Shown here: piece by piece, positions 1 through 64,000 of the stretch
Numbering within the stretch: position 1 is the first letter of the stretch
Layout of the letters: each line of letters begins with the position of its first letter
From: Rhodospirillaceae bacterium
GTDB lineage: Bacteria; Pseudomonadota; Alphaproteobacteria; Bin65
Direction: 5' to 3'
Assembly: GCA_011523655.1 (NCBI GenBank)
Contig: WTGH01000031.1
Span: 1 to 64,000 of the forward strand
DNA: 64,000 nucleotides
Translations under genes and position numbers: made by a program
Notes under the pieces: generated by a model
What the model saw: the letters and a program-made list of their open reading frames with translations, nothing else
Databases searched by the model: none
Told to the model about the DNA's origin: nothing

Positions 1-541
1 CGCCTTCGACCGGGGCTATGCGATCGAATCGACGTGCCATGCGCCGGACAAGGCGGGCGCGTTCGCCGAGATTTACCGCGTGCTGAAACCCGGCGCTCTC
101 TTCTGGGGTCAGGAAATGTGCCTGACGGACAGGTTCGATCCCGACGACAGCCGGCACCGGGCCATGAGGCAGGAACTGATGCACGGCATCGCGCTCAAGG
201 AAATCGCGACGACGGGCGAGGTCGATCGGGCGCTCGAAATTGCCGGGTTCCAAGTCATCGAGGGAAGCGACCTGGCCGTCGGGGAGAACGGTCCGGTCAC
301 GCCGTGGTACCGACCCATGGAGACCCGGCGCGGAACGGTTGGCAATGCCCTGCGCAGGACTCCGCTGGGCCGCAAGGCGTTCCTCGGGGCCTCCAGGCTG
401 GCCGAGATGGTGGGCGTTTTCCCGAAAGGCTCGACACATGTCGTCCGGCTGCTGGATCGCACCGCCGACGCCTATATCGCCGGTGGCAAAGCCGGAATCT
501 TCACGCCGTTGTATTGTTTCCTGGCGCGCAAGCCGCTTTAG
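1..541 (+). CDS. smt: Sterol C-24 methyltransferase (SMT/Erg6 family), 3' part only
   Basis: The gene enters from the left edge, open in frame from base 2, and 179 residues are visible. These enzymes transfer a methyl group from S-adenosylmethionine to C-24 of the sterol side chain. The fragment carries the SMT signature YAIESTCHAP (residues 6-15), matching YAIEATCHAP of yeast Erg6, then EIYRVLKPG. A PWYRP motif and a C-terminal AGGKAGIFTPLYCFLARKP follow, matching the sterol-methyltransferase C-terminal domain (Erg6 has AGGKSKLFTP and FVARKP). That C-terminal domain separates SMTs from generic methyltransferases such as tocopherol methyltransferase. Full-length SMTs have about 340-380 residues, so roughly half, including the SAM-binding glycine loop, lies outside the window. 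It converges on the P450 gene with 38 bases between the two stops. An internal ATG at 80 is not the start. SMTs are rare in bacteria. Substrate cannot be read from the fragment. Confidence 0.9.
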   Translation, partial: AFDRGYAIESTCHAPDKAGAFAEIYRVLKPGALFWGQEMCLTDRFDPDDSRHRAMRQELMHGIALKEIATTGEVDRALEIAGFQVIEGSDLAVGENGPVTPWYRPMETRRGTVGNALRRTPLGRKAFLGASRLAEMVGVFPKGSTHVVRLLDRTADAYIAGGKAGIFTPLYCFLARKPL

Positions 542-579
542 GCCCCAAGGTCCCCGCGCCCTGTCGCTCCCCTGTCGCG

Positions 580-2613
580 TCAGACGGGCAGTCCGCGCTT
601 CTGCTCTGCGATACGGAACTTCAGTTTCTTGCTCGGTTTCATCGACGGGAGCGGACTGAAGCTGAGCGAATCGGCATAGCTTGCGGGAGACACCTCGAGG
701 GTGAAGTGGTGCGCGATCATCAGCAGATTGACGGCCAGTTGCAGGTCCATCCACCGGTTGCCGAGGCAGGTGTGCGTACCCAGCCCGTAGGGCGCGTAGC
801 CGGGATCGCGGTGCTCGCTGCGCGCCGGCAGATAGCGGTCGACATCGAATGAGAAGGGGTCGGGGAAAACGTCTTCCATGTAGTGCGAAGCCGTTTGGGC
901 GATATAGACCCGCGACCCGACCGGTATTTCGTATCCCTCGACCACGAAGGTATTCATGACATCCCGCATGGACATCGGGACGATCGGGTACATGCGCAGG
1001 CATTCGGTGAGGAAGCGGTGCGTGAACTCGATCGCGGACGGGGTGAAATCTTCACCGTCCGGATCGCCGTTCTCGAACAGGGCATCGGCTTCGGCCCGGA
1101 TTTTCTCGTAGTGCTCGGGCTGCGACGCCATGGCGTAAACCGCGAAACTCAGCGCATCGCCGAGATACACGCTGGCAACCAGCGCAGCGGACAGGGCGAA
1201 GCGCAGGTTCGCCTCCGGCACCAGCTGCGGATCGCTCGCGTGCAGGCTCAGCCAGTCGTCGGTAAGGTTCCGCGGGCAGCCGACCCGCTGAGCCGGCGTA
1301 TGGACGCTTTGGACCCGTTCGAGCAGCGTGTCGACGGTTTTCGCCCGGCGCTTCATCCCCGGGGTATTCAGCATGAATTTGGGCAGGGCCTTGATGATGT
1401 GGGTGATGAGCGCACGCTCCTTGAAGGCCATCAGGTCGTCGATGATGTCCTGAGAATCGACGCTGATGAAAAGAGGCGAGAGCTGCGCGTTCACCATGCG
1501 CCGGCACAGGCGCGTCGCCTGGTAGGTTTCGCCAACCTTCCAATCGGCCATGTATTTGCGGACATAGTCGTAAACATGGTCAAGCTGACCGGCTAGCCGC
1601 CCGCGCGAATAGGCCGGCCCCATGGCCTTGCGTAGGCGGAAATGATCGGCGCCGTCCAGCGACGGCATGACCCCGTGCGCGCCGTAGATTTTCTCGAAGT
1701 CCGCAAAATAATTTCCGGCATTCAGGTGCATCCGCCCGTGCCGATGCACCCAGCGGTTCGTCTCCGGCCCGGCGAGAAAAATCATCGGTCTGCCGAACGG
1801 CACACGGACCTCGAAGACCGGGCCGTATTTTTTTGCGAGATCCGCAAAGACGGCGGGAATGTTGCCGTTGCGCAGATGAGGATTGAACAGCAAATCGCGC
1901 AGCGAAACCCGCTGAATTGGCTTGGTCAGAGCCGAATGCCGAAGCATCGGGCTGGCGATGGTGTGTTCGACCGCATCGGCTATGGAACGGCCGATCAGGT
2001 CCATCTTGCAGATTAATTCGATGCGCCGTTCCGCCTCGTCGTCGAGTTCGAATATAAAGCGAAACACGTCGCAAGTATTGACGAGGCAAACGACGATGAT
2101 GTCTCTCGGATCGGGAATCGTGTCGGTGAAGATGCACTCGCTGATGCGTGTTTTGATGAACTGACCTGCGGTGTCTTGCCGGTCATTGCCGTGCAGATCC
2201 GTGAACCAGTTGGTCGGGGCCAGCGTCCAGAAGTCGCCGTCGTGGTGGCTCAGGATCTTAAGATCGACCAGGCGGTCCAGGGTCAAATCGATAATCGACT
2301 CCGCCTGGATAGCGAACCGTTCGATCCAGTACTGGGCGTTGCGTTGCTCCGGTTCGTTCGCGATTTCCTCCAGAACGGGATCCAGGGTGGGGTTGCCCGT
2401 TTCTGTCCGGTCCACGAGGATCAGCGAATCCAGGTCCGTATCGATGCGCGACAGGAGGGAGAGTTCTGCCAGCACAGAACCGACAACGGCGCAGTTCAAT
2501 TCCCAGCCATGGACCTGGTAAAAATAGCCGGTCTCCTCGTTGAGGAGCATCAGGATGAGCTCTTCCGGGAGGCTCAGCGATTGCGTCGTCAATCCCTCGA
2601 CAGAATCGGGCAT
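580..2613 (-). CDS. GPP34 (GOLPH3-like) domain fused to a cytochrome P450
   Basis: This 677-residue protein has two parts. Residues about 12-225 resemble the GPP34/GOLPH3 fold, with LSLPEELILMLL near the N-terminus, the LAELSLLSRI pattern, TGNPTLD, a YWIE segment and DPRDI. In eukaryotes GOLPH3 binds phosphatidylinositol-4-phosphate on membranes; the role of bacterial GPP34 domains is not known to me. Residues about 245-660 form a P450: ExxR helix at E537-R540 (ECLR) and haem loop YGLGTHTCLG with the cysteine ligand at residue 616. The I-helix lacks the usual AGxDT oxygen-activation motif and reads VYLGDALS instead. The start at 2613 is chosen because AAGGAGG lies 8 bases upstream (2622-2628), although the frame stays open further upstream. 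There is no fused ferredoxin or reductase, so redox partners are elsewhere. Next to a sterol methyltransferase and a Rieske oxygenase, a sterol or triterpenoid hydroxylase/demethylase is the best inference. It is not clearly CYP51. Confidence 0.85.
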   Translation of the reverse strand: MPDSVEGLTTQSLSLPEELILMLLNEETGYFYQVHGWELNCAVVGSVLAELSLLSRIDTDLDSLILVDRTETGNPTLDPVLEEIANEPEQRNAQYWIERFAIQAESIIDLTLDRLVDLKILSHHDGDFWTLAPTNWFTDLHGNDRQDTAGQFIKTRISECIFTDTIPDPRDIIVVCLVNTCDVFRFIFELDDEAERRIELICKMDLIGRSIADAVEHTIASPMLRHSALTKPIQRVSLRDLLFNPHLRNGNIPAVFADLAKKYGPVFEVRVPFGRPMIFLAGPETNRWVHRHGRMHLNAGNYFADFEKIYGAHGVMPSLDGADHFRLRKAMGPAYSRGRLAGQLDHVYDYVRKYMADWKVGETYQATRLCRRMVNAQLSPLFISVDSQDIIDDLMAFKERALITHIIKALPKFMLNTPGMKRRAKTVDTLLERVQSVHTPAQRVGCPRNLTDDWLSLHASDPQLVPEANLRFALSAALVASVYLGDALSFAVYAMASQPEHYEKIRAEADALFENGDPDGEDFTPSAIEFTHRFLTECLRMYPIVPMSMRDVMNTFVVEGYEIPVGSRVYIAQTASHYMEDVFPDPFSFDVDRYLPARSEHRDPGYAPYGLGTHTCLGNRWMDLQLAVNLLMIAHHFTLEVSPASYADSLSFSPLPSMKPSKKLKFRIAEQKRGLPV

Positions 2614-2895
2614 CGGCCATGCCTCCTTGGGCCCGAAGCGGTGCGAATTCCGCGATCGGCACATTCGCAAGCCGCCGATACACCGCATCCGGAGATTTGA
2701 ACTGCTGTCGGCGTTCAATTCCAAAACCGAATGTCGGGCCCGGACAGACCGCCGTCAAGTCCGCAGAATTTGAGTTATCCGCGTCGATGCCTTCGCTGGT
2801 GAGGGCGATTCCGCATTTTGCGGGCCGGCAAACGACGGTCTCCTCCGGCCAGGTCTCCACGAACTCCGCCCGGCTCTTGCAGCGCCTCGCGCCGT

Positions 2896-3996
2896 TCAGC
2901 GGGTGCGAGAGGCCGGCTGCTTCTCCGTGCCGACGGAATGCCGATCCGCAGCTCGGGAGCCACAAAACTGGCCGTCCGGATAAAACTGCTCGCAATAGCG
3001 CCGGTATCTTCCGATCGGCCCGTCCGAAGCGCAGAGCATGGGGCGCGGCCGGTACCGTTTCCGGCTCCAGATCACGACGTCCTGCAACACGTCGTGCCTC
3101 TGGGCCGCCATGATGATCTTGTTCATGATCCGCGTGCGAAGGCGCGGCGGGAGAAAGCGCATCCCGACGATCGGCCGCTTCGGCCCGAGCAGTTGCCGGA
3201 CCTGGCTGACCAGCGTCATTTCCACGAGGTCGCCGTCGATCGGCGTTGCGAGCACCCACAAGCGGGTATCCATGCCGATATTGTGTTCGCGGACCTCGAC
3301 ATACGAATAGCCGAACCCGTGCACATGGGTGACGGCGGACACGTCGTAGGCGAAGACCTTTATCCCGGCGACGGTCTGGGTTCGCTTGAAGTCGAAGCAG
3401 CTCTTGAGCCAGGCGCCGTCGACCGATACCGGCCTGACCCCGCTTACGCTGTTATAGCCGTGGACATAGCGCAGATGCCCGAGATCGACGGAATTTTCCG
3501 TCGTTTCCTGGGGGTGGCCGGAGAACCGTACGCTCCAGGCTTCCATTCCGCACCAGTCGGAGCCGGCCGGCGGCGCTTCCGGAAGGTCCCATTGCGGCGG
3601 CCGGCCGCCGCTGCTCCACCAGGCGAAGATCAGGCCGAGAATATCGCGGGTCTCGAACACCTTGAGCCTGGCGGACCTGGGCGCCGGCGCATAGGGCGTG
3701 GCGACGCACTGGCCGGTGGCATCGAATTCGAAGCCGTGAAACGGACATACGAGGCAGCCGTCGCGGACCCGCCCGCCGGCTTCGGGGCCCAGATCGGAGC
3801 CCATATGCGGGCAGGTCGCTACGGCAACGCAGACGTCCCCGTCGTCGTTGCTCCAGACGACGATCCTTTCGCCGAGCCAGGTTTTCTGGAGCAGCTTTTC
3901 CTTCCCGATGGTTTCGCGGCGGGCGACGAAATACCAGCCCTCCGGAAACGGAAAAAGCTCGGCGGAGACATTGTGCTCGTTCGGATCGGTTTTCAT
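2896..3996 (-). CDS. Rieske [2Fe-2S] non-haem iron oxygenase, steroid/sterol-type
   Basis: The 366-residue protein has an N-terminal Rieske domain with CPH (C62, H64) and CPFH (C84, H87) binding the 2Fe-2S cluster. A catalytic domain follows with the mononuclear-iron motif ENSVDLGHLRYVH (N168, D171, H174, H179). The FPFPEGWYFVA opening and the spacing of the two motifs recall cholesterol 7-desaturase (DAF-36/Neverland), 3-ketosteroid 9-hydroxylase (KshA) and the Rieske enzyme of bacterial sterol C-4 demethylation. These all need an external reductase, and none is visible here. The start at 3996 gives a normal family N-terminus; an upstream extension open to 4257 is low-complexity and overlaps the divergent gene. 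It shares its strand with the P450 gene, 282 bases upstream of it, so they may be co-transcribed. A substrate related to the SMT product is inference. Confidence 0.87.
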   Translation of the reverse strand: MKTDPNEHNVSAELFPFPEGWYFVARRETIGKEKLLQKTWLGERIVVWSNDDGDVCVAVATCPHMGSDLGPEAGGRVRDGCLVCPFHGFEFDATGQCVATPYAPAPRSARLKVFETRDILGLIFAWWSSGGRPPQWDLPEAPPAGSDWCGMEAWSVRFSGHPQETTENSVDLGHLRYVHGYNSVSGVRPVSVDGAWLKSCFDFKRTQTVAGIKVFAYDVSAVTHVHGFGYSYVEVREHNIGMDTRLWVLATPIDGDLVEMTLVSQVRQLLGPKRPIVGMRFLPPRLRTRIMNKIIMAAQRHDVLQDVVIWSRKRYRPRPMLCASDGPIGRYRRYCEQFYPDGQFCGSRAADRHSVGTEKQPASRTR

Positions 3997-4237
3997 TTGC
4001 CGCGGATTTGCCCCGCTCCGAAAACTGCAGTTCCGCCGGCCGAACGGCCGGCTCGACCGCAGGGATATCGGGGCATGTATGGTATCGGGCAGTACAGGGC
4101 AATCGAATCCGCGCCGGAAATGCAAGTCCCGGACTCCCGGGACATCGGGCCCGCCTCTTCCTAAGTTCGGGAGTGAAGCCCGCACGCGGACGATGGTAAG
4201 GGTAGGTAATGCCACGAGCGATACGAGGTCTGCGGCG

Positions 4238-5596
4238 ATGCCGAGACGGGTTGCCATTGTCGGCGGAGGAATCTCGGGGCTGGGCGCTGCCTGGGCGCTG
4301 CATCGGCACCCCGACCGCTTCGAATTCCGGCTGTTCGAGGCGCAGGATCAGGTCGGCGGCAACGCGGTCACGGCCGACATGCCGCAGGACGACGGCACCT
4401 CGATCCCGTTCGATGTCTCCGTCACGGCGTGCATACCGTCGGTATACCACCACATTCTGCTTCTCATGCAGCAGCACGGTATCGAGCTGGTCGATACCAG
4501 ATTCAGTTACAGCGTGAAGTATCGCGGCGGCATCTACGCCCACGATTTCGCTTCGGACATCAGGAGGCAATTGCAACCGGAAATCGAGAAATTCCAGAGG
4601 CTCTTGCGGCGTCTGAAATGGTTTGGCCGGCTCAACCGGTCGAGATCCCGGCTGCTCAACGCGCTCAACCCCTTCAACTATGTCAGCATGGGGACCGTTC
4701 TCAACTTCGGCAGGTTTTCCGGCGATTTCAGGTACAAGATACTCAAACCCATGTTCGTCAATTTCCTGATGGCGACGAACGTGTTCGACATGCCGGCATC
4801 CCTTTTTGCCCGGTATCTGGAGTTTTTCGATATCGAAACCGCAACCCCGATGCAGACCTGGGACCGCGGTACGCGGCGCATTTATGAAAACCTGTCGGCC
4901 GAATTCCGGGACAGGATTTACCTCGGCCGGCCGGTCCGGAAAGTTTACCGGCGCCCGTCCGGGGTCGTCGTGGAGGATGAAAACGGAGACGAAGAAACGT
5001 TCGACGACGTCGTTTTCGCGTGCAACGCGAACCAGACGCTGATGATCCTGGACAAGCCGACCTTACTGGAGAGCTGGCTTCTCTCCTCGATCCGCTACGA
5101 GAGCGAACTGCACAACCATACGGTCGTTCATTCGGACGCCTCGGTTCTTCCGGACAACGAGGCCCGGCCGCTCGCCACCCGGAGCAACCATATCGAGCAG
5201 TATGGCGCCCGGCCGGACAACTACGAAATCACCTACATCATGCACAATCAGCAGCCTTGGGCGAACCTGTCGGACAAGCCCTGCCTGGTGACCTACAACC
5301 CGATCAGCCGGATCGACGACAACAAAATCGTCAAAAGATGGTGGTTCCAGCACATCGTGCACGACGTGCGGCACATCGCATTCCTGATCCACCTGTTCCG
5401 CTTCGTTCAGGGCAAACGGCGAACCTGGCACTGCGGCGCCCATACGCTCATCAACAGTCAGGAAACCTGTTTCGTGACCGGCCTCGTCACGGCAAGGCAG
5501 ATGGGCGCGGAGTACCCGTTCCGGGACTCCGAAGCGCGGAAGTGGTTCAATTTCTACGGGCGCACGATGTACGGCTGGCGCTTCCGGAAGGCGTGA
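4238..5596 (+). CDS. FAD-dependent oxidoreductase, amine-oxidase fold (COG2907-like)
   Basis: The 452-residue protein begins with a Rossmann dinucleotide-binding motif, VAIVGGGISGLGAAWAL (GGGISGLG at residues 9-16), an acidic end of strand 2 (E34), then QVGGN, as in flavin-containing amine oxidases, desaturases and protoporphyrinogen oxidase relatives. The middle (SVTACIPSVYHHI, FSYSVKYRGG) fits the COG2907 group of predicted NAD/FAD-binding proteins, often found beside cyclopropane-fatty-acid synthases. The chosen ATG follows GAGG by 9 bases and places the FAD motif at the N-terminus. An ATG 45 bases upstream is possible. It is divergent from the Rieske gene across about 240 bases that probably contain both promoters. 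In this neighbourhood a double-bond reductase, desaturase or alcohol oxidase acting on a sterol is plausible, but the reaction cannot be read from sequence. Confidence 0.8.
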   Translation: MPRRVAIVGGGISGLGAAWALHRHPDRFEFRLFEAQDQVGGNAVTADMPQDDGTSIPFDVSVTACIPSVYHHILLLMQQHGIELVDTRFSYSVKYRGGIYAHDFASDIRRQLQPEIEKFQRLLRRLKWFGRLNRSRSRLLNALNPFNYVSMGTVLNFGRFSGDFRYKILKPMFVNFLMATNVFDMPASLFARYLEFFDIETATPMQTWDRGTRRIYENLSAEFRDRIYLGRPVRKVYRRPSGVVVEDENGDEETFDDVVFACNANQTLMILDKPTLLESWLLSSIRYESELHNHTVVHSDASVLPDNEARPLATRSNHIEQYGARPDNYEITYIMHNQQPWANLSDKPCLVTYNPISRIDDNKIVKRWWFQHIVHDVRHIAFLIHLFRFVQGKRRTWHCGAHTLINSQETCFVTGLVTARQMGAEYPFRDSEARKWFNFYGRTMYGWRFRKA

Positions 5597-5633
5597 GCTG
5601 GGGCCCGTACGGGCTGGGCCGCCCGGACGGACT

Positions 5634-6392
5634 CTATCCCACCATGGAGTAGCCGCCGCTGATGCTGAGTATCTGGCCGGTGATCCAGCTTGCGCCGCCC
5701 GACGCCAGGAAGACGATGGCGGGCGCGACGTCCTCGGGCGTGCCGATCCGGCGCATGGGATATTGCCGGACGATCTTCTCGCGGTTCTTTTCCAGCCAGT
5801 TCGGGTCGGTGTGGGTGGTCTCGACATAGCCGAGCGCGACCGCGTTGACCGTAACGCCGGACGGGCCGAACTCCTGCGCCAGCGACTTGGTGAGCGACAG
5901 CACGCCTCCGCGCGCAGATGTCGTGACCGAAAGGGCCTTCCCGCCGATCCGCGCGGAATCGCCGGCGAGGTTGACAATGCGCCCGCCGCCTTGCTCGACC
6001 ATGCGGGCGCCGACCGCGCTGCAGCAATGAATCACGCCGTAGAGGCCGACATCGATCTGGCGTTTCCATTCCTCCGGGCCGGTGTCGAGGAAACGGCGCG
6101 GCTCGACATAGCCGGCGTTGTTCACCAGCACGTCGATCCGGCCGAAGTCGCCGACAATCGCCTCGGTCATGGCCTGGACAGACTCGAGGTCGGCGACATC
6201 CGCCTGGTAGGCCTTGGCCTTTCCCCCGTTCTCGGTAATTTCACCGACCACGCTGCCGGCGGCGTTTGCCGACCGGTTGTAGTTCACGGCCACGGTCGCG
6301 CCCTCCGCGGCGAAGGCCAGCGCGGTCTCGCGGCCGATGTCCCGGGCGCTGCCGGTGACCAGGGCGACCTTGCCTTCCAGATCAAGATTCAT
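5634..6392 (-). CDS. Short-chain dehydrogenase/reductase-like protein lacking the catalytic triad
   Basis: This 252-residue protein has the classical SDR fold. The cofactor motif TGSARDIG is at residues 13-20, NNAG at 91-94, and the C-terminus GQILSISGGYSMVG is normal for the family (close to BadH-type hydroxyacyl-CoA dehydrogenases). Aligning it by eye to NISSDAG...YSAAKGG of typical members, the catalytic Ser is Gly144, the Tyr is Thr157 and the Lys is Arg161 (VTTSARGG). All three active-site residues are replaced, so normal SDR hydride chemistry is unlikely. Its ATG overlaps the stop of the molybdopterin subunit gene (ATGA), and GGGAGA lies upstream, so it is translated as the last gene of the molybdenum-hydroxylase operon. 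The reading frame is intact, which argues against simple decay. It might bind CoA esters or NAD(P) structurally, but this is speculation. Confidence 0.88.
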   Translation of the reverse strand: MNLDLEGKVALVTGSARDIGRETALAFAAEGATVAVNYNRSANAAGSVVGEITENGGKAKAYQADVADLESVQAMTEAIVGDFGRIDVLVNNAGYVEPRRFLDTGPEEWKRQIDVGLYGVIHCCSAVGARMVEQGGGRIVNLAGDSARIGGKALSVTTSARGGVLSLTKSLAQEFGPSGVTVNAVALGYVETTHTDPNWLEKNREKIVRQYPMRRIGTPEDVAPAIVFLASGGASWITGQILSISGGYSMVG

Positions 6393-8803
6393 TTGCGGGT
6401 TCTCCCTCGCGTGGTTCGACCCTGCAGATCGGGGCGGATCAGGCGGAAAAGCCGGTCCGGTGTGATCGGCAATTCGTTGATTTGAGCGTTGCAGGCTGAT
6501 AGCGCGTCGGCGACCGCATTGGCAATGGCGGCAGGCGCGCCGATGGTGCCGCCCTCGCCCATACCCCGGTAGCCGCCCAGGGTTGACGGCGATTCCGTCT
6601 CCAGGTGAATCACCGCCATATCCGGAATTTCGGCCGCGGAGGGAACGACATAGTCGACGAAGCTGCCGGTCAGGATCTGGCCGCTTTCGTCATGAATGAC
6701 CTCCTCCAGCAGCGCCGCGCCGATGCCCTGGGCGACGCCGCCGTGGACCTGCCCATCGACGATCATGGGGTTGACGATGCGCCCGCAATCCTCGGCAACG
6801 ACATAGGTCCGCACCGTCACCCCGAAGGTCTGCGGGTCGATCTCGACTTCCGCGACATGGGTGGCCGCCGTCGCCGTGCCGAAAAAGGGGTCGTAGGTCG
6901 CGCTGGCGCTGAGGTCGAGCGCCTCGCGCGCCTCCTTCGGGATACGGCGCATTTCCGTGTAGAAGGCCCGCGCCAACTCCCGAAGTGTGATCGCCGAATC
7001 CGTCCCGGCGACCGAAATCGCGCCGCCGCGTACTTCGATATCGGTTTCCGCAGCCTCCAGGATGTGGGACGCCGCCTTGACAACCTGGGCCCTGAGCGAC
7101 CGGGCCGAGAGCGTCGCCGCGCCGCCGGCGAGAACCGTGCTGCGGCTCGCATAGGTGCCGGTGCTGTGCGCCACGGCAGCGCTGTCGCCGTGAACGATCT
7201 CGACGTCCTCGACCCGGACGCCGAGTTCCTCGGCGACGATCTGGGCGAGCGTTGTCTCCAGGCCCTGGCCGTGGGAGGCGATGCCGAAGGCTGCCGTCAC
7301 CGCGCCGGTCGAATCGATTACGATCGTCGCGCGCTCGGTGCCGGTGTTGATCGGCATGCCCGGCGCCGCCGAGATGCGCGAGCCGATGCCCGTCAGCTCC
7401 GCGTAGGACGCGATGCCGATGCCGACCAGCCTGCCCCGCTCCCGCGCCGCCGCTTGCTCGGCCCGTCGTTCCGCATAGCCGAAGCGGTCGAGCGCCGAAC
7501 GGAGGCAATCCTGGAAACCCGCTCGGTCCCAGACGATTCCGGAGCCGGACTTGTAGGGAAATTCCTCGTCGCGCACCAAGTTCCGTGCCCTCAACTCCGC
7601 AGGGTCCATATCCAGCCGCCGGGCCGCCATGTCGACCAGCCGCTCCATGACGAAGGTCGAGATCGGCCGGCCGACGCCGCGATACGGCCCTGTCGGCGTC
7701 TTCGAGGTCGCGACCGCGCGGACCCGCCCGCGGTAGTTCGCGATCCGGTAGGGACCGGGCAGGAAGCTCACGACCTGGACCGGCTCCAGCGACGCCGTCC
7801 AGGGATAGATCGAATAAGCGCCGATATCGCCGACGACATCGGCCACCAGCGCAAGGAACCGCCCGTCCGCGTCCAGCGCCAGTTTCGCCCGGACGATCTC
7901 GTCGAAAGCCTGGCTGGTCGCCGTCAGGTCTTCCATGCGGTCGCCCGTCCATTTGACCGGGCGGCCGAGGCGCATGGCGAGGGTGCAGACGACGACTTCC
8001 TCCGGATAGAGCGAGGCCTTGGCACCGAAGCCGCCGCCGACATCCGGCGCGACGACCCGCAGGCGGTGGCCCGGCAGGTCGAAAATCTCGGCCAGCGCGT
8101 CGCGCAGCAGGCCGGGCACCTGGGTCGTCCCGTGGAGGGTCAGCGCGCGCCGGCCGGGGTCGAATTCGGCGAGATAGCAGCGGTTCTCGATCGCCGCCGG
8201 CGTCTTGCGCCGGATACGGAACCGGTCTTCCACGACCAGCGCGGCGCCCGCCATCGCCGCGGCGACATCGCCCCGCGCGAACTCCCGGGCCGCGATGAGG
8301 TTGGTCCCGGCCTCCTCGTGAAGCAGCACGCGATCGTCGAGCGCCGCTTCCGGATCGGCCGCGTCCGGCAACGGATCGTAGTCGACGGAGACCAGCGCGG
8401 CGGCGTCCTCGGCGAGGTAGCGGTTCTCCGCGACCACGGCCGCGACCGGTTCGCCGACATAACGCACCTTCCCGCGCGCCAGCGGCACGAACTCGGTGGC
8501 GCGATAGTCGGGCATGTTCGAGGTCGCGCGGATCGGGCGCGCGACGGCGTCGATATCCGCGGCGGTAAAGACGCCCACAACGCCCGGCGCCCGGCGGGCT
8601 TCGGCTGGATCGATCCCGGCGATTCTGGCATGGGCCCGGTCGCTCCGGCAGAAGGCGACATGGACCGCGCCGGGGGCCTCGCGGTCGTCCGTATAGCTGC
8701 CCCGGCCGGTGAGCAGCCGCGGATCCTCGCGCCGCTGCACCCGCGCGCCGACGATGCCGGGCCGGGCCGCCTCCGCCACGCCTGCCGGCGTAGTCTCGCT
8801 CAT
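6389..8803 (-). CDS. Molybdopterin-binding large subunit, xanthine dehydrogenase/CoxL family
   Basis: The 804-residue catalytic subunit of a molybdenum hydroxylase inserts water-derived oxygen into a C-H bond of a heteroaromatic or aldehyde. Family landmarks include the start RREDPRLLTGRGSYTDD, GGGFGAK for pterin binding, TGPYRGVGRP at the active-site loop, and GEGGTIGAP with the catalytic Glu near residue 750. True CO dehydrogenase has AYRCSFR in the active-site loop; PYRGVGR here rules that out, so the substrate is unknown (purine, quinoline, nicotinate or aldehyde types are possible). Its start overlaps the CoxS stop as ATGA, so the much longer open frame upstream of 8803 is not used. The 3' end overlaps the SDR start by the same ATGA. 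The enzyme depends on the FeS and FAD subunits encoded just upstream. Confidence 0.93.
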   Translation of the reverse strand: MSETTPAGVAEAARPGIVGARVQRREDPRLLTGRGSYTDDREAPGAVHVAFCRSDRAHARIAGIDPAEARRAPGVVGVFTAADIDAVARPIRATSNMPDYRATEFVPLARGKVRYVGEPVAAVVAENRYLAEDAAALVSVDYDPLPDAADPEAALDDRVLLHEEAGTNLIAAREFARGDVAAAMAGAALVVEDRFRIRRKTPAAIENRCYLAEFDPGRRALTLHGTTQVPGLLRDALAEIFDLPGHRLRVVAPDVGGGFGAKASLYPEEVVVCTLAMRLGRPVKWTGDRMEDLTATSQAFDEIVRAKLALDADGRFLALVADVVGDIGAYSIYPWTASLEPVQVVSFLPGPYRIANYRGRVRAVATSKTPTGPYRGVGRPISTFVMERLVDMAARRLDMDPAELRARNLVRDEEFPYKSGSGIVWDRAGFQDCLRSALDRFGYAERRAEQAAARERGRLVGIGIASYAELTGIGSRISAAPGMPINTGTERATIVIDSTGAVTAAFGIASHGQGLETTLAQIVAEELGVRVEDVEIVHGDSAAVAHSTGTYASRSTVLAGGAATLSARSLRAQVVKAASHILEAAETDIEVRGGAISVAGTDSAITLRELARAFYTEMRRIPKEAREALDLSASATYDPFFGTATAATHVAEVEIDPQTFGVTVRTYVVAEDCGRIVNPMIVDGQVHGGVAQGIGAALLEEVIHDESGQILTGSFVDYVVPSAAEIPDMAVIHLETESPSTLGGYRGMGEGGTIGAPAAIANAVADALSACNAQINELPITPDRLFRLIRPDLQGRTTRGRTRK

Positions 8804-9285
8804 CCGGTGTCGTCCCCGCGCGCCGCGGCCGCCTCGCGGATCGCGTTGACAATGTTCACATAGCCGGTGCAGCGGCACAGGTTTCCGGAAAGCCCCTCGC
8901 GAATCTCGTCGTCCGTGGCGAGCGGATACTTGGCCAGAAGGTCGAGCGCGGTCATCAGCATGCCCGGCGTGCAGAAGCCGCATTGCAGGGCATGATGCCG
9001 TCGGAAACTCTCCTGCAGCGGGTGGAGCGCGCCGATCTCGCCCAGCCCCTCGACCGTGCGGATCGAGGCTCCGTCGCACTGGACGGCGAAAGTCAGGCAC
9101 GACCGGGCGCTGTCGCCGTCGAGCAGCACCGTGCAGGCGCCGCAGACCCCGTGTTCGCAGCCGACATGGGTGCCAGTCAGCCCCAGGTCCTCGCGCAGGA
9201 AGTCCGACAGCAGGCGACGCGGCTCGACCTGCCGCTCATGGCGGACGCCATTGACGGTCAGCGCAATATCGATCCATTCCATCAT
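8800..9285 (-). CDS. [2Fe-2S] small subunit of molybdenum hydroxylase (CoxS-like)
   Basis: The 161-residue electron-transfer subunit carries two 2Fe-2S clusters. The plant-ferredoxin-like N-terminal domain has C43, C48, C51 (CEHGVCGAC) and C63. The helical C-terminal domain has C102 and C105 (QCGFC) and C137, C139 (LCRC). It passes electrons from the molybdenum site in the large subunit to FAD in the medium subunit. The start ATG overlaps the stop of the FAD-subunit gene (ATGA), and its own stop overlaps the large-subunit start the same way, so the three are translated as one coupled set. A second ATG three bases later would also work. Length is normal for the family. Confidence 0.95.
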
Positions 9286-10169
9286 GCCGCTCCGCCGCCG
9301 GCGCGGGCCCGCGCGCGGACCCAGGCGTCGCCCAGGGCGCGTTCGACCATAACGCCCGCCAGATGGCGCCGGTAATCGGCCGAGGCGTGCAGGTCGTCGC
9401 CCGGATCGATGCCGCCGCGCACGGCCTCGACGGCGGCGGCAACCGCGTCGGGCTCGAAGCCGGTACCGGTCAGCAGCGCTTCAGCCGCCGTGGCGCGGAC
9501 CGGCGTATCTCCCACGCCGAAGAGCGCGATCCTGACCTCCGCCGCCCGGCCGGCCGATCCGGTCACGGTCGCCGCGGCGCCGGCCAGAGCGAAATCGCCG
9601 TGCCGGCGCGCAAATTCGTGAAAACCCCACCCGGTGCCCGGCGGCAGCAGGGGAAAATCGATCCGCGTGACGATCTCGCCGTCATCGAGCGCCGTCCAGA
9701 GCGCGCCTTCGAAGAACGAACCGGCTTCGACGATGCGTTCGCCGCCGCAGCTTGCCGCGTGGATTTGCGCGTCGAGCAGCACGGCCAGCGCCGGCAGTTC
9801 CGCCGCCGGGTCCGCGTGGCACAAGCTGCCGCCGATGGTCCCGCGGTTGCGGATCGCCAGATGCGCGACATGCCCCATCGCCGCGGCGAGAACCGGGAAG
9901 CGCTCGCGGATCAGGGGCGAGGTTTCGAGGGCGCGATGCCGGGTGAGCGCGCCGACGCGGACATGGCCGTCTGCCTCCTCGATCGCGTCCGGCGGCGCGA
10001 TCCTGCGGATGTCGACCAGCACGGCCGGGCTGACGAGGCGGAAATTCATCATCGGCACCAGGCTCTGGCCGCCGGCGATCGGCCGGGCCTCGTCGCCGTA
10101 TTCGGCCAGCCGGGCCGTCGCCTCTTCGACCGTCTCGGCCGCAACATATTTGAACGCTGGCGGTTTCAT
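9282..10169 (-). CDS. FAD-binding medium subunit of molybdenum hydroxylase (CoxM-like)
   Basis: The 295-residue subunit binds FAD and delivers electrons from the iron-sulfur subunit to an acceptor (quinone, NAD or cytochrome; not decidable here). The FAD contacts of the family are present: AGGQSLVPMM (residues 32-41) and TIGGSLCHADPAAELP (111-126). It is the first gene of a four-gene minus-strand operon (FAD, FeS, Mo subunits, then the SDR-like protein), with ATGA overlaps at every junction. The 235 bases upstream, shared with the divergent beta-hydroxyacid dehydrogenase gene, should contain the promoter; I see no clear consensus boxes there. Confidence 0.94.
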   Translation of the reverse strand: MKPPAFKYVAAETVEEATARLAEYGDEARPIAGGQSLVPMMNFRLVSPAVLVDIRRIAPPDAIEEADGHVRVGALTRHRALETSPLIRERFPVLAAAMGHVAHLAIRNRGTIGGSLCHADPAAELPALAVLLDAQIHAASCGGERIVEAGSFFEGALWTALDDGEIVTRIDFPLLPPGTGWGFHEFARRHGDFALAGAAATVTGSAGRAAEVRIALFGVGDTPVRATAAEALLTGTGFEPDAVAAAVEAVRGGIDPGDDLHASADYRRHLAGVMVERALGDAWVRARARAGGGAA

Positions 10170-10404
10170 CTGCGCTCGCCGCGATTTGCCTGTGGTGCAA
10201 TTCGGGAGATCGTTCCGGGGAATCCCGGCGCGGATTGTTGCGGATCGGACGCCGGTCTATCGACCGAATCGATGTCGCATGCCGGGCCGGATCGGCTTCG
10301 GCGCGATTGCGCCTTGAACCGGACCCCGACCGGCCCCGATAATCCGCGCAGGCCCGCCGCGCAAAATGACAGATCGGGCCGGAACACCGGACGACGAGCG
10401 AAGC

Positions 10405-11298
10405 ATGAGCGATTCATCGAACACGGAACCACGGAAGGTCGCCTTCCTCGGCCTCGGGGTCATGGGCTACCACATGGCGGGACATCTGGCGAAAGCCGGC
10501 CACGAGGTGACCGTCTACAACCGGACGGCGTCGAAAGCCGCACAGTGGGCCGGGGAGTTTGCCGGAGCGACGGCCGCGACGCCGGCCGCGGCGGCAGCCG
10601 GCAACGGGATCGTGTTCGCCTGCGTCGGCAACGACGACGATGTGCGTGCGGTCACGATCGGCGCGGACGGCGCATTCGAGGGGATGGGCGACGGCGCGGT
10701 CTTCGTCGACCACACCACCGCCTCGGCCAACGTCGCGCAGGAGCTGGCGGCGGAAGCGTCGAAACGGGGCCTCGGCTTCATGGACGCGCCGGTCTCCGGC
10801 GGCGAAGCCGGCGCGGTGAACGGCGTGCTCACGGTCATGGTCGGTGGCGATCCGAAGGTTTTCGACCGCTGCCGGGGCGTCATCGACAGCTATGCGCGCG
10901 CCGTGACCCTGCTCGGCCCTGTCGGCTCCGGCCAGCTCACGAAGATGGTCAACCAGGTCTGCATCGCGGGGCTGGTGCAGGGCCTGTCCGAGGGGCTGAA
11001 CCTCGCCATGCGCTCCGGGCTCGATGCGAAGCTGGTGCTGGACGTGATCTCGAAAGGGGCCGCCCAGTCGTGGCAGATGGAGAACCGCGGAACCACGATG
11101 GTCGACGACGAATTCGAATTCGGCTTCGCGGTCGACTGGATGCGCAAGGATCTCGATATCTGCCTCGCCCAGGGGCACCGCGTCGGCGCACTGCTGCCAG
11201 TGACGGCGCTGGTCAACGAGTTCTACGCCCGGGTCCAGGCGCGCGGCGGCGGGCGGTGGGATACCTCCAGCCTGATGCGCCTGCTCAGCAATCCGTAG
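10405..11298 (+). CDS. NAD(P)-dependent beta-hydroxyacid dehydrogenase (3-hydroxyisobutyrate dehydrogenase family)
   Basis: The 297-residue enzyme oxidises a 3-hydroxy acid, or reduces the semialdehyde, with NAD(P). The cofactor motif GLGVMG is at residues 16-21, the substrate loop is DAPVSGGEAGA, and the catalytic Lys is K180 in GSGQLTKMVNQ with N183 following, as in 3-hydroxyisobutyrate, tartronate-semialdehyde and glyoxylate/succinic-semialdehyde reductases. Start 10405 gives the usual short N-terminus; an in-frame ATG at 10366 has no ribosome-binding site. It is divergent from the molybdenum-hydroxylase operon and converges with a CoA-transferase gene, the 3' ends overlapping by 14 bases. 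The substrate is not determinable. Confidence 0.9.
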   Translation: MSDSSNTEPRKVAFLGLGVMGYHMAGHLAKAGHEVTVYNRTASKAAQWAGEFAGATAATPAAAAAGNGIVFACVGNDDDVRAVTIGADGAFEGMGDGAVFVDHTTASANVAQELAAEASKRGLGFMDAPVSGGEAGAVNGVLTVMVGGDPKVFDRCRGVIDSYARAVTLLGPVGSGQLTKMVNQVCIAGLVQGLSEGLNLAMRSGLDAKLVLDVISKGAAQSWQMENRGTTMVDDEFEFGFAVDWMRKDLDICLAQGHRVGALLPVTALVNEFYARVQARGGGRWDTSSLMRLLSNP

Positions 11299-12490
11299 CC
11301 GGCCCCCGGAATGCCAGAACGCCGTCTTCGGCAAGGCGCGCGATCTCGGCTTGCGAATATCCGAGTTCCCCGAGGATGGCGCGGTTGTCGGCGCCCAGGA
11401 ACGGCGCCATCGCCGCGACGGCCGCCGGCGTCCGGTCGAAGCGCGCCGCGGGCCGGGGCTGGCGCACCTTGCCGAGCACGGCATTGTCGTGGATCTCGAT
11501 GGTCCCGTTGGCTTCGATCTGGGCATCGTCGAGCAGCTGCCAGCGGGTCAGCACCGGGGCGGCGGGTACATCCTCGCGGTCGAGCCGCGCCAGGATGTCC
11601 CCGCTCCGCCATTTTTCCATTTCCGCGCCGACGATGTCCCGGCGCGCCGGCCGGTTCTTCGCGCGCGCGCCGGCGGTCGCGAAGCGTTCGTCCTCCAGCA
11701 GGTCTTCGCGGTCGAGCGCCCGGCACATGCCCTGCCATTCCGAGTCCGAGACCGCGCCGGCCGTGATGTGGCCGTCGGCGGTCTTGTAGACGAGATCGAG
11801 GCCCATCTGGCCCTCGGCCGGATCGGATTCGCTGCCGACGTAGCTCAGGCTGGAAATCGCCTCCGGCCAGAGATAGGCCACCATGGTATCGAGCATGGCG
11901 AGGCGGACATGCTGGCCCTCGCCGGTCTGCGAGCGCGCAAACAGCGCCGCCGTGATCGCCTGGGCCGCGGCAACGGCGGTGGTCTTGTCGGGAATGATCG
12001 TGCGCACCATGCGCGGCTGGCCGGTCGCATAGTCGGTCTGGACGTCGGCGAGCCCGCACAGCGCCTGGATCACCGGGTCGTAGACCCGCTGATGGGCATA
12101 GGGCCCGGTCTCGCCGAAGCCGCTGATCGATACGAAGATGATGTCGGGCCGGAGTTCGCGGACGACATCTTCGCCCAGGCCCATCCGCTCGATCGCGCCC
12201 GGGCGGAAGTTCTGCACCAGGACGTCGGCGGTCGCGGCCAGCCTCCTGACCGCGGCAAGGCCCTCGGGGCGCTTGATATCGAGCGCCAGGCTGCGCTTGC
12301 TCCGGTTGCACGACAGGAAGGAGGCCGACATGCCCCGGCTCATGCTGCCGACGTGGCGCATGTGGTCGCCCCGGGGCGATTCGATCTTGATGACGTCCGC
12401 GCCCTGGTCCGCCAGCATCATCGTCGCTATCGGTCCTGAAACCATCGTGGTCAGATCGAGAACGCGCACGCCGTTCAGTGGTCCGGTCAT
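11285..12490 (-). CDS. CaiB/BaiF family (class III) CoA-transferase
   Basis: This 401-residue enzyme moves CoA between carboxylic acids. Family features are the start GVRVLDLTTMVSGP, the nucleotide-like loop ADQGADVIKIESP, RSKRSLALDI, and the YDPVIQALCG segment carrying the nucleophilic Asp of formyl-CoA transferase relatives. GEGQHVRLAMLD and the C-terminal proofreading region are present, and the length is standard. Its stop overlaps the end of the convergent beta-hydroxyacid dehydrogenase gene. It is a probable partner of the surrounding catabolic genes, activating an acid as its CoA ester, but no specific substrate can be named. The second CoA-transferase, at 34764, is clearly divergent in sequence, so this is not a recent duplicate. 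Confidence 0.93.
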   Translation of the reverse strand: MTGPLNGVRVLDLTTMVSGPIATMMLADQGADVIKIESPRGDHMRHVGSMSRGMSASFLSCNRSKRSLALDIKRPEGLAAVRRLAATADVLVQNFRPGAIERMGLGEDVVRELRPDIIFVSISGFGETGPYAHQRVYDPVIQALCGLADVQTDYATGQPRMVRTIIPDKTTAVAAAQAITAALFARSQTGEGQHVRLAMLDTMVAYLWPEAISSLSYVGSESDPAEGQMGLDLVYKTADGHITAGAVSDSEWQGMCRALDREDLLEDERFATAGARAKNRPARRDIVGAEMEKWRSGDILARLDREDVPAAPVLTRWQLLDDAQIEANGTIEIHDNAVLGKVRQPRPAARFDRTPAAVAAMAPFLGADNRAILGELGYSQAEIARLAEDGVLAFRGPATDC

Positions 12491-12561
12491 CCGTCGGCTC
12501 CGTCTGTTGGAGTTTCCCGGGTGTTCGGCGGACTGCCGTCAGCCGGCTTCCGCGGCGAGTC

Positions 12562-13197
12562 TCAGGGAAAATTGATTTCGCGGGCGCGCCGGTAGGCCGG
12601 CCGCTCGACAATCCGATCGCGATAGGCCATCAGCAAGTCGGGAATCGGAATTTCCAGCGTCAGCGCATAGTCGAGGCTGGTCACCATCAGAATATCGGCG
12701 ACGCTCATGCCCTCCGGCATCAGCGAGTCCATGCCGTCAGGAAATTTCTTCATCATGCCGTCGATCTGCTCGCAGAAATATTCCCTGGCCGATTCGACGG
12801 CGTGCGGCGCCTCGCCATAGATGTGCGCCAGCTGCAGGTGCCGCCGGATCAGGTAGAGCGGGTGCGCGTCCAGTTCCGTCATAACGAAGAAACACCATTC
12901 GTTCAGCGCGGCGCGGCGCGCCGGATCCCCGGGCACGAAAAAACCTTCCGGCGCCGGGAAGGTCTCGCTCAGATAGTTGGCGATGGCCGCGCTCTCCGCC
13001 AGGACGAACGGGCCGTGCTCGATCACCGGGACCTTGTGCCTGGGGTTCAGGCGCAGATATTCCTCGGTCAGGGTCTCTCCCGTGCGCGGCCCGATCGGGC
13101 GCAGGTCGTAGTCGACGTCCATTTCCGCGAGCATCCAGTGCGCGCGCATGGTGCGGGCAGTCCCGATTCCCCACACCCTGAGATCGTTCTTCGACAT
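12562..13197 (-). CDS. Glutathione S-transferase family protein
   Basis: This 211-residue protein has the two-domain GST layout. The thioredoxin-like N-terminal half includes RVWGIGTARTMRAHWML, NPRHKVPVIEHG with the cis-Pro of the glutathione site, and LAESAAIANYL. The C-terminal helical half includes MSVADILMVTSLDYAL with the N-capping Asp. It likely conjugates or isomerises an electrophilic metabolite. The start at 13197 follows a GAGGAAAA purine stretch. The frame is open upstream to 13473, but that segment is arginine- and proline-rich and atypical. It lies 71 bases from the start of the neighbouring CoA-transferase gene on the same strand, so both may share a transcript. Confidence 0.88.
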   Translation of the reverse strand: MSKNDLRVWGIGTARTMRAHWMLAEMDVDYDLRPIGPRTGETLTEEYLRLNPRHKVPVIEHGPFVLAESAAIANYLSETFPAPEGFFVPGDPARRAALNEWCFFVMTELDAHPLYLIRRHLQLAHIYGEAPHAVESAREYFCEQIDGMMKKFPDGMDSLMPEGMSVADILMVTSLDYALTLEIPIPDLLMAYRDRIVERPAYRRAREINFP

Positions 13198-13529
13198 TAT
13201 TCCGTTTTTCCTCTCGCAGAGCGGCCATGCAGCGTTGAACGGGGCAGGATGACCGGGCAGGTCCGATACCGTATCGGGCGGCGTCGACGGCGGCGCATTC
13301 TCCGGCCCCCGGGGGCGCACGAACCGTGACGCGGGCGTTGAACCGGCTCTCAAACTGCCCCATCGCGGCGGACCGATCAACGGTCCGGCGCGCGCCGTGG
13401 GACATTGCGGATCGGCAGGGAAGCAGGAAATTGCCGCGGCTTCCGGCAAAGGGGCAACGGAGTCTCGCTGCACTCGAAATGCGCGCCCACATCGGCTAAG
13501 TACAGACGTTCACCCTTGAGGCATGGCCC
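13198..13529. promoter_or_regulatory. 332-bp divergent intergenic region with a 15-bp palindrome
   Basis: This gap lies between the GST gene (minus) and the TRAP binding-protein gene (plus). I see no gene in it. It contains a perfect dyad, CCGATAC-C-GTATCGG, at 13263-13277, the size of a regulator operator, 66 bases upstream of the GST start. Its regulator is unknown. No convincing sigma-70 boxes are visible. Confidence 0.4.
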
Positions 13530-14651
13530 TTGAACCCGTTCTTTATCCGAATCGTCACCGTCTCCATCATCTGCCTCGTCGCCGGCGGCGCGGCCGGCCG
13601 TTACCTGCTCTCGCCCGGGCCGCAGAGAATCATCGTGCGCGAAACGGTCGAAAAAAAGCCGGACTTCAAGGCCCCGGAATCGGTCTATCTGAAATGGACC
13701 ATGGCGAGCGCCTTTCGGGGCGACACGCCGCAGTTCGGCACCCTGGGCAGGAGCTTCACGACGAAACTGCGCCGGGCGTCCGCGGGCGCCATGCAGATCG
13801 GTTTCGCCGAACCCGGCCAGCCGATCGCGGCCGAAAAATGCTTCGAAGCCGTAGTGGACGGCAAGGTCGAGACCTGCTGGTCCACACCGGGCTACTGGAC
13901 GTCGACCGAGAAGGCGCTGGCCCTCTTTTCCGGCGTGCCGTTCGGGCCCGACGCACAGGAATACCTGGCCTGGTACTACTATGGCGGCGGCGAGGAATTG
14001 CTCGACGAAATCTATGGCGGGCATGGGCTGAAATCCGTTCTGTGCGGCGTCACGGCGGCGGAGGGCGGCGGCTGGTTCCGCGAGGAGATCGTTGGCGCCG
14101 GGTTCTTCAAGGACAAGAAGATCCGGATTTTCGGCCTGGGAGCCCGGGTGATCGAGAAACTGGGTGCAACCGCGGTGCGCCTCAACGCGGAGGAAATTAA
14201 GAAGGCGCTGGAAGCAGGGCAGATCGCAGGCGCGGAATATTCGATCCCGCTGATCGATCTGAACCTGGGCCTGAATACGGCGGCAAAGTTCTACTATGTG
14301 CCCGGCTGGCACAAGCCGGCGACCCTGCTGGAACTGCTCGTCCGACGCGGTGTCTGGAACGGTCTTGCGGACGCGGCCAAGACCACCATCAGGAATGCCT
14401 GCGGCGACACGATCCGCGAGGGCCTGGCCGAAGGCGCCTCGCACCAGCCGGCAGCCATCCGCGAGCTGACCGCCAAGGGAGTCGAGATCAGGAAATTCCC
14501 GAAAGACGTGCTGAACGCCCTCGAACTGGCCTGGCAGAAGGTGGCCGAAGAGGAGAGCATGGCCAATCCCCTTTTCAAGCGGGTCTGGCGGTCGCTGATC
14601 TCCTTCCGGGCGGAATACCGGCTGTGGGACAACAAGACCCGGCTGCCTTGA
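13530..14651 (+). CDS. TRAP transporter substrate-binding protein, DctP family (no permease nearby)
   Basis: The 373-residue extracytoplasmic binding protein has an uncleaved-anchor-like N-terminus (hydrophobic residues about 6-22, then a charged stretch). The body is typical of DctP/TakP-type proteins: KWTMASAFRGDTP, an AAEKCFEAVVDGKVE segment, WYYYGGGEELLDEIYG and KKIRIFGLGARVIEKLG. The start is a TTG codon: GAGG lies 8 bases upstream (13518-13521) and no in-frame ATG gives a signal sequence. Such proteins capture carboxylic acids, often 2-oxo acids, for a TRAP permease. No DctQ or DctM gene adjoins, so it must work with a permease encoded elsewhere or act as a sensor ligand receptor. Confidence 0.88.
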   Translation: MNPFFIRIVTVSIICLVAGGAAGRYLLSPGPQRIIVRETVEKKPDFKAPESVYLKWTMASAFRGDTPQFGTLGRSFTTKLRRASAGAMQIGFAEPGQPIAAEKCFEAVVDGKVETCWSTPGYWTSTEKALALFSGVPFGPDAQEYLAWYYYGGGEELLDEIYGGHGLKSVLCGVTAAEGGGWFREEIVGAGFFKDKKIRIFGLGARVIEKLGATAVRLNAEEIKKALEAGQIAGAEYSIPLIDLNLGLNTAAKFYYVPGWHKPATLLELLVRRGVWNGLADAAKTTIRNACGDTIREGLAEGASHQPAAIRELTAKGVEIRKFPKDVLNALELAWQKVAEEESMANPLFKRVWRSLISFRAEYRLWDNKTRLP

Positions 14652-14691
14652 CCGCGGTGCGGCGTGGCGCGCGACGCCGCAGTTCTAAGGC

Positions 14692-16053
14692 CTATTCCGC
14701 GGCCTGAAGCAGGGCCGGCCGGCAGCTTTCCTCCATCTCGCGGCGTAGCTTGACGGCCGGATGGTCGGCGTCCGCCGCAACGTCCGACCAGCGCACGACC
14801 TGCCCCTTCGCCACGGGGTTCACCAGGCGGACATCGTGGGTCAGCCCCATCGGAAAGGCGCCTTCGGCCAGCGAGCGCGCTGCGGGCATCAGGCGGCCGG
14901 AGACAGTGTAGCCGCCCTCCCCGTCGAGCAACTCCCCGGCCTTCAGATCGCGCTTGGCGACCGCGACGGCGTCCGCGCGCCAGCCGGTCGCTGCGCCCGT
15001 CGGCTCGCCGCGCAGGGCGACGCTGGCGACGCTGATGCCCAGTTCCAGCCCGATCAGGTGCCAGCGCTTGTACAGGGCGGCGTAGCGGCCGCTGTCGTCG
15101 GTCCGGACGCCGTATTCCATGAAGCAGCGCGCGACGTAATCGGTATCCGCCTCGAAGGCGACGAACACGCCGAAACGGATGTCGTAGTCGATGACCCGGC
15201 CGTCCCGGTGCAGCGAGGATATGACCTCGACCTGGCCCTTGTGGTCGAGCGCGCCGCCCTCGGCGCGCGGACGGCAGACATTGGGAATTTCGTCGATCCG
15301 GGCCGGCGGATAGGCCAGGCCGTCGGGCGCCGGCGTCAGGCCGGTGGCGTTGGCGACCGCCGTGCTCTCGATCGCCGGCTTGGTGCCGTCGAGGAAGGAG
15401 GTGAACATTTTCGGGTTCAGCCCGCCCTCGGCCGCCTGTTGCGGCGTCAGGCCATAGCCGTCCCAGACATTGTCCGGCGTGTAGAACTGGAACTCGGGCA
15501 GCCATTTGTGGCCGCGGCCCGCCGCGGTCACGTCGAAGCCGCTGGCGCGCGCCCAGTCGACCAGGTCGCAGATCATCGCCGGCTGGTCGCCGTAGGCGAG
15601 CGAATAGACGATGCCGGCCTCGCGCGCCTTTTCGGCCAGCATCGGGCCGGCCAGCGCGTCGGCCTCGACATTGACCATGATTATCGACTTGCCGTGGCGG
15701 CACGCGAGCAGGGCGTGATGCACGCCGGACGGCGGATCGCCGGTCGAGTCGATGACGAGGTCGATCGCCTCCTGGCGAAAAAGCGCCTCGACGTCATCGC
15801 CGATCCATGTCGCGCCCGATTGGAGCGCCGCGCCGCAATCCGCCGCCGCAGAACGCTCTGCGGGCCAGCCGATGCGGGCCAGATTTTCCCGCGCCGCGAC
15901 CGGGTTCAGGTCTGCGATGGCGGCGATGTGGACGCCCGGTGTGCGCACCGCCTGGGCCAGGTACATAGAGGCGAACTTTCCGCAGCCTAGGATCCCGACG
16001 CGGACGGGCCTGTCCTGCGCCTGACGCTCCAGCAGGAGGCGGTGAAGATTCAC
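14692..16053 (-). CDS. NAD(P)-dependent oxidoreductase with SAF domain (COG4091-like)
   Basis: The 453-residue protein has an N-terminal Rossmann domain (VRVGILGCGKFASMYLAQA, then DSTGDPPSGVHHALLA) as in Gfo/Idh and homoserine-dehydrogenase relatives. The C-terminal region resembles an SAF domain (VAKRDLKAGELLDGEGGYTVSG). COG4091 proteins of this architecture are annotated as predicted homoserine dehydrogenases, but their substrates are mostly unproven. The start is GTG at 16053, five bases after the stop of the upstream PhyH gene, so the pair is co-transcribed and probably acts on one substrate. The open frame upstream of 16053 overlaps the PhyH gene and is not used. The C-terminus LRREMEESCRPALLQAAE is intact. 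Confidence 0.85.
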   Translation of the reverse strand: MNLHRLLLERQAQDRPVRVGILGCGKFASMYLAQAVRTPGVHIAAIADLNPVAARENLARIGWPAERSAAADCGAALQSGATWIGDDVEALFRQEAIDLVIDSTGDPPSGVHHALLACRHGKSIIMVNVEADALAGPMLAEKAREAGIVYSLAYGDQPAMICDLVDWARASGFDVTAAGRGHKWLPEFQFYTPDNVWDGYGLTPQQAAEGGLNPKMFTSFLDGTKPAIESTAVANATGLTPAPDGLAYPPARIDEIPNVCRPRAEGGALDHKGQVEVISSLHRDGRVIDYDIRFGVFVAFEADTDYVARCFMEYGVRTDDSGRYAALYKRWHLIGLELGISVASVALRGEPTGAATGWRADAVAVAKRDLKAGELLDGEGGYTVSGRLMPAARSLAEGAFPMGLTHDVRLVNPVAKGQVVRWSDVAADADHPAVKLRREMEESCRPALLQAAE

Positions 16054-16058
16054 GCCGC

Positions 16059-16883
16059 CTATTCCGCCGCCACCTGGATCCCGCTTTCGTATTCCGCGAA
16101 CGGCGTCATCGGCGCGAGCAGACAATCGTCCGGCAGCGGCTCGATGGGCGCGAAATCGCGGTGGGCAATCCACTCCGGCCGCTTGAAGCGCCGGATATGG
16201 TTCTCGACGTGGCACAGCGACAGGTAGACGATGGTCCGGCCCCAGGGCGACAGGTTGGGCGAGGAGGCGTGCACGATGTTGCTGTGGAACATCAGCACGC
16301 TGCCGGCCGCGCCTTTGGCCGAATAGATGCCGCCGCGTTCCGCGAGTTCGCTCACCTTCGCCTTGTCGAGCGTCCAAAGCGGATAGCTGGTCGTCTCGAT
16401 ATCGTGGCCGGCCTCGTAGACGCCTTCGCGGTGCGAGCCGGGGATGATCCACAGGGGGCCGTTGAATTCCGTCACCTCGTCGACAAACAGTGCGATGTTC
16501 ATCGCCCGGGCTTCCGGCATCAGGTCGTCGCGCGACCAGGTGCCGTAATCCTGGTGCCACTGCCAGACGGCGCCGTCGAAGGCGACCTTGGCATTGACCT
16601 TGTACTGGTGCATGTACACCGGGCCGTCGAGCAACTGCATCACCGGCTCGACCAGGCGCGGATGGCGGCCGAGCCGCCGGAAGGCCTCGTGGTAGCAGTG
16701 CGCCGCAAAGCCGGTGCGCGGCGAGACGCCGTCCAACTCGCGCACCACTTCCTTTCGGTCCATGGCGTAGACGTCTTCTGCTCCCAGCCGAAGGACATCT
16801 GCCTCCTCGGTGGAAAACAGGTTGGGCAGCATGAGGTAGCCAGTCTCGTGGAACCGGTCGATCTGGTCTTGCGTGAGCTTCAT
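16059..16883 (-). CDS. Phytanoyl-CoA dioxygenase (PhyH) family Fe(II)/2-oxoglutarate oxygenase
   Basis: The 274-residue hydroxylase shows the iron facial triad: WHQD (His and Asp) near residue 113, and a distal His in HSNIVHASS, with the 2-oxoglutarate-binding Arg in PWGRTIVYLSL. FNGPLWIIPGSHR is the usual loop of PhyH and EctD-type proteins, and the order of elements resembles ectoine hydroxylase, though I cannot claim that substrate. The start at 16883 is preceded by AAAGGGCG. An ATG 21 bases upstream lacks a ribosome-binding site. It is transcribed directly into the SAF-domain dehydrogenase gene (5 bases apart), suggesting hydroxylation followed by oxidation of one substrate. Confidence 0.9.
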   Translation of the reverse strand: MKLTQDQIDRFHETGYLMLPNLFSTEEADVLRLGAEDVYAMDRKEVVRELDGVSPRTGFAAHCYHEAFRRLGRHPRLVEPVMQLLDGPVYMHQYKVNAKVAFDGAVWQWHQDYGTWSRDDLMPEARAMNIALFVDEVTEFNGPLWIIPGSHREGVYEAGHDIETTSYPLWTLDKAKVSELAERGGIYSAKGAAGSVLMFHSNIVHASSPNLSPWGRTIVYLSLCHVENHIRRFKRPEWIAHRDFAPIEPLPDDCLLAPMTPFAEYESGIQVAAE

Positions 16884-17008
16884 CGTCGTGCGCCCTTTGG
16901 ACATCTGGGCCGGCCGGAACGGGTTAGGGCAAAGGATAGGTGCGTGGCGCACGGGATTCAACGCCGGTCACGCCGAAAACTGCGGATTCAGCTTTGGCGG
17001 CGGGGACC

Positions 17009-17932
17009 ATGAAAGCAGCGTTTATCCAGGAACAGGGCGGCCCGGAGGTCCTGCTATACGGCGACCTGCCCGACCCGCAGGCGGGACCGGGCGAGATCGT
17101 GGTGGATGTCCATGCCGCCTCGATCAATGCGGCGGACTGGAAGGTGCGCTCCGGCAGCTACGCGAAGCTGACCCGGTTTCCCTACGTCCTGGGCCGGGAT
17201 TTTTCGGGCGTCGTCGCGGAAACGGGCGCGGGCGTAAGCGATCTTGCGCCGGGCGATCCCGTCTTCGGCGTGCTCGACGCCGGCCAGGAAGGCGCCTATG
17301 CCGGGAAGGTGGCGGTCCGGGCCGATCTGGCGGCGCGGAAGCCGGAGGGTTGGTCCCATGAGGAAGCCGTCGCCCTGGCGCTCGCCGGGCTCACGGCCAT
17401 CGTCTCCCTTGAAGAAACGCTGAAGCTGGAGGCCGGCGAGACGATCCTGATCCAGGGCGGCGCCGGGGGCGTCTCGGGCTTCGCCATCCAGCTCGCCAAG
17501 CATCTGGGCGCGACCGTCGTCACGACGGCGAGCGCGGCGAACCACGACTATGTCAGGGGTCTGGGCGCCGACCGGGTCATCGACTACCGCGCGCAGGACT
17601 TCACGGAGGAAATCTCCGGCGTCGACGCCGTGTTCGAGACCGTCGGCGGCGATGTCGCCCTGCGGTCCTTCGACGTGCTGCGGCCGGGCGGCCGGGCGGC
17701 GTTCATCGCCTCGGGCGGGCAGGCGCCGAAGCCGCCGCGCAGCGACGTGACGGCCCTTCGACCCAACGTCGCCCGGGCCCGGCGCCATATGGAGCGGGTC
17801 GCCGAACTGGTCGCCGCCGGCGTCGTGACCGTCCCGCCGATCCGCACCTTCCCGCTCGCCCAGGCCGCCGACGCCCACCGCGTCAGCGAAGCCCGCCACC
17901 TGCGCGGAAAGCTGGTGCTGAAGGTGCGGTAG
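17009..17932 (+). CDS. Quinone oxidoreductase-like MDR family NADPH dehydrogenase
   Basis: This 307-residue zinc-free medium-chain dehydrogenase opens with the GroES-like fold (MKAAFIQEQGGPEVL, NAADWKVRSGSY, LGRDFSGVV). The Rossmann domain follows with GGAGGVSGFAIQLAKHLGA, and the protein ends ARHLRGKLVLKVR. No structural or catalytic zinc cysteines are present, as in NADPH:quinone reductases and enoyl reductases. The start at 17009 gives the standard family N-terminus after GGCGGGGACC; the upstream in-frame GTG overlaps the divergent PhyH promoter. The last 42 bases have an imperfect second copy about 1 kb downstream at 18919-18961, on the far side of a toxin gene pair. Confidence 0.92.
   Translation: MKAAFIQEQGGPEVLLYGDLPDPQAGPGEIVVDVHAASINAADWKVRSGSYAKLTRFPYVLGRDFSGVVAETGAGVSDLAPGDPVFGVLDAGQEGAYAGKVAVRADLAARKPEGWSHEEAVALALAGLTAIVSLEETLKLEAGETILIQGGAGGVSGFAIQLAKHLGATVVTTASAANHDYVRGLGADRVIDYRAQDFTEEISGVDAVFETVGGDVALRSFDVLRPGGRAAFIASGGQAPKPPRSDVTALRPNVARARRHMERVAELVAAGVVTVPPIRTFPLAQAADAHRVSEARHLRGKLVLKVR
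17889..17930 (+). repeat. Gene-tail direct repeat, left copy
   Basis: The last 42 bases of the quinone oxidoreductase gene are repeated, imperfectly, at 18919-18961. The core AGCTGGTGCT-[G/C]-AAGGTGCGGT matches at all but one of 21 positions, and the outer part at most positions. The two copies bracket the RelE-type gene pair. Confidence 0.75.
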
Positions 17933-18031
17933 AACCGCCGAGCGCACCTTGAATTCGTTTCCGAACCTCGTCAGATAATCGGCAACCGCCAGACGTCCTT
18001 GTCCTTCCGGTTCGAACGAAGCGGTTTTGCC

Positions 18032-18598
18032 ATGGCCATCTCCCCTTCGCCTCTCCTGGACAGCGACGCTATTCATAGCGTCGGACGGATATTGCCCTGG
18101 CTGGCTGAGATTCCCAACGGCCCGGATCGGGTCCGGTTTACACCCGATAGTGTCCTGAGGCCTTCGAAGCGCCAAACCCGGAAAGCTGTAGCCGAACTGG
18201 AGCGCAACCTCGGCGAACGCTGCAAGTCCATCGATCCCGCCGTCTTTACGATGATGGACAAGCTCCGGGCCGAAGTCGAAGCGGCTCCGCCCGGCACCGT
18301 CATGGACGCTCATGGCGCCGGCGTTCGGACTTTCGAAAAAGCGGAAGAGTATTTTCGCGGCGAATGCCACCAACTCCGCGCAATCGGTGACGTGCTGGAG
18401 CGCTCAGGAGGACAGGGCGAGCACGGAGAGGGGATTTTCCACGAACTGGGTCGTCTCGAAGGCCTGCTGTCTCAAATCGTCCAGCGGTGTCAGGACATTC
18501 GCTGGCTTCTCATGATCAATGACGGCGCTCTGGCGCCGACCACCGGAAAGACTTTCGCATCGGGCGCAGAACTGGTCTCGTCGTTGACGAGCGATTGA
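18032..18598 (+). CDS. Uncharacterised 188-residue protein upstream of a RelE-type toxin (candidate antitoxin)
   Basis: I do not recognise the family. The protein is soluble, with no signal peptide or membrane segment. It has a basic stretch (RPSKRQTRKAVAELERN), a probable helical middle (TFEKAEEYFRGECHQLRAIGD) and a leucine-rich helical section (IFHELGRLEGLLSQIVQRC). Its stop lies 4 bases before the GTG of a RelE-like toxin gene, so the pair is co-transcribed and looks like a toxin-antitoxin unit with the antitoxin first. Known RelB, PHD and Xre antitoxins are much shorter (70-110 residues), and I see no helix-turn-helix or ribbon-helix-helix motif. Start 18032 (ATG) is preferred; a TTG at 17999 would add 11 residues. 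The pair lies between duplicated gene tails. Confidence 0.6.
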   Translation: MAISPSPLLDSDAIHSVGRILPWLAEIPNGPDRVRFTPDSVLRPSKRQTRKAVAELERNLGERCKSIDPAVFTMMDKLRAEVEAAPPGTVMDAHGAGVRTFEKAEEYFRGECHQLRAIGDVLERSGGQGEHGEGIFHELGRLEGLLSQIVQRCQDIRWLLMINDGALAPTTGKTFASGAELVSSLTSD

Positions 18599-18602
18599 TT
18601 CC

Positions 18603-18893
18603 GTGAATGTGCCGGTCCCGAAGATTCGGGCGTTCGAGGAGCCTGCCGGACAGTTCTGGCGGCAGGCCAGGCGGCTGCCTCCATCCATGCGGCAGGAACT
18701 TGCAACCGTCATCGACGAATTGCTCGCAGGTTCGCTGCCGCCGGGACGGCGTTATGAGAAATTGCGGGGTGGGACCGATCTCTATTCGGTCCGGCTAAGT
18801 CGACAATATCGCTTCGTTTTCCAGATTATGGGAAACGGGAACGCGAAGCCGGTGGCCGTCGGGCCGCATGATGAAGCGTATCGCTCGGCCTAG
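18603..18893 (+). CDS. RelE/ParE-superfamily toxin-like protein
   Basis: The 96-residue protein matches the RelE fold: an N-terminal helical pair (AGQFWRQARRLPPSMRQELATVIDEL with interruptions), the linker YEKLRGGTDLYSVRLSRQYR, and a beta-strand end FVFQIMG...KPVAVGPHDEAYR. RelE-type toxins cleave ribosome-bound mRNA, and the C-terminal His/Asp-Tyr-Arg region resembles the active side of that family. The start is a GTG four bases after the upstream stop. Toxin activity is inferred from fold and gene order only. No promoter of its own is seen. Confidence 0.78.
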   Translation: MNVPVPKIRAFEEPAGQFWRQARRLPPSMRQELATVIDELLAGSLPPGRRYEKLRGGTDLYSVRLSRQYRFVFQIMGNGNAKPVAVGPHDEAYRSA

Positions 18894-18918
18894 GGCTACA
18901 CTGCCATTCGCACCAATA

Positions 18919-18961
18919 AAGCCCGGCACCTCAAGGGACAAGCTGGTGCTCAAGGTGCGGT
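18919..18961 (+). repeat. Gene-tail direct repeat, right copy (decayed 3' end of quinone oxidoreductase)
   Basis: These 43 bases copy the last 42 bases of the oxidoreductase gene (encoding ARHLRGKLVLKVR), with several substitutions and one inserted base that breaks the frame. There is no start or stop, so it is a relic. It lies between the RelE-type gene and the convergent thiolase gene. Confidence 0.75.
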
Positions 18962-18971
18962 CGCGCGGCTC

Positions 18972-20177
18972 CTACACCCGCTCGATCACCATGGCGATAC
19001 CCTGGCCGACGCCGATGCACATGGTGCAGAGCGCATAGGTGCCGCCGCGGCGTTGCAGCTCGCGCGCCGCCGTCGCGACCAGGCGGGCGCCGGACATGCC
19101 GAGCGGATGGCCCAGCGCGATGGCGCCGCCGTTCGGGTTCACATGCTCGGCGTCATCCGGCACGCCGAGCATGCGCAGCACGGCAAGGCCCTGGGAGGCG
19201 AAGGCCTCGTTGAGCTCGATCACGTCCATGTCGTCGATCTTGAGGCCGAGCCGGGCCAGCAGCTTTTCCGAGGCCGGCGCCGGGCCAATGCCCATGACGC
19301 GCGGCGGCACGCCGGCGGTCGCCATCCCGACGACCCGGGCGAGCGGCTCGAGGCCGTAGTCGGCCGCCGCCTGTTCCGACGCAACGAACATGGCTGCTGC
19401 CCCGTCGTTGACGCCCGAGGCGTTGCCTGCCGTGACGGTGCCGCCGTCGCGGAACGGCGTCGGCAGGCCGGCCAGCTTCTCGACCGTGGTGCCGGCGCGG
19501 GGATGCTCGTCTTTTCCAACCACGACCGGATCGCCGCGGCGCTGCGGAATCGTGACCGGCACGATCTCGGCCGCCAGGGTGCCGTTTTTCTGGGCCGCAA
19601 CCGCGCGCGCCTGGCTGCGCGCCGCAAAGGCGTCCTGGTCCTCGCGCGAGACCTGGAATTCCTCGGCGACATTCTCCGCCGTCTCCGGCATGGAATCGGT
19701 GCCGTACCGCTTCTTCATCATCCGGTTGACGAAGCGCCAGCCGATCGTCGTGTCGTAGACCTCGGCCTTGCGGGAGAAGGCGGTGTCCGGCTTGCCCATG
19801 ACGAAGGGTGCGCGCGACATGCTCTCGACGCCGCCGGCGACGGTGAGGTCCGCCTCGCCGGTCCGGACCGCCTGGGCGCAGATCCCGACGGCGTTCATGC
19901 CCGAGCCGCACAGCCGGTTGACCGTCGCGCCGGGCACGGTTTCCGGCAGGCCGGCGAGCAGCAGGCTCATGCGCGCCACGTTGCGGTTATCCTCGCCGGC
20001 CTGGTTGGCGCAGCCGTAGACCAGGTCGTCGATGGCTCCGGCGTCGACCGCTGCGTTGCGCGCCATGAGCTCGCGGATCGGCACGGCGCCGAGATCGTCG
20101 GCGCGCACGGCGCTCAGGCTGCCGCCGTAGCGGCCGATCGGCGTGCGGACGGGATCGCAGATATAGGCTTCGGGCAT
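18972..20177 (-). CDS. Acetyl-CoA acyltransferase, 3-oxoadipyl-CoA thiolase type
   Basis: This 401-residue thiolase cleaves a 3-oxoacyl-CoA with CoA to acetyl-CoA and a shortened acyl-CoA. Active-site residues are C90 (VNRLCGSGM), H357 ([11 protein letters not shown]) and C387 ([10 protein letters not shown]). Length and the motifs [18 protein letters not shown] and [17 protein letters not shown] match PcaF/PaaJ-type 3-oxoadipyl-CoA thiolases more closely than acetoacetyl-CoA thiolases, consistent with aromatic breakdown. Other pca or paa genes are not adjacent, so the exact substrate is open. AGGAGG lies 9 bases upstream of the ATG. The divergent neighbour is a TauD oxygenase. Confidence 0.9.
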
Positions 20178-20436
20178 GGTCGGGATCCTCCTGGGGCAGC
20201 GGGTTCATCGCGACTTCGGGGTGCCGCCGCCGGTCGGTCCGTCATATCGGCCGGATGACGCGCGCCTGCAACCCCCGGCTCGCGAACCGGATCGGCCGCA
20301 GACCGGTCACGGAAGGTCGCACACCGGACGATCTTGGTACCGAAGCGCCTGCCGCCGGCAGCTTGCCCCTGCACTTCGCTTGGCGCTATCGTCTCCCTGC
20401 GTTCGCAAGATGGCACGATCCGATGGGACCGGGGCG

Positions 20437-21348
20437 ATGACGGTTGAAATCTGGCCGGTAACCGAAAGCTTTGCCGCCGAGGTCGGCGACGCCGACCTGT
20501 CGAAGCCGTTGTCGGCGGCGGACTGGCAGGCGATCGAGGGCGCTTTCCACACCTACGCCGTGCTGATCTTTCCCGATCAGCGAATGACCCAGGAGCAGCA
20601 TGTCGCGTTCGCCAAGCGCTTCGGGCCGATCGATCCGTCGATGATCGTCGATCTGGACGGCGTCAAGCCGCGCGTGCTGACCGATATTGCCGACGTGTCG
20701 AACCTGACGCCCGACGGCAGGATCTGGAACGCAGACAGCCGCCTGCGCGGCTTCCAGGCGGGCAACCAGCTCTGGCACACCGACAGTTCCTTCAAGGAAG
20801 TGCCGGCCAAGGCTTCGCTCCTGTTCATGCGCGCGATACCGCCGGTCGGCGGCCAGACCGAGTTCGCCGACATGCGGGCGGCGTGGGACGCCCTGCCCGA
20901 CGACCTGAAAGCGCAGGTCGAGGGCCGCATCGCGCGCCACGCCATCGCCTATTCCCGGGCGCGCCAGGGCTTCGAGATGTCGGAGGAGGAGAATACCGCC
21001 CTGCCGGCGGTGCCGCAGGCGATGGTCCGCCATCACGGGTACAGCGGCCGCACGGGCCTCTACCTGGCGTCGCATGCCGGGCGGATCGACGGCATGGCCG
21101 ACGACGCGGCGGCCGAACTGCTCCAGCGGCTGATGGATCACGCGACCCGGCGCCGATTCGTTTACAGCCACCGCTGGCGCGCCGGCGACCTCGTCATGTG
21201 GGACAACCGCTGCACCATGCACCGCGGCCTGCCTTACAACGACTTGCGCTGGCCGCGCGACGCCCAGCGCGCGACCGTGCTCGATGTCGCCCCGACCTGG
21301 GAACAGGAGGGCCTGACGCCCGACGCGATGGCGGTTGCCGCCGAGTAG
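20437..21348 (+). CDS. TauD/TfdA family Fe(II)/2-oxoglutarate dioxygenase
   Basis: The 303-residue protein has the TauD iron triad: WHTD (H114, D116) and distal H262 in NRCTMHRG, with the 2-oxoglutarate-binding Arg at 278 (QRATV). VLIFPDQRMTQEQHVAFAKRFGPID is the typical N-terminal part. Characterised members hydroxylate taurine, 2,4-D and related herbicides, alkyl sulfates or carnitine precursors. Nothing in the sequence fixes which. The ATG at 20437 gives the normal N-terminus; another in-frame ATG at 20410 has no clear ribosome-binding site. It is divergent from the thiolase gene with a 259-base shared upstream region, and 12 bases separate its stop from the convergent GFA gene. Confidence 0.92.
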   Translation: MTVEIWPVTESFAAEVGDADLSKPLSAADWQAIEGAFHTYAVLIFPDQRMTQEQHVAFAKRFGPIDPSMIVDLDGVKPRVLTDIADVSNLTPDGRIWNADSRLRGFQAGNQLWHTDSSFKEVPAKASLLFMRAIPPVGGQTEFADMRAAWDALPDDLKAQVEGRIARHAIAYSRARQGFEMSEEENTALPAVPQAMVRHHGYSGRTGLYLASHAGRIDGMADDAAAELLQRLMDHATRRRFVYSHRWRAGDLVMWDNRCTMHRGLPYNDLRWPRDAQRATVLDVAPTWEQEGLTPDAMAVAAE

Positions 21349-21360
21349 CGGGACCGCGGG

Positions 21361-21804
21361 CTACGCGGGTCCGGCCGCAGCCGGCGGCGGAACCCCGAGG
21401 CGCAGTTCGGCCGGGGTCCAGCGTTCGCGACGGCGCGCGCGGCGGCCCTCCGCGGTCTCCCGGCCGTAGGAGGTTGCGGCGCCGGGCCGGTCGCGATGCG
21501 CCGTGGCGCGCAGGTTGAGGGTCGCGAAGCCGCCTTCCGCTTCCTCCGCCCAGGCGCCGATATAGACCCCGCACCGGCCGCACAGGAAAAACTCCGCCGT
21601 CCGCAGGCCGAACCGATAGCGGACGAGGCGGTCCGGGTCCGCCGCGAAGATCGTCGCCCGGCCCTCCGGGTCGGAGACGCAGCGCGTGGCGTGGGCGCGG
21701 CAGAAGGAACAGTCGCACTCGCGCGGCAAAAGGGTTTCCCAGGTCAGGGCTGTCTCGAGCGCGAAGCCGAGATTGCCGCAATGGCATCGCCCGTCGATCC
21801 GCAT
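21361..21804 (-). CDS. GFA/CENP-V domain zinc protein
   Basis: This 147-residue protein has the zinc ligands of the glutathione-dependent formaldehyde-activating enzyme fold: CHC (C7, C9), CDCSFC (C30, C32, C35) and CGRC (C75, C78). Members were once thought to catalyse S-hydroxymethylglutathione formation; for most the function is not established. The first two thirds are well conserved, and the C-terminus is rich in Arg and Ala without a recognisable feature. It lies 29 bases from the end of the sensor kinase gene on the same strand and may be transcribed from it. Confidence 0.88.
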   Translation of the reverse strand: MRIDGRCHCGNLGFALETALTWETLLPRECDCSFCRAHATRCVSDPEGRATIFAADPDRLVRYRFGLRTAEFFLCGRCGVYIGAWAEEAEGGFATLNLRATAHRDRPGAATSYGRETAEGRRARRRERWTPAELRLGVPPPAAAGPA

Positions 21805-21833
21805 GGCGTCGCCCCGTGTCGATGGAAGCCGGT

Positions 21834-23171
21834 CTACACCGGGAAGCGCAACACGGCGCGCAACCCGCCCATCGGCGATTCGGCCAGGATAACGTCACCG
21901 CCGTGGCCGCGCAGGATATCCCGCGCGATCGTCAGCCCCAGGCCGGCGCCGCCGCCGTCCCGGTTGCGCGCGTCGTCGAGGCGGTGAAAGGCCTTGAAGG
22001 CGTTGTCCCGCTCGTTCTCGGGAATGCCGGGGCCGTTGTCGTCCACGAAGATCACGATCATGCCCGCGCGCCGGCCGGCGCCGACCCTGATCTCGCTGGC
22101 GAAGCGCTCGGCATTGCGCACGATATTGGTCAGCGCGCGCTTGAAGCCGTTCGGCCGCACCGTGGCTTTCAGGCTGGACGGCAGCGCCAATTCGATGCGG
22201 GCGCCGTCGTCCCTTGCCCTGGCGACCACATCGCGGACCAGCAGGTTGACATTCGCCTCGACGGCCTGCTCCAGCCCCTCGCCGCGGGCAAAGGCGAGAT
22301 ATTCCTCGACCATGCGTTCCATCTCGTCGACGTCGCTGCGCAGAGCGGCGGTTTCGGGACTGTCCGGCTCAAGGGCGAGGCCGAGCTTCAGGCGGGTAAT
22401 CGGCGTCCGCAGATCGTGCGATACGCCGGCCAGCATTTCCGTGCGCTGGTCGATCTGGCGTCTGAGCCGTTCGCGCATGATCAGGAAGGCGGTCGCCGCC
22501 TGGCGCACCTCGGTGGCGCCCCAGGGTTTGAAATCGGGCACATCCCGTCCCTTGCCGAACTGGTCCGCGGCCGCGGCCAGCTCGCGGATCGGGCGCACCT
22601 GGTTGAGCATGAACAGCCCGCCAATGATGAGCAGCACCACGGCGGCGCCGATCGACCAGGCGACATAGAGTTCCGTCGTGATGGGCCGGATCTTCTTCTT
22701 CGTCGCGATGATGTCGAGCGCCCCGCCCGGCGCGGTGACCCGGATGCGGATGTGGCGGTCGTCGTGGTCGCCGTCGATAACGAAATCCTCGGCCAGAATT
22801 CTGCGGAACTGGCGCATCACCTCGCGCCCCACCTGTCCGTCCATGTTCCGGCTTTCAAGGCCTTCGAGCGTCCGATCCTTTTGAAAGGTGACGCGCATGC
22901 CCTGGCCGGACCGCAGCGCGGACAGGATCCATGCCCGGTCCTTCACTGCCGGGAAATACCGCATGTGGTTGACGGTCAACTGGATGTTGTGGGCGAGATT
23001 TTGCGCCATACGCCGCGACACGTTCTGGACGTGGCGATCGTAGAAGAACCAGAGCGAGATGAGCTGCACCGCGATGATCGGCACTCCGAGGATCAGCAGG
23101 GATCGGCCGAGCAGGCTTCGCGGCAGAAAACGGCGCAGCGGCGACAGGGACCGGTCTTCGGATAATGGCAT
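21834..23171 (-). CDS. EnvZ-like sensor histidine kinase
   Basis: This 445-residue inner-membrane kinase has two membrane segments (about 22-43 and 170-190) flanking a roughly 125-residue periplasmic domain. A HAMP linker follows (about 190-245), then the H-box SHDLRTPITRL with phospho-accepting H252. The ATPase motifs are NIVRNAERFA (N box), DNGPGIP (G1) and GGGAGLGLTI (G2). The layout and PRSLLGRSLLILGVPIIAVQ opening are typical of alphaproteobacterial EnvZ. It follows the OmpR-like regulator by 15 bases, so the two form one operon. The stimulus is unknown, but osmotic or envelope signals are usual for the family. Confidence 0.93.
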   Translation of the reverse strand: MPLSEDRSLSPLRRFLPRSLLGRSLLILGVPIIAVQLISLWFFYDRHVQNVSRRMAQNLAHNIQLTVNHMRYFPAVKDRAWILSALRSGQGMRVTFQKDRTLEGLESRNMDGQVGREVMRQFRRILAEDFVIDGDHDDRHIRIRVTAPGGALDIIATKKKIRPITTELYVAWSIGAAVVLLIIGGLFMLNQVRPIRELAAAADQFGKGRDVPDFKPWGATEVRQAATAFLIMRERLRRQIDQRTEMLAGVSHDLRTPITRLKLGLALEPDSPETAALRSDVDEMERMVEEYLAFARGEGLEQAVEANVNLLVRDVVARARDDGARIELALPSSLKATVRPNGFKRALTNIVRNAERFASEIRVGAGRRAGMIVIFVDDNGPGIPENERDNAFKAFHRLDDARNRDGGGAGLGLTIARDILRGHGGDVILAESPMGGLRAVLRFPV

Positions 23172-23186
23172 CCCGACGCGCCTCCG

Positions 23187-23873
23187 TCAGTCCGGCATCA
23201 GGGCATAGCCCTTGCCGCGCACTGTTTGAAGATAGCGCGGATCCCGGGGATCGGGCTCCACCTTGCGGCGCAGCCGGGTGATCAGAACGTCGATCGCCCG
23301 TGCGCTGCCTTCCAGTTCGCCTTCATCGGTCAGGGTGTCCCGCGCGACCGGCTCGCCCGCCCGTACGGCCAGAACCTTGAGCACCCGCGCCTCGGTTTCG
23401 GTCAACCGGACCCGGGCGCCGGCACGCGTCAGCTCGAGCCGGCGCATGTCGAACAGACACGGCCCGAAGGCCAGGGTGCGCGGGATATTGGCCGAATCCG
23501 TCCGTTGCCGCCGCAGTGCCGTCCCGATGCGCAGCAGCAGCTCGCGCGGCTCGAAGGGCTTGGGCAGATAGTCGTCGGCGCCGCGCTCCAGCCCGGCGAT
23601 CCGGTCCTCGGCCTCGCCCATCGCGCTCAGCATCAGGATCGGCACCGACGAGGCCCGGCGCAGGCCCTCGGTGAGCGAAAGGCCCGATTCGCCCGGCATC
23701 ATCACATCGACGATCAACAGGTCGAAAGCGAAGGATTCGAGCTTGCGCCGGGCCTCCGCGGCATCGGCCGCCACGTCGACCATGAAACCGTTGTCCACAA
23801 GGAAACGCTGCAGCAGATCGCGCAGGCGCCGGTCGTCGTCCACGACCAGAATATGGGCGTCGCTGTCTTCCAT
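23187..23873 (-). CDS. OmpR-family response regulator
   Basis: The 228-residue protein combines a receiver domain, with acidic pocket D12-D13, phosphorylation site D56 (LLIVDVMMPGESG) and K105 (LPKPFEP), with a C-terminal winged helix ending VITRLRRKVEPDPRDPRYLQTVRGKGYAL. It is the partner of the EnvZ-like kinase encoded 15 bases downstream. The chosen ATG starts the receiver domain as expected. The frame stays open for another kilobase upstream across a GC-rich tandem repeat and the ilvE gene, which is not coding in this frame. Phosphorylated OmpR proteins bind DNA as tandem dimers; I did not identify target sites. Confidence 0.93.
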   Translation of the reverse strand: MEDSDAHILVVDDDRRLRDLLQRFLVDNGFMVDVAADAAEARRKLESFAFDLLIVDVMMPGESGLSLTEGLRRASSVPILMLSAMGEAEDRIAGLERGADDYLPKPFEPRELLLRIGTALRRQRTDSANIPRTLAFGPCLFDMRRLELTRAGARVRLTETEARVLKVLAVRAGEPVARDTLTDEGELEGSARAIDVLITRLRRKVEPDPRDPRYLQTVRGKGYALMPD

Positions 23874-23967
23874 TGCCGCTACCCTGCCGGTCCCGGTGGA
23901 CGGGCTACCGGCGAATGCCGGCGCACACCGCCTCCCGGGGCGGGATAAGCGGGTTGCCGGCCCGCTC

Positions 23968-24020
23968 GGCAACCCGGTCGGCAGGCCCGTCTGCGGGCCC
24001 ATCTGCAGGCCCATCTGCGG
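23968..24020. repeat. 12-bp tandem repeat, about four copies
   Basis: Between the OmpR-like gene and ilvE a 12-base unit recurs: GGCAACCCGGTC, GGCAGGCCCGTC, TGCGGGCCCATC, TGCAGGCCCATC, then a partial TGCGG. Copies diverge gradually. The rest of the 318-base gap (23874-24191) holds an 11-base dyad TAACA-A-TGTTA at 24055-24065, close to a TTGACT hexamer at 24042, which may belong to the ilvE promoter. Confidence 0.7.
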
Positions 24021-24191
24021 ACAGTGTGACGTTGGCCATCGTTGACTCGATTCCCTAACAATGTTACCCAGCGCGCCCTTTTGTTGAAAGAATCTAACCC
24101 GATTTACCGGCAAAGGCCAACCGTTGCAGCAGACGCGTCTCCGCTGCCGCCGGCCGGGGCCGTGCGGGCTGCCCCCGGGAGGCTTAAGCGA

Positions 24192-25103
24192 ATGTCCACG
24201 CCGCCGTTTCACGACCGCGACGGCCTGATCTGGCTCAACGGCGCGCTGATCCCCTGGCGCGACGCCAACGTGCATGTGCTGACCCACGGTTTGCACTATG
24301 CCAGTTGCGTCTTCGAAGGCGAGCGTGTCTACAGCGGCGAGATTTTCAAACTGACCGAGCATACCGAACGGCTGCACAAGTCCGCCAGCCTGCTCGACTT
24401 CGAAATCCCCTGGTCGGTGGCCGAAATCGACGACGCCTGCCGCACGGTCGTGGAAAAGCAGGGCATCGTCGACGGCTATGTCCGCCCGGTCGCCTGGCGC
24501 GGGTCGGAGATGATGGGGGTTTCGGCCCAGCAGACCAGGACCAACCTCGCCATCGCAGCCTGGGAATGGCCGGCCTATTTCACGCCCGAAGCCCGCCTGC
24601 AGGGCATCCGCATGACGGTCGCAAAGTATCGCCGGCCGGACCCGTCGACCGCGCCGACCGACAGCAAGGCCGCCGGCCTCTATATGATCTGCACGCTCTC
24701 GAAGCACGCCGCCGAGGCCGCGGGCTACAACGACGCGCTGATGCTGGACTGGCGCGGCCAGGTCGCCGAGGCGACGGGCGCCAACATTTTCCTTGTGCAG
24801 AAGGGCGTGCTGCACACGCCGACCCCCGATTGCTTCCTGGACGGGATCACGCGCCGCACCGTCATGGAGTTGGCCCGCAAGCGCGGCTACGAGATCGTCG
24901 AGCGCGCGATCATGCCGGAAGAATTCGCGCACACCGACGAGGTGTTCCTGACCGGCACCGCCGTGGAGGTGACGCCGGTGCGCGAGATCGACGACTACCG
25001 CTTCAATGTCGGCGAGATCACCCGCGCCCTGGTCGGCGACTACGACGCGCTGGTCAACCGGAGCGACGACATGGCCGCCGCGGCCCGGGCGAGCGCGGCC
25101 TGA
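24192..25103 (+). CDS. ilvE: Branched-chain amino-acid aminotransferase
   Basis: This 303-residue PLP enzyme of fold type IV interconverts leucine, isoleucine or valine and their 2-oxo acids. Diagnostic segments are the N-terminal WLNGALIPWRDANVHVLTHGLHYASCVFEGERVY, split over strands 1-3, the KAAGLYMICTLSK region with the PLP-binding Lys, EATGANIFLV, and DGITRRTVMELA followed by EVFLTGTAVEVTPV. Length is standard. GGAGG sits about 8 bases upstream of ATG 24192, so the open frame before it is not used. It converges tightly with the DUF3179 gene (3 bases between stops). It functions with leuA, found 13 kb away. Confidence 0.94.
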   Translation: MSTPPFHDRDGLIWLNGALIPWRDANVHVLTHGLHYASCVFEGERVYSGEIFKLTEHTERLHKSASLLDFEIPWSVAEIDDACRTVVEKQGIVDGYVRPVAWRGSEMMGVSAQQTRTNLAIAAWEWPAYFTPEARLQGIRMTVAKYRRPDPSTAPTDSKAAGLYMICTLSKHAAEAAGYNDALMLDWRGQVAEATGANIFLVQKGVLHTPTPDCFLDGITRRTVMELARKRGYEIVERAIMPEEFAHTDEVFLTGTAVEVTPVREIDDYRFNVGEITRALVGDYDALVNRSDDMAAAARASAA

Positions 25104-25106
25104 GCG

Positions 25107-26135
25107 CTATTCGGCAGCCGGCAGGCTGTGGATTTTCCCGTCGGGATGGAAGGCGTGGAAGGCAAAGGCGAAGGAGACGTCGTGTACGGCGTCCTGTAAC
25201 TGGCCGCGCGCGCCCTTGCGCTGCACGATGACGTTGCCGATATCGCGCCCCTCCGCAATCACGGCGCTGTCGAGGGCTGAGGCCTGCCCCTTCTCCCAGG
25301 TGATAACGTAGGCGCCCGCAATCACCTTGCCTTTCTCCCGCAGCAGGCTGAAGGTCCAGGCCTGCGTGCCGATCACGATGACCCGCTCGAGCGGCGGCAC
25401 GCCGGGCGGCAGGCTGCCGACATCGAAGTAGGGCCGGCTGCGGCTGTCGTAGCGGCGATAGGGGTTGTGGCCGTAGGCCCGCATGCCCTCGTTGTTGGGG
25501 ATCAGCACCTTGCCGCCGGGATGGCGGCCGGCGAACCGCTCGAAGCTCTCGACCCGCATCGGCAGCATCTTCAGCTTGCTGCCGGCCAGCTTGCCGACGA
25601 TGCCCTGGCCGAGAAATTGCTGCCACCAGGTCTCGGTCTGGCGGTCGTACATCACGAGATCGGAATTGCGCAGCTTTCCGGTGGTGCCGAAGTCGAGCAC
25701 CCGTTCGCCCAGCCGGCGATCGAACACGACGGCGGAATTGCACAACGGGCACCAGGTAACCGAGACCGGCCGGCCGCCGACGCTGTCATTGACGATCTCG
25801 TGCCACATCAGGACGCGCAGCGGATAGGCGCGCGCGTCTTCCCCGATCGCGACGGAAATGACCGGCTCCCGCCCCGCAAGGCCCTTCATGGCAGCCTGGC
25901 CGACGGTGGTGAATTCGGGATCGTCGATCGGCGGGATGCCGTCCTTCGGCGGGCCGCCCGAGCGGATCGAGGCGAGATCGACGATGGCGTTCGAAAAATC
26001 GGTCTTCGGCCATTCCCCTTTCCAGGAGAGCGGGGCGTCGGCGACGGCGCCCTCGTCGATCGGAATGAATGCGCCGGCCAGAATGAAGACTGCGGCGACC
26101 AGAAGCGGCCTGCGGCCGGTGCGAAGGCGGATCAT
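25107..26135 (-). CDS. DUF3179 domain-containing exported protein
   Basis: The 342-residue protein starts with a signal peptide (residues about 8-32, ending AVADA). The DUF3179 body includes GIPPIDDPEFTTVGQA, ARAYPLRVLMWHEIVND, VTWCPLCNSAVVFDR with a CxxC pair, and ETWWQQFLGQGIVG. The biochemical function of this family is unknown. GGAGA lies 7-8 bases before ATG 26135, and an upstream extension would destroy the signal peptide. It is a single gene, divergent from mtgA with a 289-base shared upstream region. Confidence 0.87.
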   Translation of the reverse strand: MIRLRTGRRPLLVAAVFILAGAFIPIDEGAVADAPLSWKGEWPKTDFSNAIVDLASIRSGGPPKDGIPPIDDPEFTTVGQAAMKGLAGREPVISVAIGEDARAYPLRVLMWHEIVNDSVGGRPVSVTWCPLCNSAVVFDRRLGERVLDFGTTGKLRNSDLVMYDRQTETWWQQFLGQGIVGKLAGSKLKMLPMRVESFERFAGRHPGGKVLIPNNEGMRAYGHNPYRRYDSRSRPYFDVGSLPPGVPPLERVIVIGTQAWTFSLLREKGKVIAGAYVITWEKGQASALDSAVIAEGRDIGNVIVQRKGARGQLQDAVHDVSFAFAFHAFHPDGKIHSLPAAE

Positions 26136-26424
26136 GACAATGTCTCCGGCCGGCCCTCCGTTTCGTTTCAGGACGTCTCTTCGAGGCGCCGACATCCATG
26201 CCATTTCAACAGGCCGACGGCCCCTGGACAATTTACAGATGCTCACAGCTTGGTGAAACCGCGTCCGCACAAGCGCCCGGGCGGTGCCGGACGCCTTGCC
26301 GTTTCGGTGATGACACCCGGCGCCGCGGCGCGATAATGCCGGCCATGGTCAGGACAGTCATCGCGCGTACGATCCTGGGTCTGGGCGCGGCGGGACCGAA
26401 CGCCGAACGCGCCGGACGGGCCTG

Positions 26425-27123
26425 ATGCTGCGCACTGCCGGCGCAATCCTGCTCGCCGCCGCGGTCGCCGGGCTCGTCTTCGGCCTGTCGGCGGTCGTTT
26501 CGGTCGCGTTGTACCGGACCGTGCCACTAACCCATACGCCGCTGATGATCCTGCGGGCCGCGCAGCGCAGCGACGCCTATCCGGCCCGGTGGCATTGGCG
26601 ACCGCTCGAGCGGATCTCGCCGCATCTCGCGCGCGCCGCCATCGCCGCCGAGGACAGCCGGTTCTGCAGCCATAACGGCTTCGACTGGCAGGCGATTCGC
26701 CAGGTGCTGAAGACCCTGGAAGAAACCGGCGGGATCCGCCGCGGCGCCAGCACGATTTCGATGCAGACCGCCAGGAATGTCTATCTCACGCCGCACCGGT
26801 CCGTCATCCGCAAGGCTCTGGAGGCCGGGTTCACGGTGCTGATCGAGGCCTTCTGGGGCAAGCGGCGCATCCTCGAGGCCTATCTCAATATTGCCGAGTG
26901 GGGCCCTGGCATCTACGGCGCCGAGGCGGCGGCCCGGGCCTGGTTCCGCCGCTCCGCCGAACGCCTCACGCCGGCCCAGGCCGCCCTGCTCGTCAGCACC
27001 CTGCCCGGCCCGTTGCGCTGGCGGCCCGACCGGCCGAACCGCCGCATCGCGCGCAAGGCGCGCATCGTGCGCGAACGGATGCATTTGGTGAAACTGGGGA
27101 AAGACCGGGCCTGCGGCCGGTGA
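26425..27123 (+). CDS. mtgA: Monofunctional biosynthetic peptidoglycan transglycosylase
   Basis: This 232-residue GT51 glycosyltransferase polymerises lipid II into glycan strands at the inner membrane. It has one N-terminal membrane segment (residues about 8-30). Motif I is AAEDSRFCSHNGFDW with catalytic E76; motif II is RRGASTISMQTARN (105-118; most homologues read GGSTISQQ); then GKRRILEAYLNIAEWG. There is no transpeptidase domain, as expected for MtgA rather than a class A penicillin-binding protein. The neighbour on the opposite strand is a lytic transglycosylase, so synthetic and degradative wall enzymes sit together. Confidence 0.94.
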   Translation: MLRTAGAILLAAAVAGLVFGLSAVVSVALYRTVPLTHTPLMILRAAQRSDAYPARWHWRPLERISPHLARAAIAAEDSRFCSHNGFDWQAIRQVLKTLEETGGIRRGASTISMQTARNVYLTPHRSVIRKALEAGFTVLIEAFWGKRRILEAYLNIAEWGPGIYGAEAAARAWFRRSAERLTPAQAALLVSTLPGPLRWRPDRPNRRIARKARIVRERMHLVKLGKDRACGR

Positions 27124-27140
27124 AGGTGCGGCGCCGGCCC

Positions 27141-28217
27141 CTAGCGCGCGCGCAAGCTTGCCGTCGGCGCGGCGCGGAAGGCCGGATCGTCCGGGAACCG
27201 GCCGGAAATGCGCGACTGGAGTGAGATACGGGCGCGCTGATGCTCGGACAGACGGGTCAAATAGTCGACACGCAGGCCGCGTCTCCCGGCATTGCCGTCG
27301 CTGGCGAGCACCACGTCGCTGCCGATCTCATGCGCCAACGGCTGCCGGACGACCGCCCGCGCCAAGGGGTGGCTGGACCGGAAACCCGGCGCATGCGCAC
27401 AGGCTGCGACGATCGAATCCCGTGCGAACAGGGCGGCAAAACTCTCCCGCGGCCGGTGGGGGTGCGTGGCGAGGTAGCGGACGGCCTCATCGAAGACCGC
27501 CACGAACAGATCGATGTAAACCGAGCGGCCGACCGGATAGTTGCGCATTTTCCAGCGGTTTGCCCGGCCGTTCTGGCGATACAGGCCGCCGGCGTTATAC
27601 GCGGCCGCCACCTTCGGCGGATCGAAGCGGGTCAGGCGATACTGCCGGTTCAGATAGATGCCGATCATGCGGATATTGTTGGCCGGTTTCTCCAGCCACG
27701 CCCGATCGATCGACGGGTCGCGCAGCATGAAGCGCGCAGTGCTGATCAGAATCTGACCCAGCCCGACGGATATCCGGTCCGGCGTCTGCCGGTCGCTGAC
27801 ATATCCGCGATAGACCTTATAGGCCCGCGGGTTGAGCGCCGATTCATTGATGATGATCGTCAGGAACAGCTCGGCCGGGACGCGGTATCTGCGGGCGGCG
27901 GCGCGGATCAATCCGCCGTATTTCCGCCACGCCCGCGGGATGCTCCGCAGCCGGTATTGCTCGCGCGGCCGGATCCGCACCGGGCCGCGTTCGGTCACGA
28001 TGCCGTCGGCGGTCATACGCCAGGAAACGCTGTCGCGGAACGATTGCCAGTGGGTCAGGCGGCCGATTTCCAGGCGCCGGCCGTTCCAATCGCGGGCGCC
28101 GCGGAAAACGGGCTTGCCGGCACGGCATTCCCGGTCAACGGATGCGGCATGAACAGGTGGCGCAGAAACCGCGACAAGCACTGCTGCGCCCAGCAAGGAC
28201 GGCAATAGTCGGAGCAA
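27141..28217 (-). CDS. Lytic transglycosylase, SLT domain, exported
   Basis: This murein-cleaving enzyme has a signal peptide (LLRLLPSLLGAAVLVAVSAP, ending VHAA) followed by a wall-binding or linker region and an SLT domain: catalytic Glu in NESALNP, SVGLGQI (the GLMQI motif), NIRMIGIYLNRQ and AAYNAG. No ATG precedes the signal peptide in frame. A TTG at 28217 gives the best signal sequence and about 358 residues, but the ribosome-binding site is weak (GGAGAAG is 16 bases away), so the start is uncertain. The C-terminal 90 residues after the SLT domain are not recognised. It is convergent with mtgA. Confidence 0.82.
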   Translation of the reverse strand: MLRLLPSLLGAAVLVAVSAPPVHAASVDRECRAGKPVFRGARDWNGRRLEIGRLTHWQSFRDSVSWRMTADGIVTERGPVRIRPREQYRLRSIPRAWRKYGGLIRAAARRYRVPAELFLTIIINESALNPRAYKVYRGYVSDRQTPDRISVGLGQILISTARFMLRDPSIDRAWLEKPANNIRMIGIYLNRQYRLTRFDPPKVAAAYNAGGLYRQNGRANRWKMRNYPVGRSVYIDLFVAVFDEAVRYLATHPHRPRESFAALFARDSIVAACAHAPGFRSSHPLARAVVRQPLAHEIGSDVVLASDGNAGRRGLRVDYLTRLSEHQRARISLQSRISGRFPDDPAFRAAPTASLRAR

Positions 28218-28463
28218 AGTGCAACAACCGTAGCTTCTCCACAGCGCCCGCCGGACTTGTCCCGCCCGATCGAGCCGGCGGACCCTAGAGCATTCGTCCG
28301 CCGCTTTGAACCCGGAATCTTCGCCATTGCCCGTTAAACGATGAAATTGCGGCAAATCGAACCAATTGCCGGCCGGTGCGAATGGCAATTGGCGAAGTCC
28401 GGCCAGCGCTATATTCTGGCCGGAAAGCCGGTTGATCGAAGCCGAGAATCGGGGAGGGGAACC

Positions 28464-29462
28464 ATGCAGATTGCGATACCGTTGCGCCCTGCCGGACTGC
28501 GCCTTGCGGGATGGGGGCAGGCCTTTCTGAGCCTCGCCGGCATCGCTGCAATCGCACTTGCCACACCGGCCCTGGCCCAGAGCGTCGGTATCGGCACAAC
28601 CAAGGGCGGCGCGACGGCGCAGGTCACGGCCGCCATCGCCAAGGTCGTTTCCGCCCATGCCGGCCTGCAGATGCGCCCGCAGCCCTACGCCAACACCTCG
28701 CAATACATCCCGGTCGTCAACAGCGGAAAACTGGAATTCGCCGCCTCGAACATCTTCCAGCTTACCTTTGCGCTCAACGGCACTGGCATGTCGGAGGGCC
28801 GGCCGAACCCGAACCTGCGCATGGTCGCCACCCTGATGCCCTTCCGCGTCGCCTATTTCGTCAGCGAGAAAGCCGGCGTCGCAAGTTTCGGCGAACTCAA
28901 GGGCAAGCGCCTTCCCGGCTTCAAGCAGCGGGCGCTGGGCACCTATCTGCTGCTCGGCACGGCCGCCAACCTCAATGTCAGCACCGTCGGCTGGAATTTC
29001 GTCCAAGTGCCCAACTTCCCGCGCATGTGGGACGGTTTCAAGCGTGGCACGCTGGACGCCGCGCTTGCCGCTGTCGGCTCCAAACCGACCCGGGACATGA
29101 AAGCGGCCCAGGGCGCGCTGCGCATTCTGCCGATCAACGACGACCGCGATTCGGTTGCCCGGATGCGCCGGCATCTGCCGCAGTCCTACGTTATCGAAAT
29201 GAAGGCCAATCCGAAGCTGCCCGGCCTGAGCCACGACGTGAAGATCATGGCCTTCGACTACACGCTATGGGCGCACAAGGATGTGAAGGACGATACCGTC
29301 TACCGGGTGGCGCGGACGATGCACGAGCGGGCCGACGACCTGCGCGCTGCGGCGCCGCTGTGGCGCAGCTTCAAGGCGGCAGGCATGGCGAAAAAGGTCG
29401 ACATCGACTATCACCCTGGCGCCATCCGCTTCTATCGCGAAAAGGGGATTTGGCGGCAGTAG
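28464..29462 (+). CDS. TAXI-family TRAP transporter solute-binding protein
   Basis: The 332-residue protein has a signal peptide (residues about 1-38, ending PALAQ). The TAXI-type body includes GIGTTKGGATAQVTAAIAKVV, NTSQYIPVVNSGKLEFAASN, the LKGKRLPG strand, and a C-terminal AFDYTLWAHKDVKDDTVYRVA. It delivers a small acid or amino acid to the fused permease encoded 50 bases downstream. GGGGAGGGG lies just before ATG 28464, an unusually strong ribosome-binding site fitting a binding protein needed in excess. The ligand is unknown; glutamate is bound by some TAXI proteins. Confidence 0.9.
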   Translation: MQIAIPLRPAGLRLAGWGQAFLSLAGIAAIALATPALAQSVGIGTTKGGATAQVTAAIAKVVSAHAGLQMRPQPYANTSQYIPVVNSGKLEFAASNIFQLTFALNGTGMSEGRPNPNLRMVATLMPFRVAYFVSEKAGVASFGELKGKRLPGFKQRALGTYLLLGTAANLNVSTVGWNFVQVPNFPRMWDGFKRGTLDAALAAVGSKPTRDMKAAQGALRILPINDDRDSVARMRRHLPQSYVIEMKANPKLPGLSHDVKIMAFDYTLWAHKDVKDDTVYRVARTMHERADDLRAAAPLWRSFKAAGMAKKVDIDYHPGAIRFYREKGIWRQ

Positions 29463-29512
29463 GCGCCTGACAGCCGGCTGCCGCAGGACGCCGTCCGGAA
29501 TCCGTTCCGGAG

Positions 29513-31465
29513 ATGCGCCCCGGCGGCGATGCCCGGTCCCCGGATGAAGCCGCCGGCGCTGTATTGCGGGACGCGCCCGCCAGCCGGCATTTCTGCGCGT
29601 TCCTGGCTGCGCTGATCACGGCGCTGGCGGTCGCCTGGGCCGCCGACCTGCCACGCCTCGCCGGCCTGTCCTCGCTCTATACCGAGCAGATGATCGCCGT
29701 CGTCCTCGGCGCGGCGAACGCGCTGATCTTCCTGCGGCGGCCGTTCCGCCGCGGGCGCGCCCGGCCGACGGCGCCGCTCGCCGACCGGGCGATCGCCCTC
29801 GCCAGCCTCGCCGCCGGCCTGTGGCTCGCCGTCCGCTTTCCGGTGCTCACCGAAGACGCCTTCTACTATCCCGACGAAGTGCTGGTCATCGGCCTTGTAC
29901 TGGTGCCGCTGACCGTCGAAGCCCTGCGCCGGGCCACCGGCGTAAGCCTGCTGCTCGTGGTCGCGGTCTTCATCCTGTACGGCCTGTATGGCGATATTTT
30001 TGAGGGCAAGCTGCAGGCCCGCACCATGACCGCGGCCGAAATGGTCCGCTATGTCGGCCTCGATTCGACGGCGATGCTGGGCCGGCCGATCGTCATCGGC
30101 GTGACCATCGTCACCGTGTTCGTGCTGCTCGGCCGGCTGCTGTTGCTCTCGGGCGGTTCGGATTTCTTCACCGATATCGCCGCGGCGCTGATGGGGCGGA
30201 GCCGCGGCGGTTCGGCCAAGATCGCCGTCACCGCCTCCGCCATGTTCGGCTCGATCTCCGGCAGCGCGGTCTCCAACGTCGCGTCGACCGGGGTCATCAC
30301 CATCCCGCTGATGCAGCGCGGCGGCTACAGCGCGCGCGCCGCCGGCGCCATCGAGGCCGTGGCCTCGACCGGCGGCCAGCTCACGCCGCCGATCATGGGC
30401 GCAGCGGCCTTCCTGATGGCCGAATTTCTGCAGGCGCCGTACCAGGACATCGTGCTGGCGGCGATCCTTCCCGCGCTGCTGTTCTACGTCGCCCTGTTCG
30501 TCCATACCGACCTCGAGGCGGCGCGCACCGGCGTGAAGGCGCTGGAACCGGAGCAAATCCCGCCGGCGCGCAAGGTGCTGGCCGGCGGCTGGTTCCTGAT
30601 CGTGCCCTTCGCCGTGCTGATCGTGGTGCTGTTCAGCCTCAACCAGCCGGCGGAGACCGCCGCGCTGGCGGCGTGCGCCAGCCTGGCCGCCATTGCGCTG
30701 TTCGTCGGCTACGGCGCGCGCCGGCTGACTCCGGCGGCGATCCTGACGGCCTTTCGCGATACCGGCTACATGGTCGTCGACATCGTCGCGATCACGGCCG
30801 CGGCGGGTATCATCATCGGCATCCTGGACCGCTCGGGGCTGAGCTTCGGCCTCGGCTTCGTGCTGGTCCAGTTCGGCGAGAACAGCCTGTTCCTGCTGCT
30901 TCTGCTGACCGCCGGCGTGTCGATCCTGCTCGGCATGGGCATGCCGACGACGGGCGTCTATTTCCTTCTCGCCGCGCTCGCCGCCCCGCCGCTCATCAAG
31001 CTGGGCGTCGAGCCGATTGCCGCGCACATGTATGTGCTGTATTTCGGCATGCTCTCCATGATCACGCCGCCGGTCGCGATTGCCGCCTTCACCGCCGCGA
31101 ACCTGTCCGGCGCCGGGCCGATGGCGACGGCGCTGAGCGCGGTGCGATTCGGCTGGCCGGCCTATGTCGTGCCCTTCCTGTTCGTACTGTCGCCGACCCT
31201 GCTGATGCAGGGGGATACGGTCTCCGTGCTGCTGGCGGCGGTCACGGCAGTCCTCGGCGTCGCGGCGGTGACGGGCGCGCTGGCGGGCTACGCGCTGAAG
31301 CCGTTGGGCCCGGCCGCGCGCCTCGCGATCGGCGTCGCCGGCCTCGCCCTGCTCCTGCCGCCGGAGGCCTTCGCCGAAGCCGGCTGGATCAACCTGGCCG
31401 GCGGCGCGGTCCTGGCCCTCGGTCTGCTGTTCTCCATCCTGCCGCGCCGGGAAAACCTGGGCTGA
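29513..31465 (+). CDS. Fused TRAP transporter permease (DctQ-DctM type, TAXI system)
   Basis: The 650-residue integral membrane protein combines small (4TM) and large (12TM) TRAP permease subunits in one chain, as usual for TAXI systems. Conserved stretches include the segment SGSAVSNVASTGVITIPLM, the EAVASTGGQLTPPIMG loop, and LGMGMPTTGVYFLLAALA. It imports the ligand bound by the TAXI protein, driven by an ion gradient. The N-terminus (MRPGGDARSPDEAAG) is hydrophilic. The ATG directly abuts CCGGAG without a spacer, so the exact start is less certain than the gene. Binding protein and permease form a two-gene operon. Confidence 0.93.
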   Translation: MRPGGDARSPDEAAGAVLRDAPASRHFCAFLAALITALAVAWAADLPRLAGLSSLYTEQMIAVVLGAANALIFLRRPFRRGRARPTAPLADRAIALASLAAGLWLAVRFPVLTEDAFYYPDEVLVIGLVLVPLTVEALRRATGVSLLLVVAVFILYGLYGDIFEGKLQARTMTAAEMVRYVGLDSTAMLGRPIVIGVTIVTVFVLLGRLLLLSGGSDFFTDIAAALMGRSRGGSAKIAVTASAMFGSISGSAVSNVASTGVITIPLMQRGGYSARAAGAIEAVASTGGQLTPPIMGAAAFLMAEFLQAPYQDIVLAAILPALLFYVALFVHTDLEAARTGVKALEPEQIPPARKVLAGGWFLIVPFAVLIVVLFSLNQPAETAALAACASLAAIALFVGYGARRLTPAAILTAFRDTGYMVVDIVAITAAAGIIIGILDRSGLSFGLGFVLVQFGENSLFLLLLLTAGVSILLGMGMPTTGVYFLLAALAAPPLIKLGVEPIAAHMYVLYFGMLSMITPPVAIAAFTAANLSGAGPMATALSAVRFGWPAYVVPFLFVLSPTLLMQGDTVSVLLAAVTAVLGVAAVTGALAGYALKPLGPAARLAIGVAGLALLLPPEAFAEAGWINLAGGAVLALGLLFSILPRRENLG

Positions 31466-31616
31466 TCTCCGGCGGCCGCAGATCATGGTGCAAGTTCGTT
31501 ACCTGGCGCTTCGCGCACCACCGGAGTCTGATCCGTCCGCACGCCGCTGCACTTGCCGAAATTCCGAACTTATGTCAGTATCTGATATTATTCGCCATAT
31601 ATCCGCAGGCGCAAAC

Positions 31617-31859
31617 ATGCCGAATGTCCACCTTACCAAACCGATGGAATCCTACGTTCACGGCCAGATCGAGTCCGGCGCTTACGCCAACGTGAGCGAA
31701 GTCGTGCGGGCCGGAATCCGGCTTCTGATGGAACGCGACGGCGCGCGTCAGTTCTACGCGCTGAAAGCGGATCTGGAAGCGGCCGTGCGCGAGGCGGAAG
31801 CCGGCGGCTTCAGCGACTTCGATCCCGCCGCCTACGAGCCGGAGGCGGGCAGCAGGTAG
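31617..31859 (+). CDS. parD: ParD-family antitoxin
   Basis: This 80-residue protein opens with a ribbon-helix-helix DNA-binding segment (MPNVHLTKPMESYVHGQIESG, split by the turn, then YANVSEVVRAGIRLLMERD). The flexible acidic C-terminus (EAEAGGFSDFDPAAYEPEAG) wraps the toxin in this family. ATG 31617 matches family N-termini; an ATG at 31572 would add 15 residues. An AT-rich stretch at 31565-31610 is the probable autoregulated promoter. The parE toxin gene starts 10 bases after its stop. Confidence 0.9.
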   Translation: MPNVHLTKPMESYVHGQIESGAYANVSEVVRAGIRLLMERDGARQFYALKADLEAAVREAEAGGFSDFDPAAYEPEAGSR

Positions 31860-31869
31860 CCGCAACGCG

Positions 31870-32187
31870 ATGACGATCCGGCTGTCGCGGCGCGCCCAGC
31901 GCGACCTGGACGATATCCGGCGGTACACCCTCGAAACCTGGGGCCGCGACCAGTGGCTGACCTACTACCGCGGCCTAGTGCAGACATTCGAAGCGATCGC
32001 CGCCAATCCGGACGGCGGACGCGACCGCAGCCCGTTCGCCGTTGGATTGCGCTCGGTGAATTACCGGCGGCATGTCGTCTTCTTTGCCCGCATCGCCGCT
32101 GCCGGCGGTGAGCCTGTCATCCTGCGCATCGTCCACCAACGCCGCAACATGCCGGCCCTGAAGTATTATGAGGATATCGGCGGCTGA
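31870..32187 (+). CDS. parE: ParE-family toxin
   Basis: This 105-residue protein of the RelE/ParE fold has IRLSRRAQRDLDDIRRYT at the N-terminus, the WGRDQWLTYYRGLVQTFEAIA helices, VNYRRHVVFFARIA strands and the C-terminal ILRIVHQRRNMPALKYY. ParE toxins poison DNA gyrase. It is paired with the ParD antitoxin gene 10 bases upstream, and the complete reading frames suggest a functional module. Confidence 0.92.
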   Translation: MTIRLSRRAQRDLDDIRRYTLETWGRDQWLTYYRGLVQTFEAIAANPDGGRDRSPFAVGLRSVNYRRHVVFFARIAAAGGEPVILRIVHQRRNMPALKYYEDIGG

Positions 32188-32262
32188 GACTTCGCCGCGC
32201 CTTGCCGGCGCGATTGGCGCCCTCACCTGTGATCCGATCCCGGCGGCGCATCCCGGCCCCGC

Positions 32263-33702
32263 CTAAATCTCCGGCAGATCGACGCCTTCATCCGCCAGAA
32301 TTTCGCGCAGTCCGGCGACCAGCCGGGCAAGACCGGCCTCCGTTTCGGCCTCGCAGCGCAACGATAGCGCCGCCTGCGTGTTCGACGCCCGCAGCAGCCA
32401 CCAGCCGTCTTCGGTCTGCGCGCGGATGCCGTCGATGGCGACGAAGTCCGCGCCCTGCGCTTCGAGCCGCGCGCGGACCGCCTCGACGATGGCGAACTTC
32501 CGCGCCTCCTCCACCCCAACACGGATTTCCGGCGTGTTGAAAACCGGCGGCAGGGCAGCGCGGAAGGCCGAGAGCGGCGCCGGATCGCCCGCCATGATGC
32601 GCAGCAAGCGTACCGCGGCGTAGAGCGCGTCGTCGAAACCGTAGTAGCGGTCGGCGAAGAACAGATGGCCGCTCATCTCGCCGGCCATCGGCGCGCCGGT
32701 TTCCCGCATCCGGTTTTTGATGAGGGAATGGCCGGTGCGGTACATTTCGGGCGCGCCGCCGAGCCGAGCCACCTCGTCATAGAGGACCCGGCTCGCCTTG
32801 ACGTCGGCGATGATCCGCGCGCCCGGCCGGGCCCCGAGCAGGTCGGCGGCGAAGTAGAGCATCGCCTGGTCGGCCCACAGGATCGCACCGCGGTCGTCGA
32901 CGATGCCGATCCGGTCGCCGTCGCCGTCGAAGGCTATTCCGACGTCCGCGCCGTCGCGTATGACAGCCGCCTGCAGGTCGGCGAGATTGGCCGCGACCGT
33001 GGGATCCGGATGATGGTTCGGAAAGCTGCCGTCGATCTCGGCGTAGACGAGGCGGTGAGTCCCGGAGAGCCGGCCGGTCAGCCGGGCCGCGATTTCGCCC
33101 GCAGCGCCGTTGCCGCAATCCCACACGGCGGTGAGGCGCGACAGGTCGGCGCCCTCCAGTTCGGCGACGAGACGGTCGGTATAGGCCTCCGCGACGTCAA
33201 TCGCGGCGGCTTTTCCGGGTTCCGGAGCAGGTTCGGTCCCCGCCGCCGCGGCCCGGCCCAGCTCCCTTATTTCGTCGCCGAACACGGGCCGTCCGCTACC
33301 GCAGGCCGGCCCGAACATCATCTTGAAACCGTTGTGGTCGCCGGGATTGTGCGAACCGGTCACCATGACGCCGGCATCGGCACCGCGATCGTGCAGGGCG
33401 AAATTCAGCATCGGCGTCGGGCCGCATCCGACCGTGAGGACCGAGCGGCCGCTTGCCGTCAATCCCTCAATCAGGGCGTCGCGCAGGGCCGGCGAACTGC
33501 GCCGCCCGTCCCAGCCGACGCACACCGTCGACCCGCCCTCCCGGCCGACCGACGCGCCGAAGGCGGCGCCCAGGGCGCGCGCATCCGCCGGGAACAGCGT
33601 CTCTCCGACGATACCGCGGACATCGTACTCGCGCAGAATTTCGGGATGGAAGGAATGGCCGGGAAGCCGGCGGCCCGATCCGCCCCTGTGGGGTCCGGTC
33701 AT
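32263..33702 (-). CDS. Phosphomannomutase/phosphoglucomutase
   Basis: This 479-residue alpha-D-phosphohexomutase interconverts hexose 1- and 6-phosphates. Domain 1 carries the phosphoserine loop VTGSHNPG (S117). Domain 2 has the metal loop FDGDGDRIGIVD (D259, D261, D263). The sugar-specificity loop GEMSGHLFF is in domain 3, and the phosphate-binding loop RASNTQAALSLRCEAE in domain 4. GEMSG is usual for bifunctional PMM/PGM enzymes that feed GDP-mannose and UDP-glucose synthesis for surface polysaccharides. The start at 33702 gives a short extension before the EYDVRGIVGETL motif. The ribosome-binding site is weak. The tRNA-Arg gene lies just upstream on the same strand. Confidence 0.92.
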   Translation of the reverse strand: MTGPHRGGSGRRLPGHSFHPEILREYDVRGIVGETLFPADARALGAAFGASVGREGGSTVCVGWDGRRSSPALRDALIEGLTASGRSVLTVGCGPTPMLNFALHDRGADAGVMVTGSHNPGDHNGFKMMFGPACGSGRPVFGDEIRELGRAAAAGTEPAPEPGKAAAIDVAEAYTDRLVAELEGADLSRLTAVWDCGNGAAGEIAARLTGRLSGTHRLVYAEIDGSFPNHHPDPTVAANLADLQAAVIRDGADVGIAFDGDGDRIGIVDDRGAILWADQAMLYFAADLLGARPGARIIADVKASRVLYDEVARLGGAPEMYRTGHSLIKNRMRETGAPMAGEMSGHLFFADRYYGFDDALYAAVRLLRIMAGDPAPLSAFRAALPPVFNTPEIRVGVEEARKFAIVEAVRARLEAQGADFVAIDGIRAQTEDGWWLLRASNTQAALSLRCEAETEAGLARLVAGLREILADEGVDLPEI

Positions 33703-33762
33703 GGAATATCCGTGCGGGCAGGGTCCGTTGCGCAGGCCCGTTCCGGGTGAAATTCGAGGGTC

Positions 33763-33839
33763 TGGCGACCCCGGCAGGACTCGAACCTGCGACACCAGGA
33801 TTAGGAATCCTGTGCTCTATCCTGCTGAGCTACGGGGCC
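33763..33839 (-). tRNA. tRNA-Arg (anticodon CCT)
   Basis: The 77-nt cloverleaf reads GGCCCCGTAGCTCAGC at the 5' end, with anticodon stem-loop AGGATTCCTAATCCT giving anticodon CCT, T-loop GGTTCGAGTCC, acceptor GGCCCCG paired with CGGGGTC, discriminator G and an encoded CCA. It decodes AGG. Confidence 0.97.
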
Positions 33840-33851
33840 GTTCCCCCGCGG

Positions 33852-33880
33852 TATCTTGGCGGCGGGGCGGGGACTGTCAA
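33852..33880 (-). promoter_or_regulatory. Probable sigma-70 promoter of tRNA-Arg
   Basis: On the minus strand a perfect -35 hexamer TTGACA (33880-33875) is followed by 17 bases and AAGATA (33857-33852), placing the transcription start a few bases before the tRNA 5' end at 33839. Confidence 0.65.
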
Positions 33881-33941
33881 CAACCACTGGCAACAACCAG
33901 CGGCCGTCCCACAAGCCCGGGACGACCCGCCGGCTGCGCGA

Positions 33942-34322
33942 TTACCGCGCGCCGCCTCCCGCCGCTTCGAGCAGGGTCGGCTGGCCGGCGCCCCTGGCCT
34001 TGCCGGTCCGGCGCGTGCAGCGGCCTTCGAATTCCGCGCCGTTTTCGATCGACAGGCTCTCGTATTCGACATCGCCGTCGACCCGGGCCGTCTTGCAGAG
34101 GGTTGCGATCCGCGCCGCGATCCCGCCGGTCACGCGGCCATGCACCATGATCTCCTCCGCGGTGATCTTGCCTTCGACATGGCCGCCCGATCCGACCGTC
34201 AGCTTCCGGACGGCAACGTCGCCCTGGATCTCGCCCTCGACCATCAGATCGCCTTCCGAAGCGATATTGCCTTCGATCCGCAAGCCGTCGCCGACAAACG
34301 ACGCATCGGTATTTTCCGACAT
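33942..34322 (-). CDS. Bactofilin family protein (polymer-forming cytoskeletal)
   Basis: This 126-residue protein has the bactofilin beta-helix core, a run of short repeats GLRIEGNIASEGDLMVEG, EIQGDVAVRKLTVG, HVEGKITAEEIMVHG and VTGGIAARIATL, followed by a basic disordered tail. Bactofilins self-assemble into filaments that position wall enzymes or polar structures. The start at 34322 (MSENTDASFVGDGLRIEG) is preceded by GGAGGAAGGAA. It is a single gene between tRNA-Arg and tRNA-Leu on the same strand. Longer open frames covering this region on this strand extend far upstream and are not real. Confidence 0.88.
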   Translation of the reverse strand: MSENTDASFVGDGLRIEGNIASEGDLMVEGEIQGDVAVRKLTVGSGGHVEGKITAEEIMVHGRVTGGIAARIATLCKTARVDGDVEYESLSIENGAEFEGRCTRRTGKARGAGQPTLLEAAGGGAR

Positions 34323-34450
34323 ATTCCCGTTCCTTCCTCCCGCCCGGACGTCCGGGTCCGGGCCGGTCCCAGCCTCGCCCGGAATTCCCGGCGTTGCAAG
34401 CCGGTTTCGGCGCGGAGCCGCTGACCACCTGCCGCGCGGTACCGGACAAT

Positions 34451-34537
34451 TGGTGCCCCCGGGGAGACTCGAACTCCCACGCCGTTGCCGGCAACAGATT
34501 TTGAGTCTGCCGCGTCTACCAATTCCGCCACAGGGGC
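34451..34537 (-). tRNA. tRNA-Leu (anticodon CAA)
   Basis: The 87-nt class II tRNA has a long variable arm. The 5' acceptor GCCCCTG pairs with CGGGGGC. The anticodon stem CAGA/TCTG closes the loop CTCAAAA, giving anticodon CAA. The T-arm contains GTTCGAGTC, and the 3' end has discriminator A and an encoded CCA. It decodes TTG. Confidence 0.97.
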
Positions 34538-34581
34538 CACCCGCACGCCCCTCGGCGCCCCTGAGCGCCTGAGGGGGCCGA

Positions 34582-34609
34582 ACCATAGCGCCGCGACCGC
34601 GGTTTGCAA
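34582..34609 (-). promoter_or_regulatory. Probable promoter of tRNA-Leu
   Basis: On the minus strand TTGCAA (34609-34604) and TATGGT (34587-34582) are separated by 16 bases, about 45 bases before the tRNA 5' end. Confidence 0.45.
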
Positions 34610-34763
34610 GATGCGTGCATGTCCCGCCGCGCCGATCCCGACCGCGGAGAGGGTCGAGCGGCAGCAGCCCGGCGGCAGCGCCGAATAGCCGCTGGAACGG
34701 CGAACGCGGGCGACGCATTCTGCCCGGCGGACAAACGGGGCCGGACGAGCAGAGGAGCGACAG

Positions 34764-35963
34764 ATGCCGGGCGTGCTGGACGGAATTCGGGTGCTGGACT
34801 TCGGACGCTACATCGCGGGGCCCTATGTCGGCGCCCTGCTGGCGGATTTCGGCGCCGACGTGATCCGGATCGAAAAGCGCGGCGGCAGCGAAGACCGATT
34901 CGTGCTGCCGCTCACGACCGATGCCGACGGCCGACCCGGCGAAGGCGCCCTGTTCCTGCAGATGAACCGCAACAAGCGCTCGGTCACCCTCGACCCGATG
35001 AAGCCGGAGGGCCGCACGGCGCTCGACCGGCTGGTCGCCACGGCCGACGTCGTCATCGCCAACCTGCCGCCCCAGACCATGGCGCGCATGGGCCTGGATT
35101 ACGACAGCCTGCGCGCCGTCAAGGCGGACATCATCCTCGCCAACCTGTCGTCCTACGGCAAGGACGGGCCGTGGGCGACGCGCCCCGGCTTCGACAGCGT
35201 CGGCCAGGCGATGTGCGGCTCGATCTACCTGACCGGCGAGCCGGGCCGGCCCTGGCGCGCGCCGATCGCCTTCGTCGATTTCGGCACGGCCCTGCACGCG
35301 GCCTTCGGCATCGCCATGGCGCTGATCGAGAAGCAGCGCTCCGGGCGCGGGCAGGAGGTCGTCGGCGCCCTGCTGGCGACCGCCGCCGCCTTCAACGGCT
35401 TCCTGCTGACGGAACAGTCCGTCCTGGAACTGGACCGGGGGCCGATCGGCAACCGCGCCTTCAACTCCGGCCCGACCGACCTGTTCCAGACCAGGGACGG
35501 CTTCATCGTCGTCCACACCGTCGGCAACCCGCTGTTCAAGCGCTGGGCCGACCTGATGGGCGAGCCCGAATGGCTGGAGGACGAGCGCTTCGCGACCGAC
35601 GACGCGCGCGGCGACAATGGCGCGGTCCTGTCGGAGCGCATGGCGGACTGGTGCGCCGAACGGACCCGCGACGAGGCGCTGGAGGCGCTGGCGACGGCGC
35701 ATGTCCCGGCCGGTCCGGTGCTGAAGCCGCAGGAGGCGCTGGACCATCCCCAGGTCCGGGCGCTCGGCCTGCTCCATCCGGTCGCCTGGCCCGGCACGGA
35801 CCGCCCGGCCATGGTCGCCCAGGCGCCGATCTGGCTGAGCGAGACCCCGGCCCTGCCGCCGACCGGCCAGGCGGAGACCGGCGAGCATACGGATGAGGTG
35901 CTGAGCGCGATCGGCTACGGCGCGGAAGAGCTGGCGGCGTTGCGGGAGGTGGGGGCGATCTAG
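34764..35963 (+). CDS. CaiB/BaiF family (class III) CoA-transferase
   Basis: The 399-residue enzyme is of the same family as the one at 11285 but a distinct subfamily. It has GIRVLDFGRYIAGPYVGALLADFGADVIRIE broken by family loops, NRNKRSVTLD, the RPGFDSVGQAMCG segment with the nucleophilic Asp, GRGQEVVGALLATAAAF and a C-terminal APIWLSETPALP. It transfers CoA between acyl groups. AGAGGAG lies 7 bases upstream. It stands alone between tRNA-Leu and the convergent amine oxidase gene, so its substrate is not suggested by context. Confidence 0.93.
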   Translation: MPGVLDGIRVLDFGRYIAGPYVGALLADFGADVIRIEKRGGSEDRFVLPLTTDADGRPGEGALFLQMNRNKRSVTLDPMKPEGRTALDRLVATADVVIANLPPQTMARMGLDYDSLRAVKADIILANLSSYGKDGPWATRPGFDSVGQAMCGSIYLTGEPGRPWRAPIAFVDFGTALHAAFGIAMALIEKQRSGRGQEVVGALLATAAAFNGFLLTEQSVLELDRGPIGNRAFNSGPTDLFQTRDGFIVVHTVGNPLFKRWADLMGEPEWLEDERFATDDARGDNGAVLSERMADWCAERTRDEALEALATAHVPAGPVLKPQEALDHPQVRALGLLHPVAWPGTDRPAMVAQAPIWLSETPALPPTGQAETGEHTDEVLSAIGYGAEELAALREVGAI

Positions 35964-35994
35964 GCGCTGAGCCGCCAGCCGGCCGCGCGCCGGT

Positions 35995-37557
35995 TCATTT
36001 GGCGGTGAAACGGTCGTGTATCGCCCCGGCAGCGGCGTGGGCGGCGAGCAGGGCGCCTTCCTGCCATCCGGGCAGCGCGGTCGCCTGATCGCCCGCGAAT
36101 TGGAACGGTCCGTCGCCCCGGCGCAGCGCCGCCGCGGCGTCCGGGTTGCGGCGCGGCCATCCGCCCTTCTGGAAGGGAACGTTGAGCCAGGCGCGGCTGA
36201 TCCCGCATTCCATCTCGCCGGTATATCCTGGATGCAGGGGCGCGCCTTCGGCCAGCGCCGCCCGGAGGCGTTCCGGTGCGGACATGGCGGAATAGCGCAG
36301 CCCCGGCTTCCGGCTCCAGATATAGGCGCCGACCAGCACGCCCTTGGGCCGCTGATAGCCGTTGCACGGATACCAGACCTGGGTGATGTCGTTGTCGGTC
36401 CAGGAAATGCCGCCGTAGATCGCCGCATCCTCCTCCCAGAAGCGCCGCTTGGCCTGGAAGGCGACCTTCACCGCCTCGACAAAGTCGAGGGAGTCGAGCG
36501 CCGCCCGCGTACCGGGCGAGAAGTCGTTCGGGATGTCCTTCAGAACCGGTGCGGGGATGGTGCAGATGGCATAGTCCGCTAGAACGGCCTGTTCCGCGCC
36601 GTCGGGGCCGCGCCAGACGATCCGGACCCCGTCGCCCTGCCGGCGGATCTGTTCGACGATGCATCCGTAGCGCACGTGGTCGCCGACGCGCTGCGTAAAG
36701 GCCCGGACGAGCGCGTCCATGCCGCCGACCGGCTGGAACAGCGTCGGGTTCTGGTCGAGGAAATGGCTGAAATGGAGCTTGTACTGCCAGAAATCGGCGC
36801 CCAGCAGCTCGCCGAAATCCAGCCGCTCCTCGATCTCGCCCACCGCCATCCCGGCGTTGACCTGCGCGCCCCGATAGCCGGCCCGGTCCGACCCGGCATA
36901 GCTGCGGTCGTCCTTCAGCCCGCCGAAACTCTTGAGCATGGCGCGCACGCGCTCCTTGTCGTCCGGAGTCAGCTCCGCGTCCAGCGCCCCCCGGTCCACC
37001 GCCTTGGCGAGCAGTTCCGCAACATAGCCGCGCATGTCGGTCAACACCCGCCGGCCGGCGACCGGCCGGCCGCCGAAGCGCTCGCGGTTATGGAAAAAGG
37101 CGGCCCGGTTGTCGTTGGTGAACACTTCGAGATCGATGCCGAACGCCTTGCAGTATCCGAGCGCCGTGCGGTGATGGTAGGGAATGCGCGCCGGGCCGAG
37201 ATTGGCGTAGAGATGGTCCTCCCGATCGAAGCAGACCTCCTGGCGCATGCCCCGCTCGGTCAGCACGTCGCCGCCGCGCGCCGTCAGGTTGCGGCCGCCG
37301 GCACGCTCCGTGGCCTCCAGCACCGTGCAGTGCCAGCCCGCCCGCGACATCTCCCACGCCGCAGCGAGGCCCGAGACCCCCGCGCCCAGGATGACGACCC
37401 GTCCGCCCTTGCCGGACCCGGGCGGAAGGTCCAGCGCCGCGGCTTGGGCGTCGCCCGGCCCCAGCAGGCCGAGCGCATCCATGGTCCGGTAGACCGCAGC
37501 CGACCCGGCGGCAGCGCCGACCGAACGCAGCAATGTGCGCCTGGTGGGATGATACAA
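35995..37557 (-). CDS. Tat-exported flavin amine oxidase (L-amino-acid/monoamine oxidase family)
   Basis: This 520-residue FAD enzyme starts with a twin-arginine signal (TRRTLLRSVG, R6-R7, then a hydrophobic stretch to about residue 38). The FAD motif VVILGAGVSGLAAAWEMS follows, then VLEATERAGGRN, the GGMDALVRAF substrate-region helix and the C-terminal FAGDQATALPGWQEGALLAAH. Such enzymes oxidise amines or amino acids to imines with H2O2 release. The start is a TTG: GAGGGGAGG lies 6 bases before it at 37557, and it gives an ideal Tat signal. An upstream extension to 37710 would bury that signal. Folded export with bound FAD to the periplasm is expected. Confidence 0.88.
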   Translation of the reverse strand: MYHPTRRTLLRSVGAAAGSAAVYRTMDALGLLGPGDAQAAALDLPPGSGKGGRVVILGAGVSGLAAAWEMSRAGWHCTVLEATERAGGRNLTARGGDVLTERGMRQEVCFDREDHLYANLGPARIPYHHRTALGYCKAFGIDLEVFTNDNRAAFFHNRERFGGRPVAGRRVLTDMRGYVAELLAKAVDRGALDAELTPDDKERVRAMLKSFGGLKDDRSYAGSDRAGYRGAQVNAGMAVGEIEERLDFGELLGADFWQYKLHFSHFLDQNPTLFQPVGGMDALVRAFTQRVGDHVRYGCIVEQIRRQGDGVRIVWRGPDGAEQAVLADYAICTIPAPVLKDIPNDFSPGTRAALDSLDFVEAVKVAFQAKRRFWEEDAAIYGGISWTDNDITQVWYPCNGYQRPKGVLVGAYIWSRKPGLRYSAMSAPERLRAALAEGAPLHPGYTGEMECGISRAWLNVPFQKGGWPRRNPDAAAALRRGDGPFQFAGDQATALPGWQEGALLAAHAAAGAIHDRFTAK

Positions 37558-37718
37558 AGTGCGCCTCCCCTCAATGTGCCTCCGCCGGACGGCGCGCCGG
37601 CGTGGCGGGCATACGGACCTAAGCGGCTTCGCCCGTGCGGCAAGGCGAGCGGGAGCCGGCGCCTTGTACACGCCGCGGGGCGCCCGGCGGGGCGCCCAAT
37701 CCTGCGCCACGATGCGGC

Positions 37719-37747
37719 TTGACCGGGGCGGATGGCGCCCTTACCGT
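37719..37747 (+). promoter_or_regulatory. Candidate leuA promoter
   Basis: TTGACC (37719-37724) and TACCGT (37742-37747) are 17 bases apart. The expected transcription start would lie within a few bases of the leader peptide ATG at 37758, so the leader may be translated almost leaderless. Confidence 0.4.
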
Positions 37748-37757
37748 TCGCGGCACG

Positions 37758-39709
<1,952 letters not shown>

Positions 39710-39729
39710 GGGCGGCGTAGTTCTCACAC

Positions 39730-39857
39730 GTCATTTCGACCGGAGCGGCGAAGCCGCGAAGCGGAGAAATCCTTCCTGCGTGGCGCAACGGTTCATGCGC
39801 CGGAGTGTAAAGATATCTCCACTCCGCCGCCCCTTGGGCGGCTCCGGTCGATATGAC
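39730..39857. mobile_element. 128-bp MITE-like element with 17-bp terminal inverted repeats
   Basis: The left end GTCATTTCGACCGGAGC (39730-39746) and right end GCTCCGGTCGATATGAC (39841-39857) are inverted repeats with one mismatch. The interior carries further short palindromes (GCGGCGAAGCCGC, and GGAG...CTCC around 39800-39820). No open frame is present. It fills the convergent gap between leuA and a ureohydrolase gene. It has the look of a repeated extragenic palindromic or miniature transposable element; copy number cannot be judged here. Confidence 0.65.
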
Positions 39858-39891
39858 GGGTAAGGAGCTTGCGACCGGGGATCCGGCCCGA

Positions 39892-40896
39892 TCAGCCGCG
39901 GGCGGCGGCGCGGGCTTCGCGGTGGCGCTCCCAGCGCGGCTGGCGGCAGATGTTGCCGAGGAACTCCAGCACCGTGTGCGCGGCGAGGTAGGAGGTGACG
40001 CCGGTCCCGACGTCGAGGGTCGGATTGACCTCGACCAGATCGAGCCCGACCACGGTGCAGTGCTCCGCGATGGCGGCGAGGGTGTCGCGCAGTTCGGCGT
40101 AGCTCATCCCGTTCGGCTCGGCCGAGACGCATCCCGGGATCAGCGGCAGGTCGAGCACGTCGATGTCGATGCTGACATAGGTCCGCGCGTCCGGCGGCAC
40201 GACTTCGGCGACGCCTTGCGGGCCGGCGTCGCGGAACGCGCCCATGGTTATCACCCGGTTGCCGTCGTCGATCGAATCGCGGATTTCCGATTCGGCGCTG
40301 CGCAGGCTGCGGATTCCGACCTGGGTGAGGCTCAGCACATGCCCCAACGGGGCGATGTTGCGGAACGGGTGGACGTTGGTGAAGCGGAGATCGTGGATAA
40401 AGGGCGCATAGTCGATATGGGCGTCGAAGTGGATGACGTGCAGCGGCGCCTCGTCCTCGTAGCCCCTGACCACCGGATAGGTGACCGAGTGGTCGCCGCC
40501 GAGCATCACCGGCAGCGCCCCCCTGGCGAGAATCGCCCTGGTCAGGTCGGTCGCGTTGTCGAACGTGCTGTCGACGTCGGTCGGCCAGACGTCGGCGTCG
40601 CCGACATCGGCGATGGTCCCGTTCGCCATCTCGTGCGCGAGGTAGGTGCGCCCGGTCTCCGGGTCGTAGAACCCGGCCTCGGGGGCGGCGAAGCGCAGCG
40701 AGTGCTCGCGAATCGCGCGCGGACCCATGCGCGAGCCGGCGAGGAAGGGCGACCCTTCGTCGAAGGGGACCCCGAAGACCGCGATATCGGCGTCGAGCGC
40801 ATCAAGATCGGTTTCGATCCGCGCACGCAGGAACGAGGGGATGCCGACAAACGGGCGGCCGAGGGTGACTCCGGACCGTCTGCTGCTCGATGTCAT
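39892..40896 (-). CDS. Ureohydrolase (agmatinase/arginase/guanidinobutyrase family)
   Basis: The 334-residue manganese enzyme hydrolyses a guanidino compound to urea and an amine. All six metal ligands are present: H136 (GGDHS), D158, H160, D162 (FDAHID), and D244, D246 (SIDIDVLD). The substrate loop reads FTNVHPFRN rather than the SHGTPFRR type of many agmatinases, so guanidinobutyrate or another guanidino acid is as likely as agmatine. Near polyamine metabolism it could supply putrescine; a polyamine-type ABC importer is encoded at 54862. It is a single gene. Confidence 0.9.
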   Translation of the reverse strand: MTSSSRRSGVTLGRPFVGIPSFLRARIETDLDALDADIAVFGVPFDEGSPFLAGSRMGPRAIREHSLRFAAPEAGFYDPETGRTYLAHEMANGTIADVGDADVWPTDVDSTFDNATDLTRAILARGALPVMLGGDHSVTYPVVRGYEDEAPLHVIHFDAHIDYAPFIHDLRFTNVHPFRNIAPLGHVLSLTQVGIRSLRSAESEIRDSIDDGNRVITMGAFRDAGPQGVAEVVPPDARTYVSIDIDVLDLPLIPGCVSAEPNGMSYAELRDTLAAIAEHCTVVGLDLVEVNPTLDVGTGVTSYLAAHTVLEFLGNICRQPRWERHREARAAARG

Positions 40897-40930
40897 GGTG
40901 GGCTCTCCGGGCTTTCTTTCCGGTTGACGG

Positions 40931-41221
40931 TTATGCCGCCGGCGATAACCGCTCGACCTCGATCCGGTCGGCCTGCTTCATTGCCTGAGCCAGTTCGTAG
41001 GCCGATTGAAGCCGGTACCAGGTCTCCGCGCCGCCCCCGAACGCCTTGTCGAGGCGGATCGCCATCTCCGGCGAAATCCCCGAACGGCAATTGACAATAT
41101 CCGAAAGCTGCTTGCGGCTGACGCCGAGCTTGCGCGCGGCCTCAGTGACGCTGAGACCCAACGGCTCCAGACAATCGTGACGCACGGACAGGCCCGGATG
41201 GGGCGGATTTTTCATCGGCAC
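40931..41221 (-). CDS. higA: HigA-family antitoxin
   Basis: This 96-residue Xre-type DNA-binding protein has the helix-turn-helix [39 protein letters not shown], split by the turn, and the [15 protein letters not shown] segment typical of HigA/VapI antitoxins. It neutralises the HigB toxin encoded just upstream (26 bases apart) and represses the operon. In higBA modules the toxin comes first, as here. Start at 41221 or 41215 (two in-frame ATGs). Confidence 0.93.
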
Positions 41222-41247
41222 AGCTCAATCCTCCCGGCAATAGCCAA

Positions 41248-41526
41248 CTAGTGATAGTCAACCAGATCCACGTCCGTCACGTCGCGTCCGTCGAAGCGGA
41301 AGACGACGCGCCAGTTGCCCGATACGCTTACCGCCCAATAGCCCGCCAGATGGCCCTTCAACGGGTGCAGTCCGAAACCCGGCAGGTTCATGTCTCCGGG
41401 ACCGGCAGCTACGTCCAGACGGGCAAGAACCCGCTCGACCCTGGCAATTATCCTCGGGGAAACCCGCCTGCGGTCTCCCTTCTCGAACAAACGCTCGAGG
41501 CCTTTGTGGCGAAAGCCGAGGATCAT
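41248..41526 (-). CDS. higB: HigB-family toxin
   Basis: The 92-residue RelE-fold mRNA endonuclease has FRHKGLERLFEKGDRRRV at the N-terminus, LPGFGLHPLKGHLAGYWAVSVSGNWRVVFRF over the central strands and DVDLVDYH at the end, all diagnostic of plasmid-killer/HigB toxins. It is first in the higBA pair. A perfect dyad overlaps its promoter region, 5-40 bases upstream, so there is little leader RNA. Confidence 0.94.
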   Translation of the reverse strand: MILGFRHKGLERLFEKGDRRRVSPRIIARVERVLARLDVAAGPGDMNLPGFGLHPLKGHLAGYWAVSVSGNWRVVFRFDGRDVTDVDLVDYH

Positions 41527-41530
41527 ATGC

Positions 41531-41566
41531 CGATTTGTAACCTATCACTGGACAAGTTACAAATCG
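41531..41566. promoter_or_regulatory. higBA operator/promoter dyad
   Basis: Perfect 11-base arms CGATTTGTAAC (41531-41541) and GTTACAAATCG (41556-41566) face each other across 14 bases immediately upstream of higB. On the minus strand TTGTAA and TACAAA, 17 bases apart, fall within the two arms, so a HigA dimer bound here would occlude the promoter. Confidence 0.7.
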
Positions 41567-41658
41567 AGATGATCTATTGTTCCTGCGACAGCAGCTATTC
41601 CACGCGCGCCGCAATCCCGTTTCCGACGCCGTCAACCCCGCCGCCGCTTCCCGGCTGC

Positions 41659-42069
41659 TCAGTGATAGCGCAGGTCGAGCTGGCTGAGGCCTTCTTCCAG
41701 GTAGGTTCCGAGCAGCGGGATGCCGACAAGATAGTCGCCGGTGTGATTGGTATGACCGTCCCGCGCTTCCCGGAGCGCTTCCTCCCATTCTGTGCGGTCG
41801 AAGGTGCCCCGGCCGAGCCAGGCGAGCGCCACCAGTTCGATCTGTTCGTCCAGGTTCAGCGTGTCGATGAATTCCACCAGTTCGCGATGTGCAGGATCGT
41901 CCTCGGGTTCGATGTCGTCGTCGAAATCGTCAAGGCGATCGAACCTGCGCTCGGAACCGGCGTCATCCGCCTCGTCCGTTTCCTCCAGACCGGCATCGAA
42001 GGCCTCGACCCGCTCGATCAATGCGGACACTTTCTCGATTGCTATCCCCAACATCCTGTTTGCCCCCAT
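41659..42069 (-). CDS. DUF3775 domain-containing protein
   Basis: The 136-residue acidic cytoplasmic protein has a long Asp/Glu-rich N-terminal half (residues 20-58). The DUF3775 part includes ELVEFIDTLNLDEQIELVALAWLGRGTFD, interrupted by the helix break, and HTGDYLVGIPLLGTYLEEGL. The function of this family is unknown. It is a single gene, divergent from fabI, with the highBA operator region downstream. Confidence 0.82.
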   Translation of the reverse strand: MGANRMLGIAIEKVSALIERVEAFDAGLEETDEADDAGSERRFDRLDDFDDDIEPEDDPAHRELVEFIDTLNLDEQIELVALAWLGRGTFDRTEWEEALREARDGHTNHTGDYLVGIPLLGTYLEEGLSQLDLRYH

Positions 42070-42283
42070 TCAGCTCCTTGAGCGCATGCCACATTCGCGG
42101 AAGAGTCCGAATGACCTGAATCAAGATCGGGGAATTATCGTCCGCCGGCCCGTTCCGGCCGGTTCGGACGACTTTCCACGCCGACGCGCGGCTTCCGCCC
42201 CCGGCCCATTCATGGTTTAACCGCGCTGGATTTCCGTCGTGGAATCCCTTCGAGGGGTTCCGTCCGGGAAAGGGATTCGGGGC

Positions 42284-43114
42284 ATGCCGCAAGGCGCTGC
42301 GGACAGGATCGAAAGGACCGGCGACCTGATGGCCGGCCGGCGCGGGCTGGTGATGGGCGTGGCCAACGAGCGCTCGCTCGCCTGGGGCATCGCCCGGGCC
42401 GCCGCCGCGCAGGGCGCCGAGATCGCCTTCACCTACCAGGATATCGAGGCGATCGCGCGCCGCGCCGCGCCGCTGTGCGAGAGCACCGGTTCGCCGATCG
42501 TCATGCCGGCCGATGTCGCCGACCCGGCGGCCATGGACGCGCTGTTCGACCGGATCGGCAGCCTGTGGGGCGGGCTCGATTTCGCCGTCCACTCGCTGGC
42601 CTTTTCCGACCGGCAGGAGCTGGCCGGCCGCTATATCGACACCAGCCGGGATAATTTCCGCCAGACGTTGGAGATCAGCGCCTTTTCCTTCACCGACCTG
42701 GCGCGCCGGGCCGAGCCGCTGATGACGGCCAACGGCGAAGCGGGCGGCGCGCTGCTGACGCTCACCTTCGACGGCTCGAACCGCGTGTTTCGCTCCTACA
42801 ACGTCATGGGCGTGGCCAAGGCGGCGCTGGAGGCCAGCGTGCGCTATCTCGCCAACGACCTGGGCGGCGCCGGCATCCGGGTGAACGCGCTCTCGGCCGG
42901 CCCGATGCGCACCCTCGCCGGCGCCGGCGTCGGCGATGCCCGCTATCTCTACCAGTGGGTCGAGCGCAACGCCGCCCTGCGCCGCAACCCGACGCTGGAG
43001 GAGGTCGGCAACACCGGCCTCTACCTGATCTCGCCGCTCAGCGCCGGGGTCAGCGGCGAGGTCCACCATGTCGATTGCGGCTACAACGTCATCGGCATGG
43101 GCGTGGTGGACTGA
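42284..43114 (+). CDS. fabI: Enoyl-[acyl-carrier-protein] reductase, FabI type
   Basis: This 276-residue NADH-dependent reductase of the last fatty-acid elongation step has the cofactor loop RRGLVMGVANERSLAWGIA, the SLAF/SD motif, and YNVMGVAKAALEASVRYLA with the catalytic Tyr and Lys (E. coli Y156, K163). The second active-site Tyr (E. coli Y146, in SYLGAER) is Phe here (TFDGSNR), which is unusual and may mark a FabI paralogue with changed activity or inhibitor response. ATG 42284 is preferred; ATG 42329 is also possible because many homologues start near MAGRRG. The HEPN gene follows 26 bases later. Confidence 0.88.
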   Translation: MPQGAADRIERTGDLMAGRRGLVMGVANERSLAWGIARAAAAQGAEIAFTYQDIEAIARRAAPLCESTGSPIVMPADVADPAAMDALFDRIGSLWGGLDFAVHSLAFSDRQELAGRYIDTSRDNFRQTLEISAFSFTDLARRAEPLMTANGEAGGALLTLTFDGSNRVFRSYNVMGVAKAALEASVRYLANDLGGAGIRVNALSAGPMRTLAGAGVGDARYLYQWVERNAALRRNPTLEEVGNTGLYLISPLSAGVSGEVHHVDCGYNVIGMGVVD

Positions 43115-43140
43115 GGGGCGGAGCGCGGGGAGAGCCGACC

Positions 43141-43572
43141 GTGAACCTCGATACGACGTTCCTGCGGCGCTGTATAGGAACTCTGGAACGCGCTCTGAAC
43201 GAAATGGGAGAGCAGCGCGGCACCGGGACGGACGACTTTCTCCGCGACGTGTACCGCGCCGCCTGCGTCAAGGAATTCGAACTGGTCCTGGAACAGAGCG
43301 GCAATCTGTTGCGCAAGCGCCTCGCCGCTTTCTTCGCCAATGACCGGCAGGCCGACCGGCTTGTCTTCAAGGATTTGTTCCGCCATGCCGCGAAACACGG
43401 GCTGATCGAAGCCGAGGCCGCCGAGCGCTGGCTTCGCTATCGCGACAACCGGAACGACACAGCGCACAAGTATGGTGAAGATTTCGCCGAGGAGACCCTG
43501 AAGCTGTTGCCGGCCTTCGTTGCCGATGCGAAGGCCCTGGCCGACGCAATCGAGGCGGCAGGCGATGGCTGA
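43141..43572 (+). CDS. hepT: HepT-like HEPN domain toxin
   Basis: The 143-residue all-helical HEPN protein starts with a GTG after GGGGAGAG. It carries the RNase motif Rx4HxY (R104, H109, Y111 in RNDTAHKY) that defines HepT toxins; in characterised pairs the partner MntA inactivates the toxin by attaching AMP to that Tyr. Its stop overlaps the mntA start by 8 bases, coupling translation. It lies 26 bases after fabI and may be read through from it. Confidence 0.9.
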   Translation: MNLDTTFLRRCIGTLERALNEMGEQRGTGTDDFLRDVYRAACVKEFELVLEQSGNLLRKRLAAFFANDRQADRLVFKDLFRHAAKHGLIEAEAAERWLRYRDNRNDTAHKYGEDFAEETLKLLPAFVADAKALADAIEAAGDG

Positions 43573-43909
43573 CCGCCTCCATCTCCAGCCGAAACACCGC
43601 GAACTGTTGGAAACGCTGTTGCGGGAGCATCTGCCCGACGTCGAGGTCTGGGCCTACGGAAGCCGCGTGAGCGGGAAGAGCCACGACGGCAGCGACCTCG
43701 ACCTTGTGCTGCGCGGACCGGGCCTGAAGGAGATTCCGCTCGACCGGTTGGGAGACTTCGAGGAGGCAGTGAGGGAATCGACCGTCCCGTTCCTGGTCGA
43801 GGCCCGCGACTGGGCGCGCCTCCCCGAGCGTTTTCATGGCGAAATCGAACGCAATCATGCGGTGTTGATCGAAAAGGCCCTGCTCCCGCCGCGCACGGGC
43901 GCTGCCTGA
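43565..43909 (+). CDS. mntA: MntA-like nucleotidyltransferase antitoxin
   Basis: The 114-residue minimal nucleotidyltransferase has the catalytic signature GSRVSGKSHDGSDLDL (residues 32-47; G-S then D44 and D46 coordinating metal). It overlaps the HEPN gene by 8 bases, the standard organisation of type VII HepT-MntA modules in which MntA AMPylates HepT. It converges with mcd, 30 bases between stops. Confidence 0.9.
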   Translation: MADRLHLQPKHRELLETLLREHLPDVEVWAYGSRVSGKSHDGSDLDLVLRGPGLKEIPLDRLGDFEEAVRESTVPFLVEARDWARLPERFHGEIERNHAVLIEKALLPPRTGAA

Positions 43910-43939
43910 CGATCGCAAATCGGCCGCCTCAATCCGCTG

Positions 43940-45631
43940 CTAATTCCGCCGCTCGATCAACCCCCTGGCGATGATGTGGGCCTGGATTTCGGCGGCGCCT
44001 TCGAAAATGTTGAGGATGCGGGCGTCGCACAGGACGCGGCTGATCTCGTATTCCTGGGCATAGCCGTTGCCGCCGTGGATCTGGAGGGCGTTGTCGGCGT
44101 TGGCCCAGGCGACCCGGGCGGCGAGCAGCTTGGCCATGCCGGCCTCGATATCGCAGCGCCGGCCGCTGTCCTTCTCGCGCGCGGCGAACCAGGTGAGCTG
44201 GCGCACCATCATGGTCTCGACCGCCATCCAGGCGATCTTGCCGGCGACCCGCGGGAACTCGTAGATCGGCTTGCCGAACTGCATGCGCTCCCGTCCGTAG
44301 GCGAGGCCGAGCTCCATGGCGTTCCGGGCGACGCCGACGGCCCGCGCCGCGGTCTGGATGCGCGCGCTCTCGAAGGTCGCCATGAGCTGCTTGAAGCCCT
44401 CGCCCTCGGCCTCCCCGAGCAGGCAGGCGGCCGGCACCTCGAAGCCGTCGAAGCCGATCTCGTATTCCTTCATCCCGCGGTAACCGAGGACGTGGATCTC
44501 CCCGCCCGACATGCCCGGCGCCGGGAATGGCTCGGCGTCGGTGCCGCGCGGCTTGGGCGCGATGAACATGGACAGCCCGCGATAGCCCGGTTTGTCCGGA
44601 TCGGTGCGCGCCAGCAGGGTCATCATGTCGGTGCGCGCGGCGTGGGTGATCCATGTCTTGTTGCCGGTCACCCGGTAGACGTCGCCGTCGCGGACCGCGC
44701 GGGTGCGCAGGCTGGCGAGGTCGGAGCCGGTGTTGGGCTCGGTGAACACGGCGGTCGGCAGCACCGCTCCCGAGGCGATTTTCGGCAGCCACTCGTCGCG
44801 CTGGGCCGGTGTGCCGGCCAGCCGGATCAGCTCGCCGGCGATCTCCGAGCGGGTGCCGAGCGAGCCGATGCCGATATAGCCGCGCGACAGTTCCTCGGTG
44901 ACAATGCACATGGCAACCTTGCCGAGGCCGAGGCCGCCGAAGTCCTCCGGGATCGTCAGGCCGAACACGCCCAAATCCGCCAGTTCGTTGACCACTTCCA
45001 TCGGGATCAGCACGTCCTCGACATGCCAGCCATGGGCGTGGGGCGCGATCTTCTCGTCCGTGAAGCGGCGGAACTGGTCGCGGATCATCGCCAGCATCTC
45101 GTCGTCCAACCCGTCGTCGCCGAAGCCGGTCCCCGAACCGTCCCGGGCGATCAGGGCTACGAGGCGCATCCGGGCCGCGTCGCTGTTGCCGTTTCCGATC
45201 AGCGTCCGTACTGCCGGTATGCCGAAAGCTGCGATCGCCGCCTCGGGCACGCCCATGTCGGCCGGGCGCAGCACCTCGCCCTGGCTGATCGCGATGCCGC
45301 CCTTAAGCTGGGCAAGATACTCGCCGAAGCCGGCCTGGAGGATGAGCCGTTCGGTTTCGCCGAGCCGCCCGGCGGCGTGGAGCCGTTCGGCCCAGGCAAG
45401 CGTTTGCTCCAGCGCTGCGACATAGGTGTTGAACCAGGCCAGGCCGTGGGCGGCGAACTGCTGCCGCTCCAGCAAGGCCGGATCGACCTTCCCGCCGGGG
45501 GCCACCAGACCGGCGACAGCGCGGCGCGCCGTGTCCTTCAGCGCCTCGGCGGCCTCGAGCGCGTCGCGGCACAGGGACAGCAGATCGGGAAGCAGGCCAC
45601 TGTCGGCTGCGGGGCGGGACATCTCGTTCAT
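43940..45631 (-). CDS. mcd: (2S)-methylsuccinyl-CoA dehydrogenase, ethylmalonyl-CoA pathway
   Basis: This 563-residue FAD enzyme oxidises (2S)-methylsuccinyl-CoA to mesaconyl-CoA. It is an acyl-CoA dehydrogenase (TEPNTGSDLASLRTRA, GNKTWITHAARTD, YGRERMQFGKPI, QIHGGNGYAQEYEISR) preceded by a roughly 150-residue helical extension (LPDLLSLCRDALEAAEALKD; NTYVAALEQTLAWAERLH). That extension is found in Mcd and not in ordinary fatty acyl-CoA dehydrogenases, whose length is about 380-400. Assignment is supported by ecm and ccr within 10 kb. The ATG at 45631 (MNEMSRPAADS) matches family N-termini. Confidence 0.93.
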   Translation of the reverse strand: MNEMSRPAADSGLLPDLLSLCRDALEAAEALKDTARRAVAGLVAPGGKVDPALLERQQFAAHGLAWFNTYVAALEQTLAWAERLHAAGRLGETERLILQAGFGEYLAQLKGGIAISQGEVLRPADMGVPEAAIAAFGIPAVRTLIGNGNSDAARMRLVALIARDGSGTGFGDDGLDDEMLAMIRDQFRRFTDEKIAPHAHGWHVEDVLIPMEVVNELADLGVFGLTIPEDFGGLGLGKVAMCIVTEELSRGYIGIGSLGTRSEIAGELIRLAGTPAQRDEWLPKIASGAVLPTAVFTEPNTGSDLASLRTRAVRDGDVYRVTGNKTWITHAARTDMMTLLARTDPDKPGYRGLSMFIAPKPRGTDAEPFPAPGMSGGEIHVLGYRGMKEYEIGFDGFEVPAACLLGEAEGEGFKQLMATFESARIQTAARAVGVARNAMELGLAYGRERMQFGKPIYEFPRVAGKIAWMAVETMMVRQLTWFAAREKDSGRRCDIEAGMAKLLAARVAWANADNALQIHGGNGYAQEYEISRVLCDARILNIFEGAAEIQAHIIARGLIERRN

Positions 45632-45699
45632 CGCAGGGCGTTTCCGATCGCGCTGGCGCGCCGGGCCGCACTCGGCCGGGCGCCGCCTCAACATTCTCC

Positions 45700-47040
45700 T
45701 CAATATTCTTCTGGCACCCGGTCCTGTCGATGGGCCGGGCCGCAGGCATTTTGCCGCCAGTAAACCGGGCGTGCCGGCAACCGGTTGGCCGGCGGCAGGT
45801 GCCCGTTCAGATGGTCGAGATGGCGCTGCGCCTCCGGCCCGGCCCGCTCGATGGCCTCGACCTGCATCCGGCCGTCCTCGTTGCGCACCCAGATCGGGAT
45901 CCAGCCGAAGGCGGCGACGCGCAGCTTGCCCGCCGAAGCCGGCCGCGGGTCCGGCGCGAGGCCGAGCAGCAGGATGAGCGAGCTGCGCCGCGCCAGGCTG
46001 ATCTGGTTGGAGACGAAGTTGCCGAGCGAATAGGCGATCAGGCCTTCGCGGCCGTCCTTCGCGACATGCTTCTCGACCGGCTGCATGACATGGGGATGGG
46101 TGCCGATCACGGCGGCGGCGCCAGCCTCGATGGCGGCAGCGGCAAGCGCACGCTGGCGCGGCTCGGGCTCGTGTTCGTATTCGGCGCCCCAGTGCGGCGC
46201 AAAGATCACGGCGTCGATATCGTCGCGCCGGGCGAGTCCCGCGATAATGCCGAGCACCCGTGCCTTGTGGCGATAGCAGCGCAACACCTGGCCGTCCCGG
46301 TCCGGGATGCCGTTGGTGCCGTAGGTGCAGCCGAGCCAGGCGATCCGCCGCGTCCGGTCCGACCTGTCAGTCTCCGAAACCGCATACCAGGGCTGACCGT
46401 CCCCGCCCCGCTTGCGCGTGCCGGTGTGTTTCAGGCCCGCCGCCGCGATGGCGTCGATCGTCCGGTCGGCGCCGACGGCGTAGCGGTCGAGCGCATGGTT
46501 GTTGGCGGTCAGCAGAACGTCGAAACCCGCCTTTTTCAGCGCACCCAGCACCGACGGGTGATAGTTGAACATCGGATAGCCGCTGTAGACCCAGCCGTCC
46601 CAAAGCCGGTCCGGCGGGGCGGTCGTGCGCCCGGTCTTCGTGATCCCGGCCGCCGCGGGGCCCTCCAAGTTGGCGAAGGCGATATCGGCGCCCAGGATCA
46701 GGTCGGCGACCGGGCGGAACAGGCTGAGATAGCCGTCTTTCCGCGTCGCGGCGAACTTCTGCACCGCATCGTGCAACAGCACGTCGCCGACCGCCGCGAC
46801 GGTAATGAGCTCCGAAGCGTCCGCCCCGCCACGGAAGGCGATCCCGTCCCCGGTTGCGGTCATGCCCGCGCCGCCCGCGGCGCAGGAATGCTGCCGCGCC
46901 TCCTGTGCCGCCGCGGGGCCGGTCCCGGCCCCGGCCCCGAAAAGAGCTGGGACAAGGGCGAACAGGGCGGCGGCAACGGGCGGACAGCGGCTGACATGGC
47001 GCGCGGCATCGTGCGCGCGCTGCCGGAAGAGCGCAACCAT
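45700..47040 (-). CDS. CapA-family metallophosphatase-fold protein, exported
   Basis: The 446-residue protein has a hydrophobic N-terminal signal (about residues 20-45). The CapA/PgsA domain reads AAVGDVLLHDAVQKF, FANLEG, LLTANNHALDRYAVG, FAPHWGAEY and GTHPHVMQPVE, followed by IAYSLGNFVSNQ. CapA proteins take part in poly-gamma-glutamate capsule synthesis or in unknown envelope hydrolysis; no capBC genes adjoin, so the role is open. It lies 68 bases upstream of mcd on the same strand. The start at 47040 puts the signal at the N-terminus. Confidence 0.87.
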   Translation of the reverse strand: MVALFRQRAHDAARHVSRCPPVAAALFALVPALFGAGAGTGPAAAQEARQHSCAAGGAGMTATGDGIAFRGGADASELITVAAVGDVLLHDAVQKFAATRKDGYLSLFRPVADLILGADIAFANLEGPAAAGITKTGRTTAPPDRLWDGWVYSGYPMFNYHPSVLGALKKAGFDVLLTANNHALDRYAVGADRTIDAIAAAGLKHTGTRKRGGDGQPWYAVSETDRSDRTRRIAWLGCTYGTNGIPDRDGQVLRCYRHKARVLGIIAGLARRDDIDAVIFAPHWGAEYEHEPEPRQRALAAAAIEAGAAAVIGTHPHVMQPVEKHVAKDGREGLIAYSLGNFVSNQISLARRSSLILLLGLAPDPRPASAGKLRVAAFGWIPIWVRNEDGRMQVEAIERAGPEAQRHLDHLNGHLPPANRLPARPVYWRQNACGPAHRQDRVPEEY

Positions 47041-47177
47041 GATCGCGTCTCTAGCGGACAAGCGGGCCGGCCGGCAACGGCGGATAACAGGAAAGCGATG
47101 CCGGAGCATGCAGACGCTGGCCCGCAATCCGATTTCCTGCGATATGAGCGGGCGGACCGTCCGGAAGGCTCGCCTCC

Positions 47178-48365
47178 ATGCGTCATTTTCCGACGGCGGC
47201 GCTCGCCGCCGCCTTCTTTCTCGCCGCTTCGCCGCCTGGCCACGCCGCCGGTTTCCCGGCCTGCGTCGACGGCCTGAAGCGGGCCGCCGGCAAGGCCGGC
47301 ATCCGGAAGTCGGTGGTGCGCAGGGCGCTTGATATCGCCGAACCGGACGCGCGGGTGCTGCGCCTGTCGACGGTGCAGCCGGAACGCCGCATCCCGATCT
47401 GGGATTACCTGGCCTTCGTGGTCGACGACCAGCGGTTCCGCGAGGGCAAGGCGGCGATGCGCCGGCACGGCGCCGCGCTGCGCCGGGCGGAGAAGCGCTT
47501 CGGCGTGAACCGCCACGTCATCGCCGCGATCTGGGGCGTCGAGACCGATTACGGCAAGACCACGGGCCGGAACTTTCTGCCCCACGCGCTCGCGACCCTG
47601 ACCTGCCGCGGCGGCCGGCGCGAAGCTTTCTGGCGGCGCGAATTGCTGGCGGCGCTGCGCATCGTCAATGCCGGCGACCTGCCACTCGCCAAGCTTTACG
47701 GCTCCTGGGCCGGCGCGTTCGGCCAGACCCAGTTCATGCCGTCGACCTACCGGCGCCTGGCGGTCGATTTCGACGGCGACGGCCGCAAGGATCTGGTGAG
47801 TTCCGTGCCCGATGCGCTCGGCTCGGCGGCCAACTATCTGCGCCGGGCCGGCTGGCGCACCGGGCGGCCGCGTATCATCGAGGTGCGCGTTCCAAACGGC
47901 TATCGGGGACCCGAGGGTCGCAAGCGCAAGGCTGCGCTGGACACCTGGGCGGCGCGCGGCCTTAGACGAATGGACAGGCGGCGGCTCAAGGGCAAGCTGC
48001 GCGCCGGGCTGCTGCGCCCGGCCGGCCCGGACGGCCCGGCCTTCCTGACCTTCCGCAACTTCGACTCCCTGTACGCGTACAACCACGCCGAATCGTACGC
48101 GCTGGCGGTGGCGCATCTCGCCGACCGGCTCGCCGGCCGCGGCCGTTTCCGCGCGGCCTGGCCGACCGACGATCCCGGCCTGTCGCGTATCGAGCGGAAA
48201 TGGCTTCAGGAATTGCTGATCGTCGAAGGCTACGATCCCGGCGCGCCGGACGGCAAGATCGGCCCGAAGAGCCGCGCCGCGATCCGCGAGGCCGAAAAGG
48301 ACCTGGGCCTGCCCGTCACCGGCCGCGCCGCCCGGCGCATTTTCCAGGCGCTCGGCGGGAAGTAG
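47178..48365 (+). CDS. MltB-family lytic murein transglycosylase with peptidoglycan-binding domain
   Basis: The 395-residue exported enzyme has a signal peptide (to about AAG, residue 25). The MltB catalytic domain reads AIWGVETDYGKTTG with the catalytic Glu, SWAGAFGQTQFMPSTY, VDFDGDGRKDL and FLTFRNFDSLYAYNHAESYALAVAHLADRL. A C-terminal peptidoglycan-binding repeat follows (LQELLIVEGYDPGAPDGKIGPKSRAAIREAEKDLGLPVTG, over about 40 residues). It cleaves glycan strands to 1,6-anhydro ends. No lipobox cysteine is evident at the signal end, so it is probably soluble in the periplasm. It is divergent from the capA-like gene. Confidence 0.93.
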   Translation: MRHFPTAALAAAFFLAASPPGHAAGFPACVDGLKRAAGKAGIRKSVVRRALDIAEPDARVLRLSTVQPERRIPIWDYLAFVVDDQRFREGKAAMRRHGAALRRAEKRFGVNRHVIAAIWGVETDYGKTTGRNFLPHALATLTCRGGRREAFWRRELLAALRIVNAGDLPLAKLYGSWAGAFGQTQFMPSTYRRLAVDFDGDGRKDLVSSVPDALGSAANYLRRAGWRTGRPRIIEVRVPNGYRGPEGRKRKAALDTWAARGLRRMDRRRLKGKLRAGLLRPAGPDGPAFLTFRNFDSLYAYNHAESYALAVAHLADRLAGRGRFRAAWPTDDPGLSRIERKWLQELLIVEGYDPGAPDGKIGPKSRAAIREAEKDLGLPVTGRAARRIFQALGGK

Positions 48366-48398
48366 CCGCCGCTCTTCGATACGCCCCGCCCTTCGCCG

Positions 48399-48887
48399 CT
48401 ACCGCACCGGCACCCAGATCGAGACCTCGCCGGTGCGCGTTTCGGGGTCGAAACGGTCGTCGTAATGCTCGAAATCGTACCAGGCCCGCAGCTCGGCGCC
48501 GCTCTCCGGCACCCAGGTCCCGTAGATATGGTCGTAGGCGCGGCGGAATTCGGCGGCGACGTCGCCGCCGGCGAGCCGGACGGTGAAGATCGCGAACCGG
48601 CCGCCCTCCAGCACCTTCCAATACGGTTTTTCCCGACCGAACAAGGTGTCCGGCAGATTGCCGATCTGGCTGACCTCGACGGCGGGCGCGTAGATCAGGT
48701 CGCCGGCCGCCATGTCCACGACTTCGTTGATGCCGAGGGTATGGAGGCCGATGCGGTCGGGAATTCGCCCGATATACGGCGCGAAGCGCCGCCAGACTGC
48801 CGGTCCGTCCAGCCCTTCGCCCCGACGGAACGGTTGTGCGAGTCCAACGGCGATGAGATCGCCGCGGGTTGCGAATGCGATGTCCAA
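48399..48887 (-). CDS. GyrI-like effector-binding domain protein (tandem paralogue 1)
   Basis: The 162-residue soluble protein is closely similar to the product of the next gene: both have VGLAQPFxRG, LDGPAVWRRF, LHTLGINEVVDMAAGDLIYAPAVEVS, LEGGRFAIFTV and a C-terminal EVSIWVPV. The pattern fits the GyrI-like/AraC effector-binding (SOUL-like) fold that binds small molecules or gyrase. The best start is a TTG at 48887, in the same place as the TTG start of the paralogue; a longer frame to 49052 is arginine-rich and unlikely. An AT-rich stretch at 49060-49090 upstream is its likely promoter. Confidence 0.75.
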   Translation of the reverse strand: MDIAFATRGDLIAVGLAQPFRRGEGLDGPAVWRRFAPYIGRIPDRIGLHTLGINEVVDMAAGDLIYAPAVEVSQIGNLPDTLFGREKPYWKVLEGGRFAIFTVRLAGGDVAAEFRRAYDHIYGTWVPESGAELRAWYDFEHYDDRFDPETRTGEVSIWVPVR

Positions 48888-49148
48888 GGTCAGGGTTCCC
48901 TGTCCGGAATGCGGGGTGCGGGCCGAACGACGGGGACCGGTATCGTCCGCTCCCGCAGCGCTCGCGCCGGGCCGGAGATGGCGGTTCCGGGCCGGGCCAG
49001 GCGGCCTTCGGGGGTCGGTTCGACACGCATGCCGATTCCATACAGACGGCACGCAAGGAATTGAAATTAAATAATTTTATCGAAATTCATCCGGCGTTAG
49101 CGGGAATTTCTGGTGCGATTTCGGGCGACCCGCCGCCGGCACGTCGCG

Positions 49149-49619
49149 CTACGTCACCGGCACCCAGATCGAAGCCTCGCCGCTGAGCGTTTCCGGGTCG
49201 AAGCGCGCATCGTAATATTCGAAATCGTAGTAAGCCCGCAGGCGGACATCGTCCCGCTGCGCCCACGCGCCATAGATGAAATCGTACGCGCGGCGGAACT
49301 CGGCGCCAATATCGCCGCCGGACAGCGGCACGGCGAACACAGCGAAGCGCCCGCCCTCCAGAGTCTTGCCGAACAGTTCGTCCGGCAGGCCGCCGAAGCC
49401 GCTCACCTCCACCGCCGGCGCATAGACCAGCTCGCCGGCCGCCATGTCGACGACCTCGTTCAACCCCAAGGTGTGCGCCCCAACCCGGTTCGGGATGAGC
49501 TCGATGAAAGGTCGGAAGCGCCGCCACACCGCCGGCCCGTCCAACGCCCCGCCCCGCCCGAACGGCTGCGCCAGGCCGACGATGCGGATGTCAGGGCGGG
49601 TGGTGAAGGTGGGGGTCAA
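49149..49619 (-). CDS. GyrI-like effector-binding domain protein (tandem paralogue 2)
   Basis: The 156-residue paralogue of the adjacent gene arose by tandem duplication, with the same GyrI-like motifs (VGLAQPFGRGGALDGPAVWRRF, split; AHTLGLNEVVDMAAGELVYAPAVEVS). It lacks a five-residue insertion (REKPYW region) present in its neighbour. The start is a TTG at 49619, with GGAGAC 8 bases upstream. The ligand is unknown. The two copies differ at many positions, so the duplication is not recent. Confidence 0.78.
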   Translation of the reverse strand: MTPTFTTRPDIRIVGLAQPFGRGGALDGPAVWRRFRPFIELIPNRVGAHTLGLNEVVDMAAGELVYAPAVEVSGFGGLPDELFGKTLEGGRFAVFAVPLSGGDIGAEFRRAYDFIYGAWAQRDDVRLRAYYDFEYYDARFDPETLSGEASIWVPVT

Positions 49620-49679
49620 GGTCTTGTCTCCATAGTTCGGATTGCGGCAATCGACTTTGTTGGCAAGGAAACAGTCGCT

Positions 49680-50120
49680 TCAAGTGCCAGTGCATCCATT
49701 GTCAGGCAACTGCCGCTTGAGGCCGGCCGGGGTCAGGATGGGCACAGCGAAGACATCCGCCAGCGTTTTCAGGTCGGCATCGCCTGTTACCAGCGCGTCA
49801 GCGTTGCCGGCGAGCGCCAGTTCCAGGAACGGCCGGTCGAAGGGATCGCGGCATTCGGGAACCGCGGGCGGCGGGTTCGGGACGATCACGGTTTCGCAGA
49901 AGGGCAGATAGTCTTCGAGGATGTCCTGCCGATCGGCGTCGCTCAGCCGAAATTTCGGATAGCCGAGCACGCGGATCAGTTCTGCCGTCGTCTCGCGGCC
50001 GGCGAGCGGGCGGATGCGCTCCGCGCTCCACGCATGGCGCAGCCACGACACGTTGCCGGAGGGAAACAGGAGCGCCGAGACGAGGACGTTGGTGTCGAGG
50101 ACCAGACGCGGCGGCGTCAT
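49680..50120 (-). CDS. PIN-domain toxin (COG1569-like)
   Basis: The 146-residue predicted ribonuclease has the PIN acidic residues in LVLDTNVLVSALL (D9), the ETTAELIRVL Glu, and CRDPFDRPFLELAL and ALVTGDADL Asp residues. It is the toxin of a pair with the AbrB-type protein whose stop overlaps its ATG (ATGA). The module belongs to the VapBC-like group of PIN systems, although COG1569 proteins differ from classical VapC. Confidence 0.88.
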   Translation of the reverse strand: MTPPRLVLDTNVLVSALLFPSGNVSWLRHAWSAERIRPLAGRETTAELIRVLGYPKFRLSDADRQDILEDYLPFCETVIVPNPPPAVPECRDPFDRPFLELALAGNADALVTGDADLKTLADVFAVPILTPAGLKRQLPDNGCTGT

Positions 50121-50365
50121 TCGCCGGAGGGCGCCCCCGACCGCGCCCCTGACCGTGCCCAGGCGACGGCGTCGGCCACATCGGCTTCGGACAGGCCGAG
50201 TTCGGCAAGCTTGGCGCGCACGGCCCCTGCACGGTTGACGCGCACCGGCGTGAGCACGATGCGGCCGTTCTCGGCAGCCACGTCGAAATAGTCGGCGGCG
50301 TCCACGGCGGCGATCGCGGCCTTGGGCAGGGTCAACTGGTTCTTGGCGGTGAGTTTCGCGAGCAT
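50117..50365 (-). CDS. AbrB/MazE-type antitoxin
   Basis: The 82-residue protein has an N-terminal swapped-hairpin AbrB domain (MLAKLTAKNQLTLPKAAIAAV, interrupted; DYFDVAAENGRIVLTPV) and a C-terminal helical tail that should bind the PIN toxin. AAGGA lies 8 bases upstream of ATG 50365, which excludes the 24-residue upstream extension. A perfect dyad covers the ribosome-binding site region, suggesting self-repression. It is the first gene of the pair. Confidence 0.88.
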   Translation of the reverse strand: MLAKLTAKNQLTLPKAAIAAVDAADYFDVAAENGRIVLTPVRVNRAGAVRAKLAELGLSEADVADAVAWARSGARSGAPSGE

Positions 50366-50370
50366 GGCCT

Positions 50371-50397
50371 TTTCCTTACAATTGGAAAGTAAGGAAA
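50371..50397. promoter_or_regulatory. Operator dyad of the AbrB/PIN module
   Basis: Perfect 9-base arms TTTCCTTAC (50371-50379) and GTAAGGAAA (50389-50397) lie 5 bases upstream of the antitoxin start, overlapping its Shine-Dalgarno. This is a natural site for autorepression by the AbrB-type dimer. Confidence 0.65.
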
Positions 50398-50452
50398 CAA
50401 TCAATCCGGGGCAAGACTTTTTTGAGGTCTGCGCCAACGGTTCAGGCCACCC

Positions 50453-52510
50453 CTACGCCGCCTCTCTCGTCCCCCGCTCCACGATGTCCACGATCTCGCC
50501 CATGATGGCGGTCAGGTCGAAGTCCTTCGGCGTGTAGACGGCGGCGACGCCGGCGGACTTGAGGGCTTCGGCGTCGGCCGGCGGGATGATGCCGCCGACG
50601 ACGACCGGCACGTCGCCCAGGCCCAGGTCCGCCAGCCGCGCCACGACATCGCCGACCAGCGCGGCGTGGCTGCCCGACAGGATGGAGAGGCCGACGATGT
50701 GGACGTCCTCCTGCGACGCGGCGTTGGCGATCTGCGCCGGGGTCAGGCGGATGCCCTCGTAGACCACCTCGATGCCGCAGTCCCGCGCCTTGACGGCGAT
50801 CTGCTCGGCGCCGTTGGAATGGCCGTCCAGCCCCGGCTTGCCGACCAGCATCTTGAGCCGCCGGCCGAGCCGCCGGGACAGGGCCTCGACCCGGCCGCGC
50901 ACCGCCTCCAGGGCAGCGATGCCGTCTTCGGAAACCGGCCGCACCGCCGGGGCCGCGCCGACGCCGGTGGGCGCCCGGTAGAGGCCGAAGATGCCGCGCA
51001 GCGCCCCGCCCCATTCGCCGGTCGTCACGCCGGCATGGGCGCAGGCGATCGACAGTTCCATGACGTTGCCGCCGTCGCGGACGGTGCGCTCCAGTTCGGC
51101 GATTGCCGCCTGCGCCTTAACCTCGTCCCGCGCCGCGCGCCATTCCTGGAGCCCGGCGATCTGCACCGCCTCGGCGGCCGGATCGACGGCGAGGAAGCCG
51201 CCGTCTCCGCCGCCCGTCCCGCTCTCGTCCCCGGCGCCTTCGGTGAGCGGCGAGGGCGCGCTTTCGGTCCAGCGGTTTACACCGACGACGGTCTGCTCGC
51301 CGGCCTCGATCGCCGCGACCCGCGCCGCATTGGACGCCACGAGCCGCTGCTTCATGTAGCCGGACTCGACCGCGGCCACGGCGCCGCCCATCGCCTCGAT
51401 CCGCGCCATTTCGGCGGCCGCCTCGCGCTTCAGTTCGGCAACCTTGTCCGCGATCTCGGCCGAGCCGTCGAAAATGTCGCCATACTCCAGCAGGTCGGTC
51501 TCGTAGGCGAGGATCTGCTGCAGGCGCAGCGACCATTGCTGGTCCCACGGCCGGGGCAGGCCGAGCGCCTCGTTCCAGGCCGGCAGCTGCACCGCCCGCG
51601 CCCGCGCCCCTTTCGACAGGGTGACCGCCAGCGCCTCGAGCAGGATGCGGTAGACGTTGTTCTCCGGCTGCTGCTCGGTCAGGCCGAGGGAATTGACCTG
51701 GACGCCGTAGCGAAAGCGGCGCAGCTTCGGATCCGCGACGCCGTAGCGCGCCTCGCAGATTTCGTCCCACAACTCGGTGAAGGCGCGCATCTTGCAGACT
51801 TCGGTGACGAAGCGCAGCCCGGCATTGACGAAGAAGCTGATCCGGCCGACCGCGGCGGGAAAATCGGCCGCCGGCACCGCATCGCGCACCCGGTCGAGCA
51901 CCGCGACGGCGGTGGCGAGCGCATAGGCCAGCTCCTGCACCGGCGTCGCCCCGGCCTCCTGCAGATGGTAGCTGCAGACGTTGACCGGGTTCCATTTCGG
52001 CGCCTCGCGGCAGGTGAAGGCGATCACGTCGGCGGTGAGCCGCATCGAGGGTTCGGGCGGAAAGATGTAGGTGCCGCGGGAGAGATATTCCTTGACGATA
52101 TCGTTCTGGGTCGTGCCGGTGAGTTCGGCCCGCTGCGCGCCCTGCCGTTCGGCCGCCGCGATATAGAGCGCGAGCAGCCACGGCGCCGTCGCGTTGATCG
52201 TCATCGACGTGTTCATCCGGGCGAGCGGGATATCGCGGAACAGGGTCTCCATGTCGCCGAGATGGGACACCGGCACGCCGACCTTGCCGACCTCGCCGCG
52301 CGCCAGCGGATCGTCGGCGTCGTAGCCGGTCTGGGTCGGCAGGTCGAAGGCGACCGAGAGTCCGGTCTGCCCCTTGGCCAGGTTGGTCCGGTACAGATCG
52401 TTCGACGCCGCGGCCGAGGAATGGCCCGAATATGTCCGCATGATCCAGGGACGGTCCCTTCGGGGGCGGCCCTCCTCTTGCGGCCGGTCGGTTCGGGCTG
52501 TGTCGTTCAT
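50453..52510 (-). CDS. ecm: Ethylmalonyl-CoA mutase
   Basis: This 685-residue coenzyme-B12 enzyme (MeaA type) rearranges (2R)-ethylmalonyl-CoA to (2S)-methylsuccinyl-CoA. The catalytic barrel starts RPWIMRTYSGHSSAAASN and contains LSVAFDLPTQTGYDADD, MNTSMTINATAPWLLALY and LTGTTQNDIVKEYLSRGTYIFPPEPSMRL, split. The C-terminal cobalamin domain has the base-off signature DGH (D562-H564) with NGAEQIA. YLSRGTYIFPPEPSMR and the lone-chain size separate it from methylmalonyl-CoA mutase. The start at 52510 fits family N-termini; an ATG 9 bases upstream is also possible. It is divergent from ccr. Confidence 0.95.
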   Translation of the reverse strand: MNDTARTDRPQEEGRPRRDRPWIMRTYSGHSSAAASNDLYRTNLAKGQTGLSVAFDLPTQTGYDADDPLARGEVGKVGVPVSHLGDMETLFRDIPLARMNTSMTINATAPWLLALYIAAAERQGAQRAELTGTTQNDIVKEYLSRGTYIFPPEPSMRLTADVIAFTCREAPKWNPVNVCSYHLQEAGATPVQELAYALATAVAVLDRVRDAVPAADFPAAVGRISFFVNAGLRFVTEVCKMRAFTELWDEICEARYGVADPKLRRFRYGVQVNSLGLTEQQPENNVYRILLEALAVTLSKGARARAVQLPAWNEALGLPRPWDQQWSLRLQQILAYETDLLEYGDIFDGSAEIADKVAELKREAAAEMARIEAMGGAVAAVESGYMKQRLVASNAARVAAIEAGEQTVVGVNRWTESAPSPLTEGAGDESGTGGGDGGFLAVDPAAEAVQIAGLQEWRAARDEVKAQAAIAELERTVRDGGNVMELSIACAHAGVTTGEWGGALRGIFGLYRAPTGVGAAPAVRPVSEDGIAALEAVRGRVEALSRRLGRRLKMLVGKPGLDGHSNGAEQIAVKARDCGIEVVYEGIRLTPAQIANAASQEDVHIVGLSILSGSHAALVGDVVARLADLGLGDVPVVVGGIIPPADAEALKSAGVAAVYTPKDFDLTAIMGEIVDIVERGTREAA

Positions 52511-52620
52511 GGGCTGCATCCGGGCCCCGATGAAGTAAGGGTGCGGCTTTCGCCGCACTGCATCAAGAATGCGCCGGCGCGGCCCGCGTGCGCAAGTGGC
52601 GAAACGGCCGTTTCCGCACA

Positions 52621-52712
52621 TATATTACATGGGACACAGTGTCACGAAATATTGACCAAAAATCCGGGCGTTTTGCGCAATTTTATGTCTTTTTGCATTG
52701 CAACATAATCCG
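52621..52712. promoter_or_regulatory. Shared ecm/ccr regulatory region with paired TTGC/GCAA palindromes
   Basis: This AT-rich stretch lies between the divergent ecm and ccr genes. It holds TTGCGCAA at 52673-52680 and TTGCA-T-TGCAA at 52693-52703, centres about 21.5 bases (two helical turns) apart, plus the dyad GACAC-A-GTGTC at 52633-52643. The TTGC/GCAA pair resembles the TTTGCAAA boxes of short-chain acyl-CoA-responsive (ScfR/RamB-like) regulators, but that link is inference. CATAAT at 52704-52709 may be the ccr -10. Confidence 0.5.
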
Positions 52713-52788
52713 GGGAGTCGTATGACTACCGCCCCGGCGCACGGCCCGGACCCCGTTCGGCGGGCCGCAGATTCCAGGAGACAGAGCC

Positions 52789-54096
52789 ATGAGCGGAGCC
52801 TCTCCCGTGGTCGAACTGGCCGAACACCAGGAACCGGCCGACCCGCTGCTGCGCGGCGAGAAGAAGGATCTCTACGAGGTCGGCGAGATTCCGCCCTTGG
52901 GCCATGTGCCGAAGCAGATGTACGCCTGGGCGATCCGGCGCGAACGGCACGGCGAGCCGGAGACGGCGATGCAGGTCGAGGTCGTCGACATCCCGGAGCC
53001 GGACAGCCGCGAGGTGCTGGTCTTCGTCATGGCCGCGGGCGTCAACTACAACGGCATCTGGGCCTCGCTCGGCACGCCGGTCTCGCCCTTCGACATCCAC
53101 AAGGCGCCGTTCCACATCGCCGGGTCCGACGCCAGCGGCATCGTCTGGGCGGTCGGCGAGAAGGTGCGCAACTGGAAGGTCGGCGACGAGGTCGTCATCC
53201 ACTGCAACCAGGACGACGGCGACGACGAGGAATGCAACGGCGGCGACCCGATGTTCTCGACCTCCCAGCGCATCTGGGGCTACGAGACGCCGGACGGCTC
53301 CTTCGCCCAGTTCACCTGCGTCCAGGCCCAGCAGATCATGCACCGGCCGAAGCACCTGACCTGGGAGGAGAGCGCCTGCTACACGCTTACCCTGGCGACG
53401 ACCTGGCGGATGCTGTTCGGCCACCGGCCGCACATCCTGCGGCCGGGCCACAACGTACTGGTCTGGGGCGCCTCGGGCGGGCTCGGTTCCTTCGCCGTGC
53501 AGTTGTGCGCCGCAACCGGGGCCAACGCCATCGGCGTGATCTCGGACGAGGACAAGCGCGAGTTCGTCATGTCGCTGGGCGCCAGGGGCGTCATCAACCG
53601 CCGGGAGTTCGACTGCTGGGGCCAGCTCCCGGAGGTCGGCTCCGACGAATACCGCGCCTGGTTCGCCGAGGTCCGCAAGTTCGGCAAGGCGATCTGGGAC
53701 ATCACCGGCAAGGGCAACAATGTCGATTTCGTCTTCGAGCATCCGGGCGAGGCGACCTTCCCGGTCTCGACCTTCGTGGTCAAGCGCGGCGGCATGGTCG
53801 TCTTCTGCGCCGGCACCACGGGCTACAACATCACCTTCGACGCGCGCTATGTCTGGATGCACCAGAAGCGCATCCAGGGCAGCCATTTCGCCCATCTCCA
53901 GCAGGCGGCGCAGGCCAACAAGCTGGTGATCGAGCGGCGCATCGACCCGTGCATGTCCGAGGTCTTCGCCTGGGAGGACATCCCCGAAGCCCATATGAAG
54001 ATGCGCCGCAACGAGCACAAGCCCGGCAACATGGCCGTGCTGGTGAGTTCGAAACGCCCCGGCCTGCGCACGATAGAGGACGCGATCGAGGAGTAG
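52789..54096 (+). CDS. ccr: Crotonyl-CoA carboxylase/reductase
   Basis: The 435-residue zinc-free MDR enzyme reductively carboxylates crotonyl-CoA to (2S)-ethylmalonyl-CoA with NADPH and CO2, the committed step of the ethylmalonyl-CoA pathway. Family landmarks are LYEVGEIPPLGHVPKQMYAW, YNGIWASLGTPVSPFDIHK, the aspartate-rich CNQDDGDDEECNGGDPMFS loop, VLVWGASGGLGSFAVQL, and FEHPGEATFPVSTFVVKRGG. Length and the DDGDDEECNGG loop are specific to Ccr. AGGAGACAG lies before ATG 52789. With ecm and mcd in the same window, this route to acetyl-CoA assimilation is well supported. Confidence 0.97.
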   Translation: MSGASPVVELAEHQEPADPLLRGEKKDLYEVGEIPPLGHVPKQMYAWAIRRERHGEPETAMQVEVVDIPEPDSREVLVFVMAAGVNYNGIWASLGTPVSPFDIHKAPFHIAGSDASGIVWAVGEKVRNWKVGDEVVIHCNQDDGDDEECNGGDPMFSTSQRIWGYETPDGSFAQFTCVQAQQIMHRPKHLTWEESACYTLTLATTWRMLFGHRPHILRPGHNVLVWGASGGLGSFAVQLCAATGANAIGVISDEDKREFVMSLGARGVINRREFDCWGQLPEVGSDEYRAWFAEVRKFGKAIWDITGKGNNVDFVFEHPGEATFPVSTFVVKRGGMVVFCAGTTGYNITFDARYVWMHQKRIQGSHFAHLQQAAQANKLVIERRIDPCMSEVFAWEDIPEAHMKMRRNEHKPGNMAVLVSSKRPGLRTIEDAIEE

Positions 54097-54207
54097 GGGG
54101 AGGCCGGCCGGAACGTGCCAGCGGATTGCTGTTCCAGCTTGACAAAGTTATTGAGAACATTATATGAACATAAGACTGGGCTGATCGTCCCGGCCGCCGG
54201 GCCCCGC

Positions 54208-54233
54208 CATGACGAAACATGACATTTCATGAC
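54208..54233 (+). repeat. Phased CATGAC repeat, copy 1
   Basis: Three CATGAC hexamers occur at exact 10-base spacing (CATGAC-GAAA-CATGAC-ATTT-CATGAC). A second copy of the whole 26-base block, one mismatch, lies at 54335-54360 in the same orientation. It falls in the 765-base gene-free stretch 54097-54861, where I see no credible gene. Confidence 0.75.
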
Positions 54234-54269
54234 ATCGCGGCACATCCCCTTCACGGGCCCCGTTCGAGT

Positions 54270-54292
54270 CCCCCTCACCTTGCGGGAGGGGG
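54270..54292. repeat. REP-like GC-rich hairpin between the CATGAC blocks
   Basis: CCCCCTC (54270-54276) pairs with GAGGGGG (54286-54292) across a 9-base loop. It is not followed by a T-run, so it is more like the repeated extragenic palindromes of alphaproteobacteria than a terminator for ccr, although it could stabilise the ccr 3' end. Confidence 0.5.
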
Positions 54293-54334
54293 TTGCCGGA
54301 CCTGAGGCCCGGAATTTGGCCGGAAACGGAGAAA

Positions 54335-54360
54335 CATGACGAATCATGACATTTCATGAC
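54335..54360 (+). repeat. Phased CATGAC repeat, copy 2
   Basis: This is the second copy of the 26-base block, with one mismatch in the first spacer (GAAT for GAAA). It lies 127 bases downstream of copy 1 and about 500 bases upstream of the ABC transporter operon. A further TCATGACAT occurs near 54583. Confidence 0.75.
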
Positions 54361-54535
54361 GCCAGCCGAAAGCCGCCCCGCCGGCGCCGCTGCATCCACG
54401 CGGTCGCCTGACGTGCACAATCCGGGAATTTATGCACAGCGTGTCGTCGCGGATTCGCGACCGTCGGGCGGGAATGGCGGATTTCTGCAGATTTCGCGCC
54501 AGAAAAGCGGCTTCGCGGCGAAAAAAGTGCAAATA

Positions 54536-54551
54536 TAGACCGGTCTGTCTA
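54536..54551. promoter_or_regulatory. TetR-family-type operator dyad
   Basis: TAGAC-CGGTCT-GTCTA (54536-54551) is a dyad whose core AGACCGGTCT is itself palindromic, a form common to TetR-family operators. It sits 310 bases upstream of the ABC transporter operon. No TetR gene is in the window. Confidence 0.55.
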
Positions 54552-54861
54552 ACTTAGCCGGACCGGCCGACCTGCGGCGGATCATGACATATCGCGACGT
54601 CTCCGCAGCCGTGCACCGCCGGGCCGCGCGGGGCGCGGGTATCGCGGCCGGCGGGGCGGGCCGGAGCACAATGAAGCACAATTTCGTGCGCAGGCGACGA
54701 ATCCGGGTGGCCGCGCCGTTGCCGTCGTTCGAAAATGTCTGATACCGTGACCCCGAACGGGGACGCGTTGAGATTGCATGACCGGAGTTGCGATGATGGC
54801 CGTGCCCTCCGGGGACGGCGGGCGGGTCCGATCGGGACAGGGTGAGTGACCGGGTGAGTGA

Positions 54862-55977
54862 ATGGTTGAGGCCAAATCCAGTATTGTCAGGTTCGAGCGC
54901 GTCCAGAAGACCTATGACGGGGAAACGCTGGTCATCAAGGAGCTGAACCTGGACATCGAAACCGGAGAGTTCCTGACCATGCTGGGGCCGTCGGGCTCGG
55001 GCAAGACGACCTGCCTGATGATGCTGGCCGGTTTCGAGCCGGCGACGCACGGCGAAATCTATCTCAACGACCGGCCGATCAACCATGTCGCGCCGCACCG
55101 GCGCGGCATCGGCATGGTGTTCCAGAATTACGCCCTGTTTCCGCACATGACGGTGGCGGAGAATCTGGCGTTTCCCCTGCAGGTCCGCAGGTTTCCCAAG
55201 GCGGATATCCAGGCCAGGATCGCGCGGGTGCTCGACATGGTCCGCCTGTCGGGCTTCGAGAGCCGGCGGCCGGCCCAGCTCTCCGGCGGACAGCAGCAGC
55301 GCGTCGCGGTGGCGCGCGCGCTCGTGTTCGAGCCGGTGCTGGTCCTGATGGACGAACCGCTCGGCGCGCTGGACAAGAACCTGCGCGAGGAAATGCAATA
55401 CGAAATCAAGCACATCCACGAGAATCTCGGCGTCACCGTGATCTACGTGACCCACGACCAGTCGGAGGCGCTGACGATGTCCAGCCGGATCGCGGTCTTC
55501 AACGACGGCGTCATCCAGCAGCTGGCGACGCCCAGCGTTCTCTACGAAAAGCCCGAGAATGCCTTCGTGGCGCAGTTCATCGGCGAGAACAACCGCCTTC
55601 GCGGCACGGTCGCATCCGAGGCCGGCCAGTTCTGCGACGTGACGCTCGACGGCGGCGGCACGGTCCGCGCGCTCAAGGTCAACGTGGATGGCGCAGGTGC
55701 GCCGACCACCCTGTCGCTGCGCCCGGAAAGGGTCACCATCGAACCGGCCGGCGAGACAGCGGAGAATATCTGCAGCGGCCGCGTCGAGGAATTGATTTAC
55801 CTCGGCGATCACATCCGCGCCCGCCTTTCGGTGGCCGGAAACGACGAGTTTATCGTCAAGGTGCCCAATGCGCACCGCCACGCTTCCCTCGTCCAGGGCA
55901 CGAATGTTCGTCTTTGCTGGGCGGCGGAAGATTGCCGGGCGCTCGACGCGTCTGGTAACGTATCGGGTCCCGTGTAA
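54862..55977 (+). CDS. ABC transporter ATP-binding protein, polyamine/iron type (PotA-like)
   Basis: The 371-residue ATPase has Walker A GPSGSGKT (residues 42-49), Q-loop FQNYALFPHMTV, signature LSGGQQQR, Walker B VLVLMDEPLGALDK and the H-loop VTHDQSEA. A C-terminal TOBE domain follows (TTLSLRPERVTIE, ELIYLGDHIRARLSV). It energises import by the two permeases encoded downstream. It is the first gene of a four-gene operon (ATPase, binding protein, two permeases), an order usual for Pot-like systems in alphaproteobacteria. The start at 54862 has no strong Shine-Dalgarno. Confidence 0.93.
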   Translation: MVEAKSSIVRFERVQKTYDGETLVIKELNLDIETGEFLTMLGPSGSGKTTCLMMLAGFEPATHGEIYLNDRPINHVAPHRRGIGMVFQNYALFPHMTVAENLAFPLQVRRFPKADIQARIARVLDMVRLSGFESRRPAQLSGGQQQRVAVARALVFEPVLVLMDEPLGALDKNLREEMQYEIKHIHENLGVTVIYVTHDQSEALTMSSRIAVFNDGVIQQLATPSVLYEKPENAFVAQFIGENNRLRGTVASEAGQFCDVTLDGGGTVRALKVNVDGAGAPTTLSLRPERVTIEPAGETAENICSGRVEELIYLGDHIRARLSVAGNDEFIVKVPNAHRHASLVQGTNVRLCWAAEDCRALDASGNVSGPV

Positions 55978-56074
55978 TCCCGAGGCGAAGAGATCGTCAG
56001 GGAACGGGGCTGCGGGAGGCAATGGATCGACCGGGATGTCCGGTTGCAATGGATACAGAAAAGGGAGGTATCCG

Positions 56075-57178
56075 ATGAAATCAGCGTTGAAATCTGTGGC
56101 AATTGCGGCGGCAGCCGCGCTGTTTGCCGGAAGCGCTCACGCGGTCGACCTGACCATCGTGTCGTGGGGCGGCGCCTACACGGCGAGCCAGCAGAACGCC
56201 TACCACAACCCCTATATGAAGGCGAACCCGGACGTAAAGATCATCAACGACGATTCGGCGGCCGAAGGACTGGCCAAGCTGCGGGCGCAGGTCGAATCGG
56301 GCAAGGTGACCTGGGACATTATCGATATGGTCGCCGCCGACGCGATCGTCGCCTGCGACGAGGGGCTGCTCGAACCGGTCGACGCGGACGCCTGGCTTGC
56401 CGCCGCACCCGACGGCACGCCGGCATCCAAGGACTTCATCCCCGGCACGCTCACGATCGGCGGAACCAACTGCTTCATTCCGCAGATCGTCTATTCGACG
56501 ACCTTCGGCTACCGGACCGACGCGTTCAAGGGCAAGCAGCCGTCCACGATCGCCGACGTGTTCGACCTGAAGACGTTCCCCGGCAAGCGGGCGCTCGAAA
56601 AGAAGCCGATCGCCAATCTGGAGTGGGCGCTGATCGCCGACGGCGTTCCCGGCAAGGACGTCTACAAGGTGCTGGCCACGCCCGAAGGCGTGAAGCGGGC
56701 CTTCGCCAAGCTCGACACCATCAAGGACCATGTCGTCTGGTGGACCAAGGGCGCGCAGCCGCCGCAACTCCTGGCGGACGGCGAGGTCGTGATCGCCTCG
56801 GCCTATAACGGGCGCCTGTTCTCGGCCATCGTCGAGAAGAAACAGCCGATCGCGATGCTGTGGGACTGGCAGGCCTTCGACCTGGACGGCTGGGTGGTGC
56901 CGAAGGGCGCCAAGAAAATGGCTGCGATCAAGAAGTATCTTCGCTTTGCCACCGACACCCAGCGGCTGGCCGACCAGGCGAAGTTCATTTCGTACGGACC
57001 GGCGCGCAACTCGTCCATCGCCAAAGTGGGTAACCATGCGAAACTCGGCATCGACATGAAGCCGCATATGCCGACCAACCCGAAGAACGCGAAGACCATC
57101 CTGATCTTCGACTATGTCTGGTGGGCGGACCATCGGGCCGAACTCGACGAGCGGTTCAACGCCTGGCTCGCCAAGTAG
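56075..57178 (+). CDS. Periplasmic binding protein of polyamine-type ABC transporter (PotD/F-like)
   Basis: The 367-residue protein has a signal peptide cleaved after SAHA (about residue 22). The mature part begins VDLTIVSWGGAYTASQQNAY, followed by SGKVTWDIIDMVAADAIVACDEGLLEP and a C-terminal WWADHRAELDERFNAWL, as in spermidine/putrescine-type binding proteins. AAGGGAGG lies 5-6 bases before ATG 56075. It is followed by a strong terminator, so it should be made in excess of the permeases. The ligand (polyamine, opine or another cationic solute) is not fixed by sequence. Confidence 0.92.
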   Translation: MKSALKSVAIAAAAALFAGSAHAVDLTIVSWGGAYTASQQNAYHNPYMKANPDVKIINDDSAAEGLAKLRAQVESGKVTWDIIDMVAADAIVACDEGLLEPVDADAWLAAAPDGTPASKDFIPGTLTIGGTNCFIPQIVYSTTFGYRTDAFKGKQPSTIADVFDLKTFPGKRALEKKPIANLEWALIADGVPGKDVYKVLATPEGVKRAFAKLDTIKDHVVWWTKGAQPPQLLADGEVVIASAYNGRLFSAIVEKKQPIAMLWDWQAFDLDGWVVPKGAKKMAAIKKYLRFATDTQRLADQAKFISYGPARNSSIAKVGNHAKLGIDMKPHMPTNPKNAKTILIFDYVWWADHRAELDERFNAWLAK

Positions 57179-57188
57179 GACCCGCACA

Positions 57189-57228
57189 GCCGGGCGGAAG
57201 CGACCGAACCTTCCGCCCGGCACTTTTT
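57189..57228 (+). terminator. Intra-operon Rho-independent terminator
   Basis: The 12-base stem GCCGGGCGGAAG/CTTCCGCCCGGC with a 9-base loop is followed by ACTTTTTT. It lies 10 bases after the binding-protein stop and 32 bases before the first permease gene. It probably lets only part of the transcription continue into the permeases. Confidence 0.9.
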
Positions 57229-57259
57229 TCGGCTTCACTCCGGCGACCGGTGTGCCCGC

Positions 57260-58522
57260 ATGCCCAATGCACCGGATGACGTGATGCGCACGGCAGACGG
57301 CGTGCCGCTGAAGATCAGCCTTCAGCGGGCGCTGGTGCGCAGCCGGATTCGGGCGCTGTTGCTGGTCGTCCCGCTGCTGGCCTTCATTGCCATAGCCTTC
57401 GTTCTGCCGATCGGCGACATGCTGTTCCGCAGCGTGGACAACCGGATCGTCGAGTCGATCCTGCCGCGCACCGCCGTCGCCATCCAGGACTGGAATCCGA
57501 ACGGCACGGAATTGCCCGACGAAGCCGTTTTCGAAGCCCTGACGCTCGATATCAAGGCCGGCGTCAAGGCAAGGACGCTGGGGCGGGTGGCGCGCCGGCT
57601 GAACTACGAAAAGCCCGGCATGACCAGCCTGTTCCGGAAGACGGGCCGGAGAACCAAGCGCGTCGCCGGGCCGCCCTACAAGGAACGAATATTAAAGATC
57701 GACAACCGCTGGAGCGACCTGAACACCTGGCGGCTCATCCGCCGGGAAGCCGGCGCGCTGACGAGCGGATACTTCCTGGCTTCGGTCGACCTGAAGACGA
57801 ACGACCGCGGCGAGGTCGTCTGGCAGTCGGAAGAGCGCCGGATCTACCTGACCCTTTTCTACCGCACCTTGTGGATGAGCGCGCTGATTACCGTGCTGTG
57901 CCTGCTGCTCGGCTATCCGGTGGCCTATCTACTGGCCACGCTGCCGCTGCGCACGAGCAACCTGCTGATGATCCTCGTCCTGCTGCCGTTCTGGACCTCC
58001 CTGCTGGTGCGGACGACGTCCTGGATCGCGCTGCTGCAGACGGAAGGCGTCCTGAACGACGTGCTGGTCTTTACCGGGCTGATATCGGACGACGGCCGGC
58101 TTCAGCTGATTCACAACCAGTTCGGCACCTTCGTGGCGATGGTCCACATCCTGCTACCGTTCATGATCCTGCCGCTCTACTCGGTGATGAAGACGATCCC
58201 GCCGTCCCTGATGCGGGCCGCCCGCTCGCTCGGGGCGACGCCGTTTACCGCGTTCGTCAGGGTCTACATGCCCAATACGGTCTCCGGGGTCGGGGCCGGC
58301 TCCATCATGGTGTTCATCCTCTCGATCGGCTACTACATCACCCCGGCGCTGGTCGGCGGGCGGACCGGCACGTTCATATCCAATTTCATCGCCGTGCATG
58401 TGAGCGAGACCCTGAACTGGGGGCTGGCCGCGGCGCTGGGCTCGCTCTTGCTGGCGCTGGTCCTGGCGCTTTACCTGCTCTACGACCGCCTCGTCGGCAT
58501 CGACAACATGAAGCTGGGTTGA
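57260..58522 (+). CDS. ABC transporter permease (PotB-like) with large periplasmic insertion
   Basis: The 420-residue inner-membrane protein has a first membrane helix at about residues 32-54 (RALLLVVPLLAFIAIAFVLP). A roughly 130-residue hydrophilic insertion (about 62-195) precedes the remaining helices, and an EAA-type coupling loop reads MRAARSLGATPFTAFVRVYMP. Typical PotB permeases have 275-300 residues, so the insertion accounts for the extra length. The same long form is known in some alphaproteobacterial polyamine-type systems. It pairs with the downstream permease to form the channel. Confidence 0.92.
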   Translation: MPNAPDDVMRTADGVPLKISLQRALVRSRIRALLLVVPLLAFIAIAFVLPIGDMLFRSVDNRIVESILPRTAVAIQDWNPNGTELPDEAVFEALTLDIKAGVKARTLGRVARRLNYEKPGMTSLFRKTGRRTKRVAGPPYKERILKIDNRWSDLNTWRLIRREAGALTSGYFLASVDLKTNDRGEVVWQSEERRIYLTLFYRTLWMSALITVLCLLLGYPVAYLLATLPLRTSNLLMILVLLPFWTSLLVRTTSWIALLQTEGVLNDVLVFTGLISDDGRLQLIHNQFGTFVAMVHILLPFMILPLYSVMKTIPPSLMRAARSLGATPFTAFVRVYMPNTVSGVGAGSIMVFILSIGYYITPALVGGRTGTFISNFIAVHVSETLNWGLAAALGSLLLALVLALYLLYDRLVGIDNMKLG

Positions 58523-58531
58523 GCCGGTCCG

Positions 58532-59383
58532 ATGCCCCCGCCCGTCTACGCATCCCCGATCGAAAAAGGCTGGCACTACAGCTATCGCGTCATCTGCGCC
58601 GCGATTTTCGTGTTCCTCATCGGGCCGATCTTCGTCATCGTTCCGCTGAGCTTCAACGAGCTGCCCTATTTCACCTTTACCCCGGAAATGCTGTCGCTGG
58701 ATCCGGCCGGATACAGCACCAAATGGTACCATGAGTTCTTCACCGAGGCGTCCTGGCAGGACGCGGTCCAGAACAGTCTGGTCATCGCGATCTTCGCGAC
58801 GCTGATCTCGACGTTTCTCGGCACCCTGGCGGCGCTCGGCCTCAGCCGCTCCGAAATGCCGTTCAAGACCGGCCTCATGGCCCTGCTGATTTCGCCGATG
58901 ATCGTGCCGCTGATCATCTCGGCGACGGGCATGTATTTCTTCTACGCCCGCATCGGCATCTCCTCGACGCATCTCGGCGTCATCGTCGCCCATGCCGCGC
59001 TGGGCACCCCTTTCGTACTGATCACGGTCACGGCCACGCTGGTCGGTTTCGACCATTCGCTGACCCGGGCCGCGGCCAGCCTCGGCGCCAATCCGTTCCA
59101 GACATTTTTCAAGGTCACGATGCCCCTGATCCTGCCGGGCGTCGTCTCGGGCGCGCTGTTCGCCTTCATCACCTCCTTCGACGAGGTCGTCGTCGTGCTG
59201 TTCGTCGGGTCGGTGGAACAGCGCACCATCCCGTGGAAGATGTTCTCGGGCATCAGGGAGGAGATCCGCCCGACCATCCTTGCCGCGGCGACCCTGCTGG
59301 TCTGCGTTTCGATCCTGCTCCTGACGACGCTGGAGCTGCTGCGCCGGCGCAGCGAACGGCTCCGCGGCATCCGGGCGAACTGA
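58532..59383 (+). CDS. ABC transporter permease (PotC-like)
   Basis: The 283-residue permease has six predicted helices and the EAA coupling loop TRAAASLGANPFQTFFKVTMPLILPG. It starts 9 bases after the first permease gene and completes the four-gene importer operon. The C-terminus (RRRSERLRGIRAN) is basic and cytoplasmic. No terminator with a T-run is visible after it; 167 bases separate it from the acyl-CoA ligase gene on the same strand, a gap in which I see no clear promoter. Confidence 0.93.
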   Translation: MPPPVYASPIEKGWHYSYRVICAAIFVFLIGPIFVIVPLSFNELPYFTFTPEMLSLDPAGYSTKWYHEFFTEASWQDAVQNSLVIAIFATLISTFLGTLAALGLSRSEMPFKTGLMALLISPMIVPLIISATGMYFFYARIGISSTHLGVIVAHAALGTPFVLITVTATLVGFDHSLTRAAASLGANPFQTFFKVTMPLILPGVVSGALFAFITSFDEVVVVLFVGSVEQRTIPWKMFSGIREEIRPTILAAATLLVCVSILLLTTLELLRRRSERLRGIRAN

Positions 59384-59550
59384 AGGTCGGTTGCCGCCGG
59401 TGCGCACCTTGTCGCCGCCCCGCCGGACCCGCGCCGTTTTCCCCTTGCGCAACGGCCTCTTGCGAATCGCTGTAGCAGGCGGCAAGAACGGACAGTCCCG
59501 GCAGGGAACATCGTTGTCTTGGGGGCAGGCCCGACCATGCTGACCCAACC

Positions 59551-61140
59551 ATGTTAACCATGTCATCGGCGCTGGACCGCTGCCGGCGCTACTATGCCGA
59601 CCGGCCCGCGGTGGTCGACCGGGAGGGGCGCTGGACCTGGACCGGGCATCTCGACCGGGTGGCGCGGCTCGCCGGCGGGCTGAAGGCGCTGGGCGTCAAA
59701 CGAGGCGACGCCTTCGCGACGCTCTCGCGCAACACCTTCCGCAACTTCGAACTGCTGCACGCCGGCTACTGGATGGGCGCGGTGCCGGCGCCGGTGAACA
59801 TCCGCCTGGCGCCGCCGGAGATCGCCTACATCCTCGACAATGCCGGGGCGGAGGTTGTCGCCGTCGATGCGCCGTTCCTCGGCCTGCTCGAACACGAGGC
59901 GCTCGCCCGCTGGCGCGACCGGGCGATCCGGGTCGCCGGGCCGGACGACGATGCCGGGGAAGCCGGCGCCGCGTGGCAGGAGCGCGACTACGAAACCCTG
60001 ATCGCCGCGGCGGACCCGGCCGGGCTGCACGAGGCGCAGGAGACCGATCCCGCCATCCTGTTCTACACCGGCGGCACGACGGGCCGCTCGAAGGGCGTGC
60101 CGCTCAGCCACCGCAACGCCGTCTCGAACGGCATGCAGGTCGGCCACACGGTCGGCATCTATTCCGACGACGTCTATCTGCACGTCGCGCCGATGTTCCA
60201 TTCCGCCGACCTGCTCGGCACGGGTTTCACGCTGATGGGCAGCGGCCACGCCTTCCTGCCCGCCTTCACCCCGGCCGACCTTCTGGGCGCGATCCAGGAC
60301 CGGGGCGTCACCTGGACCATGCTGGCGCCGACCATGATCATCATGACGCTGCAGCAGGAGGACCTGTCGAGCTACGACCTCTCCAGCCTGCGCGCCTTCC
60401 TCTACGGGAGCGCGCCGATGGCGGCGGAATGGGTCGAGCGCACGCTGAAAGCCTTCGACGGAGTCGACCTGATCCAGGGCTACGGCCTCACCGAGACCTC
60501 GCCGATCCTGACGCTGATGTCCCACCGCGAGCATGTCGAGGCGATCGAAACCGGCAACCGCGACCGGCTCAAGGCCGCCGGCCGGCCGATTATCGGCGTC
60601 GACATGCGTATCCTCGGCCCGGACGGGCGCGAAGTCCGGAACGGCGAGTCCGGGGAGGTCGTCGTGCGCGCGCCCAACGTGACCGCGGGCTATCTCAACC
60701 TGCCGGAGGAGAATGCCCGGGCTTTCCGCGACGGCTGGTTCCACACCGGCGACGTCGGCCGGATGGACAACGACGGCTTCATGTATCTGGTCGACCGCAA
60801 GAAGGACATGATCATCACCGGCGGCGAGAATGTCTATTCGCTGGAGGTCGAGGCCGCGCTCTACCAGCATCCGGCGGTCGGCGAATGCGCCGTGATCGGC
60901 ATTCCGGACAGCAAATACGGCGAGGCCCTGTTCGCCGCCGTCGTGCCGCAGCCGGGCGCGAGCGTGAGCGCCGGCGAGCTGGTCGCCCATTGCCGGGAGC
61001 GCATCGGCGGCTACAAGATTCCGCGCCAGTACGCCTTCCTGCCCGAACTGCCGAAAAGCGCGATGGGCAAGATACTCAAGACCGCCCTGCGCGACATCTA
61101 CAGCGACCCGGCCGCCGAACGGGAGACGGTGGCGCGGTAG
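59551..61140 (+). CDS. Acyl-CoA ligase, AMP-forming (ANL superfamily)
   Basis: The 529-residue enzyme activates a carboxylic acid with ATP and CoA. Motifs are the phosphate loop FYTGGTTGRSKGV, YGLTETSP, the adenine site FHTGDVGRMDNDGFMYLVDRKKDMI, split, the hinge, and the C-terminal catalytic Lys in KSAMGKILKT. Fatty, aromatic and dicarboxylic acids are all possible. The start at 59551 or the ATG at 59560. Its last 130 bases occur as a decayed copy after the next gene. Neighbouring gentisate dioxygenase and a diiron protein favour an aromatic or related acid, by inference. Confidence 0.92.
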   Translation: MLTMSSALDRCRRYYADRPAVVDREGRWTWTGHLDRVARLAGGLKALGVKRGDAFATLSRNTFRNFELLHAGYWMGAVPAPVNIRLAPPEIAYILDNAGAEVVAVDAPFLGLLEHEALARWRDRAIRVAGPDDDAGEAGAAWQERDYETLIAAADPAGLHEAQETDPAILFYTGGTTGRSKGVPLSHRNAVSNGMQVGHTVGIYSDDVYLHVAPMFHSADLLGTGFTLMGSGHAFLPAFTPADLLGAIQDRGVTWTMLAPTMIIMTLQQEDLSSYDLSSLRAFLYGSAPMAAEWVERTLKAFDGVDLIQGYGLTETSPILTLMSHREHVEAIETGNRDRLKAAGRPIIGVDMRILGPDGREVRNGESGEVVVRAPNVTAGYLNLPEENARAFRDGWFHTGDVGRMDNDGFMYLVDRKKDMIITGGENVYSLEVEAALYQHPAVGECAVIGIPDSKYGEALFAAVVPQPGASVSAGELVAHCRERIGGYKIPRQYAFLPELPKSAMGKILKTALRDIYSDPAAERETVAR

Positions 61141-61218
61141 ACGCGCCTGCGTTGACAGCGCTGACCCGCTACCTAGACTCGCCACATATCCGAATACTCC
61201 GAGAAAGGATCCGGCACG

Positions 61219-61974
61219 ATGCCCCCGGCACCCGAATTTGCGCACCCGGAACAGGTAGGTGGCGCCTACAAGGATCTTCTGGTCCGCCTGATGACGCGGC
61301 AGATCTACGCCGAGACCGCGACCGCCGAGGTGTTCGGAAAGGCGATCTCGGTCGCGCCTAACTGGAAGGAAAAGGCGCTCGCGGCCGAATTCGCGGCCGA
61401 GGAGGCGCGCCACAGCCAGGGGCTCTACGACCTCCTGCTCGACCTCGGCGAGGACCCCGAGGAGATCATCGCGGGCCGCCCCGACGCGGCCGATTTCTGG
61501 CAGCTCGACCTCGACAACTGGCTCCATATCGCGGTGTTCAACTTCACCGTCGACCGCGCCGGCAGCCACCAGATCATGGAGTACCGCCAGTCGTCCTACA
61601 CTCCCTGGGCGGACAGCCAGGAAGAGGTGCTGGCGGACGAGGAGGACCACTACGACAACGGCGTCGAAAACCTGAAGGAGGTCGCCAGGGACCCGGCGCA
61701 GCTCGCCGAGTTCCAGGAAATCTTCAACCGCGTGCTGCCCAACTGCGTCAAGCGCGCCTTCGGTCGGCTGACCGGGGCGGACAACGACTTTTGCCTGGAG
61801 CACGGCCTCAAGCGGAACACCACCGAGGCGATCGTCAACCGCTACCTCACCGAGATGCGCGGCCACATGGAGGGCACCGGCCTGGTGTTCCCGCCGCTCT
61901 CCGCCTTCGACGCGATCAGGTGCGAGCTCGCCCCGTCGAGCCGCGAAATCCTGCGCTCGCTTCAGGCGGGATAG
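61219..61974 (+). CDS. Ferritin-fold diiron protein related to PaaA/PaaC (phenylacetyl-CoA epoxidase family)
   Basis: The 251-residue protein is all helical, with two ExxH-type diiron half-sites: EFAAEEARHSQG in the first pair of helices and VLADEEDHYDNG in the second, plus Glu in YAETATAEVFG. The fold and motifs fit the phenylacetic-acid catabolic (PaaA/PaaC) or BoxB-like oxygenase group, but it is shorter than PaaA (about 310) and no PaaB/D/E genes adjoin. It may hydroxylate or epoxidise the CoA thioester made by the preceding ligase. ATG 61219 follows GAGAAAGGA. Confidence 0.78.
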   Translation: MPPAPEFAHPEQVGGAYKDLLVRLMTRQIYAETATAEVFGKAISVAPNWKEKALAAEFAAEEARHSQGLYDLLLDLGEDPEEIIAGRPDAADFWQLDLDNWLHIAVFNFTVDRAGSHQIMEYRQSSYTPWADSQEEVLADEEDHYDNGVENLKEVARDPAQLAEFQEIFNRVLPNCVKRAFGRLTGADNDFCLEHGLKRNTTEAIVNRYLTEMRGHMEGTGLVFPPLSAFDAIRCELAPSSREILRSLQAG

Positions 61975-61996
61975 GGCGCGTCCCGGCCCTGCCCCC

Positions 61997-62121
61997 GTTG
62001 CCGGGAGCGGATCGGCGGCTACAAGATCCCGCGCCGGTGCGCCTTCCTGTCCGAATAGCCGAATAGCGCACCGGGCTAAGACCTCTGGGCTGCCCTGCGC
62101 GGCACCTGCAACGATCCGGCG
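61997..62121 (+). pseudogene. Decayed copy of the acyl-CoA ligase 3' end
   Basis: These about 125 bases align without gaps to the end of the ligase gene (60990 onward): CRERIGGYKIPR is still readable, then FLSE followed by an in-frame TAG and a second stop. By eye roughly four of five bases match. It has no start and does not reach the ligase stop in frame. It separates the diiron gene from the gentisate dioxygenase gene. Confidence 0.8.
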
Positions 62122-62243
62122 GGTGGGCGGGCGTCGCGCGGCAGCCGCTCTAAGGGACAGGCCGTCATGCGCACTTCGCCGTTCAAAGCCGGCCGCACGG
62201 CTGCTATCCTGCGCCCGACGCAATCCAACCTTCGAGGCCGCCG

Positions 62244-63326
62244 ATGGAAGCGCCGCAAATCAGTCCCGCAGACCGGGAAGCCCGGCAGGACTTCTACGAC
62301 ACGATCGACCGGCAGAACCTGACGCCCCTTTGGGAGGTGCTGGCCGGCCTCGTCACGAAAGAGCCGGTCAGCCGGACGAAACCGCATCTGTGGAAATTTG
62401 CCGAGGTCCGGCCCCATGTGCTGAAGGCCGGCAGCCTCATCACCGCCGAGGAGGCGGAGCGCCGGGTGCTGGTGCTGGAGAATCCCGGGCTGCGCGGCGA
62501 ATCGCGAATCACCCAGTCGCTCTATGCCGGATTGCAGCTGATCCTGCCGGGCGAGATCGCACCGGCGCACCGGCATACCGCGTCGGCCCTGCGCTTCATC
62601 GTCGAGGGCAGCGGCGCCTATACCGCCGTGGACGGCGAGAAGACCATCATGGAGGAAGGCGACTTCGTCATCACTCCGCCCTGGGCCTGGCACGACCACG
62701 GCAACGACAGCGACCGGCCGATGATCTGGCTCGACGGGCTGGACGTGCCGATGGTCAACAGTTTCGACACCTCCTTCGCGGAAAACCTGGCGGAGGACGA
62801 GCAGCAGCTTTCCCGGCCGGCCGACTATTCGCCGGACCACTATTCCCACAACCTGCTGCCGGTCGGCTACGAGAACACGATGAACTATTCGCCGATCTTC
62901 AACTATCCCTACGAGCGGACCCGCGAGACGCTGCACCGCATGGCGAAATACGAGGAATGGGACCCCTGCCACGGCCTGAAGCTGCAATACACGAACCCGG
63001 TCGACGGCGGCTACGCCATGCCGACCATCGCCACCTTCATGCAGCTTCTGCCCAGGGGCACGACGACGACGCCCTACCGCTCGACCGACGGCATGGTCTA
63101 TTCGCCGGTCGAGGGCGCCGGCCGCACGGTCGTGCGCACGCCGGGCGGCGATGTCGCGCTCGATTGGGAACCGAAAGACGTGTTCATCGTGCCGAGCTGG
63201 ATGCCCCATCACCACGAATGCGCGGGCGAAGCCGTGCTGTTCAGCTTCTCGGACCGGGCGGCCCAGCGCAAACTCGGCATCTGGCGCGAGCAGCGCGGCA
63301 ACGGCCCGGTCTCGGGGCCGCATTGA
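62244..63326 (+). CDS. Gentisate 1,2-dioxygenase-like bicupin
   Basis: The 360-residue iron dioxygenase opens the gentisate ring to maleylpyruvate. The first cupin carries the metal ligands in PGEIAPAHRHTASALRFIVEG (HxH) and the WAWHDHGND His. A degenerate second cupin includes VFIVPSWMPHHHECAGEAVLFSFSD. FYDTIDRQNLTPLWEVLAGL at the start and IATFMQLLPRGTTTTPYRSTDGMVY are characteristic. Length matches the family. It is on the same strand as the ligase and diiron genes, and the PhyH gene begins 16 bases later, suggesting one catabolic transcript. Maleylpyruvate isomerase and hydrolase are not in the window. Confidence 0.9.
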   Translation: MEAPQISPADREARQDFYDTIDRQNLTPLWEVLAGLVTKEPVSRTKPHLWKFAEVRPHVLKAGSLITAEEAERRVLVLENPGLRGESRITQSLYAGLQLILPGEIAPAHRHTASALRFIVEGSGAYTAVDGEKTIMEEGDFVITPPWAWHDHGNDSDRPMIWLDGLDVPMVNSFDTSFAENLAEDEQQLSRPADYSPDHYSHNLLPVGYENTMNYSPIFNYPYERTRETLHRMAKYEEWDPCHGLKLQYTNPVDGGYAMPTIATFMQLLPRGTTTTPYRSTDGMVYSPVEGAGRTVVRTPGGDVALDWEPKDVFIVPSWMPHHHECAGEAVLFSFSDRAAQRKLGIWREQRGNGPVSGPH

Positions 63327-63342
63327 AGCGCAGGGTGGACCC

Positions 63343-64000
63343 ATGGCCCGGCTGAGCCCCGACGAGCGTGCGTTTTTCCACGAGCACGGCTATCTGATGG
63401 TCGAAGACGCCGTGGACGCCGCCCTACTGGCGCGGCTGCAGGGGGACTTCGAGGCGTGGGTGGAAGAGAGCCGCGGCCACGATGCCGCCTGGGGCGACAC
63501 GCTGGATGGGCGGCCCCGCTTCGACCTTGAGCCCGGGCACAGCGCAGAGGCGCCGAAGCTGCGCCGGGTCAACGCGCCGATCGAAGTCTCGGACGCCTAT
63601 TACGCGGCGACGATGGACAGCCGGATGGTCGATTGCGTCGCCGACCTCATCGGCCCCGACGTCAAGCTGCACCACACCAAGATCAACTCGAAGCTGCCGG
63701 GCGGGCACACCGAGGTAAAGTGGCACCAGGACTTCCCGTTCACGCCCCATACCAATGACGATGTGGTGACGGCGCTGCTGATGGTGGATGAAGTCACCGA
63801 AACGAACGGAGCCCTTGAGGTCCTTCCCGCGTCTCACCGCGGCCCGATCCACGGCCTGTGGCACGACGGCGTGTTCACGGGAGCGGTGTCGGACGATGTT
63901 ACGGCGGCGTCCCGCCCGTCCGCCAGTCTCTGCACCGGTCCGGCGGGCGCCGTATGCCTGATGCACACGCGCCTGCTGCACGGCTCCGCACCCAACCGGT
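63343..64000 (+). CDS. PhyH-family Fe(II)/2-oxoglutarate oxygenase, 5' part
   Basis: The gene is cut by the right edge; 219 residues are visible. It shows LSPDERAFFHEHGYLMVEDAVD at the N-terminus, split, the iron-binding VKWHQDFPF (HxD), the loop NGALEVLPASHRGPIHG, and HTRLLHGSAPNR with the distal His. The 2-oxoglutarate Arg should lie just beyond the edge. The substrate is unknown. It follows the gentisate dioxygenase gene by 16 bases. Sequence differs clearly from the PhyH protein at 16059. Confidence 0.9.
   Translation, partial: MARLSPDERAFFHEHGYLMVEDAVDAALLARLQGDFEAWVEESRGHDAAWGDTLDGRPRFDLEPGHSAEAPKLRRVNAPIEVSDAYYAATMDSRMVDCVADLIGPDVKLHHTKINSKLPGGHTEVKWHQDFPFTPHTNDDVVTALLMVDEVTETNGALEVLPASHRGPIHGLWHDGVFTGAVSDDVTAASRPSASLCTGPAGAVCLMHTRLLHGSAPNR

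Follow-up and report, generated by a model that had tools for sequence, protein, structure and literature searches.

Does a bacterium with a cluster of sterol-type genes make sterols itself, or does it alter sterols made elsewhere? Sponge sterols with unusual side chains have been interpreted as the oldest fossil traces of animals, and the identity of the alkylating organism is disputed. We addressed the question for a locus at the edge of contig C24, of which bases 1-64000 were analysed (hereafter the window). The genome concerned (G000) amounts to 4.27 Mb and is 96% complete; with six genus mates (G001-G006) it gives a set of seven species. The nearest relatives of the bacterium appear to be inhabitants of sponges.

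Layout of the locus

Bases 1-5596 of the window hold the 3' part of a sterol methyltransferase (SMT) gene, a gene for a cytochrome P450 fused to a GPP34 domain, a gene for a KshA-type Rieske oxygenase and one for an LkcE-like flavoprotein. A first-pass annotation had placed an SMT, a P450, a steroid-type Rieske oxygenase and a flavoprotein of the amine-oxidase fold side by side, and the frames and domains are as it described, apart from the GPP34 domain, which it missed. The SMT part (2-541, forward strand) encodes 179 residues. On the reverse strand follow the GPP34-P450 gene (580-2613; 677 residues from the likely ATG, in an open frame that reaches 2724) and the Rieske gene (2896-3996; 366 residues from the likely ATG, open frame 2896-4257); the flavoprotein gene (4238-5596; 452 residues, open frame 3848-5596) returns to the forward strand. 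With the likely true starts at 2613, 3996 and 4238, the Rieske and flavoprotein genes are divergent and about 240 bp apart, and the stretch between them (3997-4237) probably contains promoters.

The SMT gene is truncated by the contig edge. Contig C25, which carries the first half of the gene at its end (L005:19349-19900), terminates in the same 55 bases with which C24 starts, and joining the two contigs yields a complete SMT of 345 residues with an MMPL/RND transporter of 775 residues encoded upstream. The join is confirmed by the close relative G002, where a single contig carries ADH, enolase-like, RND, SMT, P450-GPP34, Rieske, flavoprotein and SDR genes with 93-100% identity to the window genome (93% for the unbroken SMT), and where comparison reveals no step in sequence divergence at the C25/C24 junction. 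Some of these genes do not belong to the conserved set. The SDR gene (5634-6392) was rejected as a member since no strong SDR match of at least 35% identity occurs in 80 loci, and the enolase-like and ADH genes that precede the transporter gene are not conserved, being shared among the genus mates by G002 only. The GC content of the cluster is 61.5%, against 67.7% in the remainder of the window; the count given earlier for bases 2041-2100, 27 G or C among 60, is correct.

Domain content of the products

The SMT combines a SAM methyltransferase domain with Sterol_MT_C, as do C-24 sterol methyltransferases, and its 3' part scores 64.4 bits against the latter (cut-off 21.7). The SAM motif DVGCGIGG is conserved in the clade, as is IESTCHAPD. 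Region I is mostly FMVFGWG in this clade and YE(F/Y)GWG in the clade linked to oxidosqualene cyclase (OSC); compared with a YEYGWG-type motif, GWGxSLHF is retained and the glutamate is mostly replaced by valine (alanine in the window SMT). This replacement suggests that the substrate may differ from that of the OSC-linked SMTs, with which the window clade shares about 40-45% identity. In a tree constructed by a quick method, without non-sterol methyltransferases as root, the SMT belongs with the OSC-linked enzymes, and the grouping with non-sterol methyltransferases that the first-pass annotation had named as fatal to a sterol role was not seen. A second SMT in the genome, 40% identical, is encoded on contig C64 (L007:6664-8710), where its gene overlaps that of a second KshA-type Rieske protein; the pair is kept in G002.

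The product of the P450 gene scores 124 bits for the p450 domain and 101 bits for GPP34, the latter at the N-terminus. In 67 of 73 copies a single open frame encodes both parts; several of the six exceptions are incomplete or duplicate sequences. Both the heme cysteine and ExxR are retained. The I-helix reads ASVYLGD, with the tyrosine invariant in the 73 copies, and aligns to AGHHTSS of Methylococcus capsulatus CYP51, so the AGxxTS-type motif of CYP51 is missing. Judged from this alignment, a tyrosine replacing the canonical acid-threonine pair could possibly indicate unusual P450 chemistry. The C-14 oxidation suggested earlier for this P450 is therefore unproven, the protein representing a separate GPP34-fused family that is devoid of the canonical I-helix threonine. 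We found no description of GPP34-P450 proteins in the literature searched, a body with few of the subscription papers.

The Rieske oxygenase contains the Rieske (65 bits) and KshA_C (90 bits) domains that characterize KshA, with complete ligand motifs across the family, and its nearest relative of solved structure is KshA. An assignment as SdmA was rejected, given a score of 29 bits compared with 401 for the SdmA-like gene of G001 and the presence of KshA_C rather than VanA_C; the C-4 demethylation that had been proposed for it consequently loses its support. The resemblance to KshA raises the idea that the set begins the breakdown of host sterols for carbon, the more so since steroid degraders and divergent KshA homologues have been reported from sponges (PMC5790920). 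We regard this as distinctly unlikely: the addition of carbon to the side chain by an SMT corresponds to no known catabolic step, we noticed no gene for ring degradation among the recurrent neighbours of the SMT loci, and the linkage of the genes is to OSC clusters.

The flavoprotein matches Amino_oxidase (75.7 bits) and LkcE (E = 5e-27 over 430 residues). Its predicted structure, with a pLDDT of 55 obtained from a shallow alignment, was set aside.

The 775-residue transporter scores 130 bits for MMPL and 27.4 bits for Sterol-sensing (cut-off 22.3). Its predicted structure (pLDDT 77) is matched by Foldseek to MmpL4/5, MmpL3, HpnN, NPC1 and NPC1L1, and also to AcrB-type pumps, with tied Z-scores. 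With drug pumps and lipid transporters both matching, the modelled fold would be compatible with either kind of cargo. Three types of RND protein adjoin the same SMT. The 775-residue MMPL type occurs mainly in Pseudomonadota, a longer MMPL type (825 residues), which also matches Sterol-sensing and Patched, in Chloroflexota, and an AcrB type for the most part in Gemmatimonadota and Acidobacteriota (examples of the three at L005:16974-19301, L024:7304-9781 and L041:11041-14220). The division mostly follows phylum, which would fit separate recruitment.

Recurrence in other phyla

When 84,980 species genomes were scanned, 397 relatives of the SMT were confirmed. The best 80 of these 397, with SMTs 69-86% identical to that of the window, come from Chloroflexota, Gemmatimonadota, Pseudomonadota, Nitrospirota, Nitrospinota, Acidobacteriota and Actinomycetota, together with a Dadabacteria bin; judging by the bin names, from which the habitat is inferred, we take them to be mostly sponge metagenome bins. 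The gene set is thus found again in no fewer than eight phyla, in genomes that apparently belong to sponge symbionts. Among 51 SMT loci with full flanks, the P450 is present in 42, the Rieske oxygenase in 40, an RND transporter in 36 and the flavoprotein in 26.

Between four phyla the flavoprotein retains 75-89% identity. FabI, encoded in the same window and used as a housekeeping control, is 91% identical within the genus and 42-50% identical to its counterparts in those Chloroflexota genomes that gave a match. Because the cross-phylum identities of the SMT and flavoprotein far exceed this control, we conclude that the spread has been largely horizontal, which bears out the earlier suggestion of horizontal acquisition. 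Consistent with this, the flavoprotein subfamily was found among 398 sampled Pseudomonadota genomes only in that of the window, the next match being 30% identical, and the starred branches of the quick SMT tree imply at least five changes of label for Chloroflexota, six for Pseudomonadota and three for Gemmatimonadota, a signal part of which mis-binning can mimic. One Chloroflexota bin, IRC4_bin_30 (L023, L042), has two different SMTs on contigs of unequal coverage; one of them groups with Paracoccaceae with full support, suggesting mis-binning or recent transfer.

In Nitrospirota and other phyla the same tailoring genes are located near an OSC gene. The OSC loci that we inspected contain, within a few kilobases, varying selections of genes for SMTs of both types, the flavoprotein, the Rieske oxygenase, P450-GPP34 or RND. 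This linkage places the tailoring genes in sterol metabolism and, with the Sterol_MT_C and KshA-type domains, upholds at the level of sequence the sterol-tailoring role first put forward. It also bears on the notion that the methyltransferase and the oxidases act on some other isoprenoid and yield a natural product, not a membrane sterol. Natural-product clusters do commonly contain LkcE-like flavoenzymes and P450s, and the mostly valine region I departs from the glutamate of OSC-linked SMTs. Set against the proximity of these genes to OSC in several phyla, a Sterol_MT_C score above the cut-off, 40-45% identity to OSC-linked SMTs and the fact that no terpene cyclase was noticed among the recurrent genes, such a product appears very improbable.

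Several loci encode a fused epoxidase-cyclase in one frame of about 1130-1220 residues (L155:8438-12580, forward strand; also L122-L125 and L127-L133), with a squalene-epoxidase domain (PF08491, 73 bits) at the N-terminus, followed by an OSC with the DCTAE motif. The text of Kelly et al. (2022; PMC9531527) mentions neither such a fusion nor an epoxidase.

Cyclase genes, a proposed module and known systems

The first-pass annotation, which did not decide between the making and the editing of sterols, had expected squalene epoxidase and OSC genes to the left of the window. None was recognized in the 20 kb of contig C25 next to the junction, and the whole window genome has no OSC or SHC cyclase domain detectable with the PF13243 and PF13249 profiles and no detectable ERG24. 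A squalene epoxidase profile gives a weak partial match in this genome, and E. coli scores with the same profile too. Genes for squalene/phytoene synthase are retained.

The genus is divided in this respect. OSC, SHC and ERG24 were not found in G000, G002 and G004, each about 96% complete, while an OSC with the DCTAE motif and ERG24 are both present in G001, G003, G005 and G006. Within the genus the window-type SMT is confined to the three species lacking OSC; G001, G003 and G005 have SMTs of the other type exclusively, and those of G006 are fragments, closer to the other type or not assignable. Fisher's test for the split of OSC and SMT type gives p = 0.029, for seven species that are not independent of one another. 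The OSC cluster of G001 includes SdmB-like and SdmA-like genes, ERG24, a P450 and an SMT of the other type. In G001 the RND gene (93% identical) adjoins P450-GPP34 (69%) with 139 bp between them, and there is no SMT at the position that it occupies in the window genome. The first-pass annotation would have given up its reading had the neighbours turned up in unrelated operons without an SMT. That was not observed: genus mates without this SMT do have the neighbours, but in OSC-bearing genomes. Among the genus mates an SHC-like cyclase occurs in G006 alone (contig C173; 374 bits to SQHop_cyclase_N), and the two squalene/phytoene synthase genes on the same contig make this a likely hopanoid locus.

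Among 50 carriers of the window-type SMT, eight have an OSC-type match (about 176-191 bits) and 42 have none; many of the same 50 give SHC-type matches above 420 bits. In most carriers, therefore, the tailoring genes would work without a cyclase.

The absence of a detectable cyclase or ERG24 favours the editing of exogenous sterols. We consider it somewhat probable that the locus is a mobile module for uptake and tailoring of sterols made elsewhere, in a cell that does not synthesize the skeleton. Some observations count against it. The genomes are metagenome-assembled, and genes common to many symbionts break assemblies, as has happened at the contig edge of the window; the eight carriers with OSC indicate that the module is not exclusive to non-makers; and the squalene/phytoene synthase genes are kept. 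The fragmentation and the synthase genes, together with the closeness of OSC in some carriers of other phyla, would also suit a cell that makes sterols de novo, in which the OSC cluster was lost in assembly or binning and the genes perform the late steps of a full pathway. We find that unlikely, for OSC and ERG24 are jointly absent from three genomes of about 96% completeness and jointly present in the other four, and 42 of the 50 carriers lack OSC even though SHC is readily detected in many of them.

For the uptake-and-tailoring module we infer a substrate, a series of reactions and their order, a direction of transport and a product as follows. In a cell unable to make a sterol skeleton, sterols would be taken from the sponge host or from OSC-bearing neighbour bacteria, and the RND transporter would shuttle them between the membrane and the periplasm or outer membrane. 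The SMT would use SAM to place a methyl group onto the side chain at or beside C-24. The Rieske enzyme and GPP34-P450, the latter possibly tethered to the membrane by GPP34, may then oxidize the ring or side chain, and the flavoenzyme may introduce or shift a double bond. The product would probably serve the bacterium's own membrane or be returned to the holobiont.

If this is correct, bacteria could be a source of alkylated steranes even where they lack a sterol cyclase, and the tasks of sterol metabolism would seem to be divided among the members of one holobiont. The module supplies four conserved enzymes for study, one of them a GPP34-fused P450 with an unusual I-helix. A wider and more speculative proposal, which we hold to be rather doubtful, is that a shared, horizontally moving set allows sponge-dwelling members of at least eight bacterial phyla to edit sterols they cannot make, that sister species have diverged, some being makers by virtue of an OSC cluster and others editors by virtue of the module, and that the valine-type SMT clade might carry out an unassigned sponge sterol alkylation such as C-26 methylation.

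Parts of this picture are known, namely the activity of bacterial SMTs (Brown et al., 2023; PMC10070321), the horizontal movement of steroid clusters among symbionts of sponges (Kelly et al., 2022) and the occurrence of steroid degraders within sponges (PMC5790920). The literature searched, the coverage of which excludes most subscription papers, yielded no account of the OSC-less module, of its composition or of the division of a genus into makers and editors. Brown et al. (2023) described SMT homologues from uncultured bacteria including sponge symbionts, several of which methylate desmosterol and three of which form 24-isopropyl side chains in vitro. In their work methylation of host sterols was already indicated by one SMT, which came from a Chlamydiae MAG with no other sterol genes; their emphasis is on de novo clusters with OSC, and no Rieske gene or transporter is named. 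Kelly et al. (2022) reported sterol genes in ten phyla of Ircinia sponge symbionts with evidence of horizontal transfer. The core of their cluster type, which G001, G003, G005 and G006 carry, is ERG24-CYP51-OSC flanked by an SMT. The window module, in contrast, has neither OSC nor ERG24, its SMT is of another clade, and it includes P450-GPP34, the KshA-type Rieske oxygenase, the flavoprotein and RND.

The individual proteins can be compared with known systems in the same way. In the BstA/BstB/BstC system of M. capsulatus (PMC10942540) an MMPL/RND protein lies beside sterol genes, as the transporter does in the window module. BstA binds C-4 methyl sterols and occurs with OSC and sdmAB in sterol makers, whereas the window transporter is likened to it by superfamily and position. 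LkcE, an amine/amide oxidase, is of the same FAD fold family as the window flavoprotein and matches it over most of its length, yet the latter forms a separate subfamily. KshA, the 3-ketosteroid 9alpha-hydroxylase, shares the Rieske and KshA_C domains with the window enzyme, the genes of which are linked not to ring degradation but to SMT and OSC.

Follow-up and report, generated by a model that had tools for sequence, protein, structure and literature searches.

The incomplete sterol methyltransferase (SMT) gene at the start of the analysed DNA is, on balance, probably part of a horizontally spread, cyclase-independent cassette that would modify acquired sterols. The window, meaning the whole 64,000-base stretch (G000:C24:1-64000), encodes one of four SMT classes found within the genus, for which the letters A to D were coined in this analysis. 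Class A is that of the window, class B is encoded on contig C64 of the same genome, and classes C and D are found beside a sterol operon or alone. We favour this reading because the window protein has a Sterol_MT_C domain and an IESTCHAP motif, because linkage to the cassette recurs across about twelve bacterial phyla, because every cassette neighbour resembles a steroid enzyme or protein (CYP51, KshA, a sterol-sensing transporter) and because class-A SMT genes adjoin genes for de novo sterol synthesis in five loci (L043, L068, L069, L079 and L091). Horizontal spread is suggested by the mixing of phylum labels in the SMT tree together with the lower GC content of the cassette, and acquisition of sterols by the lack of both cyclase and squalene epoxidase in G000 (the host) and the congeners G002 and G004.

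The SMT fragment and its full-length orthologues

The features of the window, with the basis for each, are:

2..541, + strand, class-A SMT, C-terminal 179 of an expected ~345 residues (Sterol_MT_C; orthologue L024; contig start)
580..2613, - strand, GPP34::cytochrome P450 fusion, 677 aa (GPP34 at E=1.5e-28 and p450 at E=8.2e-36, both in a single protein)
676..1869, - strand, P450 domain of the fusion (Pfam PF00067; PDB profile search; Foldseek)
1963..2571, - strand, GPP34 domain (Golgi phosphoprotein 3-like) within the fusion (Pfam PF05719)
2896..3996, - strand, KshA-type Rieske non-haem iron oxygenase (KshA_C E=3.4e-25, Rieske E=4.9e-18)
3997..4201, no strand, intergenic, separating the Rieske and FAD genes, which diverge (gene orientations)
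4202..5596, + strand, FAD-dependent amine-oxidase-like oxidoreductase (Amino_oxidase E=3.2e-21, NAD_binding_8 E=9e-12; exact start uncertain)

The reading frame at 2–541 is open at its 5' end, and its 179 aa form the C-terminal half of an SMT-family protein. The N-terminal half is missing because the window starts with the first base of the 77,373-base contig, where the assembly ends. A preliminary description of this DNA had reported an SMT signature and a complete C-terminal domain, and both are confirmed by the motif YAIESTCHAP, which is of the IEATCHAP type, and by a Sterol_MT_C match (E=1e-17, 64.4 bits against a Pfam cut-off of 21.7) that places the protein in the family. Pfam also returned Methyltransf_11 (E=9.5e-5), and the protein ends in GIFTPLYCFLARKPL.

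Full-length orthologues of 345 aa were found in G002 and G004, with the same neighbouring genes as in the window. They are L024 (L024:8042-9079) and L027, which are 94 % and 89 % identical, respectively, to the visible half of the window SMT, and in them the approximately 166 residues absent from the window can be seen. The SAM-binding motif (Region II, DxGCGxGGP), which lies outside the window fragment, is present as DVGCGIGGP in L024. The AlphaFold2 model of the SMT has a mean pLDDT of 86; no close relative stood out in a search of the PDB, which listed mostly other SAM methyltransferases.

Base differences between the window SMT and its two orthologues fall at the third codon position in 23 of 34 and 35 of 58 cases, the pattern to be expected if the gene is under purifying selection. 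This bias and the lack of stop codons rule out a pseudogene, and the synteny conserved in G002 and G004 rules out eukaryotic contamination, which the preliminary description had likewise considered unlikely. Though the SMT abuts a contig end, as a contaminant or decayed gene might, such an origin is scarcely credible in view of these findings and of the bacterial neighbours. That the contig is bacterial, as first described, also stands: the flanking genes are bacterial, the locus is common to congeners, and the 80 nearest relatives found for the SMT are all from bacterial metagenome-assembled genomes (MAGs).

Region I and the methylated position

Region I of Erg6 is Y81EYGWG86, and its aromatic residues are reported to be needed for the cation-pi step in C-24 methylation (PMC6997595; PMC5711494). 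Classes B, C and D retain YEYGWG or a close variant. Class A retains the GWG and the third aromatic residue (F, W or Y), but Met occupies the position of Tyr81 in 82 of 82 full-length class-A sequences, and the position of Glu82 is mostly Val. Recovery of the full-length gene, which the preliminary description had proposed, was possible through the orthologues; their sterol-binding Region I, which falls outside the window fragment, is atypical (MTFGWG in L024, MIFGWG in L027). The non-canonical Region I of class A counts against the preferred reading. The name sterol C-24 methyltransferase given earlier was not retained, since Tyr81-Glu82 is replaced by Met-Thr or Met-Ile in the orthologues and mostly by Met-Val across the clade. 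With Met in place of Tyr81 throughout, we do not assert C-24 methylation; on its sequence, the class-A protein is assigned to the SMT family.

The enzyme may instead methylate another position of the sterol, such as C-4 of a 3-oxo sterol, as the nematode STRM-1 (4-SMT) does, a reading that we consider rather unlikely. It would account for the loss of Tyr81 and Glu82, and it fits the presence of a KshA-type Rieske oxygenase alongside the SMT in the cassette, given that the STRM-1 pathway includes the sterol-modifying enzyme DAF-36, which is also a Rieske oxygenase. Loss of the Region I aromatics was itself an argument for a different chemistry in the nematode enzyme, but the latter is only 21 % identical to Erg6 (PMC6997595), whereas class A keeps GWG, the third aromatic residue, IESTCHAP and a strong Sterol_MT_C match.

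Phylogeny and distribution of class A

Class A forms a single clade (SH-aLRT 100) in a tree of 95 sequences, built by a quick method with midpoint rooting from a sample that included neither eukaryotic SMTs nor the SMTs assayed by Brown et al. 2023. It was found at 80 MAG loci carrying 12 phylum labels, namely Chloroflexota, Gemmatimonadota, Actinomycetota, Pseudomonadota, Acidobacteriota, Nitrospirota, Thermodesulfobacteriota (Dadabacteria), Nitrospinota, Myxococcota, Latescibacterota, Rhodothermota and Bacteroidota, or 11 if the last two are taken as one. Phyla are mixed at well-supported forks, which unite Gemmatimonadota with Gammaproteobacteria (support 100), place Acidobacteriota within a Gemmatimonadota clade (support 100) and join Actinomycetota to Chloroflexota (support 98), though single cases of such mixing may reflect mis-binning of MAGs. 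The description of the SMT as eukaryotic-type could not be upheld, as it lies in a large, exclusively bacterial clade of this tree, sampled as stated above; judged by sequence, class A is a distinct bacterial SMT clade.

The putative tailoring cassette

Every cassette gene except the transporter is intact in the window (580–5596). The SMT and GPP34::P450 genes are convergent with 38 bp between their stop codons, and the Rieske gene lies upstream of GPP34::P450 in the same direction. The FAD gene diverges from the Rieske gene and, from these orientations, 3997–4201 is probably the promoter region of the pair. The start of the fusion was set at the ATG shared with its orthologue (the mechanical reading frame extends to 2724) and that of the Rieske gene at 3996, also from an orthologue (reading frame to 4257). 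In G002 and G004 the gene directly upstream of the SMT encodes a transporter with MMPL and sterol-sensing domains, the latter a marginal match beside the former; the stretch corresponding to this position lies past the contig end in G000. A short-chain dehydrogenase (SDR) gene at 5634–6392 was considered as a further member and rejected, as G002 alone has a close relative at that site, and matches elsewhere reached 27–37 % at most.

Near the class-A SMT, GPP34::P450 is found at 55 of the 80 loci, the KshA-type Rieske gene at 46, the FAD oxidoreductase gene at 31 and MMPL at 14. Gene order is shuffled, and the median gap between P450 and SMT is 81 bp. At least one cassette gene is present in the examined flanks of 61/80 loci; the other 19 show none across 9 kb, in some cases owing to a short contig, and these loci count against the preferred reading. 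In G001, G003 and G005, all of which lack class A, the fusion is likewise paired with an MMPL gene. The cassette has a lower GC content (61.5 % and 62.6 % in the two leading 3-kb bins) than the remaining window (63.7–70.5 %), which fits horizontal acquisition. Neither the GPP34::P450 fusion nor the cassette was found described in the open-access papers to which the search was confined (subscription papers and preprints fell outside it).

The fusion protein aligns across both domains in 35 homologues, and its AlphaFold2 model has a mean pLDDT of 82. The P450 domain contains the heme motif GLGTHTCLG and an ExxR motif (ECLR), whose Cys, Glu and Arg are invariant in the alignment. Its best PDB match by sequence is CYP51 of Methylococcus capsulatus (E=6e-31), and its best match by fold (Foldseek) is also CYP51. 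By these matches the domain is CYP51-like. Most P450s carry a Thr in the I-helix, but the HT motif of CYP51 (sterol 14-demethylase) is lacking here, the aligned segment being ASVYLGD, and given the Thr-less I-helix the reaction may be unusual. None of the aligned homologues that were examined has the usual Thr in this domain (676–1869 in the window) either. Apart from the fusion, the host encodes a separate GPP34 protein (L033:9253-9987, G000:C10) that shares 36 % identity with the GPP34 half, and such a protein is present throughout the genus, in all of its genomes.

The protein encoded at 2896–3996 includes both Rieske and KshA_C domains, and the best PDB match of its orthologue is KshA, a 3-ketosteroid 9-alpha-hydroxylase (E=9e-28); 9-alpha-hydroxylation of 3-ketosteroids is a putative activity. 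For a part of the cassette in steroid catabolism by the 9,10-seco route, TIGR03213 gave only sub-cut-off matches in all three genomes searched. The best PDB match of the FAD enzyme is LkcE (E=3e-27). As LkcE belongs to lankacidin synthesis, and the predicted SMT fold is common to small-molecule and terpene C-methyltransferases, the substrate might be a non-sterol lipid (another polycyclic isoprenoid or natural product) and the cassette a secondary-metabolite pathway. This seems improbable set against Sterol_MT_C, the CYP51-like P450, the KshA-like Rieske enzyme, the sterol-sensing transporter and the five loci where class A adjoins sterol operons.

Sterol supply

The host genome is a draft of 4.27 Mb in 70 contigs, 96 % complete. 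In G000, G002 and G004, all drafts, no oxidosqualene or hopene cyclase was found (no PF13243 match in G000) and there is no clear squalene epoxidase; the only match in G000 is weak (E=5.9e-6), the level seen in genomes that lack the enzyme, compared with 1e-21 to 1e-25 in cyclase-bearing congeners. Squalene-synthase-type genes are present in all three, and each genome has two SMTs. The second SMT of G000 (class B; L003:6664-8710, on C64) is complete and divergent. It has the motif QIEALPHAP and overlaps a KshA_C Rieske gene; G002 also has the two together, next to an isochorismatase-like gene.

Four of the seven congeners (G001, G003, G005 and G006) have both cyclase and squalene epoxidase in a full sterol operon, made up of genes for a 3-beta-HSD-like epimerase, a Rieske protein, ERG4/ERG24, a P450 and a squalene epoxidase::oxidosqualene cyclase fusion. 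One complete operon is at L031:1268-9474 (others are in L022, L025 and L028) and ends in the fusion, of ~1150 aa. The fusion was set aside as a novelty because fused SMO/OSC was already mentioned by Brown et al. 2023. SMTs of class C (and D) follow the operon. In G003, three tandem SMTs (two class D and one class C; L025:8237-11429) adjoin the cyclase operon and are a candidate for stepwise alkylation of the side chain. The SMTs of G006 appear to be split into frame-shifted pieces (L029:9792-10700; L031:9440-9840), and one of them has part of the cyclase fusion next to it.

These four congeners, the squalene-synthase-type genes of the host and the incompleteness of its assembly could be taken to mean that the window encodes an ordinary C-24 SMT of a complete de novo pathway, the cyclase of which is missing from the assembly. 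The reliance on draft genomes is also a point against the preferred reading. However, three independent genomes lack cyclase and epoxidase yet have two SMTs each, and the cyclase-adjacent SMTs of the congeners are of class C or D, not A, making a de novo role very unlikely. Beyond the genus, a strong squalene epoxidase match was found in 8 of the 35 class-A genomes reached through named loci, and 27 had none. Two of the records, OX638332 (Dadabacteria) and OX638327 (Nitrospirales), are titled as single chromosomes and gave no match or a weak one only; the Dadabacterium also lacks a squalene-synthase-family gene. The case for class A acting on acquired sterols rests chiefly on this distribution of sterol-synthesis genes, within the genus and beyond it.

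The MAG series of Rhodospirillaceae bacterium bin65 (MPMX01000011.1) presumably came from the sponge Aplysina aerophoba, although the record title does not mention a sponge. Judging from record names, not every one of which was traced to a sponge, class-A hosts are apparently sponge symbionts (PMC8163846).

Proposed role and significance

In the reading we prefer, that of a cassette for acquired sterols, the bacterium would take up sterols from the sponge or from sterol-making co-symbionts, and the class-A SMT would transfer a methyl group from SAM to the sterol, with C-24/C-28 of the side chain as the most likely site. Oxidation of the ring or side chain would fall to the P450 and Rieske enzymes and dehydrogenation to the FAD enzyme, while the MMPL protein would move the product toward the outer membrane. 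More tentatively, an SMT with a remodelled Region I and a membrane-targeted, Thr-less GPP34::P450 could jointly perform a sterol modification not yet described, as a system shared by horizontal transfer among about a dozen phyla that converts host or co-symbiont sterols to compounds now attributed to the sponge.

24-Alkylated steranes, above all 24-isopropylcholestane, are read as traces of early animals, and the cassette bears on which organisms are the true makers of the unusual sterols ascribed to sponges. If symbionts from many phyla carry SMTs and sterol oxygenases without being able to make sterols, host and community would jointly shape the sterol profile of a sponge, and a bacterium that lacks a cyclase could not be excluded as a contributor. 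The cassette is a defined gene set open to expression and assay, and the genus offers a natural comparison between species with a full sterol operon and species with modification genes only.

Comparison with known systems

Functional bacterial SMTs, and steroid gene clusters spread over many phyla with horizontal transfer, are already known. Brown et al. 2023 expressed bacterial SMTs and demonstrated 24-isopropyl products (PMC10070321), and Kelly et al. 2022 reported steroid gene clusters (CSGs) and enriched SMT1/ERG6 in Ircinia symbionts (PMC9531527); the earlier statement that only few bacteria are known to have SMT activity is thus out of date. As here, the SMTs of Brown et al. 2023 are from uncultured bacteria, several from sponge metagenomes; some are clustered with sterol genes, and one from a Chlamydiae MAG occurs without sterol biosynthesis homologues, but the GPP34::P450 cassette is not mentioned in the main text (PMC10070321). 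The Ircinia CSGs likewise occur in 10 phyla of bacteria and show signs of horizontal transfer, with SMT1/ERG6 enrichment. However, their core is ERG24-CYP51-ERG7 (de novo synthesis), none of which is in the cassette (PMC9531527), and the cassette is found mostly in genomes without squalene epoxidase.

Class A shares Sterol_MT_C, the SAM motif (seen in the orthologues) and the IEATCHAP-type motif with Erg6, SMT1 and SMT2, and differs from them at Y81-E82. Like STRM-1, the nematode C4-methyltransferase, it is an SMT relative without the canonical Region I aromatics, but it keeps GWG and one aromatic residue, STRM-1 being compared by description only (PMC6997595). The P450 domain is closest to M. 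capsulatus CYP51 (PDB 6MI0, 7SNM) in sequence and fold, at ~22 % identity, though it is fused to GPP34 rather than to ferredoxin and lacks the I-helix Thr (AGHHT in M. capsulatus). The Rieske enzyme shares its domain pair with KshA, whereas its gene lies beside an SMT rather than among steroid-catabolism genes.
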